Shown in pieces: positions 1 through 64,000 of a stretch of 64,000 nucleotides of DNA. Source of the stretch: Umbribacter vaginalis (GTDB lineage Bacteria > Actinomycetota > Coriobacteriia > Coriobacteriales > Eggerthellaceae). The stretch lies in assembly GCA_001552935.1 (NCBI GenBank), contig KQ959676.1, positions 113,948-177,947 on the forward strand, in the 5' to 3' direction. How positions within the stretch are numbered: position 1 is the first letter of the stretch; each line of letters begins with the position of its first letter. The translations under genes were made by a program, and so were the position numbers. The notes under the pieces are model-generated. The model searched no databases, was not told the origin of the DNA, and worked only from the letters and a program-made list of their open reading frames with translations.

Positions 1-105
1 AAATAACGCCTGATAAACGAATAGTAACGAATAGCGCATTTTTTAATCAAAAGATAACAAGATGAGAATAAAACGCCTGTTCAGAGGCTTAATTAAAAAG
101 GGGAA
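1..105. other. Left flank outside the prophage
   Basis: Bases 1-105 are A/T-rich and hold no supported gene. The word around 20-41 (AATAGTAACGAATAGCGCAT) resembles the sequence at the same distance inside attR (30441-30461), so this flank may itself be phage-related. Confidence 0.4.
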
Positions 106-137
106 AATGGTGGAGCCTAGGGGGATCGAAGCCCTGA
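106..137. repeat. attL (prophage left attachment site)
   Basis: Bases 106-130 are identical to 30531-30555. After one mismatch (131 against 30556) six more bases match. The sequence corresponds to the 3' end of tRNA-Ala including CCA, read on the minus strand. Here it is not part of a tRNA, because the upstream half of the gene is absent. It therefore marks the host-phage junction far from the intact tRNA. Confidence 0.88.
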
Positions 138-199
138 GACGCTTTTTAGAAAGGCTGTATAATACCAGTTCAGAGTATATATTTTTCGAGCATGCTTTT

Positions 200-225
200 T
201 TCGCGGTCACATTTCGGTCACATGA
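200..225. repeat. Arm-type repeat near attL
   Basis: A 26-bp stretch identical to 30359-30384 lies just inside the left end, in the same orientation. Each copy contains the half-site CGGTCACAT twice, 12 bp apart. Placement on both sides of the att core suits arm-type binding sites for integrase or excisionase. That role is inferred from position only. Confidence 0.6.
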
Positions 226-285
226 CTTTTATTCTCATATAAAGCGTTAGCAGGGCATACTCAAAACTGCTTGACGATATTATAC

Positions 286-316
286 AAAAAAGCCCCCACG
301 CATAAAGCGCAGGGGC
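286..316 (-). terminator. Terminator after the lysis genes
   Basis: On the minus strand, a GC-rich hairpin (stem bases at 292-297 and 311-316, GCCCC/GGGGC type) is followed by six T residues at 291-286. It lies 15 bp beyond the lysin stop and is a typical intrinsic terminator for the leftward late operon. Confidence 0.8.
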
Positions 317-330
317 GTAAGAGTTCGTTA

Positions 331-1164
331 CTACCTATTATCGTCGGTCACGGTAAAGCGCAAGCCTTGCAACTTCGCTTTAACAGCATCTTCAACAGCG
401 GCACTAATAGCTGCTGCATCGGCGCCCTTAGCATTGGCAAGTGTTTCCACTGCTGCGCTAAGTGCTGCTACTTGTGCGCATAGCGAGCTTACGTAGCCAT
501 CAATATAGCAAACACGGTCGGCAATGCTAGCGCCGCTTTGTGGTGTTTCTCCAGGGCCATTATAAGGTTCATAAATCGTCATATCATCATCCTCTTTCTT
601 TTTTGCGTCAATGTAAAAGTAGCTTGCATCCAGCGGCGCATAGCCGCCATAGCATGCTTGTGAAGTGAATTGCCATGCGTCCACGTCATGCGCGTAGTGC
701 AGGTTATCGCTGTATTCAGCAATCCATGCGCTGTACGGTAGCTCATATAGTCGCTCTTGATTAGCTAGGTAGCGCCCTGAATAATAACCAACAGTGTAAC
801 CTTGCGGCTCAAGCACTTCAGCCCAAATCTCGATTGCGCGCCTAAAATGGTACGACTTGCTTTGCTCCTCAACGTCAAGGTAGACAGGATACGCAAGCTC
901 ATCAGCTGGCGGCAGCAAACGCAAGGCGTGCTGTGCTTCGCTATAGCTCTCAGCGTCACTCCCCGCGTATGAATACAGATAGCAGCCAAACGGCAAGCCC
1001 ACGCGGCGCACTTCGTCCAGGTTAAAGAAATACTTGTCGTCATCTTGACGTTCGCTATCGCCACCAAAGCCCATGCGAATGATAGCGCCGTCAACATCTG
1101 CGGCAAGTGCATCCCAATCGAGCAAGCCTTGATGTTTCGATACATCAATAACTATGCTAGCCAT
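331..1164 (-). CDS. Phage endolysin, GH25 muramidase
   Basis: The product (277 aa) is a glycoside hydrolase family 25 lysozyme that would cut the glycan of peptidoglycan to release phage. The N-terminal motif DVSKHQG (from Asp7) and YLDVEE (Asp97, Glu99) are the family's active-site segments, and the fold fills about residues 1-200. The C-terminal 80 residues are Ala-rich and probably helical, possibly for wall binding or oligomerisation. An upstream ATG at 1179 exists, but 1164 is chosen because GGTGAGAAG precedes it. This start overlaps the holin stop by 8 bp (translational coupling). There is no signal peptide, so export depends on the holin. Confidence 0.92.
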   Translation of the reverse strand: MASIVIDVSKHQGLLDWDALAADVDGAIIRMGFGGDSERQDDDKYFFNLDEVRRVGLPFGCYLYSYAGSDAESYSEAQHALRLLPPADELAYPVYLDVEEQSKSYHFRRAIEIWAEVLEPQGYTVGYYSGRYLANQERLYELPYSAWIAEYSDNLHYAHDVDAWQFTSQACYGGYAPLDASYFYIDAKKKEDDDMTIYEPYNGPGETPQSGASIADRVCYIDGYVSSLCAQVAALSAAVETLANAKGADAAAISAAVEDAVKAKLQGLRFTVTDDNR

Positions 1165-1393
1165 TGCGCTTCTCACCATCGGTTAAGCCTTGCGTGGTCG
1201 GGTCGTTCACGATGCCTACAATAGCAAGCACAGCGAATAAGCTGTTTACAACGCTGAGCAGGTCTTTGTCAATCTGCGTGTAATCGAACTCAACGCCGAA
1301 AACATGCAGTGCCGCTTGAATGAACAGCAGCAGCGCTGGGATAAGTGCAATCCAAAAGTATTTGTTTGTAAGTCTCTTTTTCCAGTTAATCAT
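1157..1393 (-). CDS. Phi-LC3-family holin
   Basis: This 78-aa membrane protein has the hallmarks of the phage phi LC3 holin family (Phage_holin_1): an N-terminal 'INWKKRLTNKYFWIAL' segment, two hydrophobic helices (about 12-31 and 44-62), and the 'NDPTTQGLTDGEK' tail. It would form membrane lesions that let the lysin reach the wall. Its start overlaps the preceding gene by 8 bp and its stop overlaps the lysin start, so the three are one translational unit. Confidence 0.93.
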   Translation of the reverse strand: MINWKKRLTNKYFWIALIPALLLFIQAALHVFGVEFDYTQIDKDLLSVVNSLFAVLAIVGIVNDPTTQGLTDGEKRNG

Positions 1394-1706
1394 GATTTTC
1401 TCCTTTTTTGATTTTTGCTTTCATTATCTGGTGAAACGTTTCAGTGCCCGTATGATTTCCGCCAAGCGTGTGATACGCTTCGTACACGCGCTCTGCTTCT
1501 TCTTTGACCCACCGAGGACAGCCTGAACCTTGCATAACGTACGCCTCGTGTAAGTCATAAAGCCGTGAGCGCAAGCACGCGCGCATACCGTCTTTGAGTG
1601 CTTCCATATCGCTCTTTTGCTTACGGACGATGTGCGTGAAAAAGCCTAATAGCGTTGTAAAGATGACAGGTAAGATAGTTTCGAGTGTTAGTTGTATTAT
1701 GTCCAT
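1386..1706 (-). CDS. Small membrane protein of the lysis module
   Basis: This 106-aa protein has one N-terminal membrane helix (about residues 5-25, ETILPVIFTTLLGFF) followed by a soluble, charged, helical region. It lies between the baseplate protein and the holin and overlaps the holin by 8 bp. Similar single-span proteins are common next to phage holins and may modulate lysis (antiholin or holin-like). No family could be named with confidence. Confidence 0.8.
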   Translation of the reverse strand: MDIIQLTLETILPVIFTTLLGFFTHIVRKQKSDMEALKDGMRACLRSRLYDLHEAYVMQGSGCPRWVKEEAERVYEAYHTLGGNHTGTETFHQIMKAKIKKGENHD

Positions 1707-1714
1707 GGCGTGCC

Positions 1715-3559
1715 TTAATACAACTCATAGCTGGCTACTAAGCCATCTTTTCCTAATGTTTTATTTATTTTTTCTATAAACTGAGGGAAACCATCAAAAC
1801 TATTGTTTATATGCGGTGTAGATTGCGGATAAGTAGCATGTGTATATATTTCCCCTATGCGATAATTGTTTGGATTATTTTCTTCGCATGGTAGTGCCAA
1901 GCATATTGACCAAAAGAGTATTTGCAAATAGCCATAAACATTTTTACCCCTAGTTGAATGCCATACTAAAGGAAAACTACTTATATTATCGTCTAGCATT
2001 GGCTGAAATAGTTCACATAGGACGTCGTCAAATGCAAAAAATATTTTTCCTTCTATGCCTTTCGCTCTATTCATAATACTCGCTGGTATTAACCCTGTAT
2101 TGATATACCCGTTAAAATCAACGAAACCATTCGTATTTACAAAAGAGCAATTACACCACAATTTTTTATTTGTATCCTCAGATATGCTTCTAATTCGTAA
2201 AACAACTCTAGATTTCCTTGCGTTTTCAAATCCATTTTTGAGCTTTTGCTCCACGCTTAAAGTCCTAGATTTAAGAATAGCTGTTTCGCTTTCAAGCGTT
2301 GAGAAATCATTGCCAAGCTTTTTTTGTTCAAGCCAAAGAGATGTTATATCACTCCTTACTCCTCGAGCTTCCGCCTCTGCCCCTTTTGCGGTAGCAACAG
2401 TATTAAAAACGCTATTTTCTAAATCATGCATGTGTGTTTGAAGCTTGCTCCACAGTGCATTCAACCCCGTAGCGTTGAGTACGCGATTGCCAGCGATGGT
2501 AGTGCCTTGCGCGAGCTTGTCGATGTCAGCCACTTCAATAGCTGCTGCCGTTGGTGCAGTTGAGCCGAATAGCTCCCACCTGCCCTCAAGGTAAATCCAT
2601 TCGTTGTAATGATTAGCTTGCGTTTCTTGCGCTTGTTGTGCTTTAACGAGGTAAATAATGCCTGATGAGCCTGTAATGGTTGGTTTGCCCTCGCTATCGA
2701 CTTCATTACTGCTTAGAATGCGGAACTTGACGTTTTGCGCAGCATCGAGCATTTCGTTGAAGCGTGATTGTCGCGATTGCTCTGCGCTTGTGCGTGTGCT
2801 TTCGTTTGATTGACGTTCGTTTTCTGCTTGTACGCGTTTTTGCTCTGCTTGAACGCGAGCTTGTTCAGCGTTAGCACGATTGCTTTCAGCTTGCGTACGT
2901 TGCTGGTCAGCCGTGGTGCGTTTGCTCTCTGCGTCTTTGCGCTGCTGCTCTGCTTGTACGCGCTCCTGCTCTGCATCTGCACGCGCTTGCTCTACTTGCA
3001 CGCGAGCTTGTTCAGTGTTCACTCGTGATTGCTCTGTTTGTACGCGTGACTGCTCGGCTTGTACGCGTGATGCTTCAGCGTCTTTGCGCTTGCTCTCTGC
3101 GTCTTTACGTGCGCTTTCTTGCGCTTCAGCGGCGTTTTCGTATGCGCCCCATTTCGTCGCGATTTTATTCATTGTCGCGTCAAAGAATGCATCAGAGGCT
3201 TCCGTATCGATTGCCGCGCGCTCAATGCGCACCTGAAAGCTTTCAGTCGTTTCGGTTTGCGTGCCTTGCTTAAAAAAGAAGTAAGCGCATGCGTTTTGTG
3301 CTGTTTTGCCAAGCTGATTAGCTTTAATCGTGCACGTTACGCTCGAGCCGCTTACGCTTGCTTCAAGGTGTGACCATGTGCCGTCATCACGCAGCAAGTG
3401 CAGCTCTGCGCTGTCGCATTGCACGCTGTACGGGCTGTTTTCGTACATGAGCTTTGCGCGAATTTGCTGCGTTTCGTTTTCATTTATGCGTACGCAAATT
3501 GGCTGCGTAATGCGTTGAATGGATTTCTCCATACGCAGCTCAATGGTGTATTGTGTCAT
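1715..3559 (-). CDS. BppU-family baseplate upper protein / receptor-binding fibre
   Basis: The protein has 614 aa. Residues 1-115 resemble the N-terminal domain of lactococcal BppU, which docks on the tail tip. Residues about 150-275 are a long coiled coil made of repeats of the type 'ARVQAEQ' and 'SRVQTEQ', so the protein is probably a trimeric fibre. The C-terminal half has mixed composition and is the likely host-recognition part. It overlaps the upstream tail gene by 4 bp. The repeat region produces long open frames on the other strand, which are not genes. Confidence 0.85.
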   Translation of the reverse strand: MTQYTIELRMEKSIQRITQPICVRINENETQQIRAKLMYENSPYSVQCDSAELHLLRDDGTWSHLEASVSGSSVTCTIKANQLGKTAQNACAYFFFKQGTQTETTESFQVRIERAAIDTEASDAFFDATMNKIATKWGAYENAAEAQESARKDAESKRKDAEASRVQAEQSRVQTEQSRVNTEQARVQVEQARADAEQERVQAEQQRKDAESKRTTADQQRTQAESNRANAEQARVQAEQKRVQAENERQSNESTRTSAEQSRQSRFNEMLDAAQNVKFRILSSNEVDSEGKPTITGSSGIIYLVKAQQAQETQANHYNEWIYLEGRWELFGSTAPTAAAIEVADIDKLAQGTTIAGNRVLNATGLNALWSKLQTHMHDLENSVFNTVATAKGAEAEARGVRSDITSLWLEQKKLGNDFSTLESETAILKSRTLSVEQKLKNGFENARKSRVVLRIRSISEDTNKKLWCNCSFVNTNGFVDFNGYINTGLIPASIMNRAKGIEGKIFFAFDDVLCELFQPMLDDNISSFPLVWHSTRGKNVYGYLQILFWSICLALPCEENNPNNYRIGEIYTHATYPQSTPHINNSFDGFPQFIEKINKTLGKDGLVASYELY

Positions 3560-4854
3560 AAGTACGGTCTCCTATTCTCTTCTAGCCTTTTAATGCGCTC
3601 TTCTAGCTTGCTGACGGTTTCGATCATCTTGTAGTACTGGTTTATATAAGTTTGGTACTGAAACTCACCCACATGCTTGTCAAGCTCTTTTAGGTGCTTT
3701 TCAAAGTTAAGCAGGCGCTCTTCGCTTGCCTTTTGAATGCTTTGAGCAGCGCTTTCTACTTTATCCACGGAGCTTTGAAATTTACTATCCCGCCCCGCGA
3801 TTAAGTCGCCCAAGTCACGCGTGATGTTTCCGAGCGTTACAGTTGTGCGCTGGCTTAGTAAGTCGCTTTCAAGCTTTGTAATGCGCCCACGGCAGCGCAA
3901 TGTTGGCTTAAACGTTGGATCGACAATATCGACCGTATCGCCTACTTGTACGCTTTGAACAGGTGCGTTGTGGTGCGTAAGCTCGAGCACGCTTGCTTCA
4001 TAGGTAACTTGCGGCGTTGAGTGCTCGGCTAGATAAGCCTTGACCTCATCGCAGAATTCTTGATCGTATGGGCGCTTTTTGTTGTCGATGACAAGTCCGA
4101 ACGCATGCCCACCGCATGAGCGCTTCGAAAAAAGCTTGTCGACCTCGTCATTTACGATGTGGTCTTTACCGTTAAAGCGCTTATCAAGCATCGAAATCGC
4201 GCCGTTCCACGAGGTAGACCCAGCAGCCCCATAGCACGCGGTTATCTCTGGTGCGCGTTGTGTGCGCTCGACCTTAAGTAAGTTCTTACCAAAAGAAAAG
4301 CGCGCTGTTGGTGCTGTTGAGCCGCGATGTTTACGAAAGACAATGACGCGTTTATCTGCTTTATCGTCAAGGTAAGTTTCAATCTCAAAGCCACCAGCGG
4401 CAGCTACACGCTGCACAATCTCGCGCGCTGACTTGTAGTGAAGCTCTCTTATTGTCAATATAAGTTCATCAGCTCCCCCATCAGGGAACTCCACGCTCCA
4501 TACAGGCGCAGGTGAAAGCGCTTTTTTAAGCAGCTCATCTGCACGCATTGATGTATCCTCGCCAAGCCATAGCGGCTGTACGCCGAAAAGGTCGCATATG
4601 CTTGATAGTGCTGTATCGCTATACACGACCGTTGAGCCTTCACGTGTCGCTTTTGGAGCTTGTACGGTGTACTCTTTTGTCTGACCTACGATTTTAAGTA
4701 CTAAGTGTTGACCTGGCTCAAGTGGCGCAAGCGTTGTGATTGCAAGCATATCGGCACCGTTGAGCTCGTCAGTATGCGTAAGTGCGATGATTTCGCGCTC
4801 AGCGATTGAGCGGATCGTTGTATCATCGCGTGCATCGCGAAGTTCAATAATCAT
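3556..4854 (-). CDS. Tail-tip protein (prophage endopeptidase/Tal-like)
   Basis: The 432-aa protein sits directly after Dit and before BppU, the usual place of the tail-associated 'endopeptidase tail' family (gp27-like hub). The order of beta-rich segments at 1-350 fits the hub fold, and a coiled coil at about 370-430 probably joins it to the fibre. No peptidase motif was found, so it may be structural only. A strong GGAGGATAG site precedes the ATG. It overlaps both neighbours by 4 bp. Confidence 0.75.
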   Translation of the reverse strand: MIIELRDARDDTTIRSIAEREIIALTHTDELNGADMLAITTLAPLEPGQHLVLKIVGQTKEYTVQAPKATREGSTVVYSDTALSSICDLFGVQPLWLGEDTSMRADELLKKALSPAPVWSVEFPDGGADELILTIRELHYKSAREIVQRVAAAGGFEIETYLDDKADKRVIVFRKHRGSTAPTARFSFGKNLLKVERTQRAPEITACYGAAGSTSWNGAISMLDKRFNGKDHIVNDEVDKLFSKRSCGGHAFGLVIDNKKRPYDQEFCDEVKAYLAEHSTPQVTYEASVLELTHHNAPVQSVQVGDTVDIVDPTFKPTLRCRGRITKLESDLLSQRTTVTLGNITRDLGDLIAGRDSKFQSSVDKVESAAQSIQKASEERLLNFEKHLKELDKHVGEFQYQTYINQYYKMIETVSKLEERIKRLEENRRPYL

Positions 4855-5591
4855 ACGTACCTATCCTCCCACGTCACTATGAGCTTATCAGGATCGATGA
4901 TGCCCGGCACAACCATGTCGCCTGCTTCAAGTGTGAAGAAGTCAGAAGCTAGATCGACATACGCCTTACCGCCACCTGTGTGCACAACGCTTTCCTGCTC
5001 GCAATCGATGATGATTGTGCCAGCGGTATCCGTGTGCACATTTAAGTAGTGCGTAAATGCGCCATTGTGGTACTTCTTAATGGTCGTTACACCTGATGTG
5101 TGCTTTGTTAGTGTGAATGTCGGGTATGTTGGCTGTGTGCCGCCAATGTTTAGCGGTGCGTCACTTCGTGCATAAACAGCTTGGCTATGACGGGCGCCGT
5201 ACGCGATCGGGTCAATGATTAAGAACGTAAGTTCAAGTTCCGTTTTGTTTTCAAAAATAGAAATCGTATCATCGCCTTGGTAAATGGCTAAATATGAACG
5301 ACTTGTATCATCAGGTAAAATAAGGCGCGCGGGCTTATTTGCGAGCAACGCTTGTGTTAACGCACGACGATATTCTACTACCTCAGCAAGCGCATGTTTG
5401 CGCAAGCGCGCATGGAGCGTTATCGTGTATGGTTCGAAGCCATCAATGCTCACATGCGGCACTTGTTGCCCAGGAACGAACGTTGTTGTCACCTTGCGTT
5501 TTGGCTGAACAGGACGCTTTATATCGTCCACCAGCACCCAGCGAGAAAGCTCTACGCCATTAAACACCGTTAAGTTATCAATATAGATCAC
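4851..5591 (-). CDS. Distal tail protein (Dit)
   Basis: The 246-aa protein matches the siphophage tail protein family (Sipho_tail). The N-terminal part contains the 'GVELSRWVLVDDIKRP' segment of the ring domain, and the middle part the typical 'IDPIAYGARHSQAVYA' stretch before the galectin-like C-terminal domain. It follows the tape-measure gene with a 4-bp overlap and would form the hexameric hub at the tail tip. Translation starts at GTG, preceded by AGAGGAG. Confidence 0.85.
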   Translation of the reverse strand: MIYIDNLTVFNGVELSRWVLVDDIKRPVQPKRKVTTTFVPGQQVPHVSIDGFEPYTITLHARLRKHALAEVVEYRRALTQALLANKPARLILPDDTSRSYLAIYQGDDTISIFENKTELELTFLIIDPIAYGARHSQAVYARSDAPLNIGGTQPTYPTFTLTKHTSGVTTIKKYHNGAFTHYLNVHTDTAGTIIIDCEQESVVHTGGGKAYVDLASDFFTLEAGDMVVPGIIDPDKLIVTWEDRYV

Positions 5592-8307
5592 AGCGCAGCT
5601 CCTCTCGCCTTAGCTAGTGCACTTGCACCGACCGCCAGCTCGCCTGATATCTTTGTCGAGTTCAAATACACCGAATTATCCTTTTGCAGCAATAGCTCAA
5701 GCAGCTGTATCATCTTGTCGAGTTTATCGCCATATTCTTGTTCATCTGCGCTTTTATCAGGCGTATCGATGAACTGGTTAAGCTTATCAATCGGCAATAC
5801 CGCCTCTGTGCCAGCTTCACCAACACCAATAATACTCGGGGAGCTGAAAATGCCGCCCTTTGCGTACCAGTCGACGCTCAACGTTGGTATGCTTGGTGGG
5901 CTAAGAGAAAAAGAGCCTTTAATCGAGAAGTGCGGCAGCTTAATCTTTGGAAATTCAATGTGCATCCCTGCGAAGAAGCCCACAATTTTACCTGGAATAT
6001 CGGCAATGAAGCTCACAGCGTTATCCCATATGCTTCGTAGCGTATCAGCAGCTGAACGAAAGAAGCTAGCAATGCCCTCGGGAATACTTGTAAAGAAATC
6101 AATTATCGCCGTTGGATTGCTCGAAAAAAAGCTTACGACAGCATTCCATATACCGCTTATAAGCTCCCATGCTTGCGAGAAGAAGCCACTAATGCCGCCA
6201 CCAATACCAGCAAAAAAGCCTATTATCGCAGCTGGTACTGGCGCGAAAAAGCTAATAACACCCGTCCAGATGTTAATTACAAGCTCCCCTGCAGCTTGAA
6301 AAATACCGCCAATGACTTCGCCAGCACCGCTCAAGAAGCCTGAAATCGCGCCCACAATTGTGCCGAAGAAGTCACACACTGCTTGCCATGCGCCTTGTAT
6401 CGTTTGCGCTGCCGTTGTAAATGCCCCAACGACCGCTTCCCAAATGCCGATTACAGCGTTACGAAAGCCTTCGTTTGTATCCCACAAAGTCTTGATGCCA
6501 ATTACCAGCAGCGCTATTGCCGAGATAATCGCAAGGATAGGATTAGCCTTCATTACAGCATTGACCGCAGCAAACGCGCCTTGAAAACCTTTCAGCGTCT
6601 CAATAATCGGCGCAATCGCTTTGAAAGCCATAAAGCCGGCGACAGCAGGACCGATAATGCCAGCTAAAGGTGTGAGCGTTTGTAATATTGACGATACGAT
6701 AGGCACCATAGCACTCATAATTGGCAGCACTGCTTGCCCAAGCCCGATAAGGCTTGTCACGCCTGCCGTGACAACAGGGATTGCGAAGTTAATCGCATTT
6801 ACAATCATTGTACAAACATTAGCGATGACCTGCCCAAACGATTGAAACGCGCTGCCATCGTTTGCCGAGTTGCCAAGTGCGGCGCCGATGTCCGTAAACG
6901 CTTGCGATATCGTTGTTTTGAGCGTATCAAGCGCGCTGCTCAAGTCGCCGAAATCGACGCCAGCGAATAGCCCGCTTGTGTCAAGTGTTGCACTCTTTAG
7001 CTGGTCTTGTATAAGCCCGATAAGCTTGCCTGCTACATCAGGGATTGATGTAATGGCGTTTATGCCCATCGAGATAGCTTGCCCAATGCCGCTCGATACG
7101 ACACTAGCCAGCTCACTCCAGTTTATGCTTGTAAAGAAAGTAGCAATAACGCCTGCCAGAGCAGGGATTGCTGTTGATAGCACTGCTGGCAGCGCTTGTG
7201 CGATATTCTTTGCCAGCGATACGATTACTGGCAGCAAGTTCTTCGCCACATTGCCAATGCTCGTAATGAGCTTAGCGGTCATGCCGTCAATATCGCCTCG
7301 CGGGTCAGCTAATGCCGTGAGCCAGTTTTCCCAAGCAGCTTTCATTGTGTCAATGCTACCTGATATGGTATGCGCAGCTTCGCGAGCCGAGTTGCCCGTC
7401 ATGCCTTGCGCTTCTTGTATATCGTGAATAGCTTGTACTACATCGCCGAACTTCTCGATTGTTAAGTCGCCTGCACGTCCGTTAGCTTTTTCGTATGCGT
7501 TTGCGTCCTGAATTAAGCGCTGCATCTCTTCACGTGTGCCGCCGTATCCTAGGCGCAGGTTATCTAACCATTTACACCCTCGGTTTCCCGATATTTGTAA
7601 GGGGATTAGACTATATCTTCAACTTGCCAGTGCAAGTTGGTGCGCACTTCCAGCTGCGTGCTAATAGCAGCTGTACTGGGTAACCAGCCCATAGTCGTTA
7701 CACTTTCCCGCATAAGCGGGCTTAGCACGGGATTGTCATAGGCTTAGCCCTTAGAGTTCCCCCGTTAGCAAGGTTTTGCCCTCACACCCTTAGCAAGGTT
7801 CACGCACGGTTACTGCATAATCGCTTATGCAGCAGACATTAGATTTATCGTGTAATTTTGTTTTGCAAAACCTTGATACGCATTCTGCACATCGCGCAAG
7901 TTCGAGCCGAACACGCTCGTATTATCAGCCATATCGTGAATTGCTACATCCCCAAGTTGCGCTGCTTTTTGCACATCACCGCCAAGCGATTGCTTCAGCG
8001 ACATACCGAACAGGTTAACTTGATCCATATATTCATTGATCGATATGCCTGCCGTATCGAATGCGCCTTGCGCGTTTTTAATTATGCTATCGGCTGCGCT
8101 TTCAAAGATTGTTTCTGCGCCGCCTTGAAGCTGCTCGAACTGCGCAAAAGATTTTGTTGCTTGAGCAACCATCGCACCAGCTGACGCGCCAATCGCTGCA
8201 AACGATGCGCAGGCTGCCTTTTGGAAGCCCGAAAACGTTTTGCTGCTAAAGCCTTTCAGTGACGGGATAATCGATATATATGCACTTCCGACCTCTGTAT
8301 TTGCCAC
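5588..8307 (-). CDS. Tape measure protein, interrupted by a group I intron
   Basis: The gene is two exons: 8307-7847 (461 nt) and 7568-5588 (1981 nt). Joined, they give exactly 814 codons (813 aa). The junction codon is AT|G, and the protein reads 'GFAKQNYT-M-LDNLRLGYGGT', the sequence normal for tape measure proteins. The uninterrupted reading runs into a stop inside the intron after 160 codons. Exon 1 holds the N-terminal domain ('AYISIIPSLKGF'). Exon 2 has hydrophobic helices (about residues 230-480) and Trp/Phe-rich repeats of the type 'FFAGIGGGISGFFSQAWELISGIWNAV'. The protein sets tail length. It starts at GTG, preceded by GGAGGTGG. Confidence 0.9.
7569..7846 (-). ncRNA. Group I self-splicing intron (IA-like), no ORF
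   Basis: The 278-nt intervening sequence carries, in order on the minus strand, the conserved elements of phage group I introns. These are ACGGGGGAAC (7764-7755), GACAATCCCGTGCTAA (7738-7723), GTAACGACTAT (7701-7691) and AAGATATAGTCT (7619-7608). GACTAT and ATAGTC pair perfectly as P7. Exon 1 ends in U and the intron ends in G, as the class requires. Intron TCTAAT pairs with exon-2 GTTAGA (P10), and the next base G can form the U.G pair at the 5' site. P1 beyond three pairs is weak, so the 5' boundary could shift slightly. A CTGCATAA/TTATGCAG hairpin fits P2. No homing endonuclease is encoded. Confidence 0.9.
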
Positions 8308-8699
8308 TACTCACCACCTCCGTCCCAAAAATTCTCAAATTCTGAAATGCTCACAGGCTCACTGCCGTATTGCTGTGCTGTATTTTTTGCTTTCACAAAG
8401 GGGCGTTCAAGCGGCTTCGGTGGCTTCGGTTTATGCTTAGAGTTAGCAGCGACAAGCACATAATGAACTGCGCGCAACTCGTCTATAATGCCTGCTAGAA
8501 GCTGCGGTTGTATCTCTTTACTTTCCCAAAACGCAAGCTCAACATCCTCTTCATTCGCTGCTTTCCATAGTGCGCTTGATTTGTCTAAATGCGTAATAAA
8601 CGCAAGCAAGGCTCTCCAACTTAGAGCCTTGCCCACATCGTCAAGCGTGAAGTGTGTGCGCGTCATTAGATCGTATTCAAGCGCATCGCTATACAGCAC
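8307..8699 (-). CDS. Tail assembly chaperone, downstream (T) part
   Basis: The frame encodes 130 aa beginning 'LYSDALEYDLMTRTHFTLDDVG', like the DUF5361-type second tail-chaperone part of actinobacterial and Firmicutes phages. It is expected mainly as the C-terminal half of a -1 frameshift fusion with the 93-aa upstream protein. Reading through the slippery site at 8729-8723 adds eight linker codons and gives a 231-aa fusion. The GTG at 8699 has no convincing ribosome site, which supports fusion over independent start. It lies directly before the tape-measure gene, as lambda gpT does before gpH. Confidence 0.85.
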   Translation of the reverse strand: MLYSDALEYDLMTRTHFTLDDVGKALSWRALLAFITHLDKSSALWKAANEEDVELAFWESKEIQPQLLAGIIDELRAVHYVLVAANSKHKPKPPKPLERPFVKAKNTAQQYGSEPVSISEFENFWDGGGE

Positions 8700-8719
8700 A
8701 ATAATCGGCAGCGAGCCTG

Positions 8720-9001
8720 CTATTTTCCCAGGTCAGCCTTGCCAGTGAGTGCGCTACGTGCGCTCCATTCTTCTGTGATGCTCGTAAGTGCGCTGAACGG
8801 CAGCTTCTCGACGTTCGGAATGTACGTCTTTAGGTACTCAACGAACCACCGCGAAAAGTTTTCAGGCGTTGCGTCCTTGCTTGTGAATATCTTCAGCGCG
8901 TCGCCCTTGATATCTTTAATGGTTGGCTCAAGCGGCACATGGTATTCTTTGCCGTCGATTTCCACATCAAGCGTTTCGATTTTTGTGCTTAATTTAATCA
9001 T
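8720..9001 (-). CDS. Tail assembly chaperone, upstream (G) part
   Basis: This 93-aa protein lies between the tail tube gene and the frameshift site, the position of lambda gpG. It is small and acidic and ends LTGKADLGK. The last codons CTG-GGA-AAA are followed at once by TAG. Such chaperones coat the tape measure protein while the tail tube polymerises. Its start is 3 bp from the tail tube stop and has only a weak ribosome site, so it is probably translated by coupling. Confidence 0.83.
   Translation of the reverse strand: MIKLSTKIETLDVEIDGKEYHVPLEPTIKDIKGDALKIFTSKDATPENFSRWFVEYLKTYIPNVEKLPFSALTSITEEWSARSALTGKADLGK
8723..8729 (-). promoter_or_regulatory. -1 programmed frameshift slippery heptamer
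   Basis: On the minus strand the heptamer G-GGA-AAA is in the zero frame of the 93-aa gene and immediately precedes its TAG stop (8722-8720). It obeys the X-XXY-YYZ rule. A -1 slip continues in the frame of the 130-aa gene without a stop. Lambda G/GT uses GGGAAAG in the same place. Confidence 0.85.
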
Positions 9002-9004
9002 TGT

Positions 9005-9601
9005 TTAGCCCAGGCTTCCTGCGTTAGAAAAAACGCCATCGTCGGTGTAAATGTATAGGTTTTTGCCGTGTGCGTCAGGTGAGCACGTAAGCTCGATTGC
9101 GATTGTCGCGGCGTCGGATGACGAAAACGTAATGTCGTCAGAGATTGTGGCTTGCCCATTCGGCACAACAAGCAATACACGCTTTTTGCCATCTTTGATT
9201 TTGAACACCCAGCTGCGCGCGTCAGGCAACGATGCACCAATCGCAACGCTTGTTTGTGCGCCGTGATCCTTCGTCGCGGGCGTTGACGTGATGTTTTCTT
9301 TGCCGAACGCACGCTCAAGTGACTTCTTGCTGACTTCGAGCTCCGTCCACTTAACGGTACCGCTGAACTCGCTTAAGATTTTGCGGATAGCGCTTGCCGA
9401 CCAATCTTTGATAGTGTCGGTGGACTGGTCGACGGTAAGCGAGATACCGTCCTCGGAGATGTAGCCGCTATCCTCAAAGGTAGTGCTGATTGTATCAAGC
9501 GCATGCGTTGGTAACGGCGTACCAAGCGGTGCGTCAAGAACAGCCCCGGTTGTCTTTTGTTCTGGTGCTCCGACGAGCACATTATTAGCATTTACTGCCA
9601 T
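9005..9601 (-). CDS. Major tail tube protein
   Basis: The 198-aa protein has the composition and position of a siphophage tail tube subunit: beta-rich, Thr/Ser-rich, N-terminal 'NANNVLVGAPEQKTTGAVLDAPLGTPLP' style lead, and placed between the tail terminator-like gene and the tail chaperones. AAAGGAG stands 5 bp before the ATG. It would polymerise into the tube around the tape measure. Confidence 0.87.
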   Translation of the reverse strand: MAVNANNVLVGAPEQKTTGAVLDAPLGTPLPTHALDTISTTFEDSGYISEDGISLTVDQSTDTIKDWSASAIRKILSEFSGTVKWTELEVSKKSLERAFGKENITSTPATKDHGAQTSVAIGASLPDARSWVFKIKDGKKRVLLVVPNGQATISDDITFSSSDAATIAIELTCSPDAHGKNLYIYTDDGVFSNAGSLG

Positions 9602-9603
9602 AA

Positions 9604-9969
9604 TTACTCCTTTTCATCTTGAATGTTTACGGCAAGCGTAACGGTCACTTGCCATATGTAATAGCCGCTTTCGTCGCGACCATACGAGAACACCGTCGGT
9701 ACGCCAACGGCGTTTATGTGGTAATCGTCAGGCGGCACTGTTTTAAGTCCTATTGCGAGCTGATAAGCGTAATCCTCGCATTTCGCTTCAGACTTAGCCC
9801 AAATTGATACGCTGTATTCAGGGTTGTCATGCGGATAGTCAACTTCGCCGCCTGTCCTATCAACAAGCGCAAAGGCTGGCGGCATCTTCTCTTGCACGTG
9901 CGTTGACGTGGGGATATTCAGAACCTTATGCACGTACTTAATGACGTATTCCATGCTCGAAAATATCAT
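9604..9969 (-). CDS. Tail terminator-like / minor tail protein
   Basis: The 121-aa protein lies just before the tail tube gene, where siphophages keep the tail terminator (lambda gpU type). The sequence gives an alpha/beta protein with 'EYSVSIWAKSEAKCEDYAYQLAIGLKTV' in the middle, compatible with that fold, but no catalytic motif exists to prove it. It overlaps the preceding gene by 4 bp and has GGGAG ahead of its ATG. Confidence 0.7.
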   Translation of the reverse strand: MIFSSMEYVIKYVHKVLNIPTSTHVQEKMPPAFALVDRTGGEVDYPHDNPEYSVSIWAKSEAKCEDYAYQLAIGLKTVPPDDYHINAVGVPTVFSYGRDESGYYIWQVTVTLAVNIQDEKE

Positions 9970-10259
9970 TTTTTGCTGCTCCCTACTGCTTTTTTGAGCG
10001 TGTCATGCGCAATGTTTGATCTAATAGCGTGTATTGAGCTTGTGTAAACGTAAGCACGCAAGCGCTCGCGCCCCATTTTTAGGCGCGTATTGTATCCTTT
10101 GGCGTTATACATGCCGTTTGCTCGTGCAGCAATAATCTTTGCGCGTGCAAGCAATAGCGCGCCCATCGCAGGATTTTTGAGCAAGGCTCTAGCCTTTGAG
10201 CTGGGCTTATAGCTTATCTTTGTTTTCGCAGCAGGCGTGTTAATTACGATATCAGCCAT
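9966..10259 (-). CDS. HK97 gp10-like neck protein (tentative)
   Basis: The start at 10259 is chosen because AAGGAG precedes it and it overlaps the upstream stop by 8 bp; a longer frame from 10328 has no such site. The 97-aa product is strongly basic (many Lys/Arg, 'RLKMGRERLRAYVYTSSIHAIRSNI'). This fits small head-tail joining proteins at this position, but family identity is by order rather than motif. Confidence 0.7.
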   Translation of the reverse strand: MADIVINTPAAKTKISYKPSSKARALLKNPAMGALLLARAKIIAARANGMYNAKGYNTRLKMGRERLRAYVYTSSIHAIRSNIAHDTLKKAVGSSKK

Positions 10260-10593
10260 CTTGCTCCTTAAGCGGTACGACGCAATCAAAGGGGAAAAGA
10301 GGCGGCAGCATATCGCGTGGATACGCATACGGCTCGCCTACAACATCAAGCCATAGCTTGCCATCAGCACTTACCTGCCCTCGCTTGAGCTTTTCAGCCC
10401 ATCCGCGTGGCAAATACGCCGTTGCCTTAATCTTCACGCCCTCGGGGCGCTCAATCGGCAAGTCTTGTGGCGCACCTGGCGCAAACATGCAGCCGCGAAC
10501 AGCGATAGGCTCGCTTAGCTCGTGCGTTTCATTGCCGAAGCGGTCGACGCCAGCGCTGCTGCACGTCTTAACAAACAGCGTCATCTTATACAT
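10252..10593 (-). CDS. Head closure / minor capsid protein (tentative)
   Basis: Start 10593 overlaps the upstream stop by 8 bp and has a GAGGG ribosome site; a longer frame from 10641 lacks one. The 113-aa protein is beta-rich ('GKLWLDVVGEPYAYPRDMLPP') and stands between the head-tail connector and the neck protein, the usual place of a head-closure or minor capsid protein. Confidence 0.7.
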   Translation of the reverse strand: MYKMTLFVKTCSSAGVDRFGNETHELSEPIAVRGCMFAPGAPQDLPIERPEGVKIKATAYLPRGWAEKLKRGQVSADGKLWLDVVGEPYAYPRDMLPPLFPFDCVVPLKEQDG

Positions 10594-10975
10594 GGTTGCC
10601 GCCCTCGATTGATTGATTGACGACGTAAACGCGCGCTCCACCTATTCCGAGCAGGCTTTTTTCAAATTTCGTAAAGTATATGTCGCCAGTAGGATTTGCA
10701 TAGCTAATTGAGCCCGCAAACGGTGCCGCTTGCCAGTACTCCGTTTTAGCGCCTATTGGCGTTTGCGCTCCTACTTGCATAACTCGTGAAGCTACCTGGC
10801 AGCATACAAGCTTGAGCGCGTCAGGCTCGACGTGCTGCCAATCGCACTGCTGGCGGATTGTCGATGATATGAGCGCAAGCAGCTTATCTGCCCGCTCGCG
10901 CTCCTCATCGGTGATAGATGGATACAACGCCTTCAGATCGTCAATGCTCGCAAAGCTACGATCTGCGCCATCCAT
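10586..10975 (-). CDS. Head-tail connector (Gp15/Gp19-like)
   Basis: The 129-aa protein begins 'SFASIDDLKALYPSITDEERERADKLLALIS', the helical start typical of the phage head-tail adaptor family (Gp19/Gp15/Gp42, HK97 gp6-like). It continues with the family's 'VCCQVASRVMQ' helix and C-terminal beta hairpin. It would form the ring below the portal. It abuts the capsid gene, sharing one base. Confidence 0.8.
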   Translation of the reverse strand: MDGADRSFASIDDLKALYPSITDEERERADKLLALISSTIRQQCDWQHVEPDALKLVCCQVASRVMQVGAQTPIGAKTEYWQAAPFAGSISYANPTGDIYFTKFEKSLLGIGGARVYVVNQSIEGGNHV

Positions 10976-11952
10976 TATTTCGCCTTCAACACTGCAAAGC
11001 CTTTAGGATCAATGCATGCAAACGAATACACAACACCAACGCGATATGCGATTTCATCCTTATATGCAAGGTCATAGCCGCGATTGTCAGGGTCACCAGC
11101 GGTAATAACATCCATGTAAATATCGCGAACCATGCCCCAGCGGATCAAATTGAAGTCGCCAAGGATTGCAAGCACGTCGGTAGGCGTGGTGCACTTAGCG
11201 CCGTTTACTGTGCTTGACGTCGCAGCAGCGATGCCGTCAAGCTGTCCTGCGCGTAAATTCAACGGGATTTCAGGGAACAGGCGCGCGCCAGTACCCTTAG
11301 CACGCACTGCACGAAGCGAACCAGCGTATGCTTTAGACAGCGCAATGCCCGATACGTCATAATCAGGCACAGCGGCTACAAGCGCATCAAGGTCAGCTGT
11401 AGCGTCGCCCGAAGTCTTAACGCTGTTCGCGCCTGCAGTAAGTGCTGTTACGCCCGTGAGTGCAGTGCCTGCTGCGGGATTTACAGCGTGAAACACGGCG
11501 TAATCAAGTGCGCGACCAAGTGCCGCAGCTGCCGAGTCTGTAATCGTGTCGAGGATTTTCAGCTTGTTATCCTCATCAGCCCATTTAACCTCTTTATTGA
11601 GGCGCACAGTTACGTGAGCTTTCTTTACGATGCCTTGAACAGGCTTGAAGTCAACGCCCATGCTTGTGTGCGCTTGTCCTTCATCGACGAACTCCGCCTC
11701 AGGCTCTTTCGCAAAGAGTACGTTGGTTGCGTCTTGGAAAATAACGGGTTTAGCAGAGGAAAGCATTTGAATAACGCTTGCCTCGCGCGTCTTTGTCACG
11801 ATGTCGTCCGCAATGCTGCGAGGAAGTTGGATGTGTTTTGTATCGAGTGTATCTGCCATTATTTGCTCCTTTTCGTTGTTAGTGGTTTCTGAAGTGCCAG
11901 CACCGCCATTTGGCGGATGCGCTGGCGGTTGAATGATTGGTGGTCTTGGCAT
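10975..11952 (-). CDS. Major capsid protein (HK97 fold), two possible starts
   Basis: The protein (325 aa from 11952; 294 aa from 11859) has HK97-type features: 'SIADDIVTKTREASVIQMLSSAKPV', an E-loop-like 'EAEFVDEGQAHTSMGVDFKPV', and 'HVTVRLNKEVKWADED'. Both starts have strong ribosome sites: AGGAG six bases before the ATG at 11952 and AAAAGGAG before the ATG at 11859. The extra 31 residues are Pro/Gly-rich (PRPPIIQPPAHPPNGG), unlike a capsid core, so the phage may make a main and an extended form, or only one start may be used. It follows the scaffold gene by 8 bp. Confidence 0.9.
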   Translation of the reverse strand: MPRPPIIQPPAHPPNGGAGTSETTNNEKEQIMADTLDTKHIQLPRSIADDIVTKTREASVIQMLSSAKPVIFQDATNVLFAKEPEAEFVDEGQAHTSMGVDFKPVQGIVKKAHVTVRLNKEVKWADEDNKLKILDTITDSAAAALGRALDYAVFHAVNPAAGTALTGVTALTAGANSVKTSGDATADLDALVAAVPDYDVSGIALSKAYAGSLRAVRAKGTGARLFPEIPLNLRAGQLDGIAAATSSTVNGAKCTTPTDVLAILGDFNLIRWGMVRDIYMDVITAGDPDNRGYDLAYKDEIAYRVGVVYSFACIDPKGFAVLKAK

Positions 11953-11960
11953 ATCAGCTC

Positions 11961-12413
11961 CTACTTGAATACCTGCCGAGCAAGCTTGAGCTTGTCGTCG
12001 TCCTTGCCGTCTGCGCTTGCAAACGTCGAGTTTTTCGGCACGCTCGCACCAACTTGCGGCTTCGCATATTCAGCGAGGCTCTTTGCCCATTCGCGCATAC
12101 TTGCCTCATCACTGCCAGCGATTAGGCTTGCTGGCACATTGAGCTCGCTTGCAATGCTTGCTTTGAGCGCATCGTGCTCAGCTTTAGCCTTCATCGCCTT
12201 AAGCTCTTCTTCAGCTTTGCTTGCACGGGATTGTGCACGCTCTAGCTCGCTCATCTGCGCTTCTTTGAGCTTTTGCAGCTCGTCAGCAGCGCATGCGTTC
12301 TCTTTGGCGCGTTTTTCCCATTTTCGCGCCTGTGCTTTCCAGTCGGTCTCTGCAGCTTCTGTTTGCGCGTCAGCTGCTTGCTTGTCTTGCTCGTTTGTTG
12401 CATCATTTGCCAT
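11961..12413 (-). CDS. Capsid scaffolding protein
   Basis: The 150-aa protein is highly charged and almost wholly helical, with a coiled coil at about residues 25-90 ('ARKWEKRAKENACAADELQKL', 'ERAQSRASKAEEELKAM'). It sits immediately before the major capsid gene, as scaffolding proteins (DUF4355-like) do. It would guide procapsid assembly and leave or be degraded. AAAGGA precedes the ATG. Confidence 0.85.
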   Translation of the reverse strand: MANDATNEQDKQAADAQTEAAETDWKAQARKWEKRAKENACAADELQKLKEAQMSELERAQSRASKAEEELKAMKAKAEHDALKASIASELNVPASLIAGSDEASMREWAKSLAEYAKPQVGASVPKNSTFASADGKDDDKLKLARQVFK

Positions 12414-12498
12414 GATGTGTCCTTTCGTCCGTGCGGATGTATAAAAAAAGAAGCTATGCAGCTCCTTTAATTACCAATTTTATGCAGTTTATCTGCGG

Positions 12499-13311
12499 TT
12501 ATAGGTTGTCTACGATTGCTTGCTCGCGCTCTGATAGCGCGAAGGTGTACACCCCATCTTGTAGCTGCACTCCTTGCGCGCGAATGTCTGCTGCGTCTTG
12601 CAGCTGTGCCTCTTGCGCGCGAATGTCTGCTGCGTCTTTTCGTGAGATTAAAAGCCCGCCGCCGAATATTGCCTTCTTGAGCGGCTTTTGCGCGGCGAGG
12701 CTACGCACAAAATGAGCGCGTTTAATCTTGAATTGAACGCCTTTAGCTGCTAAATTTCCCAAGCGTGCCGATGTCATAAGCTCGCTCGGATAGTTGTATT
12801 TCACAACTTTATTCGCTCGGTTCTGCGTCCTGCCGTACGTCTTTTCTTCTTTAACTTGTTTGTTTACCTTGTCAAGCTCGCGTGATAGGTCGCATGCTGA
12901 TCGCGTAATGCAGTCGTCCATATTTGTCAAAAACGCTGTTCGCACTTGCGCGCCATTCTCATACGTTATTCGCGCATCTACGAACACGAAGCACATGCCC
13001 TTACGTTGCGCATAATTGAGTGCCGTCAAGCTCGGTGCAAACAGAAAGTACTTAATGCCGCGCTCGTTGTACCAATCGACAATTTGCGCAAGGATTGAAA
13101 AAGGCGGGTTGTCAACAACAACTCGCCCTGTGTAATCTTCTCGCTGATAACCCCCCCCCGGCTTAAATGGTCGGATGACGCTTGCGCGATCTATGCCGTA
13201 TTCTTTTTCACACCACGTAAGCACAGCTTCATATATTGCTGGAGGTGTATAGCAATCATCGGTTGTCTTCTTGTGCTTGAATTTATCGACAAACTCATCG
13301 TAATCTTGCAT
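12499..13311 (-). CDS. N6-adenine methyltransferase-like phage protein with G9 tract
   Basis: The start at 13311 is taken because AAAGGAG stands five bases before it. The 270-aa protein has the DNPPFS motif (adenine-specific methyltransferase motif IV, from about residue 67) and an upstream 'IRPFKPGGGYQ' in place of a glycine motif. Other AdoMet-binding motifs are weak, so activity is uncertain. The PGGG codons form a run of nine G (13159-13151) in which slippage would shift the frame. Near the C-terminus a 13-residue unit (AADIRAQEAQLQD) occurs twice, encoded by a 39-bp DNA duplication. The gene lies between MuF-toxin and scaffold, where an immunity gene might be expected. Confidence 0.75.
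   Translation of the reverse strand: MQDYDEFVDKFKHKKTTDDCYTPPAIYEAVLTWCEKEYGIDRASVIRPFKPGGGYQREDYTGRVVVDNPPFSILAQIVDWYNERGIKYFLFAPSLTALNYAQRKGMCFVFVDARITYENGAQVRTAFLTNMDDCITRSACDLSRELDKVNKQVKEEKTYGRTQNRANKVVKYNYPSELMTSARLGNLAAKGVQFKIKRAHFVRSLAAQKPLKKAIFGGGLLISRKDAADIRAQEAQLQDAADIRAQGVQLQDGVYTFALSEREQAIVDNL
12558..12635 (-). repeat. 39-bp tandem duplication in the methyltransferase-like gene
   Basis: Units 12558-12596 and 12597-12635 are tandem copies with a few differences near the start of each unit, and the last 20 bases are identical. The repeat is in frame and adds 13 residues per copy, so copy-number change would not destroy the gene. Confidence 0.85.
13151..13159. repeat. Homopolymer C9/G9 inside a coding region
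   Basis: Nine consecutive C on the plus strand read as G9 in the methyltransferase-like gene. It is one of only two such long G/C runs seen in the window. Runs of this length are typical slippage sites. Confidence 0.9.
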
Positions 13312-13377
13312 GAATACTCCTTTGTGATATAATGAAAGTAACAAGCGTAGCTATTTCGGGGTTCAGCCCTGTCGTAG

Positions 13378-14556
13378 TTACGCTTCGTTGTTTATTACAT
13401 GGTATTTTCCATCTCTCCCGATAAAAGACGCCCGATTCACATGTCGAGCCTTTAGCTGCTTTCTCAACGCTTCGGAGATCTCCTCATCAGTGAACAAAGA
13501 GTCAGTGGCATCAAAATTGCACGACTTAAAGCCAATTTTTCTTTTAGAATTGTGCAGTTCTTTTTTGATTCTTTTCTCCAAATTGGAGGTGCCGCTTAGG
13601 CTCTTAAGCTCAATACCATTAACGAGGTCTGTTTTTCCAATAATCTTTTGCCTTGCTGTGCCCTTAGTTTTCTCATCAACCTCATAATCAACTTGAAACA
13701 CACACTTAATGCCATGCTTCGACAAACGCTTTGCTTGTTCAATTTCATGCGGACGTGCATTCTTCTCAGCAAGTTCATTTTCATAACCTACCTCAGGCGG
13801 TATGCCTGTAAGCAGCCAGTTTGTGTCACGAAACTGTAGCTCTTTTTGCAACGCATATCGCATAGAGCCGTCGCGCATACAATCTTTCCAGTTAAAATTC
13901 TGAATACCAAGGCTATCTGCAACTTGTTTGATGCGCTTGTTTAAGCCGTTAGGTTTATACCCTGTAACAGTAGTACCATTTTTGCCTGGAACAATCTTGC
14001 AATGGCAATGTACATGGTAGTGCCCTTTGTCCTCGCCTGCGCTTGTTTGCGTGTAGTAGACAAAGCCGCGCGTCGCAAGCATTAAGCAAAAAGCGCAAGC
14101 ATTGCCCATCGGCACACGTGCGTAACGCAGCTTATTCTTGATCGCGTTATGTATCATCGTGCGGTTGGCGTGATGATACACTTCGGTGTACACATCTTGC
14201 GACATGCGTTGCAAAAACTCATCGTCGCCTAGCTCGTGCGTTTGCTCGTGTTCCTCAATGCGCTCGTATAGTCGCTGCTTAATGTATTTCGGCTGCGGCG
14301 GTATCTCACTAGGCGTTGCGCCCTCGACGTGCGCATCGAAAAAGTCACAAGCAATTTTGCCTGTGGCATCGGAAAATGTACTCACGGTATCATTCGCCGC
14401 GTGATAAATTGCGCTCTTTCGTGCGTCGTGTTCAAGCGTAGGCAAGTTTTGCGCGCGTGCAAGCTTCTCGAACGCGTCAGCGCTTGCTGTGCTTGCGGCG
14501 TGTAGCTTCTCCTCGTAATCTTGCAGCTCATCAGCTGTTACATCGAACACTTTCAC
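13378..14556 (-). CDS. MuF-like minor head protein fused to a C-terminal toxin domain
   Basis: The gene lies directly behind the portal gene (GTGA overlap), the usual place of MuF/gp7 minor head proteins. Residues 1-245 form the head protein, with a Cys/His cluster, CAFC (154-157) and HVHCHC (181-186), typical of actinobacterial and Firmicutes versions and probably metal-binding. Residues about 265-392 form a separate domain ('EIEQAKRLSKHGIKCVFQVDY', then GKTD..NGIELKS with Asp310, Glu316, Lys318). Its D-x(n)-ExK layout resembles CdiA-CT/PD-(D/E)xK nuclease toxins. MuF-toxin fusions are known in Firmicutes prophages. No immunity gene is recognised. Translation starts at GTG with AGGA upstream. 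Confidence 0.82.
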   Translation of the reverse strand: MKVFDVTADELQDYEEKLHAASTASADAFEKLARAQNLPTLEHDARKSAIYHAANDTVSTFSDATGKIACDFFDAHVEGATPSEIPPQPKYIKQRLYERIEEHEQTHELGDDEFLQRMSQDVYTEVYHHANRTMIHNAIKNKLRYARVPMGNACAFCLMLATRGFVYYTQTSAGEDKGHYHVHCHCKIVPGKNGTTVTGYKPNGLNKRIKQVADSLGIQNFNWKDCMRDGSMRYALQKELQFRDTNWLLTGIPPEVGYENELAEKNARPHEIEQAKRLSKHGIKCVFQVDYEVDEKTKGTARQKIIGKTDLVNGIELKSLSGTSNLEKRIKKELHNSKRKIGFKSCNFDATDSLFTDEEISEALRKQLKARHVNRASFIGRDGKYHVINNEA

Positions 14557-15965
14557 CGCGCTGTCCTATCTTGCATAGATTGCAAGCTTGCTTGTACAAG
14601 CTGCGCGCCTTTAGCCTTCTTTCTGTCTTGCTTTAGCTGCTCAAGCTCATCATCTTTATAGCCCAAGTCACGCAGCGGAATATCACTATCAGCCATCCAC
14701 GGAAACGCCGCTATACGCTTCTGAACTGCATCGCTCATCGATACGGGCGATGGCGTAGATGGATTGGCAAAGAGTGCAGCAATAGCACTATCACGCACAA
14801 CATCAGCATACGGCTTGCCCTCGCGCGTTGCCATGATAAGCGCGCCAACGTTGGAGAGTGCGCGTTTGCATGCGCTGATATAGTTGCTTATATCAATGAT
14901 TGCATCTTCCTGCGAAGCCAAGATTGCATCTGCGCTCGTTGGGTTGGTCGACGAAAAGCCAAGAGATGAAAGCGGGACATTAGTTGCGTCGGAAAAAAGG
15001 CTTGCTAGCATACGCATGTAGTCGGTATGCGGCTGCATTTGTAGCTGCGGCAGTTGTCCGTATTGAGGCGTTGACCCTTCCTCGTTGGTTGTCGCAATAA
15101 GCAGCGAACCGATATACGAGCCATACGGCGTTTTTGCGAGCGCGCGTGCCGTGTCATCATTTGCACCAGCGAGATATTTCTGCGGTGCAGCAGCGAAGCT
15201 CGCGCATGCAGCCATGTTCATAAGCTCGCGCTGTGCATCGTCAACTAGGCTCATCACGGTATGCGATATGCGCGACGAGCCAAACGGGCGCTCAAGCGTT
15301 GAATGATATGCGATGTGCTCCATCGGTACGCGCCCAAGCCCATGCTCGGATATATCAGCGAACCACTTGCCCTGTATGCGTGTAAGCACGATGACGCGCG
15401 TATCGTCGAACACGTATATCAGCGTCGGCTCTTGCTTGCGCGTTGACTTGTTGAGCGCACTATCGACAACCACAAGCCCTGCTCTGATACGCTTTAGAGC
15501 TTGCGAGTAGAGTGCCGCAGCACTTGTCGCGGGATAGCCTGATATGATAACGCTGTTCTCACCTACGCTTATATTGCCTTTGGTTACTGTGATAAACGCC
15601 ACTGAATGCCTCAGCGATGACTGCACGACCTTGCGCATCAAGTTATCAATGTCGTTAAGGCGCCCGATTGCATTGAGTGATCCCTCAATCCCTTTGTCTG
15701 TGCATGAAAAGCCCTCGAACTGCACATGGTCAGCCCACCAATTTACGCATTTAGCAGCCCAATCGATACGCGGGTTTAGCTTCTTTCTAAACTCGGGGGA
15801 TACGCTCACGCCTAAGTCTTTCACGCCCATATCGCCATTGTAGTAGCTATCGCGCAGCACGTTTGTCGGCAAATGACGAGCCCACGTATCGACAAGCTGC
15901 GCAACCATCGCGATATCGTCGCTGCTCAAGCCGTCAGCACTTGCGATTTCTTTCGTTATCTGCAT
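14553..15965 (-). CDS. Portal protein (SPP1 gp6-like)
   Basis: The 470-aa protein fits the SPP1-type portal family in length and in the segments 'LRDSYYNGDMGVKDLGVSVSP' near the start, 'KCVNWWADHVQFEGFSC', and 'GRVPMEHIAYHSTLERPFGSSRISHTVMSLVDDAQRELM' in the centre. It forms the dodecameric DNA channel at one capsid vertex. The ATG at 15965 overlaps the terminase stop (TGATG), with GGAGG ten bases upstream; a longer frame from 16016 is less likely. Confidence 0.92.
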   Translation of the reverse strand: MQITKEIASADGLSSDDIAMVAQLVDTWARHLPTNVLRDSYYNGDMGVKDLGVSVSPEFRKKLNPRIDWAAKCVNWWADHVQFEGFSCTDKGIEGSLNAIGRLNDIDNLMRKVVQSSLRHSVAFITVTKGNISVGENSVIISGYPATSAAALYSQALKRIRAGLVVVDSALNKSTRKQEPTLIYVFDDTRVIVLTRIQGKWFADISEHGLGRVPMEHIAYHSTLERPFGSSRISHTVMSLVDDAQRELMNMAACASFAAAPQKYLAGANDDTARALAKTPYGSYIGSLLIATTNEEGSTPQYGQLPQLQMQPHTDYMRMLASLFSDATNVPLSSLGFSSTNPTSADAILASQEDAIIDISNYISACKRALSNVGALIMATREGKPYADVVRDSAIAALFANPSTPSPVSMSDAVQKRIAAFPWMADSDIPLRDLGYKDDELEQLKQDRKKAKGAQLVQASLQSMQDRTAR

Positions 15966-17473
15966 CAAAAGAATACCTCCATCGATTTTCTCTTTGAACG
16001 CTGCTTTGCTTTCCAAACAGCTAGCGCAGCCGCTTCAACGATATATGCGTTTTCACCGTCAAAGCCCCAACCGCCACTCTTGCCGATTGCACGCTTGTAG
16101 CTCTGCATTGCGGCTGTTGTGAGCATATCTTCCTCATCGACGTCATCAGGCGCGTACCACTCGAGCTCTTTTTCCTGAATAGCGTCAAGAAAGCACACAT
16201 TAGCTGCGATAACATCACCCGTGGACGGCTGCGAGATGTTGCGCTTCGGAATATCAGCTTTAACGCGATCAATAAAAGCAGCACTGCCGCTCTTGCCGTC
16301 AACAACAACGGGAACAGTTTGCGCGCGTGCCTTGACGAACTCCGCAAGCGCGATTTTCGCGCCCGTAGAAGCGCGATTGTCGACAAGCTCAACGTGCGTT
16401 TTATCGCCATCAACAAGCGCAACGCATACAGCGAACATTGAGCCGTCAACGTTGAACTTGATTGCGTACGCTCCTGCCTTGCCATTCGGCGTGCGCGAGC
16501 TCTTGCAAGCAAGCCATTCTTCTTGCGCGATGACTGGCGTGCCAATGCCTCCGAGCACATCTTGCGGCGCAAGCCATACGCCTAAGCAGTCTTGCGCAAA
16601 CGCCAAGCGCCCAAGCTGTGGCAATAGTTCGCGGATAGCTTCGATGTTCGCAACACCCTCAACAAGTGACGGGTTCGCCTTGTACCAGCGCTTTTCATCG
16701 CCAACATCGCCAATCTCATCTAAGCCGTATTCGATGTAGCAAAACTTCTTGTCGGTGTTGCCAGCTTCGATAGCTTCGAGCGCTTCGTTGCGCATTGCTT
16801 CGAAACGGTCAGCGGTTGAGCCCGCGCGACGCGGCGTGCCCATGTATATGAATTGCGGGTTATGCATCGCGCCTGATGATGTTGTCGGAAGTATCGATTG
16901 CAAGTGCTCTGTTGTAACCTCTTGCGCTTCGTCCAGGATAACGATGTCGAATGTATTACCCATGCTTGCTTTTTTCGTGCGTGTCGCAAAGCATATGCAG
17001 CCCTCGAGCTTATTTTTGCCAAACGGACGAAACCAAAAGCCCTCTTGCGCCGTCTTTGATGATGTGCGAAAAAGCCTATTATTAAAGTACGGTATGCCGC
17101 GGCGATCATCGTGAACCTTCGTGCCTAAAATGCTGCGGAAGTCTTCAAGCGTTTTCACGATGATTTGATAGCTATGCACCGTCCACAGTATCTTTGCGCC
17201 AAGAAACGCCGCCAGCACAAGCGCATACCATTCAATGATGGTAGTTTTTCCAGCTTGACGAGGGATTGATAAGCACACACGACGATGAACAAATTGCCCT
17301 TTGCTATCAATCGCGCTTATGTGCGTTAAATCGCGTTTTTGCCATTCAAGAAGCGTTTTACCTGCTTTTGCTGCGACAATCTCAACGAGCGGCTCAAGCG
17401 ACGTGTGCGACGGCTGATATAAGCTATACCGAGGCTTGAGCGGTAATCTTGGCAATTGCTGCTCCAATCTCAT
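15965..17473 (-). CDS. Terminase large subunit
   Basis: The protein (502 aa from the ATG at 17473; 509 from a GTG at 17494) is the packaging motor and nuclease. The Walker A motif is RQAGKTT (about 72-78) and Walker B VILDEAQ (about 178-184). The C-terminal nuclease domain carries acidic residues in 'FNVDGSMFAVCVALVDG' and 'VVDGKSGSAAFIDRV'. ATG is preferred because GAAGAAG lies upstream; the GTG has no site. It overlaps the small subunit gene by about 50 bp. Confidence 0.93.
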   Translation of the reverse strand: MRLEQQLPRLPLKPRYSLYQPSHTSLEPLVEIVAAKAGKTLLEWQKRDLTHISAIDSKGQFVHRRVCLSIPRQAGKTTIIEWYALVLAAFLGAKILWTVHSYQIIVKTLEDFRSILGTKVHDDRRGIPYFNNRLFRTSSKTAQEGFWFRPFGKNKLEGCICFATRTKKASMGNTFDIVILDEAQEVTTEHLQSILPTTSSGAMHNPQFIYMGTPRRAGSTADRFEAMRNEALEAIEAGNTDKKFCYIEYGLDEIGDVGDEKRWYKANPSLVEGVANIEAIRELLPQLGRLAFAQDCLGVWLAPQDVLGGIGTPVIAQEEWLACKSSRTPNGKAGAYAIKFNVDGSMFAVCVALVDGDKTHVELVDNRASTGAKIALAEFVKARAQTVPVVVDGKSGSAAFIDRVKADIPKRNISQPSTGDVIAANVCFLDAIQEKELEWYAPDDVDEEDMLTTAAMQSYKRAIGKSGGWGFDGENAYIVEAAALAVWKAKQRSKRKSMEVFF

Positions 17474-17834
17474 CGTTCGCAGCTTCTTCGTCACGTTCGC
17501 GCTGCTTAGCTTCGAGTTTTTCGATGTCGTCGCAAGTTGTACGATATTCCTTTACGATTTGCGCGATGTTGCGCGGGTCAGCAATAAGCATTTGCTCACG
17601 TAATAGATCGCGTGCCTCGCGCAAACGGGCAAGCGTGTTCTGATAGCTTGTTTCGGTCATAGGCTGCACTTTCAACGAGCCATATGCAATAGTCTCATCG
17701 CTTAGCTTCTTAGCATAAATTTGGACACAGCGAGGCGTTATGCCAAGATTGCCAGCGATTGTTGCCGTCGGTATGCCGCGCGTAATTGCTTGCTTGATGT
17801 ACTCGATGTTCGCTTTAGAGAGTGCTTTGCCCAT
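17424..17834 (-). CDS. Terminase small subunit
   Basis: The 136-aa protein begins with a helix-turn-helix ('GIPTATIAGNLGITPRCVQIYAKKL', about 20-44) that would recognise the packaging site. A helical oligomerisation region follows ('ARLREARDLLREQMLIADP', 'EYRTTCDDIEKLEAKQRERDEE'). AGGGG precedes the ATG. The gene overlaps the large subunit gene, and the five 10-bp iterons some 680 bp upstream are candidate targets. Confidence 0.87.
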   Translation of the reverse strand: MGKALSKANIEYIKQAITRGIPTATIAGNLGITPRCVQIYAKKLSDETIAYGSLKVQPMTETSYQNTLARLREARDLLREQMLIADPRNIAQIVKEYRTTCDDIEKLEAKQRERDEEAANDEIGAAIAKITAQASV

Positions 17835-17971
17835 GCTTTACCCCTAGAAATAATCGCCCAGCTATTCGCCTATTTTCGCCCTTTTGAAAAAATGGCTCTA
17901 TGCCGTCGAGGCAAGCCAGCGACAAGGCGCCCAGGGTCATCCACTGATGCCTATGACCTGCTACAACAGTG

Positions 17972-18331
17972 CTACCACTGACGCGAACGAAAGATTACTT
18001 TTTCGCTTTGATTTTCATTCGAAATAATTTTATTTGATTTTTCTAAATTGCATTTGCGATGCGACGCCTGCACGTTCCCCCTCGCCAGCGCTGCCTGCTC
18101 TGCTGTGGCGTACGGACCAGCCCAGCACTGCTGCTGCGCATTGTACAAGCGTAGCCAGTACCTGCTAACAGGCACGACCTCATCACACTCGAAGCTATCG
18201 GGATGCTTGGCAGGAAGCCCATAATTGATAGGCTTGCCACATAATGCGCAAGGAAAGCTTTGAGCTTTCAGCCAAGCAATAAGCTTACGCCTCGCGTTGC
18301 CATTGCGCACTCTCGGGTTATATGCCGCCAT
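17972..18331 (-). CDS. HNH endonuclease (packaging-associated)
   Basis: The 119-aa protein has the zinc pair CALC and the HNH core: 'DEVVPVSR' as beta-alpha-metal strand, then 'ASHRKCNLEKSNK'. HNH proteins beside the terminase genes of HK97-like phages help terminase cut DNA at cos sites. Translation could start at 18331 (GGGGGC upstream) or 18343. It is a free-standing gene and not part of the tape-measure intron. Confidence 0.88.
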   Translation of the reverse strand: MAAYNPRVRNGNARRKLIAWLKAQSFPCALCGKPINYGLPAKHPDSFECDEVVPVSRYWLRLYNAQQQCWAGPYATAEQAALARGNVQASHRKCNLEKSNKIISNENQSEKVIFRSRQW

Positions 18332-18603
18332 ACTTGCCCCCATCGCTTAATTATGCGCAGGCAATTATTAACAACCGCCCCCGCTATTTTTAAGCGGCAC
18401 TAGCGCCATTTGGGCGTACGTAAGGAAAAAGTCGAAGCAATGCGCACCAGTGCCGCAAAAAAAATAAAGCTACAAGGTTTCCCTCATAGCTTTACAAAAT
18501 ACACATTACCACATATAAACTTGCTCAAAGCTGCTCATACTTGCTCAAACTTGCTCAAAGCTGCTCATGCGCTATATGCCAGTGCACGAGCTTTCATCGG
18601 TAG
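18332..18603. other. Non-coding stretch upstream of the packaging genes
   Basis: About 270 bp without a convincing gene. It contains the five 10-bp iterons at 18518-18567. The rest shows only short A/T tracts and no clear promoter or terminator. Confidence 0.6.
18518..18567 (-). repeat. Five tandem 10-bp iterons (TGAGCARSTT)
   Basis: Read on the minus strand the stretch is TGAGCAGCTT, TGAGCAAGTT, TGAGCAAGTA, TGAGCAGCTT, TGAGCAAGTT. The unit length is exactly 10 bp, so all copies face nearly the same side of the helix. They lie outside genes and upstream of HNH/terminase. This suits a binding site for the terminase small subunit (cos/pac) or a replication initiator. Confidence 0.85.
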
Positions 18604-18786
18604 CTAGTGTGCCTGACGCTCTTTCATGTCTTTACGAATAAGCTCTTTTAGATATGCATTTTGTTTTGGCTGAGCGCAAACCCACTCATACAAATCCATA
18701 TCATCAGGAAAGAACACGATGTGCTTAGCTTTAGTATTACGGCGTTTATAACTCGCATTAGCGCGCTTTTGTGCTTCACTTACCAT
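18604..18786 (-). CDS. Small ribbon-helix-helix-like phage protein
   Basis: From the ATG at 18786 (AAAGGAAAG upstream) the product has 60 aa: 'SEAQKRANASYKRRNTKAKHIVFFPDDMDLYEWV', then 'KQNAYLKELIRKDM'. This pattern (basic N-terminus, one strand, two helices) is common among short phage proteins with an Arc-like fold that bind DNA. The start overlaps the preceding membrane-peptide gene by 11 bp. Confidence 0.75.
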   Translation of the reverse strand: MVSEAQKRANASYKRRNTKAKHIVFFPDDMDLYEWVCAQPKQNAYLKELIRKDMKERQAH

Positions 18787-18871
18787 TGTTCTTTCCTTTC
18801 GTAATAAACCAAAACGCAACATCAACAACTACAAATACAATAATTAACGCGATGATGGTTGTAATATCCAT
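18776..18871 (-). CDS. 31-aa single-span membrane peptide
   Basis: A short frame with AAAGGGGAAATT before its ATG encodes MDITTIIALIIVFVVVDVAF followed by WFITKGKNNGK. It is one hydrophobic helix with a basic tail. It overlaps the start of the next gene by 11 bp, which suggests translational coupling. Its function is unknown; small spans of this type occur in phage early regions. Confidence 0.65.
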   Translation of the reverse strand: MDITTIIALIIVFVVVDVAFWFITKGKNNGK

Positions 18872-18904
18872 AATTTCCCCTTTCATACTAAATTTAATGT
18901 GTGA

Positions 18905-19000
18905 TATACTACAGGTAGCCTGCAAGAGGCTGATGTATCAACCCCTTGCAAAGCTTTTGTGCTTAAGGCTCTCGGTTTGGTTGCTTAGAGCCTTTTTCTT
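18905..19000 (+). ncRNA. Candidate antitoxin RNA of a type I system
   Basis: An extended -10 (TGaTATACT, -10 hexamer 18905-18910) points right and predicts a start near 18917. An intrinsic terminator ends at about 19000. The resulting RNA of about 84 nt runs against the 3' part of the small hydrophobic peptide gene on the minus strand, overlapping it over 18963-19000. This matches the convergent layout of the pAD1 par (Fst) family. A hairpin formed by TGCAAGAGG and CCCCTTGCA (one mismatch) lies in its 5' half. No -35 box is clear. Confidence 0.45.
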
Positions 19001-19085
19001 TTTCTCTCCTTTCTAAATACCTGATTATCAAATGTGATAATACTTTACTGACGATTTTCGCTATTACAATTTCAATTATTTCCAT
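18963..19085 (-). CDS. Fst-like small hydrophobic peptide (candidate type I toxin)
   Basis: The 40-aa frame has a perfect AGGAGGTGAG ribosome site. The peptide reads MEIIEIVIAKIVSKVLSHLI, then IRYLERREKEKGSKQPNREP: a membrane helix with the 'I-A-x-I-V' start, ending in an aromatic-basic stretch and a charged tail, as in Fst/Ldr toxins. A -10 box (TATAAT, 19117-19112) lies about 25 bp upstream of the ATG, giving a short leader. A convergent small RNA with its terminator inside the 3' part of the gene supports a type I toxin-antitoxin. It could instead be an ordinary phage membrane peptide. Confidence 0.6.
   Translation of the reverse strand: MEIIEIVIAKIVSKVLSHLIIRYLERREKEKGSKQPNREP
18965..19000 (+). 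terminator. Terminator of the convergent small RNA
   Basis: AAGGCTCT (18965-18972) pairs with AGAGCCTT (18987-18994) and is followed by a T-rich run to about 19003. It is a strong rightward intrinsic terminator located inside the end of the opposing small gene. Confidence 0.85.
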
Positions 19086-19178
19086 TTCTCACCTCCTTTC
19101 TTATGTATATTATTATACTATACTCTCTATATATATGCAGCTAGATTTGCATTTCTTCACAACTCCGCCACAACTAAA

Positions 19179-19709
19179 TCATTCATCTTTTTGCTTCAAA
19201 AAGTCATCAAGTGTTGCTTGCCCTACGCCAGCAATCGCATGCTCTAAGCCTAAATAATCGACCATATCAAGCGCATAGCGCACATTACGCCTAGCTGTAA
19301 TCACTGGTATCGCAAAATTACGCGCTATTGCTTGCCAGGAACGATCAAGCAAGTAATGCTGTTCAGTGCACTCACACGCTTGCAAGTGCACAAGCTCGCT
19401 TAGTCCATGAGATGTACCCTCGCCATAAAGCACACTTAATGCAAGCTGATACAGCGCCTTGTCCTGTTCATACACTTCACGCTTGCGTTGTGTAAGTACT
19501 AGGCGGCTATCTATCTGCCGAGTAAAATCGCTATGCTCACTTGTGCGTACACTCATCTCATAGCTTTGCGCTTTCAAGCCCTCGCGCTCTTTTAATCGCT
19601 TGAGTTCGTATTCAATAGCACGCATCTCTTTGCACGCATCACGTGCAGCGCTGAAAAGCTCATGTGCGTTTGTATAGTCGGCTAAGTGTGTACTGCGCTT
19701 AATCTGCAT
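19179..19709 (-). CDS. Phage late-gene regulator, DUF1492/ArpU-like
   Basis: The 176-aa protein has a helical first half ('ACKEMRAIEYELKRLKEREG', with Lys/Glu-rich helices) and a sigma-region-4-like helix-turn-helix near the end ('LDRSWQAIARNFAIPVITARRNVRYALDMV', about 121-150). Proteins of this plan stand between the early and packaging genes of many Gram-positive phages and switch on late transcription. GAGAGGATT precedes the ATG. Confidence 0.72.
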   Translation of the reverse strand: MQIKRSTHLADYTNAHELFSAARDACKEMRAIEYELKRLKEREGLKAQSYEMSVRTSEHSDFTRQIDSRLVLTQRKREVYEQDKALYQLALSVLYGEGTSHGLSELVHLQACECTEQHYLLDRSWQAIARNFAIPVITARRNVRYALDMVDYLGLEHAIAGVGQATLDDFLKQKDE

Positions 19710-19737
19710 GCTAATCCTCTCATACTATATCTAGTAC

Positions 19738-20163
19738 TTAAACGCCAACCTCGCCCCATATCTCGATATGCAAATAAGAGCGCTCTGCATTGACTTTCGT
19801 CGTGTGCTCAATCACAACCTGCGCATCGTCGTGCCAAAACCCTAGCTCGGTCATGATATCTTTGAGCGCTTTTTGCAGATTATCAAGGTCAGGGCGCGCA
19901 ACGCGATATTCCACAAGGCTCTTTTGCGTCTTAGGGCGCTGAAAAGCCCACACCACATTGAGCTGTAATGCCCCCTCAATAGGTTGCTTAGGTATCGCAG
20001 CGGCAAGCATGCACTTAATAAGCATCTTTGCTTCTTTGAGCTTAGGGGGGTCATAAAATATCGGACGACCATGCACAACACTAACTTTGTGCTGTTGAGC
20101 CGTCGTCGTCGGCACGTTGAAGTAAAATGTGCGCGCCAGCTTCTTATCATTTAGCTTCTTCAT
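19738..20163 (-). CDS. rusA: RusA-family Holliday junction resolvase
   Basis: The 141-aa protein has the RusA signature 'RPDLDNLQKALKDIMTELGFWHDDAQVV' with its conserved acidic residues, and the usual 'FYFNVPTTTAQQH' start. It would cut branched DNA in replication or before packaging. It overlaps the preceding gene by 17 bp, with AAGGAA before the ATG. Confidence 0.93.
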   Translation of the reverse strand: MKKLNDKKLARTFYFNVPTTTAQQHKVSVVHGRPIFYDPPKLKEAKMLIKCMLAAAIPKQPIEGALQLNVVWAFQRPKTQKSLVEYRVARPDLDNLQKALKDIMTELGFWHDDAQVVIEHTTKVNAERSYLHIEIWGEVGV

Positions 20164-20848
20164 CGTTATTCCTTAAATCGTAATAGCTTAGCTCATTTAT
20201 AATCGTTGTAAACGCATTTACACCAGCGCACTCGTAGTGCTTAATCAAGTGCTCCTTATCAAAGCGCGACGTGAGCACTGTCAATCGTTTAGCGCTTATG
20301 CGTGCTGTGAGCAGGCTATATAGCTTTGCAAGCGTATCAGCATTTTTAGGCTCACTACCAACACCGCATACGCTTAGCATATCCACATCATGCGCCTCAT
20401 CGTATAGCTCATCGCTTGCAAGTAGCTTATGCGCTTGAACGTATCTTGACGATATTGTACTAAACATCGCATACATCACAAGCTTAGCTGCTAGCGCTTC
20501 GCTTGTGTCATCTATGCTATGCATAAGCAGTGAGCGATGCGCTTTCAAGCGCTCAAGGTAGCCACTGTACTCAAGCTTGCGGTATACGTATGCATCAGGC
20601 ACTCCGATAGTACTAAATGCGTTTGTAGTAAGGCTCATAGAGCATTCTGTGGGCTTGTGCTTTGCTTTGTGTTGCGGAGAGGCGTTTGATTGCGATGAAC
20701 AAAAGCACGGACGAAAGATGCGTTGCTTGATGCTCCCCATTGTGATCTCAACATAGAGCAAAGGTTTTCCACAACGCTTGCAATACTCTTGCGGCAGATT
20801 GACGGGCGGTTTTATAAGTTTTTCACAATTTGTCAACATAGTTTTCAA
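20147..20848 (-). CDS. DnaC-like helicase-loader relative lacking ATPase motifs
   Basis: The 233-aa protein begins with a zinc-finger-like CKRCGKPL...CFC segment (about 22-50), as in phage DnaC-type loaders. The second half follows the order of a DnaC ATPase domain ('HRSLLMHS', 'DVDMLSVCGVG', 'KRLTVLTSRFDKEHL'). Where DnaC has Walker A (GxxGxGKT) it reads MHSIDDTSEALAA, and the Walker B acidic pair is missing. ATP hydrolysis is therefore unlikely; it may act as a scaffold or accessory loader. TTG at 20848 (AAAGG upstream) is preferred to ATG at 20839. Confidence 0.65.
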   Translation of the reverse strand: MKTMLTNCEKLIKPPVNLPQEYCKRCGKPLLYVEITMGSIKQRIFRPCFCSSQSNASPQHKAKHKPTECSMSLTTNAFSTIGVPDAYVYRKLEYSGYLERLKAHRSLLMHSIDDTSEALAAKLVMYAMFSTISSRYVQAHKLLASDELYDEAHDVDMLSVCGVGSEPKNADTLAKLYSLLTARISAKRLTVLTSRFDKEHLIKHYECAGVNAFTTIINELSYYDLRNNDEEAK

Positions 20849-21052
20849 TACTCGCCTTTCGTCTAGCTCTGAACTAAAAGCTCGTTTAGATCAAATTCAA
20901 AACGTTTTAGTAGCGCGCCATTTTCGTAGGATGGCGCGCCTATATACTAGTAATGAATATATATAAAGTACTTAGTTGTCATTTCTTACTTTTCTTTTTC
21001 TTTAGGGTTATTAGGGGTTTTTCTTTTTCTTTTCTTTCTTTACGATTTTCGG

Positions 21053-21676
21053 CTAGAACGGCAAGTCAAACGACGCCATCTCAAGCCTGCGATCCACTTC
21101 CTCGGGTGTTAGCGGTGCAGGCGGCGTCTGTGGCGCTTGCGTAGGCGCTGGGGGCGTCTGCGGGCTTACTGCGGGCGCTTGTGGCACTTGTGGCGTTGCT
21201 GGCGGCGTTTGAGGCATTGGCGGTACGCTTGGTTGCGCTTGTACGCTTGCTCTGCTTACTGTGGCGGGCGTGGCGGCGGCATTGTAGCTTGGTTGGTATG
21301 TTTGTGCGTTTTGAGTTGAATACGTACCTTGTGCGCCATTCTGTGCGCTCGGCTGTGAAGCTGTTTCCACGGTGTCGGCGTATACGCTTACTCGTGAGCG
21401 TTTAGTGCCGTCTTGCGCTTGCCATGTGGAGTAATGCAACTTTCCGTCAACAAACACCCTAGCGCCTTTGTGTAGCCGCCCTGCTATCGCATCGCCGTAC
21501 TTCCCGAACACGGCAACATCGAAAAAGTTCGGCACTCGCTCCCATTCGCCTGTAGCGCGGTTTTTCACGTTATCGTCAACAACAATGCAGAAGCTGCATA
21601 TGATGGTTGAGCCGCTTGTTTTGATTTCCGGGTCACGCGCTAAATTACCTGATAAACTAACCGAGTTGATTGCCAT
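21053..21676 (-). CDS. ssb: Single-stranded DNA-binding protein
   Basis: The 207-aa protein has an OB fold in residues 1-105 ('NSVSLSGNLARDPEIKTSGS', 'FFDVAVFGKYGDAIAGRLHKGARVFVDGKLHYSTW'), a long Pro/Gln/Ala-rich linker, and the acidic tip DLPF that recruits partner proteins. GGAGGAG precedes the ATG. The gene lies directly behind the Bet recombinase gene, sharing one base. Confidence 0.95.
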   Translation of the reverse strand: MAINSVSLSGNLARDPEIKTSGSTIICSFCIVVDDNVKNRATGEWERVPNFFDVAVFGKYGDAIAGRLHKGARVFVDGKLHYSTWQAQDGTKRSRVSVYADTVETASQPSAQNGAQGTYSTQNAQTYQPSYNAAATPATVSRASVQAQPSVPPMPQTPPATPQVPQAPAVSPQTPPAPTQAPQTPPAPLTPEEVDRRLEMASFDLPF

Positions 21677-22362
21677 TATTCTCCTCCCTGTCCTGATAAT
21701 CCCATTTCTGACTGGTCGTATAAGCCCTGAAAATCACTCGGGAACGCTTCACGCAAAGCATGCACGATAGCGACCTTGCGTATCATCGTTGCAGGCTTGC
21801 TTGCCCACATGGCGTTCAGTGTGCCGTCTGTTTTACGAGCAGCGTATTCGTTGAAAGAAACGGAATCGTAAATCGGCACATCATAGCCTTGCACGTACAC
21901 TTTGCACCAGCCGCCGATTAGCATTTCATCGCCGAACGTTGCGCTTCCTTCACGCTGGTCAACAGCATTGCCACGCTGAACAATAATGCCTGCCTGCATG
22001 CCTTTGAACAGCGGGTTTGATTGCGCACGTTTGGTGAAAACGTCTTTGCCAACAATGAAAGTAGCTGGGTAATCGCCGTATTTGGTGATGAATATTTCCC
22101 GCGTAAAAGGGTTCAATTTCTGCGCCCTGGCTAGCTCAATGAAAAGCTTGATCTCTTTATCCGTGATCCGTGGGTTTGAAGATATTGTATTAATAATGTC
22201 CTCGCGAGTGAGTACTACTTCACGCCCTTCGGCATCTTCATACTTTACAAGCGCACACGGTTCTTTCTTAGCTTTTTCAGCTTTGACGATGGAGGCGGGT
22301 TTTTCTTTTACAGACGCAATTTCCGCAGGTGATACCTCGATTGCTTCGTTCTTACTTGCCAT
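21676..22362 (-). CDS. bet: Phage recombination protein Bet (RecT-like annealase)
   Basis: The 228-aa protein matches the Bet family: 'VVLTREDIINTISSNPRITDKEIKLFIELARAQKLNPFTREIFITKYGDYPATFIVGKDVF', then 'GGWCKVYVQGYDVPIYDSVSFNEYA' and 'MWASKPATMIRKVAIVHALREAFP'. It anneals single strands during phage recombination, with the SSB gene next to it. No exonuclease gene is seen beside it. The start at 22362 is favoured by GGAGAG upstream and overlaps the previous stop by 11 bp. Confidence 0.92.
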   Translation of the reverse strand: MASKNEAIEVSPAEIASVKEKPASIVKAEKAKKEPCALVKYEDAEGREVVLTREDIINTISSNPRITDKEIKLFIELARAQKLNPFTREIFITKYGDYPATFIVGKDVFTKRAQSNPLFKGMQAGIIVQRGNAVDQREGSATFGDEMLIGGWCKVYVQGYDVPIYDSVSFNEYAARKTDGTLNAMWASKPATMIRKVAIVHALREAFPSDFQGLYDQSEMGLSGQGGE

Positions 22363-22900
22363 TGTTCTCTCCATTCAGTAGTTTCATTGCTTGTGCAGGC
22401 TTTAGCTGCGGTAATACGTCTTGAGGCTTACATCCACGAACAAGCGTGCCGATTGGCTCTTTCTCTGACGGCTTACACCCGGGGATAACTTCATTTACAC
22501 CGTCAAGTACCATATCGTCCTTAATGCGCTTGAAAGCCTTAGCAAAGAGCGGTTCAATTTCGTAATACGTCTCAAACATATGCGCACCTTCATCGCCTAG
22601 GCGCTTGTAGGCTTCTTCAGCGTAAACGTCTTTCAAGCGATGACGCTCGATAGTGCCGCCACATGCTGTTAAGTAGCCGTAAAAAGCCTGTTCATCAGTG
22701 ATAATGTACTCATCTTTTGCAAAGCGCAAAGAGAGCGTGCCTACTTCGGTGCCGCCGATGTTCAAGCGCTTGCGGTCTATGCCCTCTGCATCAAATTGCG
22801 CCTTGAGTTCGTTTTCGCAGGTAGCGCGCACTTTATCCAGCTCGCTCTTAACTGCTTTTTGTAGTGCCGTAAGCACTGCAAGCTTCTCGAGTTCTTTCAT
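22352..22900 (-). CDS. Conserved phage protein of the recombination module
   Basis: The 182-aa protein is not recognised with certainty. It is helical at both ends and has a central 'GGTEVGTLSLRFAKDEYIITDEQAFYGYLTACGG' stretch, as in proteins found beside Bet/RecT genes. A role as nuclease inhibitor or partner of Bet is possible from position only. AAAGGATAG precedes the ATG, and the stop overlaps the bet start. Confidence 0.7.
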   Translation of the reverse strand: MKELEKLAVLTALQKAVKSELDKVRATCENELKAQFDAEGIDRKRLNIGGTEVGTLSLRFAKDEYIITDEQAFYGYLTACGGTIERHRLKDVYAEEAYKRLGDEGAHMFETYYEIEPLFAKAFKRIKDDMVLDGVNEVIPGCKPSEKEPIGTLVRGCKPQDVLPQLKPAQAMKLLNGENNGK

Positions 22901-22913
22901 TGGTCTATCCTTT

Positions 22914-23186
22914 CTACTTTGACTTTACTATCTGTTGAGCGGTGTATATTGCCTGTTCAGTCGTGGGTATCACATAAAACGCCATAATGCTCAAAAACAC
23001 AACGGTGCTGATGATTACGCCTATAAGCATGCCTAGCGTGAATTGCAGGCGCTCACGCTTGCGTTGATTGTGCTTGTCGCTTGCGAAATCGTGATATATA
23101 ATGTTTTCCACGCTACAGGCGCGAGTGCGAACATTACGACTTATGCGTCGGTTATTTCGCAAGCTTGCATCGTTTGACGTAGTCAT
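22914..23186 (-). CDS. Small single-span membrane protein
   Basis: The 90-aa protein has a basic N-terminal half and one membrane helix (about 48-70, 'FTLGMLIGVIISTVVFLSIMAF'). It would sit in the membrane with the basic half inside. It starts within the previous gene (35-bp overlap) behind AAAGGAGGTG. Function unknown. Confidence 0.72.
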   Translation of the reverse strand: MTTSNDASLRNNRRISRNVRTRACSVENIIYHDFASDKHNQRKRERLQFTLGMLIGVIISTVVFLSIMAFYVIPTTEQAIYTAQQIVKSK

Positions 23187-23349
23187 CTAGCACCTCCTTT
23201 GTAAAGAGTGGGTGTTTATGCCCAGGCAATTTAATGACTGGTAGGGAGTTCAGCTCGCGTCTGGTTAGCGCTCGAAGCAAGTGCTCCGATACGCCCATAT
23301 AGTGCGCCGCTTCCTTTGTAGTCATTAGCAGCTTGTCTGTGCGGCGCAT
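23152..23349 (-). CDS. Excisionase-like winged-helix DNA-binding protein
   Basis: The 65-aa protein has the layout of the MerR-like 'helix-turn-helix domain 17' family: 'LLMTTKEAAHYMGVSEHLLRALTRRELNSLPVIKLPGHKHPLFTKEVLDDYVKR'. Such proteins act as phage excisionases or small regulators. GGGGGAAACG precedes the ATG, and the start overlaps the antirepressor stop by 25 bp. The paired CGGTCACAT repeats near both att sites are possible targets. Confidence 0.8.
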   Translation of the reverse strand: MRRTDKLLMTTKEAAHYMGVSEHLLRALTRRELNSLPVIKLPGHKHPLFTKEVLDDYVKRCKLAK

Positions 23350-24101
23350 ACGTTTCCCCCGTTCAATACATGCTTTTCGATAAAATAGCGCTGACCTTTG
23401 CCTGTGACTTTTGGCGTGCGCTGAAGCGTCGTGTGCCCGTCTGCATGTGATATAACCGTTTCCTTGATTACGAAAAGCCCTAAATCAACGGCGCGCTGCG
23501 TCGGTACATTGTGATTGCTTCCGTGGCGGCATAAGTAGCCGTCCTGGCGTAAACGTTCGAAAAGCCTGTTTTGCCCGATGTCGACGCCATTTTGACGCAT
23601 CAGCTTGGCAAGCTCGCCGATGAGGCAGGTGTTTTTTGATACGCTTACGGCGTCGCAGAACAGCGCCTTCGGAGTGAGCTCTTCAATGAGTGCATCTTTG
23701 CGTTTGAGCGCTTCATCTGCGATTTTAAGTGCTCGCGCCATAATCTGTTCAGGCGTTTCGTTTTCGCTTGTGAGCATGTATCCGCCCTGACGACGCAATG
23801 CCGGGAGCACTTCGCTTGTGATCCAGCGCTTGAAACGTTTCGCGCTTGGAAGCTTCGATGAGAGCACTAAGCTATACAAGCCGCTCTCGTTGATTATGTA
23901 CACGTCGCGTCCTTGACCTGAGTCGGTGAAACGTCGGGTCAGCTTATCCTCATCATCAACATGCCGCTTTAGTGCGTCTGATGTATCTTTGTAACCGAGC
24001 ACTTCTGCTACGTCTTTGCCAACGAAGTAAACCGCTTCGGCGTCTTTGATTGTGCGAATGTCGCCGAATTCCGCACTCGTGAAAAGTTGGATGTTATTCA
24101 T
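23325..24101 (-). CDS. Phage antirepressor (BRO-N and KilA-C/ANT domains)
   Basis: The 258-aa protein has an N-terminal BRO domain ('VYFVGKDVAEVLGYKDTSDALKRHVDDEDKL', 'INESGLYSLVLSSKLPSAKRFKRWITSEVLPALRRQGGYM') and a C-terminal antirepressor domain ('FCDAVSVSKNTCLIGELAKLMRQNGVDIGQNRLFERLRQDGYL'). It would oppose the lysogeny repressor. AAGGAG lies ahead of the ATG, and the gene overlaps its upstream neighbour by 4 bp. Confidence 0.93.
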   Translation of the reverse strand: MNNIQLFTSAEFGDIRTIKDAEAVYFVGKDVAEVLGYKDTSDALKRHVDDEDKLTRRFTDSGQGRDVYIINESGLYSLVLSSKLPSAKRFKRWITSEVLPALRRQGGYMLTSENETPEQIMARALKIADEALKRKDALIEELTPKALFCDAVSVSKNTCLIGELAKLMRQNGVDIGQNRLFERLRQDGYLCRHGSNHNVPTQRAVDLGLFVIKETVISHADGHTTLQRTPKVTGKGQRYFIEKHVLNGGNVCAAQTSC

Positions 24102-24646
24102 CGTTGCTCCTTAAACTTGCGTATTTCCAGCTGTATTGCTAGCTTGTTTCTCGCATTGGTACAAGCTATACAGTTGTGCATGTATACATCCCCTGAAACA
24201 GCATCCCGTTGTCCTTTCGCGCCTACGGCGTGCTCTAGGTGTTCTTGCGCCTTGGCATCTAGTAAGCTAATCGCAACAGCTGTTTCCTCGTCGTTTAGCT
24301 CGGTCATGTATTGCTTAATCTTTCTTAGCGCTCTGTCTTCAAGTTGGCGGATGCGGTCGGGTGTAATGTCAAATTTTGGCGCGATTTCTTCATACGCGTA
24401 GCACTTTCCGCTGTTCAAAAGCCCGTAACGCTTTTCGATAATTGTGCGTTCGCGTGCATCAAGACTGCTTACGAGTGCTTCTTGAAGCAGTCCATAGTAC
24501 GTTAAAAGGGTTGGCGCCTGATCGTTGCTCATATCGTTTGCAACGATTGAAAGCTTGGCTTTTGCTTGCTCATAGTACGGCTTTAAGTGGTCAAACACTG
24601 CTACAAGTAACCGAGCCTCGCCCCCTGTTAATTTGTGTCCTGCCAT
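24098..24646 (-). CDS. Sigma-70-like region 4 phage regulator
   Basis: The 182-aa protein carries a sigma region 4 helix-turn-helix: 'DARERTIIEKRYGLLNSGKCYAYEEIAPKFDITPDRIRQLEDRALRKIKQY' (about 62-112), including the 'RIRQLEDRALRKI' recognition helix. It has no region 2, so it is not a full sigma factor and may redirect host polymerase to phage promoters. The C-terminal part has a Cys pair (CIAC). TAGGAG precedes the ATG. Confidence 0.85.
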   Translation of the reverse strand: MAGHKLTGGEARLLVAVFDHLKPYYEQAKAKLSIVANDMSNDQAPTLLTYYGLLQEALVSSLDARERTIIEKRYGLLNSGKCYAYEEIAPKFDITPDRIRQLEDRALRKIKQYMTELNDEETAVAISLLDAKAQEHLEHAVGAKGQRDAVSGDVYMHNCIACTNARNKLAIQLEIRKFKEQR

Positions 24647-24771
24647 GCTGTTCTCCTATCTGCTAGGTAGGCTTTAATTGCTATCCATGCGCTAAAACAA
24701 AGCACTGCACATCCAATCAAGCGATACAGAAGCTCTGGCGGCATTGCACATAAGTAGTCGAATAAGCTCAT
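24628..24771 (-). CDS. 47-aa membrane peptide
   Basis: The short frame has AAGGAGCAGTC before its ATG. It overlaps the preceding stop in ATGA and the next start by 19 bp. The peptide has one hydrophobic helix (LLYRLIGCAVLCFSAWIAI) and a basic tail with ADRRTAW. Overlaps on both sides and the good ribosome site argue that it is real. Function unknown. Confidence 0.65.
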   Translation of the reverse strand: MSLFDYLCAMPPELLYRLIGCAVLCFSAWIAIKAYLADRRTAWQDTN

Positions 24772-25121
24772 GACTGCTCCTTATCGTTTCTGATGTCGAT
24801 TAGCGTCTTGAGGATGTCTATCCACGACGCATCCACTAAATGCTGAAATGCTTCAGCAGCAAACTCTTCCGTTTCGCTTGCCGTCATGCCAAGCTCTTTG
24901 CCGATAACTTCAAGCGTCTCGATCTCGTGCGTGCCAACGCCGAATGCGGATGTCAGCACATCACATTCAGCCATAGGCAGATTGAGCATGTGATGAAACA
25001 CGATGCCGCTTAGTACCTCCATGTGATCGGCTGTGAGCTGGTCAAGCGTATAATCGCTAAATGAGCGCTCAAGCACTCTTCGTGTAAGGTTTAGCAAGCC
25101 TTGTGATGGTTTTTCTTTCAT
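24768..25121 (-). CDS. Hypothetical protein, paralogue of its upstream neighbour
   Basis: The 117-aa helical protein shares with the next gene the start 'KPSQGLLNLT' and the core 'LTADHMEVLSGIVFHHML'. The rest has diverged, with an acidic C-terminal half. No known family is recognised. The two genes overlap by 4 bp and are an evident tandem duplication within the early operon. Confidence 0.75.
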   Translation of the reverse strand: MKEKPSQGLLNLTRRVLERSFSDYTLDQLTADHMEVLSGIVFHHMLNLPMAECDVLTSAFGVGTHEIETLEVIGKELGMTASETEEFAAEAFQHLVDASWIDILKTLIDIRNDKEQS

Positions 25122-25411
25122 GATTGCATCCTTCCGTTTTCGATGTCGTCCATCGTCTTAACCAGGTCTAGCTGCGCAGCTTGTGTTAATCTGATTAATG
25201 CTTTTTTTTCGGCTTGATTAAACTCACAGAACTTTCGCGCAAGCGCGCTACTGTCGCGCTCGGACAAGCCGACCAGCAAGTGATGAAACACGATGCCGCT
25301 TAGCACTTCCATGTGCTCGGCTGTAAGCCTCTTGAGCCTACCTTCTCTAAATAAGCGCGTAAGCACTGACCACGTAAGGGCTAGTAAGCCTTGCGATGGT
25401 TTTTCGTTCAT
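25118..25411 (-). CDS. Hypothetical protein, paralogue of its downstream neighbour
   Basis: From the ATG at 25411 (AAGGAG upstream) the product has 97 aa: 'NEKPSQGLLALTWSVLTRLF...LTAEHMEVLSGIVFHHLL', nearly the same as the start of the following gene. It is helical and cytosolic by sequence. Function unknown. Its start overlaps the stop of the small gene before it (ATGA). Confidence 0.75.
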   Translation of the reverse strand: MNEKPSQGLLALTWSVLTRLFREGRLKRLTAEHMEVLSGIVFHHLLVGLSERDSSALARKFCEFNQAEKKALIRLTQAAQLDLVKTMDDIENGRMQS

Positions 25412-25587
25412 GTTTGCTCCTTGTCTCTTATCCATAATGCTCCGCCGCAGAAACCAAGCTTTATTTCCAGTAGCTTTGGCAGGATTAGCACCTCTGCGTC
25501 CGATGCAATCCCGCTTTCGATCTTGTCAATCAGGATGTGAATTGCTCGCTCAAGCTCTTTGCTTAAATCGAAGCTTGTTTCATCCAT
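25408..25587 (-). CDS. 59-aa hypothetical early protein
   Basis: A short frame with GAAAGGAGTAACC before its ATG encodes MDETSFDLSKELERAIHILI and 39 more residues, ending WIRDKEQT. It is mostly helical. Its TGA overlaps the next ATG (ATGA), which together with the ribosome site supports a real gene. It is the second gene of the leftward early operon. Confidence 0.7.
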   Translation of the reverse strand: MDETSFDLSKELERAIHILIDKIESGIASDAEVLILPKLLEIKLGFCGGALWIRDKEQT

Positions 25588-25649
25588 GGTTACTCCTTTC
25601 GTTTAGTGTTTCATTGCTATGCAGTTTTCAAGGTGCGGTGCTAGTTAAA

Positions 25650-25853
25650 CTAGCGTTGTGGTGCAAAAAAAATATTCTCGTAATTTTTGCTTAAAAGCGT
25701 GCATATGCGCTTTGCTTGCGCAATCGTAGCGACGCTTGGGTCTTTTTCAATCTTTACATATGTAGGACGAGAAATACCAAGTTCATCAGCCATAAACTGT
25801 TGAGTATAACCAGCCTGCACGCGGGCTTGTTCTAATGTTTGCGTTACCGTCAT
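25650..25853 (-). CDS. Cro-like XRE regulator
   Basis: The 67-aa product from the ATG at 25853 (perfect AAAGGAGGTAATA site) is a single Cro/C1-type helix-turn-helix: 'LEQARVQAGYTQQFMADELGISRPTYVKIEKDPSVATIAQAKRICTLL'. As first gene of the leftward operon, divergent from the S24 repressor, it occupies the position of Cro. Confidence 0.9.
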   Translation of the reverse strand: MTVTQTLEQARVQAGYTQQFMADELGISRPTYVKIEKDPSVATIAQAKRICTLLSKNYENIFFAPQR

Positions 25854-25887
25854 TATTACCTCCTTTCTTGCTTGTTTCACTATCGCT

Positions 25888-25916
25888 ATGTTAGAATATC
25901 TAGCATTGCTTGTCAA
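25888..25916 (-). promoter_or_regulatory. Leftward early promoter
   Basis: On the minus strand TTGACA (25916-25911) and TAACAT (25893-25888) are 17 bp apart. It drives the Cro-like gene and the early operon. The box overlaps the operator palindrome CTTGT-CAAGT-ACAAG (25909-25923). Confidence 0.85.
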
Positions 25917-25934
25917 GTACAAGTTACATATAAT
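25906..25934 (+). promoter_or_regulatory. Rightward repressor promoter and shared operator
   Basis: TTGCTT (25906-25911) and TATAAT (25929-25934) are 17 bp apart, facing the repressor gene. The inverted repeat CTTGT-CAAGT-ACAAG (25909-25923) lies between the -35 regions of both divergent promoters, the expected site for the repressor or Cro. Confidence 0.78.
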
Positions 25935-25965
25935 GTATAAAAAAGTTTGCAAAGGGGCGTTTAGT

Positions 25966-26619
25966 ATGTCTATTAGGCAAAACATCATCAAGTTGCGTGA
26001 GCAACAAGGCATTACGCAAGAAGAATTGGCAAAAATTGCTGGGGTATCTCGTGGCGCAGTTTCGCAATGGGAAGGTGGCTTTTCCGAGCCTCGCATGGGG
26101 GCTATACAAAAAATTGCCGACCACTTTCATATTTTAAAAAGCAACCTTATTGAAGATAACGGCATGAACGGTACAACTTCCATCCCATCACTTCACAAGC
26201 TCACGCCTGTTGCAAGCACAGCAACGCTTCCCCTGCGCACGCTTGGCAAAGTGCACGCTGGTGTTATGGATGACACAGACACCGCAGACGATACCTATAT
26301 ACAAGTACCTGCGAACGTACTATCTATGTACCCTGACGCTTTCGTCTTGCTCGTTGAGGGCGATTGTATGAGCCACGTAATACCTGCTGGCTCGCACATT
26401 GTAGTTGCGCCGCACAAAGAGCCTGCTAACGGCGCGATTGTGGTTGTGCGCGATGAGGCTTACGAGGCTATCATGCGCAAGTACTATCGTGGCTCAAGCT
26501 CGCTTATGCTTAGCCCTGATAGCTTTAGCGATGAGTACGAGGATATGATTATAACCGCAGATGAGGACGTGAGCTTGATAGGCGTTGTTGTATGGTGGCA
26601 AGCATCGCATGTGTTGTAA
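25966..26619 (+). CDS. Lysogeny repressor, XRE plus S24 domain with Cys at the nucleophile
   Basis: The 217-aa protein joins an N-terminal helix-turn-helix (residues 5-60, 'KLREQQGITQEELAKIAGVSRGAVSQWEGG') to a LexA/CI-type S24 peptidase domain. The cleavage site Ala98-Gly99 (KVHAGVM) and the general-base Lys172 (IMRKYY) are present. The nucleophile segment reads VEGDCMSHVIPAG, with Cys134 where Ser is usual. Self-cleavage after DNA damage may thus be altered or lost, or use a Cys nucleophile. The start at 25966 is backed by AAAGGGG. It is divergent from the Cro-like gene. Confidence 0.92.
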   Translation: MSIRQNIIKLREQQGITQEELAKIAGVSRGAVSQWEGGFSEPRMGAIQKIADHFHILKSNLIEDNGMNGTTSIPSLHKLTPVASTATLPLRTLGKVHAGVMDDTDTADDTYIQVPANVLSMYPDAFVLLVEGDCMSHVIPAGSHIVVAPHKEPANGAIVVVRDEAYEAIMRKYYRGSSSLMLSPDSFSDEYEDMIITADEDVSLIGVVVWWQASHVL

Positions 26620-26675
26620 TTAGCGAAAGAGAAGCGTAAGAAATGGGCTTAAAAGAAAAAAGTAAGGAGATAACG

Positions 26676-27755
26676 ATGGATTTTGAAATGCAAGTAAAAC
26701 AAGTAGCAGACAAGGTACGCACGCTTGCTGATAGCATCGAGACAGAAGAAGCAACTAAAAACGCATTTATCATGCCTTTCATCGGAGATGTACTTGGTTA
26801 TGATGTATTCAACCCTAAAGAGGTAATCCCTGAATTTACGGCTGATGTGGGCTTAAAGAAAAGCGAAAAAGTCGATTATGCACTTGTGCTTGACGATCAA
26901 ATCCAAATCCTGATTGAGTGTAAAAAAGTAGGTGCTCCGCTATCACTTGAAAACGCGAGCCAGTTATATAGGTATTTTGCCTGCACAAAAGCACGTATTG
27001 GCGTGCTTACAAATGGGCAAATCTGGAATTTTTACATGGATATAGATGAAGCAAATAAGATGGACTCAAAGCCATTTCTTGTTTTAGACCTTTTAGATAT
27101 AGACAAAAACTTACTACCTGAACTGCAAAAACTCACAAAGCCATCATTCGATATAAGCTCGATTGCAAGCACAGCCGAAGAGCTTAAATATGTAAGCGCC
27201 ATCAAACGCGCCGTAAGCGATGAATTTAAAATGCCATCAGATGATTTCGTACGCTTGCTTGCGTCACATGTATACGATGGACGCTTAACAAAAAGCGCAA
27301 TGATGAAATTCAATCCATTGGTTGAAAAGGCGTTGAAGCGTTTCCTCAATGACCAGGTAAACGATAGATTAACAACAGCCCTGGGCGCGGATCAAAAACA
27401 AGCCGAAGATGAAGCGCAAGCGCAAACTGATACAGAAGAAGAGGTTGCCGAAGTAAGCGAGATTGTCACCACGACAGAAGAAATAACGGCATATAACATA
27501 ATACAAGCAATTTCCTGTTCAGAAGTATCGCCTGAACGCGTAACATTGCGCGATGCAAAGACGTATTGCGCCATTTTCCTTGATGACAATAACCGCAAGC
27601 CAATCGTGAGGCTGCTGTTTAACCATAAACAAAAATATATAATGCTCTTTAAAAATGCAGAACCACTTGATAAAACTCCTATCGAAGCCTTAAATGAAAT
27701 CTATAAATATGCAGGTCAAATACGCGAAGAAGTGCAATATCTTCTAACTAAATAA
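26676..27755 (+). CDS. HsdR N-terminal-like (type I restriction R) domain protein
   Basis: The 359-aa protein has a PD-(D/E)xK-type domain like the N-terminus of type I restriction R subunits (HSDR_N_2). It runs 'EATKNAFIMPFIGDVLGYDVFNPKEVIPEFTADVG', then KVDYALVLDDQIQILIECKK, with Asp and ECK in the catalytic spacing. No helicase motifs follow. Residues 225-275 are an acidic linker, and the end resembles a small binding domain. Such proteins are common beside phage repressors. Expression in the lysogen suggests defence against other phages, but this is unproven. AAGGAG precedes the ATG at 26676. Confidence 0.8.
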   Translation: MDFEMQVKQVADKVRTLADSIETEEATKNAFIMPFIGDVLGYDVFNPKEVIPEFTADVGLKKSEKVDYALVLDDQIQILIECKKVGAPLSLENASQLYRYFACTKARIGVLTNGQIWNFYMDIDEANKMDSKPFLVLDLLDIDKNLLPELQKLTKPSFDISSIASTAEELKYVSAIKRAVSDEFKMPSDDFVRLLASHVYDGRLTKSAMMKFNPLVEKALKRFLNDQVNDRLTTALGADQKQAEDEAQAQTDTEEEVAEVSEIVTTTEEITAYNIIQAISCSEVSPERVTLRDAKTYCAIFLDDNNRKPIVRLLFNHKQKYIMLFKNAEPLDKTPIEALNEIYKYAGQIREEVQYLLTK

Positions 27756-27793
27756 CCAGGTGTGGAGGAATTGTGTGCGTCATTCTTTAGTAC

Positions 27794-27821
27794 TTGTATA
27801 GGTCACTAGATGTGACATAAT
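27794..27821 (+). promoter_or_regulatory. Promoter with palindromic operator before the small lysogeny genes
   Basis: TTGTAT (27794-27799) and CATAAT (27816-27821) are 16 bp apart. The inverted repeat GTCAC-TAGAT-GTGAC (27802-27816) fills the spacer, so a bound protein would block polymerase. The half-site GGTCAC also occurs in the repeats near both att sites. Confidence 0.65.
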
Positions 27822-27865
27822 GTACATGTAAGGAAGCAAAGGGCTTCACGTTAAAGGAGAAAAAA

Positions 27866-28153
27866 ATGAACACAGTAGAAAAATTACAAGCAGCAAAAAC
27901 CGCACAAGAACTCCTCGAAGTAGTCGATGAGCTTGGATACCAAGGATGCGAGGACGGGCTGTACATCCCCTGCATCGATTGCACAGTGCACGTAAGCAAC
28001 GCCAACATCGCTGAATACTTAGGGCTTGACACTGACGACGCAGAGGAGATTTGCGAAGCCTACGAGAAGCACGAGGAAGAAGTGGACGCACACTTCCTCT
28101 TTGAGCACAAGGACGACATTGTTGAGGCGGCAAAGGCAAGCGATGAGGCTTAA
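27866..28153 (+). CDS. Small acidic phage protein
   Basis: The 95-aa protein is very acidic, far richer in Asp/Glu than in Lys/Arg, with 'TDDAEEICEAYEKHEEEVDAHFLFEHKDD' near the end. It carries three Cys in 'GCEDGLYIPCIDC'. No family is recognised. Small acidic proteins in this position can be DNA mimics or protein inhibitors, which is speculation here. AAAGGAG precedes the ATG. Confidence 0.7.
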   Translation: MNTVEKLQAAKTAQELLEVVDELGYQGCEDGLYIPCIDCTVHVSNANIAEYLGLDTDDAEEICEAYEKHEEEVDAHFLFEHKDDIVEAAKASDEA

Positions 28154-28187
28154 TGCCTCATCAGCCCATAAAGAGGAGTGAATTGCA

Positions 28188-28769
28188 ATGAAGTGGCTTA
28201 TCACAATCGACGACTACAGCGACTATGCAAAAGACGGATGGGAGTTCCCAAAGCACTATACCGAATGGGATCAAAAGCTTACCGGAACTCTTGATGATGC
28301 AATCGAGCGAGCGACAGAAATATTGGGCTGGGATGAACATAAAATCGCTTGCATATCCGTCTACAATCCTGAATGGCAAGAATATGAGGATATCTCGTCA
28401 GTGAGCAACGTGCCTGAATACATCGAGAAGCGTACTCCTAATTGCCGCAAAGAAGAATATGCACAATATGCACGTGAGTATGAAAGCATAAACGAATTTT
28501 TGAAGGCTGACCTTGATGAATGGGATTGCTACTTTGAAGTGTATCCAGACGGCGATGAAACGTACATGGAGCTTGCTGGTGAGCATTACCACGTGTGCAA
28601 GGGCGACTTCGAGAAGCTTAACGAGAAGGAGCAAGCGAAGCTGTTCAAAGCCGTGAAAGAAGAAGTTCGCACGCGCACCATCGGCGATGACGAGATGCAT
28701 CGCGTTGAAAAAGTAATAAATTTTGATCCAGCGAAGTATGAATACGACGATGAAGAGGATGAGAACTAA
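28188..28769 (+). CDS. Acidic hypothetical protein
   Basis: The 193-aa protein is acidic, with aromatic-rich segments ('DDYSDYAKDGWEFPKHYTEWDQ', 'DEWDCYFEVYPDGDETYMELAGEHYH') and an Asp/Glu tail. No family is recognised. It follows the 95-aa acidic gene by 34 bp and overlaps the next start by one base (TAATG), so the three form one unit. GAGGAGTG precedes the ATG. Confidence 0.72.
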   Translation: MKWLITIDDYSDYAKDGWEFPKHYTEWDQKLTGTLDDAIERATEILGWDEHKIACISVYNPEWQEYEDISSVSNVPEYIEKRTPNCRKEEYAQYAREYESINEFLKADLDEWDCYFEVYPDGDETYMELAGEHYHVCKGDFEKLNEKEQAKLFKAVKEEVRTRTIGDDEMHRVEKVINFDPAKYEYDDEEDEN

Positions 28770-29209
28770 TGCGCACTAAACTTGAATTTTGCGCCTTTCG
28801 TCACGAGCTCGGATTGACAATTGAGGAGCTCGCAAGCAGGCTAGGCGTAACAGGACGCACCGTAATGCGCTGGGAGAACACAGACGATGAGGAGCACTAC
28901 AAGCCCACAAACGCCGCATGGGCGATGATTGACGAGCTCAAACGCTTGCAAGAGCTATCATGCGCTGAGGCTATCAATCGCGTGCATCAAATTGAGCACG
29001 AGCTTGGCAAGAAGCCCACAAGCGTACAGATTAGCTACTTCACATCACAAGCAGACTACGAGGAGCACCACCGCCCGAAAGATGGCGGCACATGGCGCAC
29101 AGCGAACGCGAATGCGCGATTAACAGCACAGGTCTTGCGTGCACAAGGGTACAGCGTGAAGTACGTTGCCGCAGTTGATGGCGCTGTTTATAAGTACCTG
29201 CATGAATAA
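28769..29209 (+). CDS. Helix-turn-helix protein upstream of integrase
   Basis: The 146-aa protein starts with an XRE-like helix-turn-helix ('FRHELGLTIEELASRLGVTGRTVMRWEN', about 10-38), as in DUF1870/YdiL-type proteins. The second half ('PTSVQISYFTSQADYEEHHRPKDGGTWRTANANARLTAQVLRAQGYSVKYV') has no clear match. It may regulate its own cassette through the GTCAC palindrome at 27802-27816 or assist the integrase. Confidence 0.75.
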   Translation: MRTKLEFCAFRHELGLTIEELASRLGVTGRTVMRWENTDDEEHYKPTNAAWAMIDELKRLQELSCAEAINRVHQIEHELGKKPTSVQISYFTSQADYEEHHRPKDGGTWRTANANARLTAQVLRAQGYSVKYVAAVDGAVYKYLHE

Positions 29210-29238
29210 AAAAGCGGGGAGCACGTATGCTTCCCCGC
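29208..29238 (-). terminator. Leftward terminator before the HTH gene end
   Basis: GCGGGGA (29214-29220) pairs with TCCCCGC (29232-29238). On the minus strand the hairpin is followed by six T residues, so it stops leftward transcription, for instance reading in from the host side. There is no T-run for rightward transcripts. Confidence 0.65.
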
Positions 29239-29263
29239 CTAGTCCGTATTGAAAGTATAGCAC

Positions 29264-30340
29264 ATGAGTGTATCAAAAACAAGAAGTGGCACGTGGCGCG
29301 TGCGCATCGATGTCGGCAACAAGCTTGACGGTACGCGCTCAACTGCCTCGAAAAACTTCAAGACAAAGCGCGAGGCTATCGCGTACGAAGCATTGATGCG
29401 CGAAAAGGTGCGCTCTGACGTGGTAATACGCGACAAAGTGCGCCTAGACGATTATGTGCTTGATTGGTATTTACCCGATATTGCTCCTCGTGTACGGCAT
29501 AGCACGCTTGTAGCCTATAAGGCTGACCTGCGCAAACGCATACTACCTATGCTTGCAGGGTACTATATCAGTGACATAACAAACTCCGATATTCAACGCA
29601 TGATAGATGCATGCTCAACGCCTAAGCTTGCAAGGCGTGCGCGTGAAGTGCTGCGCCAAGTGCTTAACCACGCGAAAGCACACGACTTCGTGCACGAAAA
29701 TGCCGCCTGTGGTACGTTTAAGATACCGCCGCCAAACGTATACCCAGATGAGCACAACGGCACATGGCTCACGTCGTTTGAGGCGATTGATGCCTACCTC
29801 GACAAATTGCAAGGCTCGGCGTTCTATCTACCTGCGCTTATCGGTTTATCGCTCGGACTTCGTAAAGGCGAGATTTTCGCGCTAAATTGGGAGGACGTAG
29901 ACTTTTCACGCCGTCTTGTGCATGTGCGACACACTTATGTGCTCGAAGATAGCGGCTACAAGCTTATGCCGCCAAAGACGCGAGAAAGCGTAAGGAGCAT
30001 ACCTATCCGCGAAAGGCTATATATAGAGCTTAAAGAGCTAAAGGCGGCGCAGAACGCAAAATACAAGCGCGTTAAAGGCGCGATTGTCGTCAATAGGTAT
30101 GGCAATAGACGTAGTCCTGAGAAAGCCGCTAAAACGTGGCACCGTTATGCCGCTTCTCACAGCATCGAGTATGTAAGCTACTTAAACATGCGCCATAGCT
30201 TTGCAACGTCGTGTTTGAACGCTGGCATTGATGTTACTAAGGTAAGCAAATTGCTCGGGCATACCAACATTACGACCACGGTTAAGCGTTATGTTCGTTT
30301 CAAGCCTGACGATTTAGTGCAAGATTTCCGCAGGCTATAA
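29264..30340 (+). CDS. int: Tyrosine-type phage integrase
   Basis: The 358-aa protein is a tyrosine recombinase with an N-terminal arm-binding part (1-60), a core-binding domain (about 60-155) and a catalytic domain. Active-site residues are Arg200 (GLRKGE), Lys238 (PPKTR), Arg310 (NMRHS), His333 (LLGHTN) and Tyr343 (KRYVRF). In the HxxR box the His position is Leu307, an unusual change. It is encoded next to attR and points at it. It would catalyse integration into the tRNA-Ala gene. The ribosome site is weak (GAAAG). Confidence 0.95.
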   Translation: MSVSKTRSGTWRVRIDVGNKLDGTRSTASKNFKTKREAIAYEALMREKVRSDVVIRDKVRLDDYVLDWYLPDIAPRVRHSTLVAYKADLRKRILPMLAGYYISDITNSDIQRMIDACSTPKLARRAREVLRQVLNHAKAHDFVHENAACGTFKIPPPNVYPDEHNGTWLTSFEAIDAYLDKLQGSAFYLPALIGLSLGLRKGEIFALNWEDVDFSRRLVHVRHTYVLEDSGYKLMPPKTRESVRSIPIRERLYIELKELKAAQNAKYKRVKGAIVVNRYGNRRSPEKAAKTWHRYAASHSIEYVSYLNMRHSFATSCLNAGIDVTKVSKLLGHTNITTTVKRYVRFKPDDLVQDFRRL

Positions 30341-30358
30341 TGCGGTTTTTCGCGTGAT

Positions 30359-30384
30359 TTCGCGGTCACATTTCGGTCACATGA
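30359..30384. repeat. Arm-type repeat near attR
   Basis: This 26-bp copy is identical to 200-225 and in the same orientation, with two CGGTCACAT half-sites. It lies between the integrase stop and the attR core. In the circular phage the two copies would flank the att core, as arm sites do. Confidence 0.6.
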
Positions 30385-30530
30385 TTTTTTTATCATAGAA
30401 AGACACAAAACGGTCACCCCAGTTGACAACGGAAAAACGCAATTAGTAACATTTAGCGCAATGCAGGAAATAAAGCTTATTGATTGCGCACTGTTTGCGC
30501 AGGTCAGAATATGTAAATGGAGTAGTTAAG

Positions 30531-30562
30531 AATGGTGGAGCCTAGGGGGATCGAACCCCTGA
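30531..30562. repeat. attR (prophage right attachment site)
   Basis: The repeat matches attL (25 identical bases, one mismatch, six more matches). It overlaps the 3' end of the tRNA-Ala gene, so the phage restores the tRNA after insertion. Confidence 0.9.
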
Positions 30563-30608
30563 CCTCATGGCTGCCAGCCATGCGCTCTCCCAGCTGAGCT
30601 AAGGCCCC
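30533..30608 (-). tRNA. tRNA-Ala (anticodon GGC)
   Basis: The 76-nt gene folds as a full cloverleaf: acceptor GGGGCCT/AGGCTCC with the G3:U70 pair that identifies tRNA-Ala, D arm GCTC/GAGC, anticodon loop CTGGCAG (GGC), T arm AGGGG-TTCGATC-CCCCT, and encoded CCA. Its 3' 24 bp belong to the phage att core. Confidence 0.97.
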
Positions 30609-30627
30609 ACAAAATAAGGTAAGTGCA

Positions 30628-30655
30628 ACTATAACAGAAAATCAAACAAGGTCAA
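30628..30655 (-). promoter_or_regulatory. tRNA-Ala promoter
   Basis: On the minus strand TTGACC (30655-30650) and TATAGT (30633-30628) are 16 bp apart and lie about 20 bp upstream of the tRNA 5' end. Confidence 0.8.
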
Positions 30656-30820
30656 GTACGAAGCGCAAGAAAGCAAGGCAATTACGCACACGTAGAAACT
30701 TCTGTATTTATGCCACCATGTTGCAGAAGTGGTCGCAGCAAGTAACGTACTTACGCATACGTCTACTCATCTGCTTTTCTCTAAAGAGGCAGTGTTGTTA
30801 ACAGTGCCACCTCAAAGCCT

Positions 30821-31339
30821 TTACGCACACGTACTGGTGTCTGGTGCGAGCAAAAGTGCTACAGCGGTTGCAGAAATTCCCTCTTCACGCCCCTCAAAAC
30901 CAAGATGCTCAGTAGTAGTTGCTTTGATTCCTACACAGCTTGTTGTAATGCCCATTGCCTTCGCAACATTCTCACGCATTGCTTCCCGATAAGGAGACAT
31001 ACGCGGGCGTTGCGCAACGATAACCGAGTCAATATCAAGAATCTGAAAGCCAGCCTGCACAATGCGCTTAGTGACCTGCGCAAGCAGCGACAGCGAGCAC
31101 ACATCGCGAAACTGCTCAGACGTATCGGGAAAGAGCGCCCCAATATCTCCCATACGAGCAGCTCCTAACAACGCATCCATAATAGCGTGCGTAAGTACAT
31201 CGGCATCTGAATATCCAAGCAAACCGTACTCATACGGAATAGCAACGCCACCAATAATAAGCTTGCGCTCGGGTGCAAATTGATGCACGTCATAGCCTTG
31301 TCCAATACGCAAACGAGAAAACGAGTTGGCACTACTCAT
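30821..31339 (-). CDS. ispF: 2-C-methyl-D-erythritol 2,4-cyclodiphosphate synthase
   Basis: The 172-aa enzyme forms the cyclic diphosphate in the MEP isoprenoid pathway. The signature 'GYDVHQFAPERKLIIGG' holds the metal ligands Asp and His, 'LLGYSDADVLTHAIMDALLGAA' the other His and Asp, and 'IKATTTEHLGFEGREEGISA' closes the active site. It overlaps ispD by 8 bp, as expected for consecutive pathway genes. Confidence 0.97.
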   Translation of the reverse strand: MSSANSFSRLRIGQGYDVHQFAPERKLIIGGVAIPYEYGLLGYSDADVLTHAIMDALLGAARMGDIGALFPDTSEQFRDVCSLSLLAQVTKRIVQAGFQILDIDSVIVAQRPRMSPYREAMRENVAKAMGITTSCVGIKATTTEHLGFEGREEGISATAVALLLAPDTSTCA

Positions 31340-32405
31340 GATGATGCTCCCCCGCTATTTTGGGGCTCTCACCTACGTTATTGCTGGTTGCGGAGCTGTT
31401 GGTGGTGGCGTGGGATGTGGCGATTGCGGAGCTGGTACTGGTTACGGCGTTACCACGTTCCTCAGCGCTGCCACGTTCCTCAGCACTATCACATGCCGCA
31501 TCACTGCCACGTTTCGCGGCGTTATTACTGGTCACGGCACTGCCACCTTCCGCAGTGCTATCGCACTGCTTCGCAGAATCACACGTTGAGCGAAGCATAG
31601 TCGACATCGCGGCACATAACAGCTGGTAATCTTCAGGAACAGTAAGTTTAATGTTGTCGCGAGAACCTTCGACAACTAATATACGACCACCTAAACGCTC
31701 AATAAGCGAAGCATCATCGGTTCCAATAAAGCCTTCAGCAAGCGCTGCACAATGCGCGCGCCTATAGACACCCGTGCGAAAAACCTGAGGTGTTTGTGCA
31801 TTCCAAATAACACTTCTATCAGGTGTTCCAACAATAAATCCGCGCTCAACAATTTTAAGTGTATCAATAGCTGGATACGCTACCACTGCACCGTCAACAT
31901 CAATATTGCCCTTAACGGTAGAAATCGTATGCGCAATAGTGCTGGGCATAATAAGCGGACGCGCGCCATCGTGCAACACAACAAATTCAAAGTCGTCATC
32001 GACATACTCAAGGCCCGAAAATGCGCTTTCTTGACGCGTTTCACCTGCTGGCGCAAATACAATAGGCGTTACAAACGAATACGGATCAATAGCGCGTTTT
32101 TTATATTCAGCTTGACGATGTTCAGGACACACAATAATGATTTTTCCAACGTCTCCAACAGCGTCAAACGATTCACACGCCCACGTTAAAACAGGCTTTC
32201 CACCGAGCTGAACCAGCTGCTTACCACCTGCTGCACGAAAACGCTCGCCAACACCTCCTGCAAGCACAATTGCCGCCGTCTGTGGATGCGCTGATAAGCT
32301 TCCCTGCACAACGCGCGCAGATGAATCAGGCTTATATCCTTGAATAAATGATACTGATTCTTGCATGTCATTAAGCAAGCGTGCAATATCAGACGATTCA
32401 AACAT
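31332..32405 (-). CDS. ispD: 2-C-methyl-D-erythritol 4-phosphate cytidylyltransferase with extra tail
   Basis: The start at 32405 is chosen for AAAAGGAG upstream (357 aa). The enzyme joins CTP to MEP. The nucleotide motif 'AIVLAGGVGERFRAAGGKQLVQLGGKPVL', 'VVLHDGARPL' and 'AQTPQVFRTGVYRRAH' are canonical. The family usually has about 230 residues. Here about 25 residues precede the core, and about 85 Ser/Ala/Thr-rich residues follow ('CDSAEERGSAEERGNAVTSTSS' type repeats). The tail is unrelated to catalysis and looks like simple-sequence expansion. ClpC is encoded just upstream. Confidence 0.95.
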   Translation of the reverse strand: MFESSDIARLLNDMQESVSFIQGYKPDSSARVVQGSLSAHPQTAAIVLAGGVGERFRAAGGKQLVQLGGKPVLTWACESFDAVGDVGKIIIVCPEHRQAEYKKRAIDPYSFVTPIVFAPAGETRQESAFSGLEYVDDDFEFVVLHDGARPLIMPSTIAHTISTVKGNIDVDGAVVAYPAIDTLKIVERGFIVGTPDRSVIWNAQTPQVFRTGVYRRAHCAALAEGFIGTDDASLIERLGGRILVVEGSRDNIKLTVPEDYQLLCAAMSTMLRSTCDSAKQCDSTAEGGSAVTSNNAAKRGSDAACDSAEERGSAEERGNAVTSTSSAIATSHATTNSSATSNNVGESPKIAGEHHHE

Positions 32406-32495
32406 ACCGCAACTCCTTTTATCTACATGCAATGTGCTCTTATGCAGTGCATTCATGGCGCTTGCGTGTGCGTACAGGCACACGCACTATTACGC

Positions 32496-35078
32496 TTATG
32501 AATCAAGGTGTGCGCCTGCACTATCATTGGTATCTTGTTCTACGTATAAACTAGAGTCAGCGCATTCTAAATTCAAGCCGCTGAGCAACGGCAATTCTTC
32601 TTCTTTCAAGCTCTCATTCAATTCAAGTTCAGGAATTTCACCCTCGCGCGCATCAAACGTGAGCTTGCCGTCTTTAGCATCAACATATACTATCTGACCT
32701 GGCTTAAACTTATCTTCAAGAATACCTTCCGATAAAGGATCTTCAAGTAAGCGCTGAATAGCACGGCGCATAGGACGCGCACCCAGTGTTTTGTCGAAAC
32801 CGTCTTTCGAGATAAGCTCGCAGGCAGCACGCGACAAATCGATAGACATACCACGTGCAATAAGACGTTTACGCAGTTCGTTTACCATCAGCTGAACAAT
32901 ATCAAGCATATTGTCTTGTGTAAGCGCTTTAAATACAATAATATCATCCAAGCGGTTTAAGAACTCAGGCCTGAACAGCTTTTTCAGCTCACTCATTACA
33001 CGTGAATTGATTTCCTTATCAGATAAGCCCACTTCTTCATCAGACGTAAAGCCCAACGAATACGTAGTAGCAATTTCACGCGCGCCAACGTTACTTGTAA
33101 GAATGATAACGGTGTTGCGGAAATCAACTGTTCTGCCTTGACCATCGGTCAGGCGTCCTTCTTCAAGTACTTGAAGCAAAATATTAAACACATCGGGATG
33201 CGCTTTTTCAATTTCATCAAATAGTACAACCGAATACGGACGCTCGCGAACGGCTTTGGTAAGCTGACCGCCCTCGTCATAACCAACATATCCCGGAGGC
33301 GCGCCCACTAAGCGAGCTTCAGAATACTTCTCCATATACTCTGACATATCAACGCTAATCATGGCATGCTCATCGTCAAACAAAAATTCCGCAAGCGACT
33401 TTGCAAGCTCAGTTTTACCAACACCTGATGGGCCAAGGAAAATAAACGATCCGCTTGGTCTATTCGGGTCTTTCAATCCAGCGCGAGAACGACGAATAGC
33501 ACGAGCAAGCGCTGTTACTGCTTCATCTTGTCCAATCACACGCTTATGCAATACCTCTTCCATGCGCAGTAATTTTTTCGTTTCCGACTCGGTTAAATCA
33601 CGCACAGGAACACCACTGGTAAGCGATACAACATCAGCGATATCACTTACTTCAACATTGTAAATCTCAGCTTTGAGTTTCTCTTTCCACGCACGCTGAG
33701 CTTCATCTCGCTGATTGCGCAAATCAACTTCCTGATCTCGCAACGTTGCTGCCTTTTCAAAATCTTGCTTGGCAATGGTGCGCTCTTTCAAAACTCGCAA
33801 ACTGCGAAGCTTGTCATCGATCTTGCGCAAATCTTTTGGTTCAGTCATATTGCGAATACGCAGGCGCGCACCTGCTTCATCAAGCAAATCAATAGCTTTA
33901 TCAGGTAAAAACTTCTCAGGCATATAGCGGCGCGAATACGTTACTGCCGCATCCATCGCTTCATCAGAGTAGCGCACGTGATGAAACGCTTCATACTTAT
34001 CGCGCAAACCTTGCATAATACGCAACGCTTGTTCTTCAGTTGGCTCAGACACCGTAATAGTTTGAAAACGACGTGTAAGAGCAGCATCTTTTTCAAAGTG
34101 CTTGCGATACTCATCGAGCGTTGTAGCACCAATAATCTGAATAGCTCCACGCGACAAAGGCGGCTTAAGAATTGCTGCTGCATCAATAGAACCCTCAGCA
34201 GAACCTGCACCTACCAGCGTATGAATTTCATCGATAAACAAAATGATATTTTTTGCACGTACTACTTCTTCGACACATTTTTTCAAGCGATCTTCAAAAT
34301 CGCCACGATAACGCGCTCCAGCTACAAGCGAGGGTAAATCGAGTGCCAAAACGCGCTTGTTGCTTAAAAGATCGGGTACCTGATTTGACACAATCAACTG
34401 CGCTAAGCCTTCAACAACAGCAGTTTTACCAACACCAGGCTCGCCGAGCAACACGGGGTTATTCTTTTGACGCCTTGAGAGCGTTTGCATCATACGCTCA
34501 ATTTCTGTAGCACGTCCAATAACAGGATCCAGTTTGCCCTCGCGCGCTCGTTTTGTAAGATCAACGCTGAACTCATCAAGAATGCTTCCCCGCTGGTCGC
34601 TTTGTTCAGAATTAGCAGCATTACCCGCAAGCACAGGATCTTTGCCCATAATAAGGTTAAAGGTCATACGCAGTTGTTCAGGCGTTACATCAAGATGCTT
34701 CAAAATTTCAATAGCACAACCTTCACCTTGGCGCAAAATACCCAACAAGATGTGCTCGGTGGAAATGTAGCTTTGCCCAATACTCATTGCTTCGCGCAAC
34801 GAGTCTTCAAGCACACGCTTAACGCGCGGCGTAAACTGTAAATGTGTGCTTCCATCTGCAACAACCTCTATGGTTGAAAGCTTAGTAATAAGCTGTTCAA
34901 CAGCTTCAATAGTGACATTATTTTTCTGCAAAATATTAGCTGCAATACCGTCGTGTTCTTTGAGCAGCCCTAACAGCAAATGTTCAGTTCCTACATAAAG
35001 CTGATGGCGTAATCGCGCTTCATCTTGAGCAATAACCAGCACTTTACGTGCTTTATCGGTAAATTTTTCGAATGACAT
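32496..35078 (-). CDS. clpC: ATP-dependent Clp protease ATPase subunit ClpC
   Basis: The 860-aa AAA+ unfoldase has the N-terminal Clp-N repeat domain (1-150), first ATPase (Walker A GEPGVGKTA at about 213), a UVR motif region (about 430-465), second ATPase (GPSGVGKTE at about 550) and a C-terminal domain with an acidic end. It feeds substrates to ClpP. A perfect CIRCE element stands before it, so HrcA should control it. No mcsA/mcsB/ctsR are nearby. Confidence 0.97.
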   Translation of the reverse strand: MSFEKFTDKARKVLVIAQDEARLRHQLYVGTEHLLLGLLKEHDGIAANILQKNNVTIEAVEQLITKLSTIEVVADGSTHLQFTPRVKRVLEDSLREAMSIGQSYISTEHILLGILRQGEGCAIEILKHLDVTPEQLRMTFNLIMGKDPVLAGNAANSEQSDQRGSILDEFSVDLTKRAREGKLDPVIGRATEIERMMQTLSRRQKNNPVLLGEPGVGKTAVVEGLAQLIVSNQVPDLLSNKRVLALDLPSLVAGARYRGDFEDRLKKCVEEVVRAKNIILFIDEIHTLVGAGSAEGSIDAAAILKPPLSRGAIQIIGATTLDEYRKHFEKDAALTRRFQTITVSEPTEEQALRIMQGLRDKYEAFHHVRYSDEAMDAAVTYSRRYMPEKFLPDKAIDLLDEAGARLRIRNMTEPKDLRKIDDKLRSLRVLKERTIAKQDFEKAATLRDQEVDLRNQRDEAQRAWKEKLKAEIYNVEVSDIADVVSLTSGVPVRDLTESETKKLLRMEEVLHKRVIGQDEAVTALARAIRRSRAGLKDPNRPSGSFIFLGPSGVGKTELAKSLAEFLFDDEHAMISVDMSEYMEKYSEARLVGAPPGYVGYDEGGQLTKAVRERPYSVVLFDEIEKAHPDVFNILLQVLEEGRLTDGQGRTVDFRNTVIILTSNVGAREIATTYSLGFTSDEEVGLSDKEINSRVMSELKKLFRPEFLNRLDDIIVFKALTQDNMLDIVQLMVNELRKRLIARGMSIDLSRAACELISKDGFDKTLGARPMRRAIQRLLEDPLSEGILEDKFKPGQIVYVDAKDGKLTFDAREGEIPELELNESLKEEELPLLSGLNLECADSSLYVEQDTNDSAGAHLDS

Positions 35079-35117
35079 AGGCTTCTCCGCCTTTCATGCA
35101 AATCTTTTTTGGTTATC

Positions 35118-35144
35118 TTAGCACTCTTCATAAATGAGTGCTAA
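35118..35144 (-). promoter_or_regulatory. CIRCE operator (HrcA site)
   Basis: TTAGCACTC-N9-GAGTGCTAA is a perfect match to the CIRCE consensus and lies 40-66 bp upstream of the clpC start. It implies heat-shock regulation by HrcA. Confidence 0.96.
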
Positions 35145-35201
35145 TAAAACTATTTCTGACACCATAGTGACATAATACACACATTTCTACGCCAAAAACG
35201 T

Positions 35202-36341
35202 CTATAAAAGCTCTTTTCCACGTATAAATACCTGTTTAATTTCCAAATTTTTATCTAAAACAACAAAATCAGCAAAATAACCAGGTTTAATAAAGCCACG
35301 TTCATTATCAAGACCAAGTACACGAGCTGGATTTTCTGTTGCAGCTTTAAGGGCGCTCTCAAGCGCAATATTCATATCTTGAACAGCACACCGCAAGCAC
35401 GTCATAAGATCGCTTACGCTTCCTGCCAGTGCACCTGCTGCAAGACGTGCTTCTTTTCCGTGGACAAATACTTCTTGTCCACCCAACTCATAGCTTCCAT
35501 CTTCAAGGCCTGTAGCTTCCATGGTATCGCTTACCAGCACAATGCGATCATCGCCAAACAAGCCAAACATGCAACGAACCATAGCAGGGTGAATGTGTAT
35601 ACCATCGCAAATAAGCTCAACGGTACTATGAGATGCGTCAAAAGCTGCTGCAATAGGGCCCGGTGCGCGATGCAACAAAGGCGGCATAGCGTTACACAAA
35701 TGCGTCACATGGCATGCTCCTGCTTCAAAGGCGTCGCATGCTTGCTGGTAATCGGCACAGGTATGTGCCAGGGAAATGCACACTTCATCATGCATTTCAC
35801 GAATAAATTCAAGTGCGCCACGTTCCTCGGGAGCAATATCAACAAGCTTTATCAAACCACCTGATAATGCTTGTAAACGACGAATCATATTCGCATCGCA
35901 CGGCTGCACATATGCCGGGTTTTGTGCTCCAATTTTGCCATGTGAAATAAACGGCCCTTCCATGTTGATGCCCACCAGCGCCGACTCGTGCGGCGCGGGC
36001 GCAAACGATGCCGCTTGCGTCATTATATGTGACAGTTTTTCTTCTGGATATGTCATCGTAGCAGGGCAGACAGATGTAACACCGCGCGAGGCTTCATACG
36101 CACACAAAGCGTGAAACGCATCATGGGTACCTTCACAAAAATCATGGCCCATGCAGCCATGAAAATGGACGTCAATAAGCCCTGGTATCACATAACAACC
36201 GCGCGCATCAAAAGCGTCATGATGAGGAAACGCCGCAATTCCCTTGCGGTAACACACAGCGCTTATCGTTTCGCCTTCACAAAGAAGGTTCGCATCTTTA
36301 AAAACGCCGTCAACAAAAACCTTTCCGCCATCTATTCGCAT
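35202..36341 (-). CDS. nagA: N-acetylglucosamine-6-phosphate deacetylase
   Basis: The 379-aa amidohydrolase removes acetate from GlcNAc-6-P. Metal-site motifs are 'GLIDVHFHGCMGHDF', 'GINMEGPFIS', 'SLAHTCADYQQACDAFEAGACHVTHLCNAMPPL' and 'LVSDTMEATG'. It overlaps nagB by 10 bp, forming a two-gene operon for amino-sugar use. Confidence 0.96.
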   Translation of the reverse strand: MRIDGGKVFVDGVFKDANLLCEGETISAVCYRKGIAAFPHHDAFDARGCYVIPGLIDVHFHGCMGHDFCEGTHDAFHALCAYEASRGVTSVCPATMTYPEEKLSHIMTQAASFAPAPHESALVGINMEGPFISHGKIGAQNPAYVQPCDANMIRRLQALSGGLIKLVDIAPEERGALEFIREMHDEVCISLAHTCADYQQACDAFEAGACHVTHLCNAMPPLLHRAPGPIAAAFDASHSTVELICDGIHIHPAMVRCMFGLFGDDRIVLVSDTMEATGLEDGSYELGGQEVFVHGKEARLAAGALAGSVSDLMTCLRCAVQDMNIALESALKAATENPARVLGLDNERGFIKPGYFADFVVLDKNLEIKQVFIRGKELL

Positions 36342-37063
36342 AATGACGCAGCCTCCTCATCAAGCACAACGGTTACGTTTTGATGCAATTGCAACACCGA
36401 TGCAGGAACACGTGGCGTAATAGGGCCAAAAAATGCATCACGCACAATTGAAGCTTTACCTTTACCGCTTGCAATTACCAAAATTTCACGGGCGCGCATA
36501 ATAGTGCCAATTCCCATGGTATATGCACACTTTGGAACCTCATCACGCGAAGAAAATAAACGACTATTTGCATCAATGGTACTGTCGCTTAACGTTACAA
36601 CATGCGTATAAGGCGAAAACACGTCGTCGGGTTCGTTAAATCCGATATGCCCGTTATGCCCCAGACCCAACAGCTGTAAATCAATGCCGCCAGCATCAAT
36701 AATATCCTGCTCGTACGCATCGCATACCGCATCGACATCAGTATTTTTGCCATCAGGAACAAAGGTGTTGTGCGGATTAATGTCAATGTGATTGAATAAT
36801 TTGTCCTGCATAAAATAGCGATAACTTTGCTTGTGATCAGGGGCAAGTCCACAATATTCATCGAGGTTGTAACTGCGAACATCCTTAAATGTTACCAACT
36901 TGTTTGTGTAATCAGAAATAAGCTGCTGATACATGCCTAAAGGAGTAGTGCCTGTTGCAAGACCTATAACCGCGTGCGGCTTCTCGTTAATAAACGTTGT
37001 CATTATATCGGCAGCGACACGACTCATAGCGTCATAACTAGGCGCAACAATAATTTCTACCAT
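36332..37063 (-). CDS. nagB: Glucosamine-6-phosphate deaminase
   Basis: The 243-aa enzyme converts glucosamine-6-P to fructose-6-P and ammonia. 'VIGLATGTTPLGMYQQL', 'FKDVRSYNLDEYCGL' and 'QLLGLGHNGHIGFNEPDDVF' are the active-site segments (Asp, Glu and His of the family). AAGGAG precedes the ATG. It is the first gene of nagB-nagA. Confidence 0.97.
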   Translation of the reverse strand: MVEIIVAPSYDAMSRVAADIMTTFINEKPHAVIGLATGTTPLGMYQQLISDYTNKLVTFKDVRSYNLDEYCGLAPDHKQSYRYFMQDKLFNHIDINPHNTFVPDGKNTDVDAVCDAYEQDIIDAGGIDLQLLGLGHNGHIGFNEPDDVFSPYTHVVTLSDSTIDANSRLFSSRDEVPKCAYTMGIGTIMRAREILVIASGKGKASIVRDAFFGPITPRVPASVLQLHQNVTVVLDEEAASLCE

Positions 37064-37125
37064 TACTCAACTCCTTGAAGGCTTTTACACAACACGTCTG
37101 CGAAAACTATAAAGCACGCATGCAC

Positions 37126-37155
37126 AAAAAAAGCCCGCTCCGCATGGGAGCAGGC
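37126..37155 (-). terminator. Terminator after adk
   Basis: On the minus strand GCCTGCTCC pairs with GGAGCGGGC (one G.U pair), with a T7 run next. It ends the adk transcript before nagB. Confidence 0.9.
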
Positions 37156-37167
37156 GTAGTATATATG

Positions 37168-37794
37168 TTACAGATGAAGCAGTTGCTTGATGTCGTTATA
37201 CACAAGCTCTACATCGCGATCACCATCAACCGTAACCAATAAGTCACTTCCACGATAGTAATCAATAAGCGGCGCAGTTGAACGCTCGTATACTTCAAGA
37301 CGATTGCGAACGGTTTGCTCGTTATCATCGCTGCGTTGATACATCTCACCGCCACATTTCGGACATGAGCTTAACGCGTCAGTGCCAATAAAGCCGCATT
37401 CTTTACACATACGACGCGATGTAAGACGCTTAATGATAACGTCGAATTTTACATCTACCAGCAGCGCAGCATCAAGTGGACGATTCAAGCGACTTAATTC
37501 AGCATCAAGCGCAACTGCTTGAGCAGACGTACGTGGAAAGCCATCCAAGATAAAGCCTTTTTGTGTATCAGGTTCGCTTAAGCGCTCGGTAACTAATCCG
37601 ATAATCACTTCATCGGGAACAAGCTCGCCTGCATTCATATAGCTTTGAGCTTTTTTGCCCAACGGCGTACCTGCTTTTACGGCAGCACGCAGCATATCTC
37701 CTGTTGAAATATGCGGAGTTCCAAATTCTGCTACCAGTTTTGCAGCTTGTGTACCTTTACCAGCACCAGGGGCACCTAATAATACAATGTTCAT
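37168..37794 (-). CDS. adk: Adenylate kinase (zinc-lid type)
   Basis: The 208-aa enzyme interconverts AMP, ADP and ATP. Walker A is GAPGAGKGTQ (residues 7-16), the AMP-site motif is 'DGFPRTSAQA', and the lid has four cysteines (130, 133, 144, 147) for structural zinc. AAAGGAAATT precedes the ATG. The gene has its own terminator. Confidence 0.97.
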   Translation of the reverse strand: MNIVLLGAPGAGKGTQAAKLVAEFGTPHISTGDMLRAAVKAGTPLGKKAQSYMNAGELVPDEVIIGLVTERLSEPDTQKGFILDGFPRTSAQAVALDAELSRLNRPLDAALLVDVKFDVIIKRLTSRRMCKECGFIGTDALSSCPKCGGEMYQRSDDNEQTVRNRLEVYERSTAPLIDYYRGSDLLVTVDGDRDVELVYNDIKQLLHL

Positions 37795-38075
37795 GATGAT
37801 AATTTCCTTTCAATATCATACGCATCTATTGTAACAAAGCTCGCTTCGTTCGCTTATAAAAGCGTGGCAATTACACATAAAGAATGTGCAGCCGTGAATG
37901 CTGATTGTATTTGTTGACTCACGCTGCATTCGTACATCGCGCTCGTTGACTCGCGCTGCATTCGTACAACATTGGTACAAAAGCGCGCTGTATACAATAA
38001 AATGTACAGCTGTGTACACGATACAAAGCAACAGCAGTACTCGCCAGGTTCGTGCAAAAGTACAACGATGTGCAC
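37795..38075. repeat. Intergenic stretch with a 24-bp repeat
   Basis: No gene is seen. A 24-bp sequence (GTTGACTC.CGCTGCATTCG type, one mismatch) occurs at 37913-37936 and 37945-37968, a 32-bp period. Several GTACA-like words follow. No promoter can be assigned surely. Confidence 0.55.
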
Positions 38076-38966
38076 TTACGTACGAGTGCGCCGTTTATTC
38101 AAAAACGTAGGCAGTGCTTCTGCAATAAGAACACTTAAAAACACCAGCACAAAGCCTGCTACCAGGCGCGGCGTTAGGACGTCAATGCCCAGCAGCACGC
38201 TAATAAATGTTGCAAACACCGACTCTGACGTTAGAATGATAGCTGCTGTTGATGGCAAAATATGCGCTTGTGCAATGTTTTGAAATAATAAAGCAACCGT
38301 TGTAGCAAGAATTGCCAAATACAGCCACTCAAGCCAATGAATTGTGCTGAATGTTGTTATATCGGGAATGGGTTCTGTAAGAATACTACAGAGCATACCA
38401 CAGGTACCTACCACAATAAATTCCCAAATCGTAAGTACAAAAATATTGTATTGGCGTGCCAATTTCCCAACCAACGCTATATGAAGCGCGAAGAAAAACG
38501 CTCCGCACAGTGAAAAAATATCACCTGGTTCTAAACTTATGCCCTTGCTTAAGCTAATACAACCAATACCAATTAACGCGCAGATCGCAGCTACAATGTT
38601 GTAGCGAGTAGGACGCTTACGCATAAGCAGCCACACTAAAAACGGTACAATGACGCAATCGGTAGCGGTAAGAAATGCATTTTTTCCAGGGCTGGTAAGC
38701 GTAAGTCCTGTCATTTGAAAATAGTATGCAATGAATAATACCAAGCCGCAACCGCACCCAAACACAATATTGCGCGGCACAAGATACAGTGAACGATATT
38801 TCACAAACGAGCCTGCTAAAATAAGCGCAGCAGGCACAAAACGCATGCCAATAAGAAACGACGGCGCAACGTGTTGCATAATGTCTTTTGATATGACAAA
38901 CGTGCTGCCCCAAATAAGCGTTGCAGTCAATAATAATGCATAATAGCGCACATCGTCCTCAATCAT
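38076..38966 (-). CDS. EamA-family (DMT) transporter
   Basis: The 296-aa protein has about ten membrane helices arranged as two EamA repeats ('LLTATLIWGSTFVISKDIMQHVAPSFLIGMRF' and the second-half 'ICSLCGAFFFALHIALVGKLARQYN'). It belongs to the drug/metabolite transporter superfamily. The exported compound (amino acid, metabolite or drug) cannot be told. The C-terminus is basic. Confidence 0.93.
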   Translation of the reverse strand: MIEDDVRYYALLLTATLIWGSTFVISKDIMQHVAPSFLIGMRFVPAALILAGSFVKYRSLYLVPRNIVFGCGCGLVLFIAYYFQMTGLTLTSPGKNAFLTATDCVIVPFLVWLLMRKRPTRYNIVAAICALIGIGCISLSKGISLEPGDIFSLCGAFFFALHIALVGKLARQYNIFVLTIWEFIVVGTCGMLCSILTEPIPDITTFSTIHWLEWLYLAILATTVALLFQNIAQAHILPSTAAIILTSESVFATFISVLLGIDVLTPRLVAGFVLVFLSVLIAEALPTFLNKRRTRT

Positions 38967-39053
38967 CGAATAGTAAGCAATTTATTACACCTGTAATGGT
39001 GTGTGATGACACATCAGATGTCAACAGAAAAAAAGTTCAATGTGCGCATTTCT

Positions 39054-39560
39054 TTATTCAAGATTCGGAAATCCAAGCTCATGCAACGCATGAAATGTCG
39101 CAATAGCAACCGCATTAGACAAATTAAGTGAACGTAAGCTATGGCGCATAGGAAGACGCACGCACGCGCGTTCATACGCTGCAAGAATATTGGGGCTAAT
39201 ACCTGCGCTTTCACGTCCAAACAACAAGTAATCACCCGCGCTATACGACACGTCGGTATATAATTGCGTGGTGTGCGACGTAAAGAAATACATGGAATTT
39301 CCCTGATGAGCGTGTAAAAATTCCTCAACGCACGGCCACATAACAATCTCAACGCTATCCCAATAATCAAGCCCCGCGCGCTTCAAATTGCGTTCAGATG
39401 GGCGAAAGCCCAAAGGCTCAATAAGATGCAAGCGTGCACCAACACAGGCACACGTGCGCGCAATATTTCCCGTATTTTGCGGAATTTCTGGTTCAACAAG
39501 CACAATATTCAAAGGTGCTTCGGGAAGCTGCGCTACGCGGTGCGGAGAAATAAATGCCAT
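39054..39560 (-). CDS. trmL: tRNA (cytidine/uridine-34 2'-O)-methyltransferase
   Basis: The 168-aa SPOUT enzyme methylates the wobble nucleotide of tRNA-Leu isoacceptors. 'NIVLVEPEIPQNTGNIARTCACVGARLHLIEPLGF' is the N-terminal motif, 'LLFGRESAGI' and 'MRHSLRSLNLSNAVAIATFHALHEL' form the knot. Length and motifs are normal. TAGGAG precedes the ATG. Confidence 0.95.
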   Translation of the reverse strand: MAFISPHRVAQLPEAPLNIVLVEPEIPQNTGNIARTCACVGARLHLIEPLGFRPSERNLKRAGLDYWDSVEIVMWPCVEEFLHAHQGNSMYFFTSHTTQLYTDVSYSAGDYLLFGRESAGISPNILAAYERACVRLPMRHSLRSLNLSNAVAIATFHALHELGFPNLE

Positions 39561-39568
39561 ACCTACTC

Positions 39569-41860
39569 CTAATTCCAGATTATATTCGCGGGCACCTGAA
39601 TGCCGTGCTCGCAGAAAAATTGCTGCATAACAGTCGTTTTTATGCTTTCAATACTCTCATTGAGCTCGAACCACTGCTCCTCGACTTGCGCTAGACTCAC
39701 TTTAAGTGCTGCATGCTGAGCAACCACATCGGACGTTGCGTCTTCATTGGTGTAAAACTGTGGATCGGCAAGTGTTGCAAGCACCTCGTTCATGCGTGCA
39801 TTGTCGGCGTCAAGCTGCGCTTCAAGTGCCTGTAATTGCTTGCGCGCATCTTTTGTTGCGCTGTGAACTTTGTTGCGAAGCTGTGCTTGTTGGCGCTTAT
39901 CAAGCGCTGACTTTACGAATTCGGCAACGCTTATTGCAGCAGACGGCACGCCCGATGATACTGATGCAGACGATGCCGACGTGGAAGATGCCGCACTCGA
40001 AGCATTGACGTGCGAAGACGTGTCTGCGCCTTGTGCGTGTCCGCCAGTTTTTGTGTCGCTTGCGGCAGAAGTGCCGCTACGCACATTATTTTCGCATGCG
40101 CTACCAGCGCTTCCGCGTGCTCCAGCATCGCCGCGTTCCCCTACACTACCAACACGAGCGCCCGCTCGAGCATTGCCACCAGCATCGCGACCTGCACCAA
40201 CTCCAGCGCCGTGTCCCGCACCAGCACCAACGGCGCTACCAGCGCCACTTGCGTCCTCGCGCATCTGCGCTACTTTTTCGCAATAGTACTCATACGTGCC
40301 TTCAAAACTGCGCAGCGTGCCATGGTTCACTTCGATAATGCGGTTCGCAACAGCGCTAATAAGATGCCGATCGTGCGAAATCAGCACTATCGTTCCCTCA
40401 AAGCGCTGCAACGCCTGTTCAAGAACATCGGCACTCGCAATATCCAGGTGGTTCGTAGGCTCGTCCAAACACAGCAGCGGACGCGGAGCAACCAGCATTT
40501 TTGCAAGTGCCAGACGCCCCTTTTCCCCGCCTGATAGCACGCTTACTTTTTTATCAACGTCATCACCCTTAAACAGAAACGCACCCAAAAGCGAGCGCAC
40601 TTGCGAAATACTCCACGCAGGCGCTACTTTGTCGAGCTCTTCAAACACCGTATTGCCAGCATGCAACTGTTCAAGCTGGTGCTGCGCATAATAGGTTTTT
40701 GATACGTTGACGCCGTAGTTAATAGAACCGCTATCAGCTTGCAAAACGCCAGCAATAAGCTTCATAAGTGTTGATTTACCTGCGCCGTTAGGGCCAACAA
40801 GAGCAATTTTTTCGCCACGGTAAATGTTAAGATCAACGCCGTTATAAATGCAATGCTCGCCAAACGACTTCGAAACGCTACGCAGCGTTACCACCTTGTC
40901 GCCCGTACGCTCGGGCTGTTTGAAGGCGAAGTGCACCGATTTATGCAGTTCAGGAACTACAACCAACTGTTCTTTCAAGCGCAACAATTTTTTTTCGCGC
41001 TCTTGAGCTTGGCGCGCCTTCGTTGCTTTATAGCGAAACTTCTCAACAAACGCTTCAAGTCGCGCAATTTCTTCAAGCTGCTGTTTGCGCTGTTCAAGCA
41101 GCATAACACGACGCTGTTCGCGCTCGCGCACATACGCCGAATAGTTGCCTTTGTACAGTGTTGCTTGCTCATTTTCCAGTTCAAGCACTCTATCAACCAT
41201 CGCGTCCATGAACGCACGGTCGTGACTTACCAAAATCACGCTACCTGCATACGTGCGCAGAAATTGCTCAAGCCACTGCACGCTTGCAAGGTCAAGATGG
41301 TTGGTAGGCTCGTCCAAAAGCAGCACATCAGGGTTTCTGACTAGCAACTTTGCAAGCGCAATGCGCATTTGCCAGCCACCCGAAAACTCCTGTGTTGAGC
41401 GTTGCATGTCGGCTTCTTTGAACCCTAAACCAAAAAGAACGCTGCGCACGTTTGCCTCGATGGTGTAGCCGCCAAGACGCTCGTAGGCATCGCGCGCCTG
41501 CCCTGCTTGCAACAACATCTGCTCGCTTGCGTCATGCGTAAGAGCCGCCTCAAGCTCTATCAGGCGCTTTTCCGCTTCCATAACCTCTTTTTGAGCCGAG
41601 AGCACCTCGTCAAACACAGGGCAATCTTGCATTTCAATAGCTTCTTGCTCAAGATAGCCAAACGTAGCATCTTTCGCGAACACAACACGCCCGCTATCAG
41701 CATCTTCTTGCCCCGTAATAATGCGCAGCAGCGTTGTTTTGCCAGCGCCGTTCGCGCCTACTAAGGCAAGCCTGTCGTAAGGCTCCAGCTTAAAATTCAC
41801 ACCGGTAAATAAGGTGCGCGAACCATACGATTTCGCTACCTGTTCAAGCTGCATTATCAC
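39569..41860 (-). CDS. ABC-F family ATPase with low-complexity insertion
   Basis: The 763-aa cytosolic protein has two ABC domains (Walker [10 protein letters not shown] at about 34 and GPNGAGKST at about 354; signature motifs FSGGWQ and LSGGEKGR; 'LDEPTNHLD' twice), the inter-domain linker, and a C-terminal coiled coil (about 655-745). ABC-F proteins act on ribosomes. Between the second ABC domain and the coiled coil, residues about 535-640 are Gly/Ala/Ser-rich ('[27 protein letters not shown]' style), not usual for the family. Start GTG with AAGGAG eight bases ahead. Confidence 0.93.
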
Positions 41861-42163
41861 GAAAAAAGCTCCTTATAAGGTATTAAGAACACTATACGCC
41901 GCCGCGCCAGTGAAAAAACGCAGGAACGCGGAAACACGACGGCACCCATGCCTGCGCTTTAAGCACCAGCAACACACCAACACTGTAATGCGGCATCGGT
42001 ACACGGCGCTTTATTGCGCCACCAACACGCCAGCATACCAGCGCGCTTTATTATACCTACTTTTTAGCTTCTCTGCGTGTTTTCAAAATTCTCTTGAATG
42101 GGGCTTGCATATCAGGGCACTTTCGGTATAATAACCATTCGTATCCGCGCGATACGTCGCCAT
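41861..42163. other. Intergenic region with tRNA-Asn promoter
   Basis: No gene is seen in these 303 bp. A promoter for the tRNA-Asn gene lies at 42105-42132: TTGCAT and TATAAT, 16 bp apart, about 30 bp before the tRNA. Confidence 0.7.
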
Positions 42164-42238
42164 TCCTCGGTAGCTCAATGGCAGAGCATCCGGCTGTTAA
42201 CCGGAGGGTTGTAGGTTCGAGTCCTACCCGAGGAGCCA
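42164..42238 (+). tRNA. tRNA-Asn (anticodon GTT)
   Basis: The 75-nt gene folds fully: TCCTCGG/CCGAGGA acceptor, GCTC/GAGC D stem, loop CTGTTAA with GTT, T arm GTAGG-TTCGAGT-CCTAC, and encoded GCCA end. Confidence 0.97.
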
Positions 42239-42264
42239 TTTTTTTATTCCGTGATTATTTCCGC

Positions 42265-42310
42265 AATACCTATCTAAATACCTATCTAAATACCTATCTA
42301 AATACATATT
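42265..42310. repeat. 12-bp tandem repeat behind tRNA-Asn
   Basis: Three perfect copies of AATACCTATCTA (42265-42300) and a degenerate fourth follow the tRNA by about 26 bp. No stem can form, so it is not a terminator. It is probably a slippage-derived repeat. Confidence 0.9.
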
Positions 42311-42330
42311 CAATAGTCGAATAGTAAAAT

Positions 42331-42630
42331 CTAGCGAACAACAAATAAAGTTTCGTAGTCGATAGTGCCTACTTGTAGTACCATAAAAACGGTTTTGAAC
42401 TGGTTAAACGAAGCACGCCACACGTATCCACATTCAGCAGACAAAAAACGCGGAAGCGGCGCCAAACAACCCTGCATCGCTTCTCGTTTAAGTATCCGAT
42501 TTGCCGCAAGCGCTTCTGCATGCGTGTGAAAGCTCACTATAATGCAACTATAAGCGCAAGCATGCTGCGCAAGCAGAGAACACGCATCCTCATAGCGCGG
42601 TAGTGGGTTAGTAAACGAACAAAACATCAT
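42331..42630 (-). CDS. DUF3343 protein (putative Se/S carrier)
   Basis: The 99-aa protein has the DUF3343 pattern: 'IVSFHTHAEALAANRILKREAMQGCLAPLPRFLSAECGYVWRASF', with the conserved 'PLPR.....CG' segment. The family is suggested to carry selenium or sulfur and is often encoded with YedE and YedF. Here it follows the YedE gene by 76 bp in the same direction. AAAAGGGG precedes the ATG pair. Confidence 0.78.
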   Translation of the reverse strand: MMFCSFTNPLPRYEDACSLLAQHACAYSCIIVSFHTHAEALAANRILKREAMQGCLAPLPRFLSAECGYVWRASFNQFKTVFMVLQVGTIDYETLFVVR

Positions 42631-42706
42631 GTCCCCTTTTCACATGGCATGCATCTCAGAGCAAACGGCACATAACGCGTGGCGCATGGCAAACGCACGC
42701 GGCGCA

Positions 42707-43777
42707 CTACGCCTTCGCCTTATTCAAGTTGCACGCTGCAATAACACACAGCACCACGATACCAACGATAATCATAACTTGACCAGCGAATGTTGTTCCT
42801 TGTCCGCTTGATGCCAAGCCAAAATTATGGGCAAATGCAGCGCCCACTAACAAACCAAAAAAGCTGATTCCTGCATCAGAATTGCCCGATCCTGCAAGCA
42901 CTAACTGACGCAAAGGACAGCCTCCCATAAGCGTTGCAGCCAATCCGACAACAAACAAGCCAAGCACGTTCCACAATGCTTGCGCATGAGCAATCGGCTG
43001 CGCGTCAAACGAAAGCTTAAAATGCCCGGTAATTAGGTTATACACAAGAATTCCTACAAAAATGAAAGCAATCACAATCAGGCGGCTTGCATCGCGCGTA
43101 ATGAACACATCGCGCAAACCGCCTGCAAAGCACAGGCGCGTACGCTGCGATACCGCACCAAAAATAAGCCCTCCGATAAGCGACGCAATCAGCGGAGCAT
43201 GGATGCTACCAGGCCCTTTTTGACTTATAGCAAACAGCGACGTGGTAAGCGACACCACAAGAAACACCGCCACAATAATCGGAATAATCATTCCTTCAAG
43301 CTTATGCGCACTGGGCGTTGCTTTCCCAAGACTAAAACCGTTTTTCAGGAACACAACGCCAAGCGCGATGCCTGCTGCAAAGCCTACAAGACCAACCCAT
43401 GCGTTCAAATCGCCAGCTCCCATGCGTAAAATCATACGCAGCGGGCAGCCTAAAAACACCAGCGCGCCTATCATCATGAAGAAACTCAACACAAAACGCG
43501 CTACGGGAGCCGAGCCGCCTTTTGGCTTGAATTCCTTACGAATAAGCGCCATGACAAACGCGCCCAGCACAATGCCAATAATTTCAGGACGCATATATTG
43601 AACAGGGGCTGCGCTGTGCAGCTTAAGCGCGCCGGCCGTATCGCGCATAAAACACGCAATGCACATCGCCATATTCGGCGGATTTCCCAGCGCCGCCAGC
43701 GCAATCACAACACCCGCCGCAAGAACGCCGCATAGTACCAGTACGGCGTATTCTTTATAAGAAGTTTGAGCATCCAT
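42707..43777 (-). CDS. yedE: YedE-type selenium-related membrane transporter
   Basis: From the ATG at 43777 (AAAGGA upstream) the product has 356 aa and about ten membrane helices. The segment 'GNPPNMAMCIACFMRDTAGAL' with two Cys, 'LGCPLRMILRMGAGD', 'RTRLCFAGGLRDV' and 'MGGCPLRQLVLAGSGNSD' match the YeeE/YedE family, selenium branch. It probably supplies selenium for selenocysteine, used here by the formate dehydrogenase about 12 kb away. The DUF3343 gene follows it; no YedF gene is in the window. Confidence 0.88.
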   Translation of the reverse strand: MDAQTSYKEYAVLVLCGVLAAGVVIALAALGNPPNMAMCIACFMRDTAGALKLHSAAPVQYMRPEIIGIVLGAFVMALIRKEFKPKGGSAPVARFVLSFFMMIGALVFLGCPLRMILRMGAGDLNAWVGLVGFAAGIALGVVFLKNGFSLGKATPSAHKLEGMIIPIIVAVFLVVSLTTSLFAISQKGPGSIHAPLIASLIGGLIFGAVSQRTRLCFAGGLRDVFITRDASRLIVIAFIFVGILVYNLITGHFKLSFDAQPIAHAQALWNVLGLFVVGLAATLMGGCPLRQLVLAGSGNSDAGISFFGLLVGAAFAHNFGLASSGQGTTFAGQVMIIVGIVVLCVIAACNLNKAKA

Positions 43778-44170
43778 ACGAAAATCCTTTGTCACACCAA
43801 GGTGCATACAAGCCGTGCTGCTGCGGACGCACAAGCGCGCCAGCATACCCGTTGTACGCACACGACGCAAAAATGCAGAACGAAGAATCGGCACATCGTG
43901 CAGAAAACGCGAACCAATCCGCGCAGAAAGCACACAATGTACGCTTTGCAGAATGTCCAGAATGCAGTACGTAAATACAGTACGTAAAATGCAGAAAACG
44001 CAGCAAGAACTGCGCAAACAAGCCACGCAAACAGCGTGCGTAAAAAGAAAACCTTACACGGCTTCTTGAATCATATGCAGAAAACAGGCACTTCTTATGC
44101 AGAAAATGAAGTACCTGTTTCATTGTAAGTAATTATCGAGAAATTGCAATGTGCGCGTAACCGCAGCGTT
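43778..44170. other. Intergenic region rich in GCAGAA words, with trpS terminator
   Basis: No gene is supported in these 393 bp, although several frames are open. The hexamer GCAGAA recurs about seven times between 43876 and 44105, partly as TGCAGAAAA. At 44084-44118 an ACAGGcACTTC/GAAGTaCCTGT hairpin with a following T-run on the minus strand terminates trpS. Confidence 0.6.
44084..44118 (-). terminator. Terminator after trpS
   Basis: ACAGGTACTTC and GAAGTGCCTGT (minus strand) form an 11-position stem with one mismatch, followed by TTTTC. Confidence 0.75.
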
Positions 44171-45307
44171 TTAGCGCTTGTACACCATGTGCATCGCTTC
44201 GCACACTTCTTCAAGCGTTTCTTGAGCCAGCGCGCGCATGGTGGCATTGCCGTCATGCAGCACATCGAACACGTAGTCACGCTGCTGCGCAATCTGGGCA
44301 CGGCGCTGTCGATACGGCTCCAAAAAGCTGTTCACACACTGCGTAACGTATGCTTTCAGCGCGCCTGATCCACCGTTGCCAATTTCTTGCGCAATGTCAA
44401 CTTCGCTTCTGCCGCTACACAGCGCCGCCGTGGTAAGAAGTGCTGAAACACCAGGTCGATTATCCTTATCGAAAGTAATAAAACGCTCCGAGTCGGTTTT
44501 TGTTTTCTTTATCAGCTTCGCCGTTTCTTCCGCACTTGCACCTAACGAAATTGCATTGCCGTAACTTTTCGACATTTTGCGCCCATCAAGGCCAGGAATT
44601 TCAATCGCGTCCGACAAAACACCCTCGGGTTCAGGGAAAACACGCGCATATCGCTCGTTAAAGCGGCGCGCAATGGTACGCGTAAGCTCAATGTGCGGCA
44701 GCTGATCTTTCCCAACAGGCACAATATTGCCCTTGCAGAACAAAATGTCACACGCTTGATGCACAGGATACGTAAGAAGTAAGCCGGTAAGCGCGTGACC
44801 CGATGCTTCCATCTCAGCTTTTACCGTTGGATTACGCTGCAACTCGGCTTCTGACACCAACGACAAAAACGGCAGCATAAGCTGGTTGGCTTCAGGAATG
44901 GAGGAATGCGTGAAAATAGGCGTTTTACGAGGGTCAATGCCTGAGGCAAGATAATCAAGTACCATGTTATAAACATTATCTTGAATGTGCTCGGTGGTAT
45001 CGCGGTCGGTAATCACCTGATAATCAGCAATAAGCACGTAGGTTTTCACGCCCTGATTTTGCATCGCAACCCTGTTAAGAATGCTTCCAAAATAATGCCC
45101 CAAATGCAAACGCCCTGTTGGCCTATCACCCGTAAGCATCGTGTATTTTTCAGGATGAACAGGCAAATCGGCGCGAATAGCATCCGAGCGGCGCTTGCTT
45201 GCGTTAAAGGTGTCGCTTACCGCAGCGCTAATGGCAGCGCTTGCAGTGGTGGTAGCGCCCGTTGTTCCCTGCGCCGATGCGTTTCTTGAATCGAATTGGC
45301 TGGTCAT
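44171..45307 (-). CDS. trpS: Tryptophan--tRNA ligase
   Basis: The start at 45307 (AAGGAGAAG upstream) gives 378 aa. Class I motifs are 'TGRLHLGHYFGS' (HIGH) and 'GRKMSKSYGNA' (KMSKS), and 'HSSIPEANQLMLPFLSL' and 'YPVHQACDILFCKGNIVPVGKDQLPHIELTR' lie in the Rossmann domain. An Ala/Thr-rich N-terminal extension of about 45 residues precedes the core. No T-box leader was seen. Confidence 0.96.
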   Translation of the reverse strand: MTSQFDSRNASAQGTTGATTTASAAISAAVSDTFNASKRRSDAIRADLPVHPEKYTMLTGDRPTGRLHLGHYFGSILNRVAMQNQGVKTYVLIADYQVITDRDTTEHIQDNVYNMVLDYLASGIDPRKTPIFTHSSIPEANQLMLPFLSLVSEAELQRNPTVKAEMEASGHALTGLLLTYPVHQACDILFCKGNIVPVGKDQLPHIELTRTIARRFNERYARVFPEPEGVLSDAIEIPGLDGRKMSKSYGNAISLGASAEETAKLIKKTKTDSERFITFDKDNRPGVSALLTTAALCSGRSEVDIAQEIGNGGSGALKAYVTQCVNSFLEPYRQRRAQIAQQRDYVFDVLHDGNATMRALAQETLEEVCEAMHMVYKR

Positions 45308-45419
45308 TGCTTCTCCTTGTAATGCGAAAAATCCCAAGCGCGCGCCCAGGCGTCACTTTGATGCACAATTTTTATGCACAGTATCATAGCGCATGCGTGC
45401 ACACTTTATAAGTTCATAC

Positions 45420-45448
45420 TTGATAATCATAAGAAGTGCTTGTAGAAT
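45420..45448 (+). promoter_or_regulatory. Promoter upstream of tRNA-Val
   Basis: TTGATA (45420-45425) and TAGAAT (45443-45448) are 17 bp apart, about 65 bp before the tRNA. Assignment is by position. Confidence 0.55.
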
Positions 45449-45512
45449 ACCACACAGCGCACGAATTGCAGCGCTCTTAACGTACAGATACACGTACGTA
45501 CGTAAACAACGT

Positions 45513-45587
45513 GGTCGCTTGGCTCAGCGGGAGAGCATCGCCTTCACACGGCGGGGGTCACAGGTTCAAATCCTGTAGCGACCACCA
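45513..45587 (+). tRNA. tRNA-Val (anticodon CAC)
   Basis: The 75-nt gene has acceptor GGTCGCT/AGCGACC, D stem GCTC/GAGC, anticodon stem TCGCC/GGCGG with one mismatch-tolerant end, loop TTCACAC (CAC), T arm ACAGG-TTCAAAT-CCTGT and encoded CCA. Confidence 0.96.
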
Positions 45588-46066
45588 TTTTTTCTTACAC
45601 CTCACCCTTTGCATAAGTCTTTCTTTGTGCGGAACGTACCTGGTCACGCGTGTATCTTTGCGCAGAACGTACCTGGTAACGTGCGCGCTTTCCTGTGTGC
45701 GCCGAGGCAAAACGTTGCAACGAGCGCGTAATCCTTTGCAGTCAACACCCCTGCTTGAACGCACGTGGCGCGCACGCAGCACTCGCACTTCCGCCCCTGC
45801 CTGCTCACGTTCCCCATCACACAACTCCCCTTCTCATGCGCGTTCGATCTTATGCCGCGCCCCTGCTCGTTCGCGTTCCCCACCCCACAAAGCACGACAC
45901 CGTTTCGTTGCAAACTTTTAAGGAAAAAATAAGCACCGTGCTTTAATCTATGCACATTGTTTAGCACTACGAAGCAATTGAAGCTCCAGCACATTGTGCG
46001 TGCATAAACAGCAATATGGTATTCATTGAGGGCGCGCCCTCACGACCTGCACAAGGAGATAAACTT
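45588..46066. other. Intergenic region before the first surface protein
   Basis: Open frames exist in both directions but none has a ribosome site or recognisable product. A word of the type GCAGAACGTACCTGGT occurs twice (about 45638-45655 and 45659-45677). No clear promoter for the following gene was identified. Confidence 0.5.
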
Positions 46067-48010
46067 ATGCGAAACCGACACACTGTTGTGGCTGCGTTAA
46101 CAGGGCTTACCTTACTTATGCCAGCCGCTCATCTTACCAACGCTTATGCCGTCGATGATGCACAAGCAAACGATGCGCAAGGACAAAACGCTTCCACAAG
46201 CGCGAACAATGCACCTCAGGCAAACAAAGCAGGTGTAGCAGCTCCGCTTACACAAAGCGACGTTGATGATGCGCAAAAAACTGCACAAGAAAAGCAGCAA
46301 GTAGCGCAAGGTGCTAAGGAACAACTTGCCGCTAAACAGCAGCAAGTAACGCAAAAGCAAGCCGAGCTTGCAGATGCTCAACAAAAGCTTGAAGGGGCAA
46401 AAGAAGCTGAAGAGCAAGCAAAACGCGCGGAGGCAGAAAAATTCCAACAGCTTGAACAAGCAAAACAAGCAGAAAAAGAAGCTCAAGAAGCAGTTGATAC
46501 AAAAACAGAAGCTCACAAACAGCTTACAGAGCAAAGAACACGCCTTGTTGACGAGCAAAAAACTGCTCTGCAACAAGCACAAAAAGAAGTAGAAGAAGCG
46601 CAAAAGCAGCTTATCGCAAAAGAGCAAGAACAAACACAGGCAAAGGAAGCACTCACCGATCATACCAATAAAGTTTCTCGAACAAGAAACGATATAGCAG
46701 ACCTTAAAAATAAAGTAAGCCATGCGGCTAATGAGCTTCAAACTGAACAAGCTAAAAAAATGCAGTACAGCTTTGAAAAACAGCGTCTTGAGCGCAATGG
46801 ACAGGCGCAGCAAAATCAAGCACGCATCGCTGAATTAGACAAAAAAATTAAAGAAGCAAACCAAGCGATTACCCAAAAACAGCAAGTGTTTACTCAGCTT
46901 AATGATCAAAAAACAGAGGCTGAAGACACACTCAAAAACGAAGCAGCAACCAAACAACAGTTACAAGAAAAGATCAAAACAGCCGATCAAAATTATAATC
47001 AGGCAAACACACAACATACAACACTTACTGAAAAGCTAGAGACCACTAAGAAAGATCAGCAACAAGCACTTACCGCCCTTGATGGCTCCATTGCACAAGC
47101 AGCACAAGAGCTTGACGGTCTTAAGAAAACGCTTACCGAGAAAACAGGACTACAGGAAAAGGCGCAAGAGGCACACGAACAAGCTGTGAATAACAAAAAC
47201 AAGCTTGAGCAAGACCGAGAAGTACAAGAAAGGGCGCTTGCTCCCCTTCAAACTGCGGTTCAGGAAATGAGTAAAGAGCTTGAACAGAACAAGCAAGAAG
47301 TTCAAAAACTAGAAACTGAAGCGCAGCAAGCGCAACAGCACGCACAACAGGTTCAGCAAACGTACACCCAACAGCAAGCAGCTAACAATCAAGCACAAAA
47401 TAACGCACAGGGTAACGCACAAGCACAAAACCCTCAAACAGGAGCAGGAGCTGGCTCTACCACCACACCTTCACAACCACAGGGTGCTGGCAGTGCAGCT
47501 GGATCAGGAGCTGGAACAGGACAAAACGCACCTGGTGCAAATGCTGGAGCAGGTCAAACTACACCTGGTGCAAATGGGAATACTCCCGGTGCAAACCAAA
47601 ACACACCTGGTGCAACCCAAAATACTCCTCAGAACGGCAATACGCAGACAGGCGCAACTAACACCAAGCCATCAGCACCACAGCAGCCACAAGCTAACGC
47701 ACACGGCAACACAATGCATCAAACACAAAGTCTTTCAGCGGGTATTACTCCTCCAAGCGTCAGCGCAAATGGTGCTAACGCCATGCATGCAAACAACAAG
47801 CGCGATACCATGGCACTTGCTGCTCACACGCAAACAAACTACGCAAAAGATGCAGATGCTACAAGTAAGAACGCAAACGCTGCGATGCCTAAAACAGGCG
47901 ATTCAGCAGCCGTTACCTTAGCTCTTACGCTGTTTGCCGCTGGCGTTACTACCCTCGGTGCACGCAAACTGTATAGCCGCAAGGCATGCCACGCATCAAA
48001 ACGTCAATAA
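46067..48010 (+). CDS. Coiled-coil surface protein with MPKTG sorting signal
   Basis: From the ATG at 46067 (AAGGAGATAAACTT upstream) the product has 647 aa. A signal peptide (1-30, ending THAYAV-like 'TNAYA') is followed by a Gln/Lys/Glu/Ala-rich alpha-helical rod (about 60-450), then a Pro/Gly/Asn/Thr/Gln-rich wall-spanning region with 'NTPGANQNTPGAT' type repeats (about 460-560). It ends with MPKTGDS, a hydrophobic helix and a basic tail (SRKACHASKRQ). The sorting motif is LPXTG with Met in first place. It is probably a wall-anchored fibrillar adhesin. Confidence 0.9.
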   Translation: MRNRHTVVAALTGLTLLMPAAHLTNAYAVDDAQANDAQGQNASTSANNAPQANKAGVAAPLTQSDVDDAQKTAQEKQQVAQGAKEQLAAKQQQVTQKQAELADAQQKLEGAKEAEEQAKRAEAEKFQQLEQAKQAEKEAQEAVDTKTEAHKQLTEQRTRLVDEQKTALQQAQKEVEEAQKQLIAKEQEQTQAKEALTDHTNKVSRTRNDIADLKNKVSHAANELQTEQAKKMQYSFEKQRLERNGQAQQNQARIAELDKKIKEANQAITQKQQVFTQLNDQKTEAEDTLKNEAATKQQLQEKIKTADQNYNQANTQHTTLTEKLETTKKDQQQALTALDGSIAQAAQELDGLKKTLTEKTGLQEKAQEAHEQAVNNKNKLEQDREVQERALAPLQTAVQEMSKELEQNKQEVQKLETEAQQAQQHAQQVQQTYTQQQAANNQAQNNAQGNAQAQNPQTGAGAGSTTTPSQPQGAGSAAGSGAGTGQNAPGANAGAGQTTPGANGNTPGANQNTPGATQNTPQNGNTQTGATNTKPSAPQQPQANAHGNTMHQTQSLSAGITPPSVSANGANAMHANNKRDTMALAAHTQTNYAKDADATSKNANAAMPKTGDSAAVTLALTLFAAGVTTLGARKLYSRKACHASKRQ

Positions 48011-48149
48011 GTAAGAGCCATACGCCTGTAAAAATGCAACGTTATGAGTGTCGAGGTGCTACAAGTCGAGAGGTAAGAACCATACGCCTGCACAACACGC
48101 GCACGCAATAGCGCACCATAACCATTGAAAGCACATTACACGCACTACC

Positions 48150-48194
48150 ACACGCCACTATGCACGCAAGCGCGTAGTGGCGTGTTTATTGTTG
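48150..48194 (+). terminator. Terminator after the first surface protein gene
   Basis: ACACGCCACTA (48150-48160) and TAGTGGCGTGT (48175-48185) pair perfectly and are followed by TTATTGTTG. This is a strong rightward terminator about 140 bp after the stop. Confidence 0.88.
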
Positions 48195-48383
48195 CTGTTC
48201 GCAGTATAATACATGTGTTTAGAACGAGCTAAGCAACGTTCACCGATAAAAATTCACCATAATAGTATTCTCACAAAAAAATTATATAAAACACGCAAAA
48301 TGATTGTCTTTATAAAGCGCTACCATTATCTAAGGTGCTCATACGCATTTGACAAGGGTTAATTATATAAATCAATGAGCTTA

Positions 48384-48393
48384 CCCCCCCCCC
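48384..48393. repeat. C10 homopolymer upstream of the adhesin promoter
   Basis: Ten consecutive C stand in otherwise A/T-rich DNA, about 95 bp upstream of the -10 box. Such tracts slip readily. A change in length could alter promoter geometry and switch the adhesin gene. Confidence 0.9.
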
Positions 48394-48488
48394 GCATACT
48401 TTTGTCAATAGAATTTACAATATAAAGTTAAATTCGACTAATATTCTGAGAAATTTATAAACAGTATTAGCTAAATTATACAAATTCT

Positions 48489-48497
48489 TGGTATAAT
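48489..48497 (+). promoter_or_regulatory. Extended -10 promoter of the giant surface protein
   Basis: TGgTATAAT is a perfect extended -10 box. The -35 region is poor. CTTG-gtataat-CAAG makes the -10 box the centre of a palindrome, a likely operator. Confidence 0.7.
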
Positions 48498-48572
48498 CAA
48501 GGTGCATAGAACTATACCTTGCGGAGCAAAGGTCGAGATAACACAACAGTTTGTTTTGTGGAAAGGGTTGTC

Positions 48573-51500
48573 ATGACTAAGAAAAATTTTGGTAAACATG
48601 CTCGTAGCACGAGTGAACAAACAGCACACACGTTACGTACCGTAAGTATAGGAGCAGCGGGCGCTCTTGTTGGAGCATCGCTTGCTTTGGGCGTTTCACC
48701 AAGTGGAACTCCGCTTGCTCATGCCGAAACTACGCCTGCAACACCAGCACAAAGTCAAGCGCAAACACCAAGCACGCATGCTCCTCGCGTAAATAATGCG
48801 CCATCGACAGGCGTTGTAAAACAGTCTTCGACAGCTCAAAACAATCCTCTTACTGCTACACAAAACAATCCACGTACCGCCAGCACTGCTGGAAATGCTA
48901 CGCAAGGCACCGATCGCGCGGCAACACCTACGCCTCAAGGCAACGATCGCGCTGCAACACCTGCTGCGCCACAGCAAGCAAACAACGAAATTACGCTCTC
49001 GAAAGAAACAAAAGACACGCTTCCCAATATGTATGCATGGGGCTCTTCCGACAATACCTACATTGAAGGCGGACAAAAACAAGAAGTTAAATTTACCCTT
49101 AAGCCAGCCGATGGTGTTGCAGTTACCAAGGTTGCTATTTTCCCGAACGATAACATTGATATTAATGGTAGAAACGCAAAGGATTTTGTAGAGTACAGAT
49201 CAGACAACAAAGACGCGCATCAAGCCTATTCGGGTGAATACTCCCTTGTCACAAATGCCGACGGCTCTGCTGTTCTTACCATGAGCCCCATGTATAGAAA
49301 CAACAACATGGCCGCAGCAGGCTATGCTGCAAACCGCTGCATCTATGTGTATGGCATGAAAGACGGGCAGGAAGTTCTGCTGTACAAAACAAACATCGCC
49401 CGTGCAGCAACGCTTATTCCACCGAAAACAACAGGTTCGATTGTTTTAAGATACGATCAAAAGCTTGAAGAAAAAACTATTCGCGAAAAGCTTCAAAAGG
49501 CACTGGATGCTCCTACTGCAGGCAAGGATGGCAAATCGCTCCGTGATCAAATTGCAGATGCGAGCCAGGCTAAAGGCGTTGGCGTGCGTGACAAAGATAA
49601 TCAAAAGAAGCTTGATAATACACCCGATAACCCCGAGAAAAAGATTCTTGTTACCGATAACCAGGCCTATGATGTTAATCAAGTGAATTCCATTAACAAG
49701 GTAACGTCGAAGCCCGATGCAAAAGTAATCACCTATCAAACTGGTGTTGTAAAACTTAAAACCTACCTGGTATCCGACTTAGGCTACAAGTCTGACGTGC
49801 TGCCTCTTACCATTGCTCGCTATGACACGCGCATCGACAAGCCCACCGTCGAAGATCCAACCAATGTTTCGCAAGACGTTAAAACCGACATCATCAAAAA
49901 ACTTGCGGCGCTTAACCATGTTGCCCAAGACAAGGTAAGCATCAACGACAAAGGCGAAGTTACCATCAACTTCGAAGGCGTAGACGCACAAGACGCTCCC
50001 AAAATCGCCCTTCGCGACCTCGTTTTGAAAAAGCTCAAGGAAGGTGAGTTTGCTGTTCCTGCAAACGACAAAGCAGTCTTTGTTGCTAACCCACTTGGAT
50101 ATTCAAAAACTGAACTTGATCGAATTAAGACAGCTATTTTTGAAGCCAACAAAGACAATACAGAGCTTGGCCTTACCAGCAAAGATCAAATTACGCTTTC
50201 ATATCTGGAAGGCGATCTTACTGCAACTGGTGACTCTAATAAGGGAATCTCGAACGGTCAGGCGGAAAACAAGATTACCGTTAAGATTAAAACTGACAAG
50301 TCAGTTGCCGAGTTTACGTCTAATGTAAAAGAGAACAAGCTTACCAAGCTTCCAGATATCCGTAAGGATTACGACGTTTCGTGGACTAAGGCCAAAATTG
50401 ATGGTCGCGATACCGACGAGGGTATTTCTTGGAGTAATGATCAAAAAACCACTATCATCTACCGTTACGATCCAACTAAAGCAGAAAAGTTTGATACAAC
50501 AAAGATTCTTGGTTTGCTGAAGGCTACGCCAAAAGACAAGCAAGCTGGTTTGCGCGACCTTACAGGCGGCGAACAGCTTTCCTATGAAGGTACAGGGAAT
50601 AACGGGCGCAAGTCGCACATGCACTATGCGTTGCAAAATGGCGAGCCAACGGGCGAGCTTACGCTGGGCAATATGAGCGGCGCTTATTGGCAGGGAAATC
50701 AGGAAGTTTCTAATTCTGACGTAGACCTCGGTGATAATTTATCAGAAGCTGGTTCGTATTCATGGGATACAGAAGCTGGCTCGGTAAAGGTAGCCGGCAA
50801 AAAGGGCAAGATTTATAAGGCACGTTTGTTTGTTCAGCCGTATGCAATGACGTACTATAAGGATGTTTATCTGGAGCAAGGCCGCAATCCAGGCAATACA
50901 GCAAAAGCGATTAACATTATCTTTGTGCCGCAAACGAATCATAAGACAAAAGACCTTTCGGATTCGATTGGCGAGCACAAAACCGAAACTGTTGATGGCA
51001 AGGACGTTCCAACACAGTCGAAGTACTACAACGCGTCTGCTGATAAGAAAGAGGCGTATGAAAAGGCTCTTGATGCTGCAAAGACGCTGTATAACTCTGT
51101 AAAGGATACGGACGAGTCAAAGCTTACCGAAGAGCAGAAGGCACAAATCGATAACGCTACGATTAACCTTAATAAGGCGCGTAAAGAACTTGATGGTCCT
51201 GACACCAACAAGGACGGACTGAACACCTCGATTGAAGCTAATGGTAAGGCTGCTGAAGGCACTAACCCTGCGTCTGGTACGCAAGCAACGAACCAGTTCA
51301 AGAACGTAAGCGATCCTGACTTCAAGGATGCGAATGGTCAGCCTGATACCAAGAAGAATGAAGACGCAAAGAAGGCTAAGAAGGCTTACGATGACGCGCT
51401 CGCTGAAGCTAATAAGGTAAGCGCCGACAAGAACGCCACGCAAAAGGCTGTTGACGACGCGAAGGCGAAACTCGATGCCGCACGCAACAAGCTGAACGAA

Positions 51501-54500
51501 TTCACCACCAACAAGGATGAGTTGAGTGCCGCGATTGCTAAGGACGGCAAGGTAAACACGGGTGAGGCTGGTAAGACAGGCGACGAGAAGCTTAAGACTG
51601 CCGACCCAACCTACCAAAACTCTACCAAGGAAGAGCGCGACGCATACGACAAGGCTGTTGCTGAAGCTCAAAAAGTAGTTGCTGACCCCAACGCTTCCCA
51701 GAAGGAAGTAAACGAGGCTATCAAGAAGCTTAAGGAAGCTAAGTCAAAGCTAGACGCTAAGGCTACGGATAAGTCTAAGCTTGCTGCAGCAGAAAAGCAA
51801 AGTTTCGATAATCCTGATACTGCTGACCAAAGTAAACAAAGCGTCTTCTACAAGAATGCACTTACTAAGAAAAATAATGGTAACGAGCAAGAAAAACAAG
51901 CGGCCGAACAAGCAATTAACAATTATGACCAGGCATTAGCTAATGCTCGCACCATTCTTAACAACGAAAAAGCAACACAGGCGCAAGTTGACGAAGCTAA
52001 GAAAAAGCTTGAAGAAGCCGAAAACGCTCTGCATGAGAATTATAAGTCCGACGATAACGACCTTACGAAGGCAATCGCAAATAATGTGAGTGGTTACCTT
52101 ATGCCAGCGTACTTCAATGCGTTTGATCAGGCTCAAAAGGATGGCGCAGACTCTCAGGCTGCTAAGGACTTCAAAGCCTACAATGATGCTTACCAGAAAG
52201 CCAAGGCGTTAAGTGCGAAGCTTAAGGAAACGGAAGAGTCCAAGAAGCCAAAGCAAACAGAGATTGATGCTGCTAAGACGGCTCTTGAAGATGCTCGTAA
52301 AGTCATCGATAAGTACGCAACTGACACCAGTAAGATTTCGGCGGCGTTGCTTCACAGCTTGGCCATTACTACAAGCCCGGCGTATAAAAACGCGTCTGCA
52401 AATACTGATCCAAATTCTGACGAAGCTAAGGCAAAGAAGGCGTACGATGATGCGCTTAAGGAGTTGCAAAAAGCCTTCAATGACCAAATGGATAAGGACA
52501 AAGGTGCTGACGGAGCAGAAATCCCAGAGTCCGTTATTCCAGATAAAGATATTGACATGACCAACGCAGATGCGCTTAAGAAGTTGCAGCAACACGCTAA
52601 GGGTCAGCCTTTGAATAGGGATGTAACAAGGCTCCTTGCAGATCTTAATGCTGCTGTAAAAGGCCTGGATAAGTTCGCCACCAAGACTGACGAGCTGATT
52701 AAGTCGATTAACGAGGATGCGACTACGCATCCAAGCCCTGCGTTTAAGAACGCCTCGCTGCCAAACTACCAAAAAGCTGATGGCTCGGGACCGGATGACA
52801 CCAAGAATGCTGCCGCCAAGAAGGCTGTAGATGAATATGGCGAGGCTCTCAACAAGGCGAAAGACTTGCTGAACGATCCTAATGCCACACAAGCGCAGAT
52901 AAACGAGGCAAAGAAGAACCTCGACGAGAAGCGTAAGGCTCTTGACGCCTACAACACCGACACCACCAAGCTCAAAGAAAGCGTAAAGAAGCATGGTACG
53001 AAGGCAGATGTTCCTGCTCCAGAAGAAGGAACGCTTACTTCTGATGCGTATCGAAATGCATCAGATCCGCACTTCTTAACTCCTGATGGCAAGCCGGATG
53101 AACAGAAGAACAAACAGGCTACTGAGGACAAAAAGGCGTATGACGATGCATTACGTAAGGCTCAGGAATTGCTTAAGAAGGCAGGTCCCGATAGCAATAC
53201 GCCACTAGATGCGCAGCCAACTCAAACAGAAATTGACGAGGCGCTGAAGACTCTCGATGAAGCTCGCAAGAAGCTTGAGGATAACTACAAGACAGTTACC
53301 ACTAAGCTTGATGAGGAAGCAAAGAAGTCGACTGCAGACGGCGCTACCGTGGCCGAAGCAGACTTTGAAGCTACGCCAGAGTTCAAGAACGCTAAAGCTA
53401 AGACAAGCGATGGTAATGAAAATGCAGATGTTACTGCGTACAAGAAGGCTCTTGCAACTGCTCGCAAGCTAGTAAGCGATGCAAAGGATACAACCAAGAA
53501 GAACAGCGAACGTCCAACGCAGCAACAAATTAACGAAGCACTGGACGCTCTTCAAGCAGCTAAAAAGCAAATTACTGACAACTACAAAACAGATCTTGGA
53601 GCGTTAACTGCCGCTAAAGATTTTGCAGGTGACGGCTTCAAGAAGACGCCTGAATACAAGAATGCTGTTGCTAAGAAGACTGCTGGTGACCAAGGTGCTA
53701 CAAATGACTTGGGCAAAGATGGTGAGCAAACTGGCTTCGACAATGTTCTGAAGAAAGTTACCGAAAAGCTTAATAACGAAGATTGGAAGAAAAAAGCAAC
53801 TCAGAAAGATGTAAGTGCGCTGCTTAAACAACTGCAAGGTGCCCAAGACAAGATTGCGAAGAATTATAAGACCGACGCAACCACACTTCAAAATGAAGTA
53901 GGCGACAAAACGCAAGATGGCAAGCCGGTTGTTCCTCCGTTTGAAGCGTCGGTGCCCTACAAGAACGCACTCGCAAAGTCGAACGCTGGTGACGCTACTG
54001 CAACGGAAAAGATTAAGACCTATACTGACAAGCTGAAGGCAGCACAAGACTTAATTGACCAGGTAAACAACACCGATCCAAATGCTGACCCCGATAAAAA
54101 GCCAACACAAGAGCAAGTTAACAATGCTCTGGATGAGTTGCAAAAGGCTAAGAAAGACATCGCCGACGCCTTCAAGACTAAAGCTGATGCCTTGAAAAAA
54201 GAAACGAATGAGCTTAAGGACGACGGTCAACCAAAAGAAGAAAAAGACAAGTTTGAAAAGTCTACCGAGTACCAGAATGCACTTGCTAAGACGGATGCTG
54301 ACAGCAAAAAAGATGTACAAACGTACAAAGATGCTCTAAAGAAAGCCAACGAGCTTCTTGAACTGTTCGGCGATGATGGCAACCCGAAGGCTGATATCCC
54401 AGCTGGAAAGCAAATTCCAACGCAGCAAGAAGTTGACGAGGCTCAAAAGGCTCTGAAAGAGATTAAAGATAAGATTCTTGCTAACTACAAAACGAACCCG

Positions 54501-55250
54501 AAAGATCTAAACGATGAGGCGCTAAAATCACGGGCTGACGACAAAGATAAAAACCCGAACGCCTTTGAGATGACGCCTGCCTTTAGAAATGCACAAGCAA
54601 AGGGCGACGATGCTGCTAACGCGAAAATTAAAAATTACAATGACAAACTTAAAGCGGCACGGAAGCTTCTTGAGGCGTTCGACCTGGTTAATGGCGGTGT
54701 AAAAGCAAAGCTGCCTGACGGTATGGATAATGCTCCAACCCAACAGGAACTCGATGCTGCGCTTAAAGCTCTTCAAGATGCAAAAGCAGCAATTCTCAAA
54801 ACGTATGACACCAACGCACAAGCACTAAGCGATGCTGTAAACAGCGACTTTGCTAATACAAAAGCATATCAAAACGCGATTCATGAATACGGAATAGACA
54901 AGTCGTTCCTGAACAAATACCTTGTAGCGTATCAAAAAGCGCTTGCTACTGCTAAAGAAATTCTTGAGAGACATAACGGCAACTATGATCCAAGTGACAA
55001 GCCAACGCAAAAAGAAGTTGACGATGCACTTAAAGCACTGCGTCTTACTATGGATACGCTGACCGAAAAGTACAGCACCATGCCAAGCTTCTTAGATCCG
55101 AAGACCTATGGCAACGAACCTGCGCAGGCACACAAGCAGCTGCCCAAAACAGGAGATGCGCTGCCCCTGTATGCAAACTCTGCTGCGGTACTGGTAGCAA
55201 TTGCGGTACTTACTCGTACGAATCGTCGTCGTAAGCAGAACCGCTCATAA
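48573..55250 (+). CDS. Giant LPXTG-anchored surface protein with 14 repeat modules
   Basis: From the ATG at 48573 (GGAAAGGG upstream) the product has 2225 aa. A YSIRK-like signal (LRTVSIGAAGALVGASLALG) is followed by a Thr/Ala/Pro-rich stretch to about 140, then a non-repetitive N-terminal region to about 795. Fourteen modules of about 75-120 residues follow. Each has the form 'NYKT....L....F..TPxYKNA.AK...Y..AL..A..L.....PTQ..V..AL..L..AK..I', a FIVAR-like helical bundle. LPKTGD, a membrane helix and a RRRKQNRS tail anchor it by sortase. It is probably a long stalk adhesin. Ligand unknown. Confidence 0.92.
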   Translation: MTKKNFGKHARSTSEQTAHTLRTVSIGAAGALVGASLALGVSPSGTPLAHAETTPATPAQSQAQTPSTHAPRVNNAPSTGVVKQSSTAQNNPLTATQNNPRTASTAGNATQGTDRAATPTPQGNDRAATPAAPQQANNEITLSKETKDTLPNMYAWGSSDNTYIEGGQKQEVKFTLKPADGVAVTKVAIFPNDNIDINGRNAKDFVEYRSDNKDAHQAYSGEYSLVTNADGSAVLTMSPMYRNNNMAAAGYAANRCIYVYGMKDGQEVLLYKTNIARAATLIPPKTTGSIVLRYDQKLEEKTIREKLQKALDAPTAGKDGKSLRDQIADASQAKGVGVRDKDNQKKLDNTPDNPEKKILVTDNQAYDVNQVNSINKVTSKPDAKVITYQTGVVKLKTYLVSDLGYKSDVLPLTIARYDTRIDKPTVEDPTNVSQDVKTDIIKKLAALNHVAQDKVSINDKGEVTINFEGVDAQDAPKIALRDLVLKKLKEGEFAVPANDKAVFVANPLGYSKTELDRIKTAIFEANKDNTELGLTSKDQITLSYLEGDLTATGDSNKGISNGQAENKITVKIKTDKSVAEFTSNVKENKLTKLPDIRKDYDVSWTKAKIDGRDTDEGISWSNDQKTTIIYRYDPTKAEKFDTTKILGLLKATPKDKQAGLRDLTGGEQLSYEGTGNNGRKSHMHYALQNGEPTGELTLGNMSGAYWQGNQEVSNSDVDLGDNLSEAGSYSWDTEAGSVKVAGKKGKIYKARLFVQPYAMTYYKDVYLEQGRNPGNTAKAINIIFVPQTNHKTKDLSDSIGEHKTETVDGKDVPTQSKYYNASADKKEAYEKALDAAKTLYNSVKDTDESKLTEEQKAQIDNATINLNKARKELDGPDTNKDGLNTSIEANGKAAEGTNPASGTQATNQFKNVSDPDFKDANGQPDTKKNEDAKKAKKAYDDALAEANKVSADKNATQKAVDDAKAKLDAARNKLNEFTTNKDELSAAIAKDGKVNTGEAGKTGDEKLKTADPTYQNSTKEERDAYDKAVAEAQKVVADPNASQKEVNEAIKKLKEAKSKLDAKATDKSKLAAAEKQSFDNPDTADQSKQSVFYKNALTKKNNGNEQEKQAAEQAINNYDQALANARTILNNEKATQAQVDEAKKKLEEAENALHENYKSDDNDLTKAIANNVSGYLMPAYFNAFDQAQKDGADSQAAKDFKAYNDAYQKAKALSAKLKETEESKKPKQTEIDAAKTALEDARKVIDKYATDTSKISAALLHSLAITTSPAYKNASANTDPNSDEAKAKKAYDDALKELQKAFNDQMDKDKGADGAEIPESVIPDKDIDMTNADALKKLQQHAKGQPLNRDVTRLLADLNAAVKGLDKFATKTDELIKSINEDATTHPSPAFKNASLPNYQKADGSGPDDTKNAAAKKAVDEYGEALNKAKDLLNDPNATQAQINEAKKNLDEKRKALDAYNTDTTKLKESVKKHGTKADVPAPEEGTLTSDAYRNASDPHFLTPDGKPDEQKNKQATEDKKAYDDALRKAQELLKKAGPDSNTPLDAQPTQTEIDEALKTLDEARKKLEDNYKTVTTKLDEEAKKSTADGATVAEADFEATPEFKNAKAKTSDGNENADVTAYKKALATARKLVSDAKDTTKKNSERPTQQQINEALDALQAAKKQITDNYKTDLGALTAAKDFAGDGFKKTPEYKNAVAKKTAGDQGATNDLGKDGEQTGFDNVLKKVTEKLNNEDWKKKATQKDVSALLKQLQGAQDKIAKNYKTDATTLQNEVGDKTQDGKPVVPPFEASVPYKNALAKSNAGDATATEKIKTYTDKLKAAQDLIDQVNNTDPNADPDKKPTQEQVNNALDELQKAKKDIADAFKTKADALKKETNELKDDGQPKEEKDKFEKSTEYQNALAKTDADSKKDVQTYKDALKKANELLELFGDDGNPKADIPAGKQIPTQQEVDEAQKALKEIKDKILANYKTNPKDLNDEALKSRADDKDKNPNAFEMTPAFRNAQAKGDDAANAKIKNYNDKLKAARKLLEAFDLVNGGVKAKLPDGMDNAPTQQELDAALKALQDAKAAILKTYDTNAQALSDAVNSDFANTKAYQNAIHEYGIDKSFLNKYLVAYQKALATAKEILERHNGNYDPSDKPTQKEVDDALKALRLTMDTLTEKYSTMPSFLDPKTYGNEPAQAHKQLPKTGDALPLYANSAAVLVAIAVLTRTNRRRKQNRS

Positions 55251-55352
55251 CGCTTATGTCATGGCTTATTCAAGGCGCGCGAGGGCCGCATAGCACGCCT
55301 TGATAAGCGCTTATGTATAAGGTAATCATCCTTTCGTTTTTGTGGCAATCTA

Positions 55353-55386
55353 AAAAGACCCGTGCAGGTGTTTGCATGGGTCTTTT
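55353..55386 (+). terminator. Terminator after the giant surface protein gene
   Basis: AAAAGACCC (55353-55361) pairs with GGGTCTTTT (55378-55386), followed by ATTAT. A second inverted repeat, CAAGGCGCG/CACGCCTTG near 55273-55308, lies closer to the stop. Confidence 0.85.
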
Positions 55387-55416
55387 ATTATGCTCGCATC
55401 ATGTATAAACGCTGGG

Positions 55417-55544
55417 CTCCTGCTTTGAAGGGCAAAGCGTACACGGGACTCCTGCTTTGAAGGGCAACGCATACATGGGGCGCATATTTTTAAGTGCAAA
55501 GCGTACACTGGGTACATGTTTTGAAGTTCGGAGCATAGACTCTG
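55417..55544. repeat. Four degenerate 32-bp tandem repeats
   Basis: Units start at 55417, 55449, 55481 and 55513, period exactly 32 bp. The first two begin with CTCCTGCTTTGAAGGGCAA; the others have diverged. The array is too short and too degenerate for CRISPR, has no spacers, and no gene crosses it. Confidence 0.85.
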
Positions 55545-55922
55545 TTCGTATGCCACCTCGTTCGTTTCCCGCTTAGCCTCATAGGTTAAAATGCACACTT
55601 TCTTCATACCGCCATCGCAGTGCTTCTTAACGCTGCAAAATGCGCTTTTTACACCTCTCTCATCACCAAATTGACGTATTTGTACTAAGCAGTCATTCCC
55701 CCGTCATCATTCTGTAACTAATTTTAAGTAAAATTAAGTCGTACCAAATACTCATGCGAGATATTTAGTACAGGTAAACTGGCGTGATACGAATGTTAAA
55801 GAATATGTTCCGCACAAGAAAAACTATCTTTCCTGCGCAACGCACACATTCTTAAAGCTTTTCACACAAGGGGTAACGTGAATAGGGCGGCTATACATTC
55901 GTATGAGTGAGAGAGTGCTAGA
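55545..55922. other. Leader region of the formate dehydrogenase operon
   Basis: No gene is supported in these 378 bp. A palindrome TAATTTTA-AG-TAAAATTA lies at 55719-55736 and is a candidate regulator site. GTAC words recur around it. A promoter could not be placed with confidence. Confidence 0.55.
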
Positions 55923-58900
55923 ATGACCATTTCGAGACGAGATCTGTTCAAAGCAGGAGCGCTCACCTTTGGTGGGTCGCTGGCATTTCAGCTATCGCAA
56001 CAAAGCGATGCACATGCCTTTGAAGCAACAAAACACTGGAAATTACAAGACACAAAAGAAAGCACCTCGGTCTGCTGCTATTGCGCAGGCGGATGCGGTC
56101 TTATTGCGTCAACGCGTAACGGCGAGCTGGTTGGGCTTGAGGGTGACCCCGACCACTTTGTAAGCGAAGGTGGTTTGTGCCCGAAAGGCGCTACCGAGTT
56201 CCAAACCGAACGTATTGTTGATCCAAAAACGGGTGTACTGATGGACAACCCCGGGCGCATTACGTCGCCACGTGTGCGCCGCCCCGGTGCAAACAAATGG
56301 GAGGACATCACCTGGGAGCAAGCGTTCAAAGAAATTGCACGTCACGTTAAAGAAACGCGCGATGCAACCTTTGAACTCAAAGACAAAAATGGCACCACTG
56401 TTAACCGTACTGCAGCAATAGGTTCACTGGGCGGTTCATCAATGACCATCGAGGAAGATTACTTCATCATGAAGTTCATGCGCTCACTTGGTCTTATTAC
56501 GATGGACAACCAGGCGCGTGTTTGACACTCCTCAACGGTTGCCGGTCTGGCACCAACAATTGGCCGAGGCGCAATGACCTCGCAATGGGGCGATTTAAGC
56601 AACGCCGACGTTCTTCTTACCTGCGGCTGCAATAATGCAGAAAATCATCCTATTTCTATGAAATGGGTAAACCGTGCGCTCGACAAAGGCGCAAAATGGA
56701 TTGTTGTTGACCCGCGTTTTACGCGTAGTGCAGCACATGCAAACATCTATTTGCCTATCCGCCCTGGTACCGACATTGCATTTTTTGGTGGCATGATTAA
56801 CTACATCTTCGAGCACAATAGAATGCAAAAAGAGTACTGCACACACTACACGAATCTTACCTATCTTATTAACCCAGGTTATTCCTACGATCCTGAAACG
56901 GGCTTGTTCAGTGGTTGGAATGAAAAAACCAAGAAGTACGACAAGTCGTCGTGGTCGTATCAAACAGAATCGACCCATGAGTGGGATACCAGCGCACAAG
57001 GCGCCTACGCGTGGACAAAGCAGCCAGGTGTTCCTGCCTTTACGCCTCCTGTGTTGAAAACACCGAAAAAAGACCCAACGCTTAGCGATCCGCATTGCGT
57101 ATACCAAATTATGAAGAAGCACTATGCACGCTATACGCTGGATAAAGTATCGAGCATTTGCGGTATGAATAAAAAAGCGCTTGAAGAAGTGTATGACATT
57201 TACACACAAACAGGCGCAAGTAATAAAGCTGGTACCATTCTTTATGCACTGGGACAAACGCAGCACCATGTAGGCGTTGGCAATACACGCATTATGACTA
57301 TCGTTCAGCTGCTGTTAGGCAACATTGGCGTGCCGGGCGGTCAGCTTGCAGCACTTCGTGGCGAGCCAAACGTGCAAGGCTGCACCGACATGTGCATCGA
57401 CCCGGGTGCAATGCCTGGCTATCTGCAATGGCCAAGCAGCGTGAACGACCGCACGATTCGCGAGTATTTCGAGCACGAAACACCTGCTGATGGCTACTGG
57501 GCAAACAAACCTAAGTTCCTTGTATCATTCTTGAAGTCGTTCTTTGGCGAAAACGCTACCGCAGAAAACGACTACGGTTACGACTGGTTGCCCAAAGTTG
57601 ACGACCCCGCGAAACGCTCGCTGCAAAATGCGTTCCACCTGATGGAGGAAGGCATTATCAAGGGCTATTTCTTCTTTGGACAAAACCCGCTGCAATCGCT
57701 TGCAAACGCTCGCTATCTGCGCAACACCATTGGAAACCTCGACTGGATGGTTTTCGATGACATGTACATGACAGAAACAGCATCGTTTTGGGATGCGCCC
57801 GACATGAAAGACAAGGCGTCCAAAATCAAAACGGAAGTGTACTTCCTGCCTGTAGCTGGGCCTTTGGAGAAAGCAGGCACGGTTGTGCAGTCGGGACGCG
57901 TTATGCAATGGCGCTATCAAGCACTGCATCCGCACGGCAATTCAAAACCCGACTTCCACATCTTGTACGAACTGGCAAAACACATTCGCGAGTTGTACAA
58001 AAATGAGGGCGGCGTATTCCCTGATCCTATTTTGAACACAAAATGGGACTACGAAATTGACGGCAAACCCGATACGCGCAAAATTGCATGGGAGCTCAAC
58101 GGCTACAAAACCGCTGATGCAACAGCCGACTTTAAGAACGCAACGCCAAAACTCCTCCCAAGTTTCGCCGATTTGAAAGCCGATGGCTCAACGGCATGCG
58201 CATGCTGGATTTATACTGGCTACTACGCGAACACAAAAGATGCGCTTGACCCTGCTATTCAAAATGTTGCACGCCGCGGTAAAGAAGATCCTGGCAACTT
58301 GAAGATTTTCCCGAACTGGGCGTTTAGCTGGCCTGCCAACCGCCGTATTCTGTATAACCGCGCAAGCTGCGATGAACACGGCAAACCATGGCGCGCCGAT
58401 AAAGTGGTGGTTGAGTGGGATGGCACGTCGTGGAAAACAAACGACGTTCCCGACTTTGTGGCGGCAAGCAAAAACACCGATGGCAAGCTTGTTCCTGTTG
58501 CGCCAAACAACAAAGCGTTCATGATGCGCTGGGAGCAAAACGCATCGCTTTTCAGCAACGCGCTGAAAGACATGCCGCTTCCCGAGCACTACGAGCCTTA
58601 TGAAGCGCCAACAAACAACCTGCTGAACGGGTCACAATCGAATCCAAGCATCTTGTTTGCCGATCACCACTCCATTAAAGACACCACGGGTGCACCTGAA
58701 GAGTATCCGTATGTTGCAACTACCTATTCGTTTACCGAACACTGGTCAAGCGGTCAGGAAACACACTGCGCACCAGCGCTGAACGAAATGATGCCGCACC
58801 AGTATTGCGAGATGGGTGTTGACTTAGCGCGTGAAAAAGGCATCAAGCCTGGCGACAAGGTGCGTCTGTTCAACAAACGCGGCAGCATTGTGGTTCAAGC

Positions 58901-59096
58901 AATGGTCACGCACCGCATTGCGCCTTTGGAAGTGAATGGCAAGCGCACGTATACCATCGGCATTGTGCACGATTGGGGCTGGTCAAACCACTTCGTAACG
59001 GGCGACATTACCAACGATTTGCCGCCTAACGTGGGCGACCCGAACTGTTTCATTCAGGAATCGAAAGCATTCCTTGTTGGACTTGAGAAAGCGTAA
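55923..59096 (+). CDS. fdnG: Formate dehydrogenase catalytic subunit, selenocysteine-containing
   Basis: The gene has 1058 codons, with UGA at 56523-56525 read as selenocysteine (Sec201). The context ARV-U-HSSTVAGLAPTIGRGAMT is that of FDH-N catalytic subunits, and a bacterial SECIS follows. A Tat signal (SRRDLFKAG, residues 4-12), the 4Fe-4S site CCYCAGGC...CPKG (about 55-95) and the molybdopterin domains up to 'VNGKRTYTIGIVHDWGW' are complete. The enzyme oxidises formate outside the membrane and passes electrons to the next two subunits. The UGA is not a frameshift: both sides share one frame and match the family throughout. Confidence 0.96.
56523..56554 (+). promoter_or_regulatory. UGA selenocysteine codon with bacterial SECIS hairpin
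   Basis: UGA at 56523-56525 is followed after 11 nt by GGTTGCC-GGTCT-GGCACC (56537-56554). This folds to a 6-bp stem with a bulged U and a GGUCU loop, nearly identical to the fdhF/fdnG elements bound by SelB. Confidence 0.94.
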
Positions 59097-59108
59097 AGGA
59101 GGAGCATC

Positions 59109-60083
59109 ATGACAACTGCACTTCAAGAAAAAGCACCACGAAAGCCGCTTAATGCTCCCGAGCTTTCGAAGGACGAGCTTAAAAAGCAGGGTGAACTGGC
59201 AATTTACTACGATTCGTCGAAATGCACTGCATGCCGCGGATGTCAAGCGGCATGCAAAGTGTGGAACGAGCTTCCATCCGACATCGAGAAAAATGCCGGC
59301 ACGTTTTCGGGAAGCTATCAAAATCCACCCGATTTGCTTGACAACACGCGCCTGATCATTACCTTTGAGGAACGTCCGCGTGAAGATCGCTATGGCATCG
59401 ACTGGGCGTTTGGGCGTCGTTCGTGCATGCACTGCACCGATGCTGGCTGCGTGAAAGTATGCCCCAGTGGTTGTTTGTATCACGACCCTGACGGCACGGG
59501 TTTGGTAGTATACGATACCGAAAAATGCATTGGATGTCAGTATTGCCGCAGCGCATGCCCCTTTGATGTACCACGTCATACAGGTGTTGGCGTAACGGGC
59601 GGCGGCATCAAAATCAACAAGTGCACCGGATGTGTCGATCGCGTTCGTCATGGTATGGCGCCAGCGTGCGTGTCAACCTGTCAGCCGGGAGCACTTGAGT
59701 TTGGCCCGCGCGATGCGATGGTTGCAAAAGCGCGCAAACGCGTAGAAGAATTGCATGCAATGGGCTTTAACGAAGCGCGCGTGTATGGTGCTGACGAGCT
59801 TGATGGCTGCCATGTAATTCACGTGCTGAAATACGGCATGAATATGTATCAAAAAATGCCAGAAAACCCGCAAGTAAACGATGCCGTGAATGCGCTTAAT
59901 ATCATGAAGCCTGTTGCAGGGCTTGCAGCCGTTGGTATTGCAGCTGGCCTTGGATTTTCGTACTTACGCGGCGTAGGCTATAAACGTGACGAAATGCTCT
60001 ACGATGCAGAAAGTGAAAACGTTATCGACACCACAACCGATGAAGTGGTTCGTCACATCGACCACGAGGGTGGTGAGCGTTAA
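59109..60083 (+). CDS. fdnH: Formate dehydrogenase iron-sulfur (beta) subunit
   Basis: The 324-aa protein carries four cysteine clusters for 4Fe-4S centres ('CTACRGCQAACKVWN', 'CMHCTDAGCVKVCPSGC', 'CIGCQYCRSACPFDVP', 'CTGCVDRVRHG..PACVSTC'). A C-terminal membrane helix (about 276-294) follows. It links the catalytic subunit to the membrane cytochrome and rides through Tat with the catalytic subunit. AAAGGAGGAG precedes the ATG, 12 bp after the preceding stop. Confidence 0.95.
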   Translation: MTTALQEKAPRKPLNAPELSKDELKKQGELAIYYDSSKCTACRGCQAACKVWNELPSDIEKNAGTFSGSYQNPPDLLDNTRLIITFEERPREDRYGIDWAFGRRSCMHCTDAGCVKVCPSGCLYHDPDGTGLVVYDTEKCIGCQYCRSACPFDVPRHTGVGVTGGGIKINKCTGCVDRVRHGMAPACVSTCQPGALEFGPRDAMVAKARKRVEELHAMGFNEARVYGADELDGCHVIHVLKYGMNMYQKMPENPQVNDAVNALNIMKPVAGLAAVGIAAGLGFSYLRGVGYKRDEMLYDAESENVIDTTTDEVVRHIDHEGGER

Positions 60084-61006
60084 TGAACCCGATAAAAAAG
60101 CTGTTCGGCTTCATGGATAAGATTATTGTTATTACCGTAAAATTATTGTGTGGCGATCATCCCGAGCCCAACAAAGAAGAGCTTAAACAGCAAGAAAAAT
60201 GCCTTGATAAGTTTACCAATACAAAAGGCGAACACGAGTTTCCTGTGCGCGTTATACCACGTCACTCGCTACAAACGCGCATTACGCATGGTGTGGTAGC
60301 TGTTTCGTGCTTGTGGCTTATGGTGTCGGGCGTGTTTGTGTTTGTGCCACCTATTGCTGCTGCATTTCCGCAGGTAGCTCAGGTTATGCGCATGAGCCAC
60401 CGCTTAGTGGGCGCCATCTTCATCATTTGCCCGATTGTAAGCGCGCTGCTTGCTCCTAAAGGCTTCAAGCTGTTCTGCGAGAAGTACTTCGTGAAATGGA
60501 CGCCTGAAGACATCGAGTTCATGAAGAAATTCGTGTTTTACATGATTGGTCCAAAAACGGTGCACATGCCCGATCAAGACGAAGTAAAAAGCGGCCAGCG
60601 CTTTGCCGATGGTGCGATGGTACTCTCAAGTATTTTCATTGCAGTATCGGGTCTTGTACTGTGGCTTGGCACAAGCGTGTTCCGCACACCTGCAGAAGCG
60701 CAGATGATCATGCGTATTTGCCACGATATTTGCTTTGTAATGTTCATTATCTTCGGTATTGCGCACATATACTTGGGTGCCGGTATTTTCCAACCGTACA
60801 AAGGAACGGCACGTCTTATGTGGGGCGACGGCAAAGTGCCTGAAAGCGATGGTTTGTATCACTGGGGATTTTGGGCGCGTGAAGAAATTGAGCACGGCAA
60901 TGTCGAGAACGAAGACGCAAAACACCTGGCAAAACGCAATAAGCATCTGGCGAAAGTGAAAGCGAAGATGCAAGCGAAACAGGCAAAGGCAGCGAAAGCG
61001 GAGTAG
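60083..61006 (+). CDS. fdnI: Formate dehydrogenase cytochrome b (gamma) subunit
   Basis: The 307-aa protein has four membrane helices in a FdnI-like core ('ITHGVVAVSCLWLMVSGVFVF', 'SHRLVGAIFIICPIVSALL', 'GAMVLSSIFIAVSGLVLW', 'CHDICFVMFIIFGIAHIYLGA') with His residues for two b hemes. An N-terminal extension of about 55 residues and a long basic C-terminal tail flank it. It reduces the quinone. It overlaps the beta gene (TAATG). Confidence 0.94.
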   Translation: MNPIKKLFGFMDKIIVITVKLLCGDHPEPNKEELKQQEKCLDKFTNTKGEHEFPVRVIPRHSLQTRITHGVVAVSCLWLMVSGVFVFVPPIAAAFPQVAQVMRMSHRLVGAIFIICPIVSALLAPKGFKLFCEKYFVKWTPEDIEFMKKFVFYMIGPKTVHMPDQDEVKSGQRFADGAMVLSSIFIAVSGLVLWLGTSVFRTPAEAQMIMRICHDICFVMFIIFGIAHIYLGAGIFQPYKGTARLMWGDGKVPESDGLYHWGFWAREEIEHGNVENEDAKHLAKRNKHLAKVKAKMQAKQAKAAKAE

Positions 61007-61098
61007 GTGCACGGGTTCCCGTACCCCGCTCGGCGCGTGACGAGCTAAACAAACACGCGTACAATAGCATCTAACGATTAGGAAAGGAGATGCCTGTC

Positions 61099-62181
61099 AT
61101 GGAGCAGTTTTTCGGAGCAAATTCACCTTTCAATGCAGGGAATAATTACGCCGCGCAAGCTATGCTTGGCAACGATACTCTGTTTCGTGACAAGGCATTT
61201 TCCTACTACAAGCAGCACTACCAGCAAGAACAGCGCCCAAACGATGTAGCGCGTCTTGCGCTTTTTCAAGATTTGTATGCATATCAGGATGCGCGAGCGC
61301 TTCAGCTGCACACCGAAAACAAAGAAGAACTCCCCCGCAATGCAATTATTACCGCGCAGTTGTTTGCCGATACCTGCCAGCACGTGTTCGATGTGCTACG
61401 CAATCACACAGCGCTAAACAGCGCAACTCAAGCGGTACTTGCGAACGTGTCGTGGGAAACGCTTATTGGCGCATTGCTCGATGACGTTCAACATCTTCTT
61501 CAAGAAGAACATATCCTTCATGACGGTGCGGCTGCTGACGATTCGTCTGCTGACAACGCACCTGCGGTGTACATGAATGTCATCGTTGCGCAAGACGACA
61601 CAAAATGCCGCATTTCACCTGCGCATTTTCTAGAACTACTGATGTATGCTGCGCAAGAAAACGCCGCAGCCGCCCCCAAGCAAGCGCCTACCAGCGAAAA
61701 CTTTGTTCCCGAAAGCGCACTTCCCACCTTGGCCGTTATATGCGCCTGTGCACTGCGCGCGCATCTGTTGTTACCCGCGAAAAACGCTGCGCAAGACTAC
61801 ACGAACTCAGCCGACAAAAGCGTTGATAGCCCGCTAGCCTGCCCCGTGTGCGGGTATCGCGAAACACTGTCGTGGGTAGGAGAATTTACCGCGCACCACG
61901 GCAACGAGCGCGTAAAGTATTGTCCGCTGTGTGCAACGCAGTGGGCATTTGAGCGCATTCGCTGTGGACGTTGCGGCACTAAAAACCAAGGTCATTTCCA
62001 CTATACTAACGAAGAACATGACAACTCACATCGCATTTTGATCTGCGATGAGTGCCATTCCTACGAGCGCGTTGTGTTTCAGGAACACTTGCAATCGCCC
62101 GCGTTTTCTATCGAAGTGGAAGACGTGGTAATGGCTCCTCTTGATGCGCTTGCCCAAAGCGTGCTCTCGCAGCGCGCATAA
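61099..62181 (+). CDS. fdhE: Formate dehydrogenase accessory protein FdhE
   Basis: From the ATG at 61099 (AAAGGAG nine bases ahead; the ATG at 61090 lies inside the ribosome site) the product has 360 aa. FdhE is needed to make active formate dehydrogenase. Four CxxC knuckles (CPVCGY, CPLC, CGRCG, CDEC; about 248-320) bind iron or zinc. The N-terminal helical half is less conserved and contains an Ala-rich insertion. It is last in the operon. Confidence 0.92.
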   Translation: MEQFFGANSPFNAGNNYAAQAMLGNDTLFRDKAFSYYKQHYQQEQRPNDVARLALFQDLYAYQDARALQLHTENKEELPRNAIITAQLFADTCQHVFDVLRNHTALNSATQAVLANVSWETLIGALLDDVQHLLQEEHILHDGAAADDSSADNAPAVYMNVIVAQDDTKCRISPAHFLELLMYAAQENAAAAPKQAPTSENFVPESALPTLAVICACALRAHLLLPAKNAAQDYTNSADKSVDSPLACPVCGYRETLSWVGEFTAHHGNERVKYCPLCATQWAFERIRCGRCGTKNQGHFHYTNEEHDNSHRILICDECHSYERVVFQEHLQSPAFSIEVEDVVMAPLDALAQSVLSQRA

Positions 62182-62682
62182 ACGCACCATCACCTCGCGC
62201 GCAATGCCCGATTCCATATTCACTCTAAATTAGATAAGCTACCGCCCGCCTTGATAGCATCAATTTCGAACCTGTCGGAATTGCCGACACCTTGCTTTCA
62301 GCGGCATCAAAGCTACCCAAAGATATTCGGTTCCAGTTGTTCGGTATTTCCGAACAACTGAATATAAACTACCACTTCTCACATACGCGCATCCATTCCT
62401 GCGCCCGCAGCTGTTGCTGTTGTTGATCCAGCACAGCCCGTCACCTGCGGATACTACCCCATTCAGCGCAAACTTCAAGCCTGAGCTTCCTTTTAATTGT
62501 TACCAAATTAAATTAGATTTTGCTTACTTTGTCCTTAAATTTTCCGGCGTTTGTTGTTACAATTACACCGTGTTGTTACGAAACTGTAATTGGTAATACA
62601 CCAGTGCGCTTACGCGACAGCCATTGCAGACGAGACGTAGTAACAAGCCATCTAGTAATACGCAAAGCGAAAGGAGCTTTAG
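62182..62682. other. Intergenic region with two related palindromes
   Basis: No gene is seen in about 500 bp. TGTCGG-AATTG-CCGACA (62273-62289) and CAGTTGTTCGG-TATTT-CCGAACAACTG (62334-62360) share a TCGG-N5-CCGA core and may be sites of one regulator. A further pair, CAATTACA and TGTAATTG, lies near 62561 and 62585. Confidence 0.7.
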
Positions 62683-64000
62683 ATGGACAACGAAAGCACT
62701 TTGTATCCACCGTCCGAAAAAACCCCACACAGCGGTATCACCAGGCGAAACGTTATTAAGGCAGGCGCCGCAATGGGCGCATGTGCCGGTGCGGCTGGCA
62801 TTTTGGGTTGTCAATCTGAAAAGCCAAAAGAGAAGAAAGCGGAAGCGCCAACTGATGCAAAAGACACGCTTACCATCTTTGTTGGCGAAGACTTCGAAGA
62901 AGGTTTCGACCCTCTGACCTCGGAATACAACAGCAACGGTATGTTCAACGTGTTCCACTCATATCTTTTGAAATTCGACAACAACGCCAAAATTGTCCCC
63001 GATTTAGCGGAAAGCTTCAAAGTTTCAGAAGATGGCCTTACCTATACCTACACCTTGAAAAAAGGCATTAAGTTCAGCGACGGCAGCCCGCTTACCGCCG
63101 AGGATGTTGCGTTTTCATACCTTACCATTCGCGACAACGGAGCAGGTCAAATTGACTTTAAGGCCATTGCCGATGCAAAAGCACTTAACGAAACAACCGT
63201 TGAGTTCAAGCTGAAGCGCCGCGATTCAAGCTTCGTTACGCGTACAGCTAAGCTGGGCATTGTTCCGAAAAAAGGCTATGCAGCAAAAGACTACCGCATG
63301 AACCCTATTGGCTCGGGTCCGTTCAAGATGGTGAAATACGAGCCAGGTCAGCAGCTTATCGTTGAGCCGAATCCGCAGTATTATGGCAAAAAATCGCAGT
63401 TCAAGCGTATTACGTTTTTGTTCTTAAGCAACGAAACCGCCCTTGCACACGCGCAATCGGGCAAGCTTGATGTGGTTATGGTTCAGCCTGAATACGCCAA
63501 AGAAAAAGTTGCGGGCATGCATCTGGTAACACTTCCAACAATCGACACGCGCGGTTTCCACTTGCCCACGTTTGCGCCGAAGAAAATCGACGGCAAGGAA
63601 TACGGCAACCCGGTAACGGCCGATATCGCAGTTCGCAAGGCTTTGAACATCGGTATTAACCGCAAAGAAATTGTTGAGCATTCATTAAATGGCATCGGAA
63701 CGCCTGCAACGGCGCTGCTTCACAATATGCCGTGGGCGAACCCTGCTGCTGAATTTAAGGATGGCCGCCTGGAAGAAGCGAAGAAAATTCTTGAAGACGC
63801 AGGTTGGAAGCTTAATAAAGACGGCATTCGCGAGAAGAACGGCACGCTGTGCGCCTTTAACATGCTGGGAATTTCAAGCGATATGCAGCGCTACGACATT
63901 GCTGTTGGCGTTGCTGAACAGGCAAAGAAGCTGGGCATTAAGATTACGCCAAAAGCTTACGGCTGGAAGCAAGCGCGTACGCTTACACCAACCACGCCGC
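62683..64000 (+). CDS. ABC transporter substrate-binding lipoprotein (SBP family 5), partial
   Basis: The frame runs off the window after 439 codons. AAAGGAG precedes the ATG. The N-terminus has a twin-arginine motif (TRRNVIKAG) and a lipobox-like ILGC, so a Tat-exported lipoprotein is likely. The mature part matches family 5 solute-binding proteins of peptide/nickel importers: 'DPLTSEYNSNGMFNVFHSYLLKFD', 'PDLAESFKVSEDGLTYTYTLKKGIKFSDGSPLTAEDVAFSY', 'GSGPFKMVKYEPGQ'. The substrate (peptide or nickel) cannot be told. The rest of the transporter is outside the window. Confidence 0.9.
   Translation, partial: MDNESTLYPPSEKTPHSGITRRNVIKAGAAMGACAGAAGILGCQSEKPKEKKAEAPTDAKDTLTIFVGEDFEEGFDPLTSEYNSNGMFNVFHSYLLKFDNNAKIVPDLAESFKVSEDGLTYTYTLKKGIKFSDGSPLTAEDVAFSYLTIRDNGAGQIDFKAIADAKALNETTVEFKLKRRDSSFVTRTAKLGIVPKKGYAAKDYRMNPIGSGPFKMVKYEPGQQLIVEPNPQYYGKKSQFKRITFLFLSNETALAHAQSGKLDVVMVQPEYAKEKVAGMHLVTLPTIDTRGFHLPTFAPKKIDGKEYGNPVTADIAVRKALNIGINRKEIVEHSLNGIGTPATALLHNMPWANPAAEFKDGRLEEAKKILEDAGWKLNKDGIREKNGTLCAFNMLGISSDMQRYDIAVGVAEQAKKLGIKITPKAYGWKQARTLTPTTP

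Follow-up and report, generated by a model that had tools for sequence, protein, structure and literature searches.

A compact, endonuclease-free group I intron at a widely occupied codon of a coriobacterial prophage tape-measure gene

Sequence analysis confirmed that the insert interrupting a prophage tape-measure gene of Umbribacter vaginalis is a real group I intron. It occupies positions 7569–7846 on the minus strand of the window, the 64,000-nucleotide stretch of contig KQ959676.1 analysed here, and is 278 nt long, with G as its last base and no endonuclease open reading frame (ORF). The assignment is based on a match to Rfam RF00028, on covariation and on comparison of its junction with intron-less relatives. 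With a probability of about 0.93, we favour an active group IA-like intron that formerly bore an endonuclease gene, is now immobile and would restore an 813-residue tape-measure protein.

The interrupted gene and its junction

Both exons lie on the minus strand and match tape-measure families. Exon 1 (7847–8307, 461 nt; PHROG 6900, E 3e-45) begins with GTG at 8307 and stays in frame to the AT at 7848–7847, ending in AAT TAC ACG AT, while exon 2 (5588–7568, 1,981 nt with the stop codon; PHROG 58, E 5e-41) picks up the second frame at 7568 with G TTA GAT AAC CTG. Excision of 7569–7846 joins 461 and 1,981 nt; the resulting 814 codons contain a single stop, at the very end, and the exons are open throughout, with no lesion apart from the intron. 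The joined peptide reads KQNYT-M-LDNLRLGYGGT, and the sequence expected across the junction of spliced RNA is ACACGAT-GTTAGATAAC. The initial annotation had given the same coordinates, intron length, exon sizes and peptide, and all of these hold, its 814 codons being right when the stop is counted.

The insertion point falls between the second and third bases of a Met codon in a conserved tape-measure stretch, YQGFAKQNYT-M-LDNLKLGYGGT. Twenty-five intron-less relatives, comprising 20 viral contigs (near-copies included) and 5 genomes of the host's bacterial family, are continuous across the junction, with the consensus FAK(Q/N)N(Y/F)(T/S)-M-LDNLKLG; an intron-less Lactococcus phage also reads through the site. 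Within the host's family, a related tape-measure gene was found in 6 of 138 genomes, and the 5 besides the window genome are uninterrupted. IMG/VR contig 2775506811 contains the window's own sequence and was not counted as independent evidence, because its excerpts (L002 and L039) are 100% identical to the window. The neighbouring genes are those expected of a prophage: their products are an integrase, a GH25 lysin, a prophage tail endopeptidase, an SPP1-type distal tail protein and a terminase-like protein, the last with a match slightly under the Pfam cut-off. A tyrosine integrase gene (29264–30340, plus strand) adjoins a tRNA gene (30536–30608, minus strand), a pairing that likely marks a prophage attachment end.

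A covariance search had been proposed as a check on the intron. In a focused search, Intron_gpI (RF00028) matched 7839–7587 of the minus strand across model positions 1–253 of 253 (38.2 bits, E 3.2e-8), yet this is below the 50-bit gathering score, which is why a default Rfam scan of the window returned tRNAs only and no intron match. The intron is the sole Intron_gpI match in the genome (genome-wide search, E 2.1e-8), and a related intron (L048) scores 54 bits with the same model. The folding energy of the intron RNA lies far under that of shuffled sequences (z −4.0).

Secondary structure and covariation

The core helices P3, P4, P6, P7 and P8 occur in order, and P3 crosses P7. We scored a 71-pair model (P1, P2, P3, two P3–P4 hairpins, P4, P6, P7, P7.1, P7.2, P8, P9, P9.1 and P10) on 14 introns that had been gathered by sequence near the 5′ end rather than by P3 or P8; P5 was left out because its pairs could not be fixed. 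Across these introns, 99.5% of pairs are standard, the pairs having been picked while several of the sequences were in view, and two-sided changes occur at 29 pairs. The covariation score is 0.427 versus 0.160 in shuffles, and control structures slid along the sequences were at most 41% paired. Two-sided changes were found in P3, P4, P6 and P8, while P7 is invariant. The ordered core elements, the perfect P7 and the AAGAUAUAGUC element named in the initial annotation are all present.

All elements lie on the minus strand. P1 (7835–7849) is short in the window, with three exon pairs plus one; exon GAU (7849–7847) pairs with intron GUC (7837–7835), placing a U.G pair at the 5′ splice site, and is invariant in 14 of 14 introns. 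The intron strand of P10, UCUAAU (7838–7843), pairs with GUUAGA of exon 2 (7568–7563) at 6 of 6 positions in the window and at 5–6 of 6 in all 14. P10 and the terminal G at 7569 support the splice sites. P2 (7813–7832), which is closed by a GNRA-type loop (GCGA), is paired in 100% of cells. The 5′ strand of P3, GUGCGUG (7801–7807), pairs with 7646–7640 (the 3′ strand, 7640–7646 in the model), with two-sided change in 3 of 7 pairs. An alternative P3 pairing, GGUGUG/CGCACC, proposed from four sequences, was dropped because the GUGCGUG pairing changes two-sidedly in many relatives. Between P3 and P4 lie two extra hairpins, here named P3.1 and P3.2 (7771–7798), with two-sided change in 6 of 8 pairs. 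The model then places P4 (7765–7761 with 7731–7727) around the P5 region (7727–7765), followed by P6 and P6a (7702–7726). The 5′ strand of P7, GACUAU (7691–7696), pairs perfectly with AUAGUC (7614–7609), the latter inside AAGAUAUAGUC. Hairpins P7.1 and P7.2 (7652–7690) both covary, with two-sided change in 8 of 10 pairs; such hairpins between P7 and P3 mark subgroup IA. P8 (7621–7638) has a loop of a few nucleotides only, the same loop that holds the endonuclease gene in most relatives examined, and P9 and P9.1 (7577–7604) carry a GAAA loop, with two-sided change in 4 of 4 P9.1 pairs.

This structure bears directly on whether the window copy is a group I intron that has decayed and lost its splicing, leaving the tape-measure gene and the prophage dead. 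The sub-threshold Rfam score is compatible with decay, as are two mismatches among the 71 pairs of the window copy, at the last pairs of P3.2 and P7.1. These mismatches are both peripheral, however, whereas P3, P4, P6, P7, P8, P9 and P10 are intact, P7.2 has a compensated sequence found in the window only (AGCUGC/GCAGCU) and both exons remain open over 813 codons. Since a dead intron should gather uncompensated changes, we consider decay improbable. Still harder to credit is a pair of separate genes translated from unspliced RNA, giving a 160-residue head and a 645-residue tail. Possible starts and stops exist in both ORFs, but visual inspection showed no well-spaced ribosome-binding site ahead of the ATG at 7525, the protein of relatives is continuous across the junction, and the conserved ribozyme fold would be left unexplained. 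The window intron is endonuclease-free and probably active in splicing.

Introns at the same codon and loss of the endonuclease gene

Relatives were found by blastn, which yielded the three annotated phages named below, then with a P2-region pattern in viral contigs and Bacillota MAGs, and then with a looser 5′-splice-site pattern. We extracted 36 distinct introns, including near-copies (for example, L035/L036 and L051–L053), and 36 of 36 lie after the AT of the window's Met codon (codon 154), a site partly built into the search because extraction demanded an ACGAT exon end and an exon 2 starting Leu/Met-Asp/Glu-Asn. Outside tape-measure genes, matches to the loose 5′-splice-site pattern yielded no intron by these extraction rules. 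The occupied codon is found in Lactococcus phage 38502 (KX160204), Streptococcus phages Str-PAP-1 (KP208803) and Javan271 (MK448723), and about thirty further contigs. The introns of these three phages share the P1–P10 layout of the window intron, including the P3–P4 hairpins, and are 75–79% identical to it over the shared core; unlike it, they are 859–893 nt long and have a P8 loop that contains an endonuclease gene. In their records the tape-measure gene is annotated as separate pieces, with the endonuclease genes annotated in the gap between them.

The initial annotation had regarded a tape-measure host gene in a coriobacterial prophage as unusual, a view that neither the shared codon nor published work bears out. 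Three tape-measure introns of vibriophage ICP1 are spliced, as determined by RNA-seq and RT-PCR, and one can be empty of endonuclease (PMC10448857); ICP1 is an unrelated phage, and its likeness to the window lies in the interrupted gene and in the possible lack of an endonuclease. Among 397 genomes of the same order, the intron was matched in two others, one of which, a complete genome from another family (G429, locus L072), has a 783-nt intron with an HNH-like ORF at the same codon. In the other (G618, L073/L074), a tape-measure-like gene holds a G+C-rich form of the intron and, it seems, another insert downstream. Our literature search, which covered few subscription journals, found no report of group I introns in Coriobacteria.

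More distant systems share individual features. Mycobacteriophage BAKA has a 265-bp group I intron, shown to splice, in a minor tail gene (PMC3706429); as in the window, an actinobacterial phage has a short group I intron in a gene for a virion structural protein, although the gene differs. Twort-like staphylococcal terminase introns have a related core and a P9/P9.1 nearly identical to that of the window in a different host gene, their blast match running mainly from P3.2/P4 onward.

The 36 introns fall into 10 short (269–348 nt) and 26 long (782–971 nt) forms, the latter long enough for an endonuclease gene. In nearly all long relatives whose ORFs were read, an ORF of ~160–190 residues finishes at the intron's P8/P7 end, and both P8-loop ORFs tested contained HNH_3 and NUMOD4 domains. 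The window intron has no stop-free frame of 60 codons and, in line with the initial annotation, does not encode a homing endonuclease; elsewhere in the genome no convincing endonuclease was found, the best candidate being a 24-residue match at E 0.06. Four of the short introns (L033, L035, L038 and L048) have a P8 loop that still encodes the endonuclease C-terminus, for example KGNKKNWYFELVEDIV. Ten short introns, four of them retaining the last endonuclease codons, suggest stepwise loss, in an order that we infer, and the window copy is best read as the end-product of deletion, predicted to splice but not to move itself. This parallels the empty ICP1 intron (PMC10448857) and, as far as the work is described in a later article, the lysin introns of Streptococcus thermophilus phages, a site-specific family that includes deletion derivatives (Foley et al. 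2000, via PMC3952083), the host gene there being lysin rather than tape measure.

Several other arrangements were observed. At the same site, an Oscillospiraceae MAG contig (L047) has an intron with a GIY-YIG gene upstream of P7 instead of HNH in P8: introns of one kind have been entered by two endonuclease types. In six introns (L040, L042, L043, L046, L025 and L034), an A+T-rich stretch enlarges the P6 loop and includes a TATAAT-like sequence, perhaps a promoter of the downstream endonuclease gene. In L025, L026 (Streptococcus phage IPP23), L038, L090 and L111, LDNLKLG is followed by another group I-like insert, ~20 nt further downstream than the first site; therefore, this tape-measure region has at least two intron sites.

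Acquisition and significance

In the tape-measure tree, the window gene groups with two intron-less relatives (L003 and L004; support 100/100), within a set that adds L005 and L007 (99/97). This nesting among intron-less genes fits horizontal acquisition of the window intron and speaks against vertical inheritance in the tape-measure lineage with losses in relatives and no acquisition by homing. Such losses are possible in principle, and intron-bearing and intron-less rows do cluster on the gene tree, with 5 changes of the presence label versus 11 in shuffles. Between phages, however, the introns resemble one another far more closely than the genes do, although RNA constraint could explain part of this: the intron cores of the window and L041 are 83% identical, their proteins only 41–45%. 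We therefore regard purely vertical descent as unlikely, though the least so of the three alternatives. An intron tree meant to find the donor did not resolve the branching and singled out no donor.

In 36 of 36 intron-bearing alleles, the Leu codon that follows the junction is TTR (TTA/TTG) and completes P10; such a codon is present in 1 of 21 alleles lacking the intron (Fisher p about 2e-14, a figure that overstates the contrast as the rows are related). The ACG codon preceding the junction is also fixed, but the search pattern required it, so it is not evidence. The window and L030 share an LDNLRLGYGG stretch with CGC CTA codons, which is only a hint of possible co-conversion because the intron of L030 is not the closest.

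Under the favoured reading of an active, immobile intron, P1 would offer the 5′ splice site through its U.G pair, a guanosine held at P7 would attack it, and P10 would place exon 2 beside exon 1 for ligation, yielding the message for the 813-residue protein. The ancestor would have carried an HNH/NUMOD4 homing endonuclease in the P8 loop, presumably cutting the conserved tape-measure target in past homing. Deletion of this gene would have left a compact intron incapable of its own movement, which would be retained because the phage requires the tape-measure protein. We lean somewhat towards regarding these introns as an unnamed family, defined by one tape-measure codon and two covarying P3–P4 hairpins, that has spread between phages of Bacillota and Coriobacteriia, repeatedly shedding its endonuclease.

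Judged from its sequence, then, the window intron is a further case of a widespread same-codon set rather than a surprise, and the prophage tape-measure gene, although it looks broken, is probably intact. Such introns escape default annotation, both at the Rfam cut-off and in gene calling. With full, partly deleted and clean copies at one site, the set forms a natural series for studying endonuclease loss by homing introns, and it also lends itself to testing intron transfer across phages from different phyla.

Follow-up and report, generated by a model that had tools for sequence, protein, structure and literature searches.

A C10 tract upstream of a sortase-anchored surface protein gene in Umbribacter vaginalis is a candidate contingency locus

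Slip-prone tracts have already been described in Cutibacterium, Bifidobacterium, Gardnerella and Neisseria, and the C10 tract described here would add a further case. In Cutibacterium (Propionibacterium) acnes, G/C tracts are located in putative promoters or at the 5' ends of coding sequences of surface proteins and their lengths differ between strains; among the putative adhesins, PPA1880 carries a G-tract in its promoter and PPA2127 a C-tract (PMC3224659, PMC4746626). The sortase-dependent pili of Bifidobacterium breve (bbr_0113, bbr_1889) are switched ON or OFF by slippage of intragenic G9-G12 tracts that change the reading frame, and the variation was measured (PMC9187656). Gardnerella harbors abundant homopolymer tracts of at least 8 bp, most of them upstream of ORFs and several at surface proteins, and variation of one repeat was confirmed by sequencing (PMC11287997). 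Repeats located upstream of an adhesin core promoter tune transcription by their length in Neisseria meningitidis, with a distal TAAA repeat at nadA (PMC2791445), and in Helicobacter pylori, with a T-tract at sabA (PMC4081817). Among the papers listed by a literature search on phase variation or slippage in the order to which the present genome belongs, none was on such tracts; one of those listed, on an E. lenta prophage, contains the term phase variation two times (PMC8778435).

We noticed a run of ten C residues upstream of a gene encoding a surface protein of 2225 aa (here denoted the adhesin) in a 64,000-nucleotide stretch of the genome, hereafter the window (Table 1). The sequence-only reading had described the tract as embedded in strongly A/T-rich DNA about 95 bp upstream of a -10 box, and this description was borne out. 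GC content is 31% in the 100 nt upstream and 21% in the 104 nt downstream, and TATAAT (48492-48497), with TG at 48489-48490, begins 98 bp past the end of the tract. The adhesin ATG follows 179 bp after the tract. Because a terminator-like hairpin closes the upstream gene, C10 is located within a 380-bp region serving the adhesin alone. The length of ten was read from one assembly of the source genome, in which no length variant of this tract was seen. The adhesin has a Gram_pos_anchor match at G000:C10:169066-169188. The gene directly upstream (46016-48010, + strand) encodes a second surface protein of 664 aa with a coiled coil and an MPKTG anchor.

Table 1. Coordinates of features in the 64-kb window.
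Feature	Position	Strand	Remarks
C10 homopolymer, candidate slip-prone tract	48384..48393	+	direct reading and run-length statistics
TGG-TATAAT, candidate extended -10, without good -35	48489..48497	+	chance frequency in window
TTGACAA, left arm of 7-bp inverted repeat flanking C10	48349..48355	+	possible operator half
TTGTCAA on + strand, right arm	48402..48408	-	contains TTGACA on - strand
GGAAAGGG, likely ribosome-binding site before the adhesin ATG	48560..48567	+	read by eye
2225-aa surface protein (adhesin)	48573..55250	+	signal-peptide-like N-terminus, FIVAR repeats (five stretches), C-terminal LPKTG sortase anchor
Terminator-like hairpin after upstream gene	48150..48185	+	
Other long tract, C9 on + strand (G9 in sense strand)	13151..13159	-	in frame inside prophage gene with NPPF motif

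The locus resembles those of C. acnes in that it belongs to an actinomycete with G/C tracts at putative adhesins and surface proteins, but the PPA1880 tract occupies the -35/-10 spacer, whereas C10 ends about 98 bp short of the candidate -10 box. With B. breve it shares a gut actinomycete host and sortase-anchored surface structures. The B. breve tracts are intragenic, whereas C10 is intergenic and known from one assembly; its place ahead of the ATG sets it apart from the frame-switch type of the pili. Gardnerella belongs to another order. The nadA and sabA repeats differ from C10 in repeat unit and in distance, and operate with NadR or UP-like elements, whereas at C10 there are only candidate operator halves.

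The C10 tract is non-random and longer than chance predicts. C/G runs in the window become steadily fewer with length down to a single run of 6; none of 7 or 8 follows, and then there are one of 9 and one of 10. Across the 1.70-Mb genome, runs of at least 9 were detected at nine loci against about 0.3-0.4 expected, and four of these loci have runs of at least 10 against ~0.06 expected; the expected numbers were computed from the composition of the window, and the two G10 runs that border a single N gap (L006) were entered as one locus. The longest C/G run in ten control stretches of 20 kb was at most 6. Runs of exactly 8 occurred at the chance level (two, L011 and L012, against ~2 expected for at least 8) and were therefore left out of the count of contingency loci. 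At L011, 7 bp separate the G8 from the downstream ATG of a gene for a secreted cell-wall-binding protein. At L006 the assembly has a gap of N's (L006:3079-3198) with G10 at each side, ahead of a surface-protein gene, and it was apparently the tract that interrupted the assembly.

Reading of the fetched DNA and a Pfam scan placed seven of the nine tract loci at genes of secreted or surface proteins, either upstream or within the coding sequence. Upstream tracts precede the window adhesin and genes with atypical Rib domains (L003), a Listeria-Bacteroides repeat (L006) and a GspA/SrpA Siglec-like domain (L008), while the tracts of L002, L004 and L005 are internal to coding sequences with InlB-type or DUF285 repeats. 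A crude rule scored 36 of 183 control ORFs as secreted, against seven of nine tract targets (binomial tail 2.8e-4); the secreted or surface call combines a hydrophobicity rule with reading by eye, and in the control set it also takes in some membrane proteins and probable false ORFs. The remaining two tracts, the in-frame tract of the NPPF prophage gene and that of L007 upstream of a lactate/malate dehydrogenase-like gene, demonstrate that not every tract is at a surface gene. Both would suit a C10 that is a passenger, slip-prone DNA tolerated between genes without an effect on expression. We regard this explanation as rather unlikely, as it is at odds with the genome-wide concentration of tracts at surface genes and with the two tracts of the adhesin orthologue described below, which are independent in position. 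A search with the MutS1 profile (TIGR01070) gave no match in the source genome (0/1), which is 92% complete; the profile was present in 11 of 14 control genomes.

Outside its own genome the only relative found for the adhesin is in Atopobium sp. Marseille-P4126 (G170), 75% identical over 1463 aa and 78% identical when a 680-aa query was used. A search of 395 genomes of the order detected this 680-aa region in two, the source genome and G170, and the region had no relative of solved structure by sequence. The N-terminal 426 aa were found in one of four genomes of the genus and one of 138 of the family, in each case the own genome only, and the adhesin upstream pattern was not found in viral contigs. 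The G170 orthologue (L010) carries two G9 tracts, one at a distance of 258 bp ahead of the ATG, the other in frame within the coding sequence; their contig coordinates (24386 and 24975) are identical in G170 and Atopobium sp. Marseille-P4126, which identifies the two as one genome. The second tract is of the intragenic frame-switch type: at simulated lengths deviating by one or two bases in either direction, the protein ended within 128 codons. We compared the window upstream region with the DNA at the upstream G9 of the orthologue by blastn and obtained no match, the alignment being restricted to the coding sequence; MAFFT forced a scattered alignment. Conservation of the upstream sequence was thus rejected, so that no specific spacing is conserved between the two genes. 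The occurrence of tracts at different places in the orthologue makes chance or simple inheritance a poor explanation. The tyrosyl-tRNA synthetase of the source genome is 79-80% identical to those of G001-G003 and 67% identical to that of G170; the adhesins of the source genome and G170 are therefore closer to each other than their synthetases are, a pattern suggestive of horizontal transfer.

Each of the 12 tracts of at least 9 in G170 lies at a gene for a secreted protein, and one such gene (L033) additionally has an in-frame stop farther along. The L036 gene of G170 is 78% identical to L006 of the source genome, with poly-G before the gene in both. L043 of G170 is 40% identical to L003; its tract falls within the signal-peptide region, that of L003 upstream of the gene. 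Genomes G001-G003 contain six tracts of at least 10, five of them at secreted genes (L016, L021, L026, L028, L064) and L032/L065 not. These genomes are GC-rich, so that runs of 9 are nearer to chance; no evident surface gene was seen at the tracts of 9 of L017, L018, L022, L038 and L044. L016 (G001, G11) and L026 (G003, G10) are homologous surface genes, 52% identical, from sister species of the source genus. The frame of L016 continues from the signal peptide into the mature part; in L026 the signal-peptide frame stops shortly past the tract and the remainder is in another frame. The two look like alternative states of a frame switch in a gene other than the window adhesin. At L021, L027, L030 and L036 of related genomes, poly-G on the sense strand of secreted-protein genes lies within the spacer (16-18 nt) of a good, near-consensus -35/-10 pair (P <= 0.011 each against shuffled flanks), placing these four tracts in the core-promoter spacer class.

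The sequence-only reading had also proposed that an extended -10 box drives the adhesin and that the palindrome CTTG-N7-CAAG around it provides additional control. The box is present, yet its motif, TGNTATAAT, occurs twice in 64 kb against 2.0 expected, and a promoter scan detected no + strand sigma-70 promoter around the adhesin start region. The palindrome also exists (48487-48501), but 48384-48520 holds 27 inverted repeats with 4-bp arms, the palindrome included, compared with 14.2 +/- 5.0 in shuffles, most of the others having A/T-rich arms, and it was discarded as a control element because it is not significant. A location of C10 inside the core promoter of the adhesin, of the -35/-10 spacer type seen in PPA1880 and porA, was likewise rejected (sense P = 0.69 against shuffled flanks). 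An imperfect direct repeat of 22 nt (17/22) covers TATAAT at 48204-48225 and again at 48491-48512, so that two promoters are possible. Transcription starting farther upstream, for example from TATAAT at 48205-48210, would place C10 in a long 5' leader, where its length could act on mRNA structure, stability or translation. The repeat speaks for such a leader; the one starting from the proximal -10 box is short and folds in an ordinary manner (z = -0.12), which speaks against it, and we find a leader effect improbable. An Rfam scan of the window returned three tRNAs and no other family.

C10 is flanked by TTGACAA and TTGTCAA, whose arms are 46 bp apart. Shuffling of this stretch yields some 7-bp inverted repeat in 31% of cases, and the pair of possible operator halves is thus only a lead. 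The same arms might in principle serve recombination that flips the 46-bp core with C10. For such an invertible element, arms of just 7 bp at this shuffle frequency are little to go on, and no recombinase gene was seen adjoining, the nearest annotated neighbours being a surface protein and a formate dehydrogenase; we consider inversion highly improbable. The right arm provides a perfect TTGACA on the minus strand, followed by a 19-nt spacer holding G10 and then TAAGCT. If this is a promoter, pointing away from the adhesin, the tract length would set its spacer, and divergent or antisense transcription could act indirectly on the adhesin or the upstream gene. The position of the TTGACA on the right side of C10 (P = 0.055) and the spacer tracts of L021, L027, L030 and L036 lend this explanation some weight, though the latter are on the sense strand. 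On the other hand, the -10 is poor (3/6) and the spacer long, the P value is not significant given 24 strand tests, no gene of plausible size starts leftward and the neighbour at 46016-48010 is on the + strand. A role of C10 in a minus-strand promoter is therefore quite unlikely.

We favor the reading that C10 is most likely one of a small set of slip-prone switches that vary surface proteins at random. That the adhesin is phase-variable through slippage of the tract is well supported, if indirectly, by the excess of long tracts, their clustering at surface genes, the independent tracts of the orthologue, the in-frame and out-of-frame homologues and the lack of a detectable MutS1. Replication slippage would add or remove C's in the tract, and the products would escape repair by MutS-type mismatch repair. 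Since C10 lies upstream of the core promoter region, each C gained or lost would turn the DNA beyond the tract by about 36 degrees against the adhesin promoter and move it by about 3.4 A. Such shifts may tune transcription of the sortase-anchored protein in steps, as a rheostat, and not strictly ON/OFF. The position of the tract would fit the distal upstream type, its reference point TGG-TATAAT being itself a candidate promoter at chance frequency, and a distal effect, as with nadA (PMC2791445) and sabA (PMC4081817), is most likely. We infer that C10 varies in length and that such variation changes transcription through spacing. On balance we think it probable that C10 is a contingency locus in which slippage tunes adhesin transcription stepwise through upstream spacing. 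The phase-variation switch first proposed for C10 is hence indirectly supported, as a contingency locus, by the tract excess, the surface genes and the orthologue tracts, while the sequence is no more than compatible with altered regulator spacing at an extended -10 box and its palindrome.

The tract set as a whole, with its differing places in homologous genes, is more interesting than C10 alone. We tentatively suggest, at somewhat less than even chances, that the phase-variable surface proteins of the order form a shared set moving horizontally between families, and that a slip-prone G/C tract has been gained repeatedly, its position in homologous genes differing between distal upstream, core-promoter spacer and signal peptide, with switching being selected and the mechanism not fixed. 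If true, little-studied human-associated anaerobes would possess a set of contingency loci of their own, and the genome of one isolate would not describe their surface. Homologous gene pairs with differently placed tracts would provide a natural experiment on the evolution of phase variation; the adhesin, whose tract is distal upstream in one species whereas the other has an upstream as well as an in-frame tract, is an example. The four promoter-spacer tracts predict optimal lengths that are directly testable.

The window includes a prophage (about 331-28000) with genes for tape measure, major head protein, head protease, portal and large terminase. Its gene with the in-frame tract corresponds to phrog_21498 (unknown function), looks methyltransferase-like by eye and has no Pfam match; it is possibly a phase-variable phage methyltransferase. 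Its single viral-contig relative, an IMG/VR record, is 100% identical over 3810 bp, indicating that this contig is probably from the same genome. Downstream of the adhesin, at 55923-59096 on the + strand, a formate dehydrogenase-N alpha-like gene is broken only by an in-frame TGA (56523-56525). The TGA is at the place expected for selenocysteine (ARV-U-HSS), with the profile TIGR01553 ending near position 194, and the gene probably encodes a selenoprotein split into two listed ORFs.
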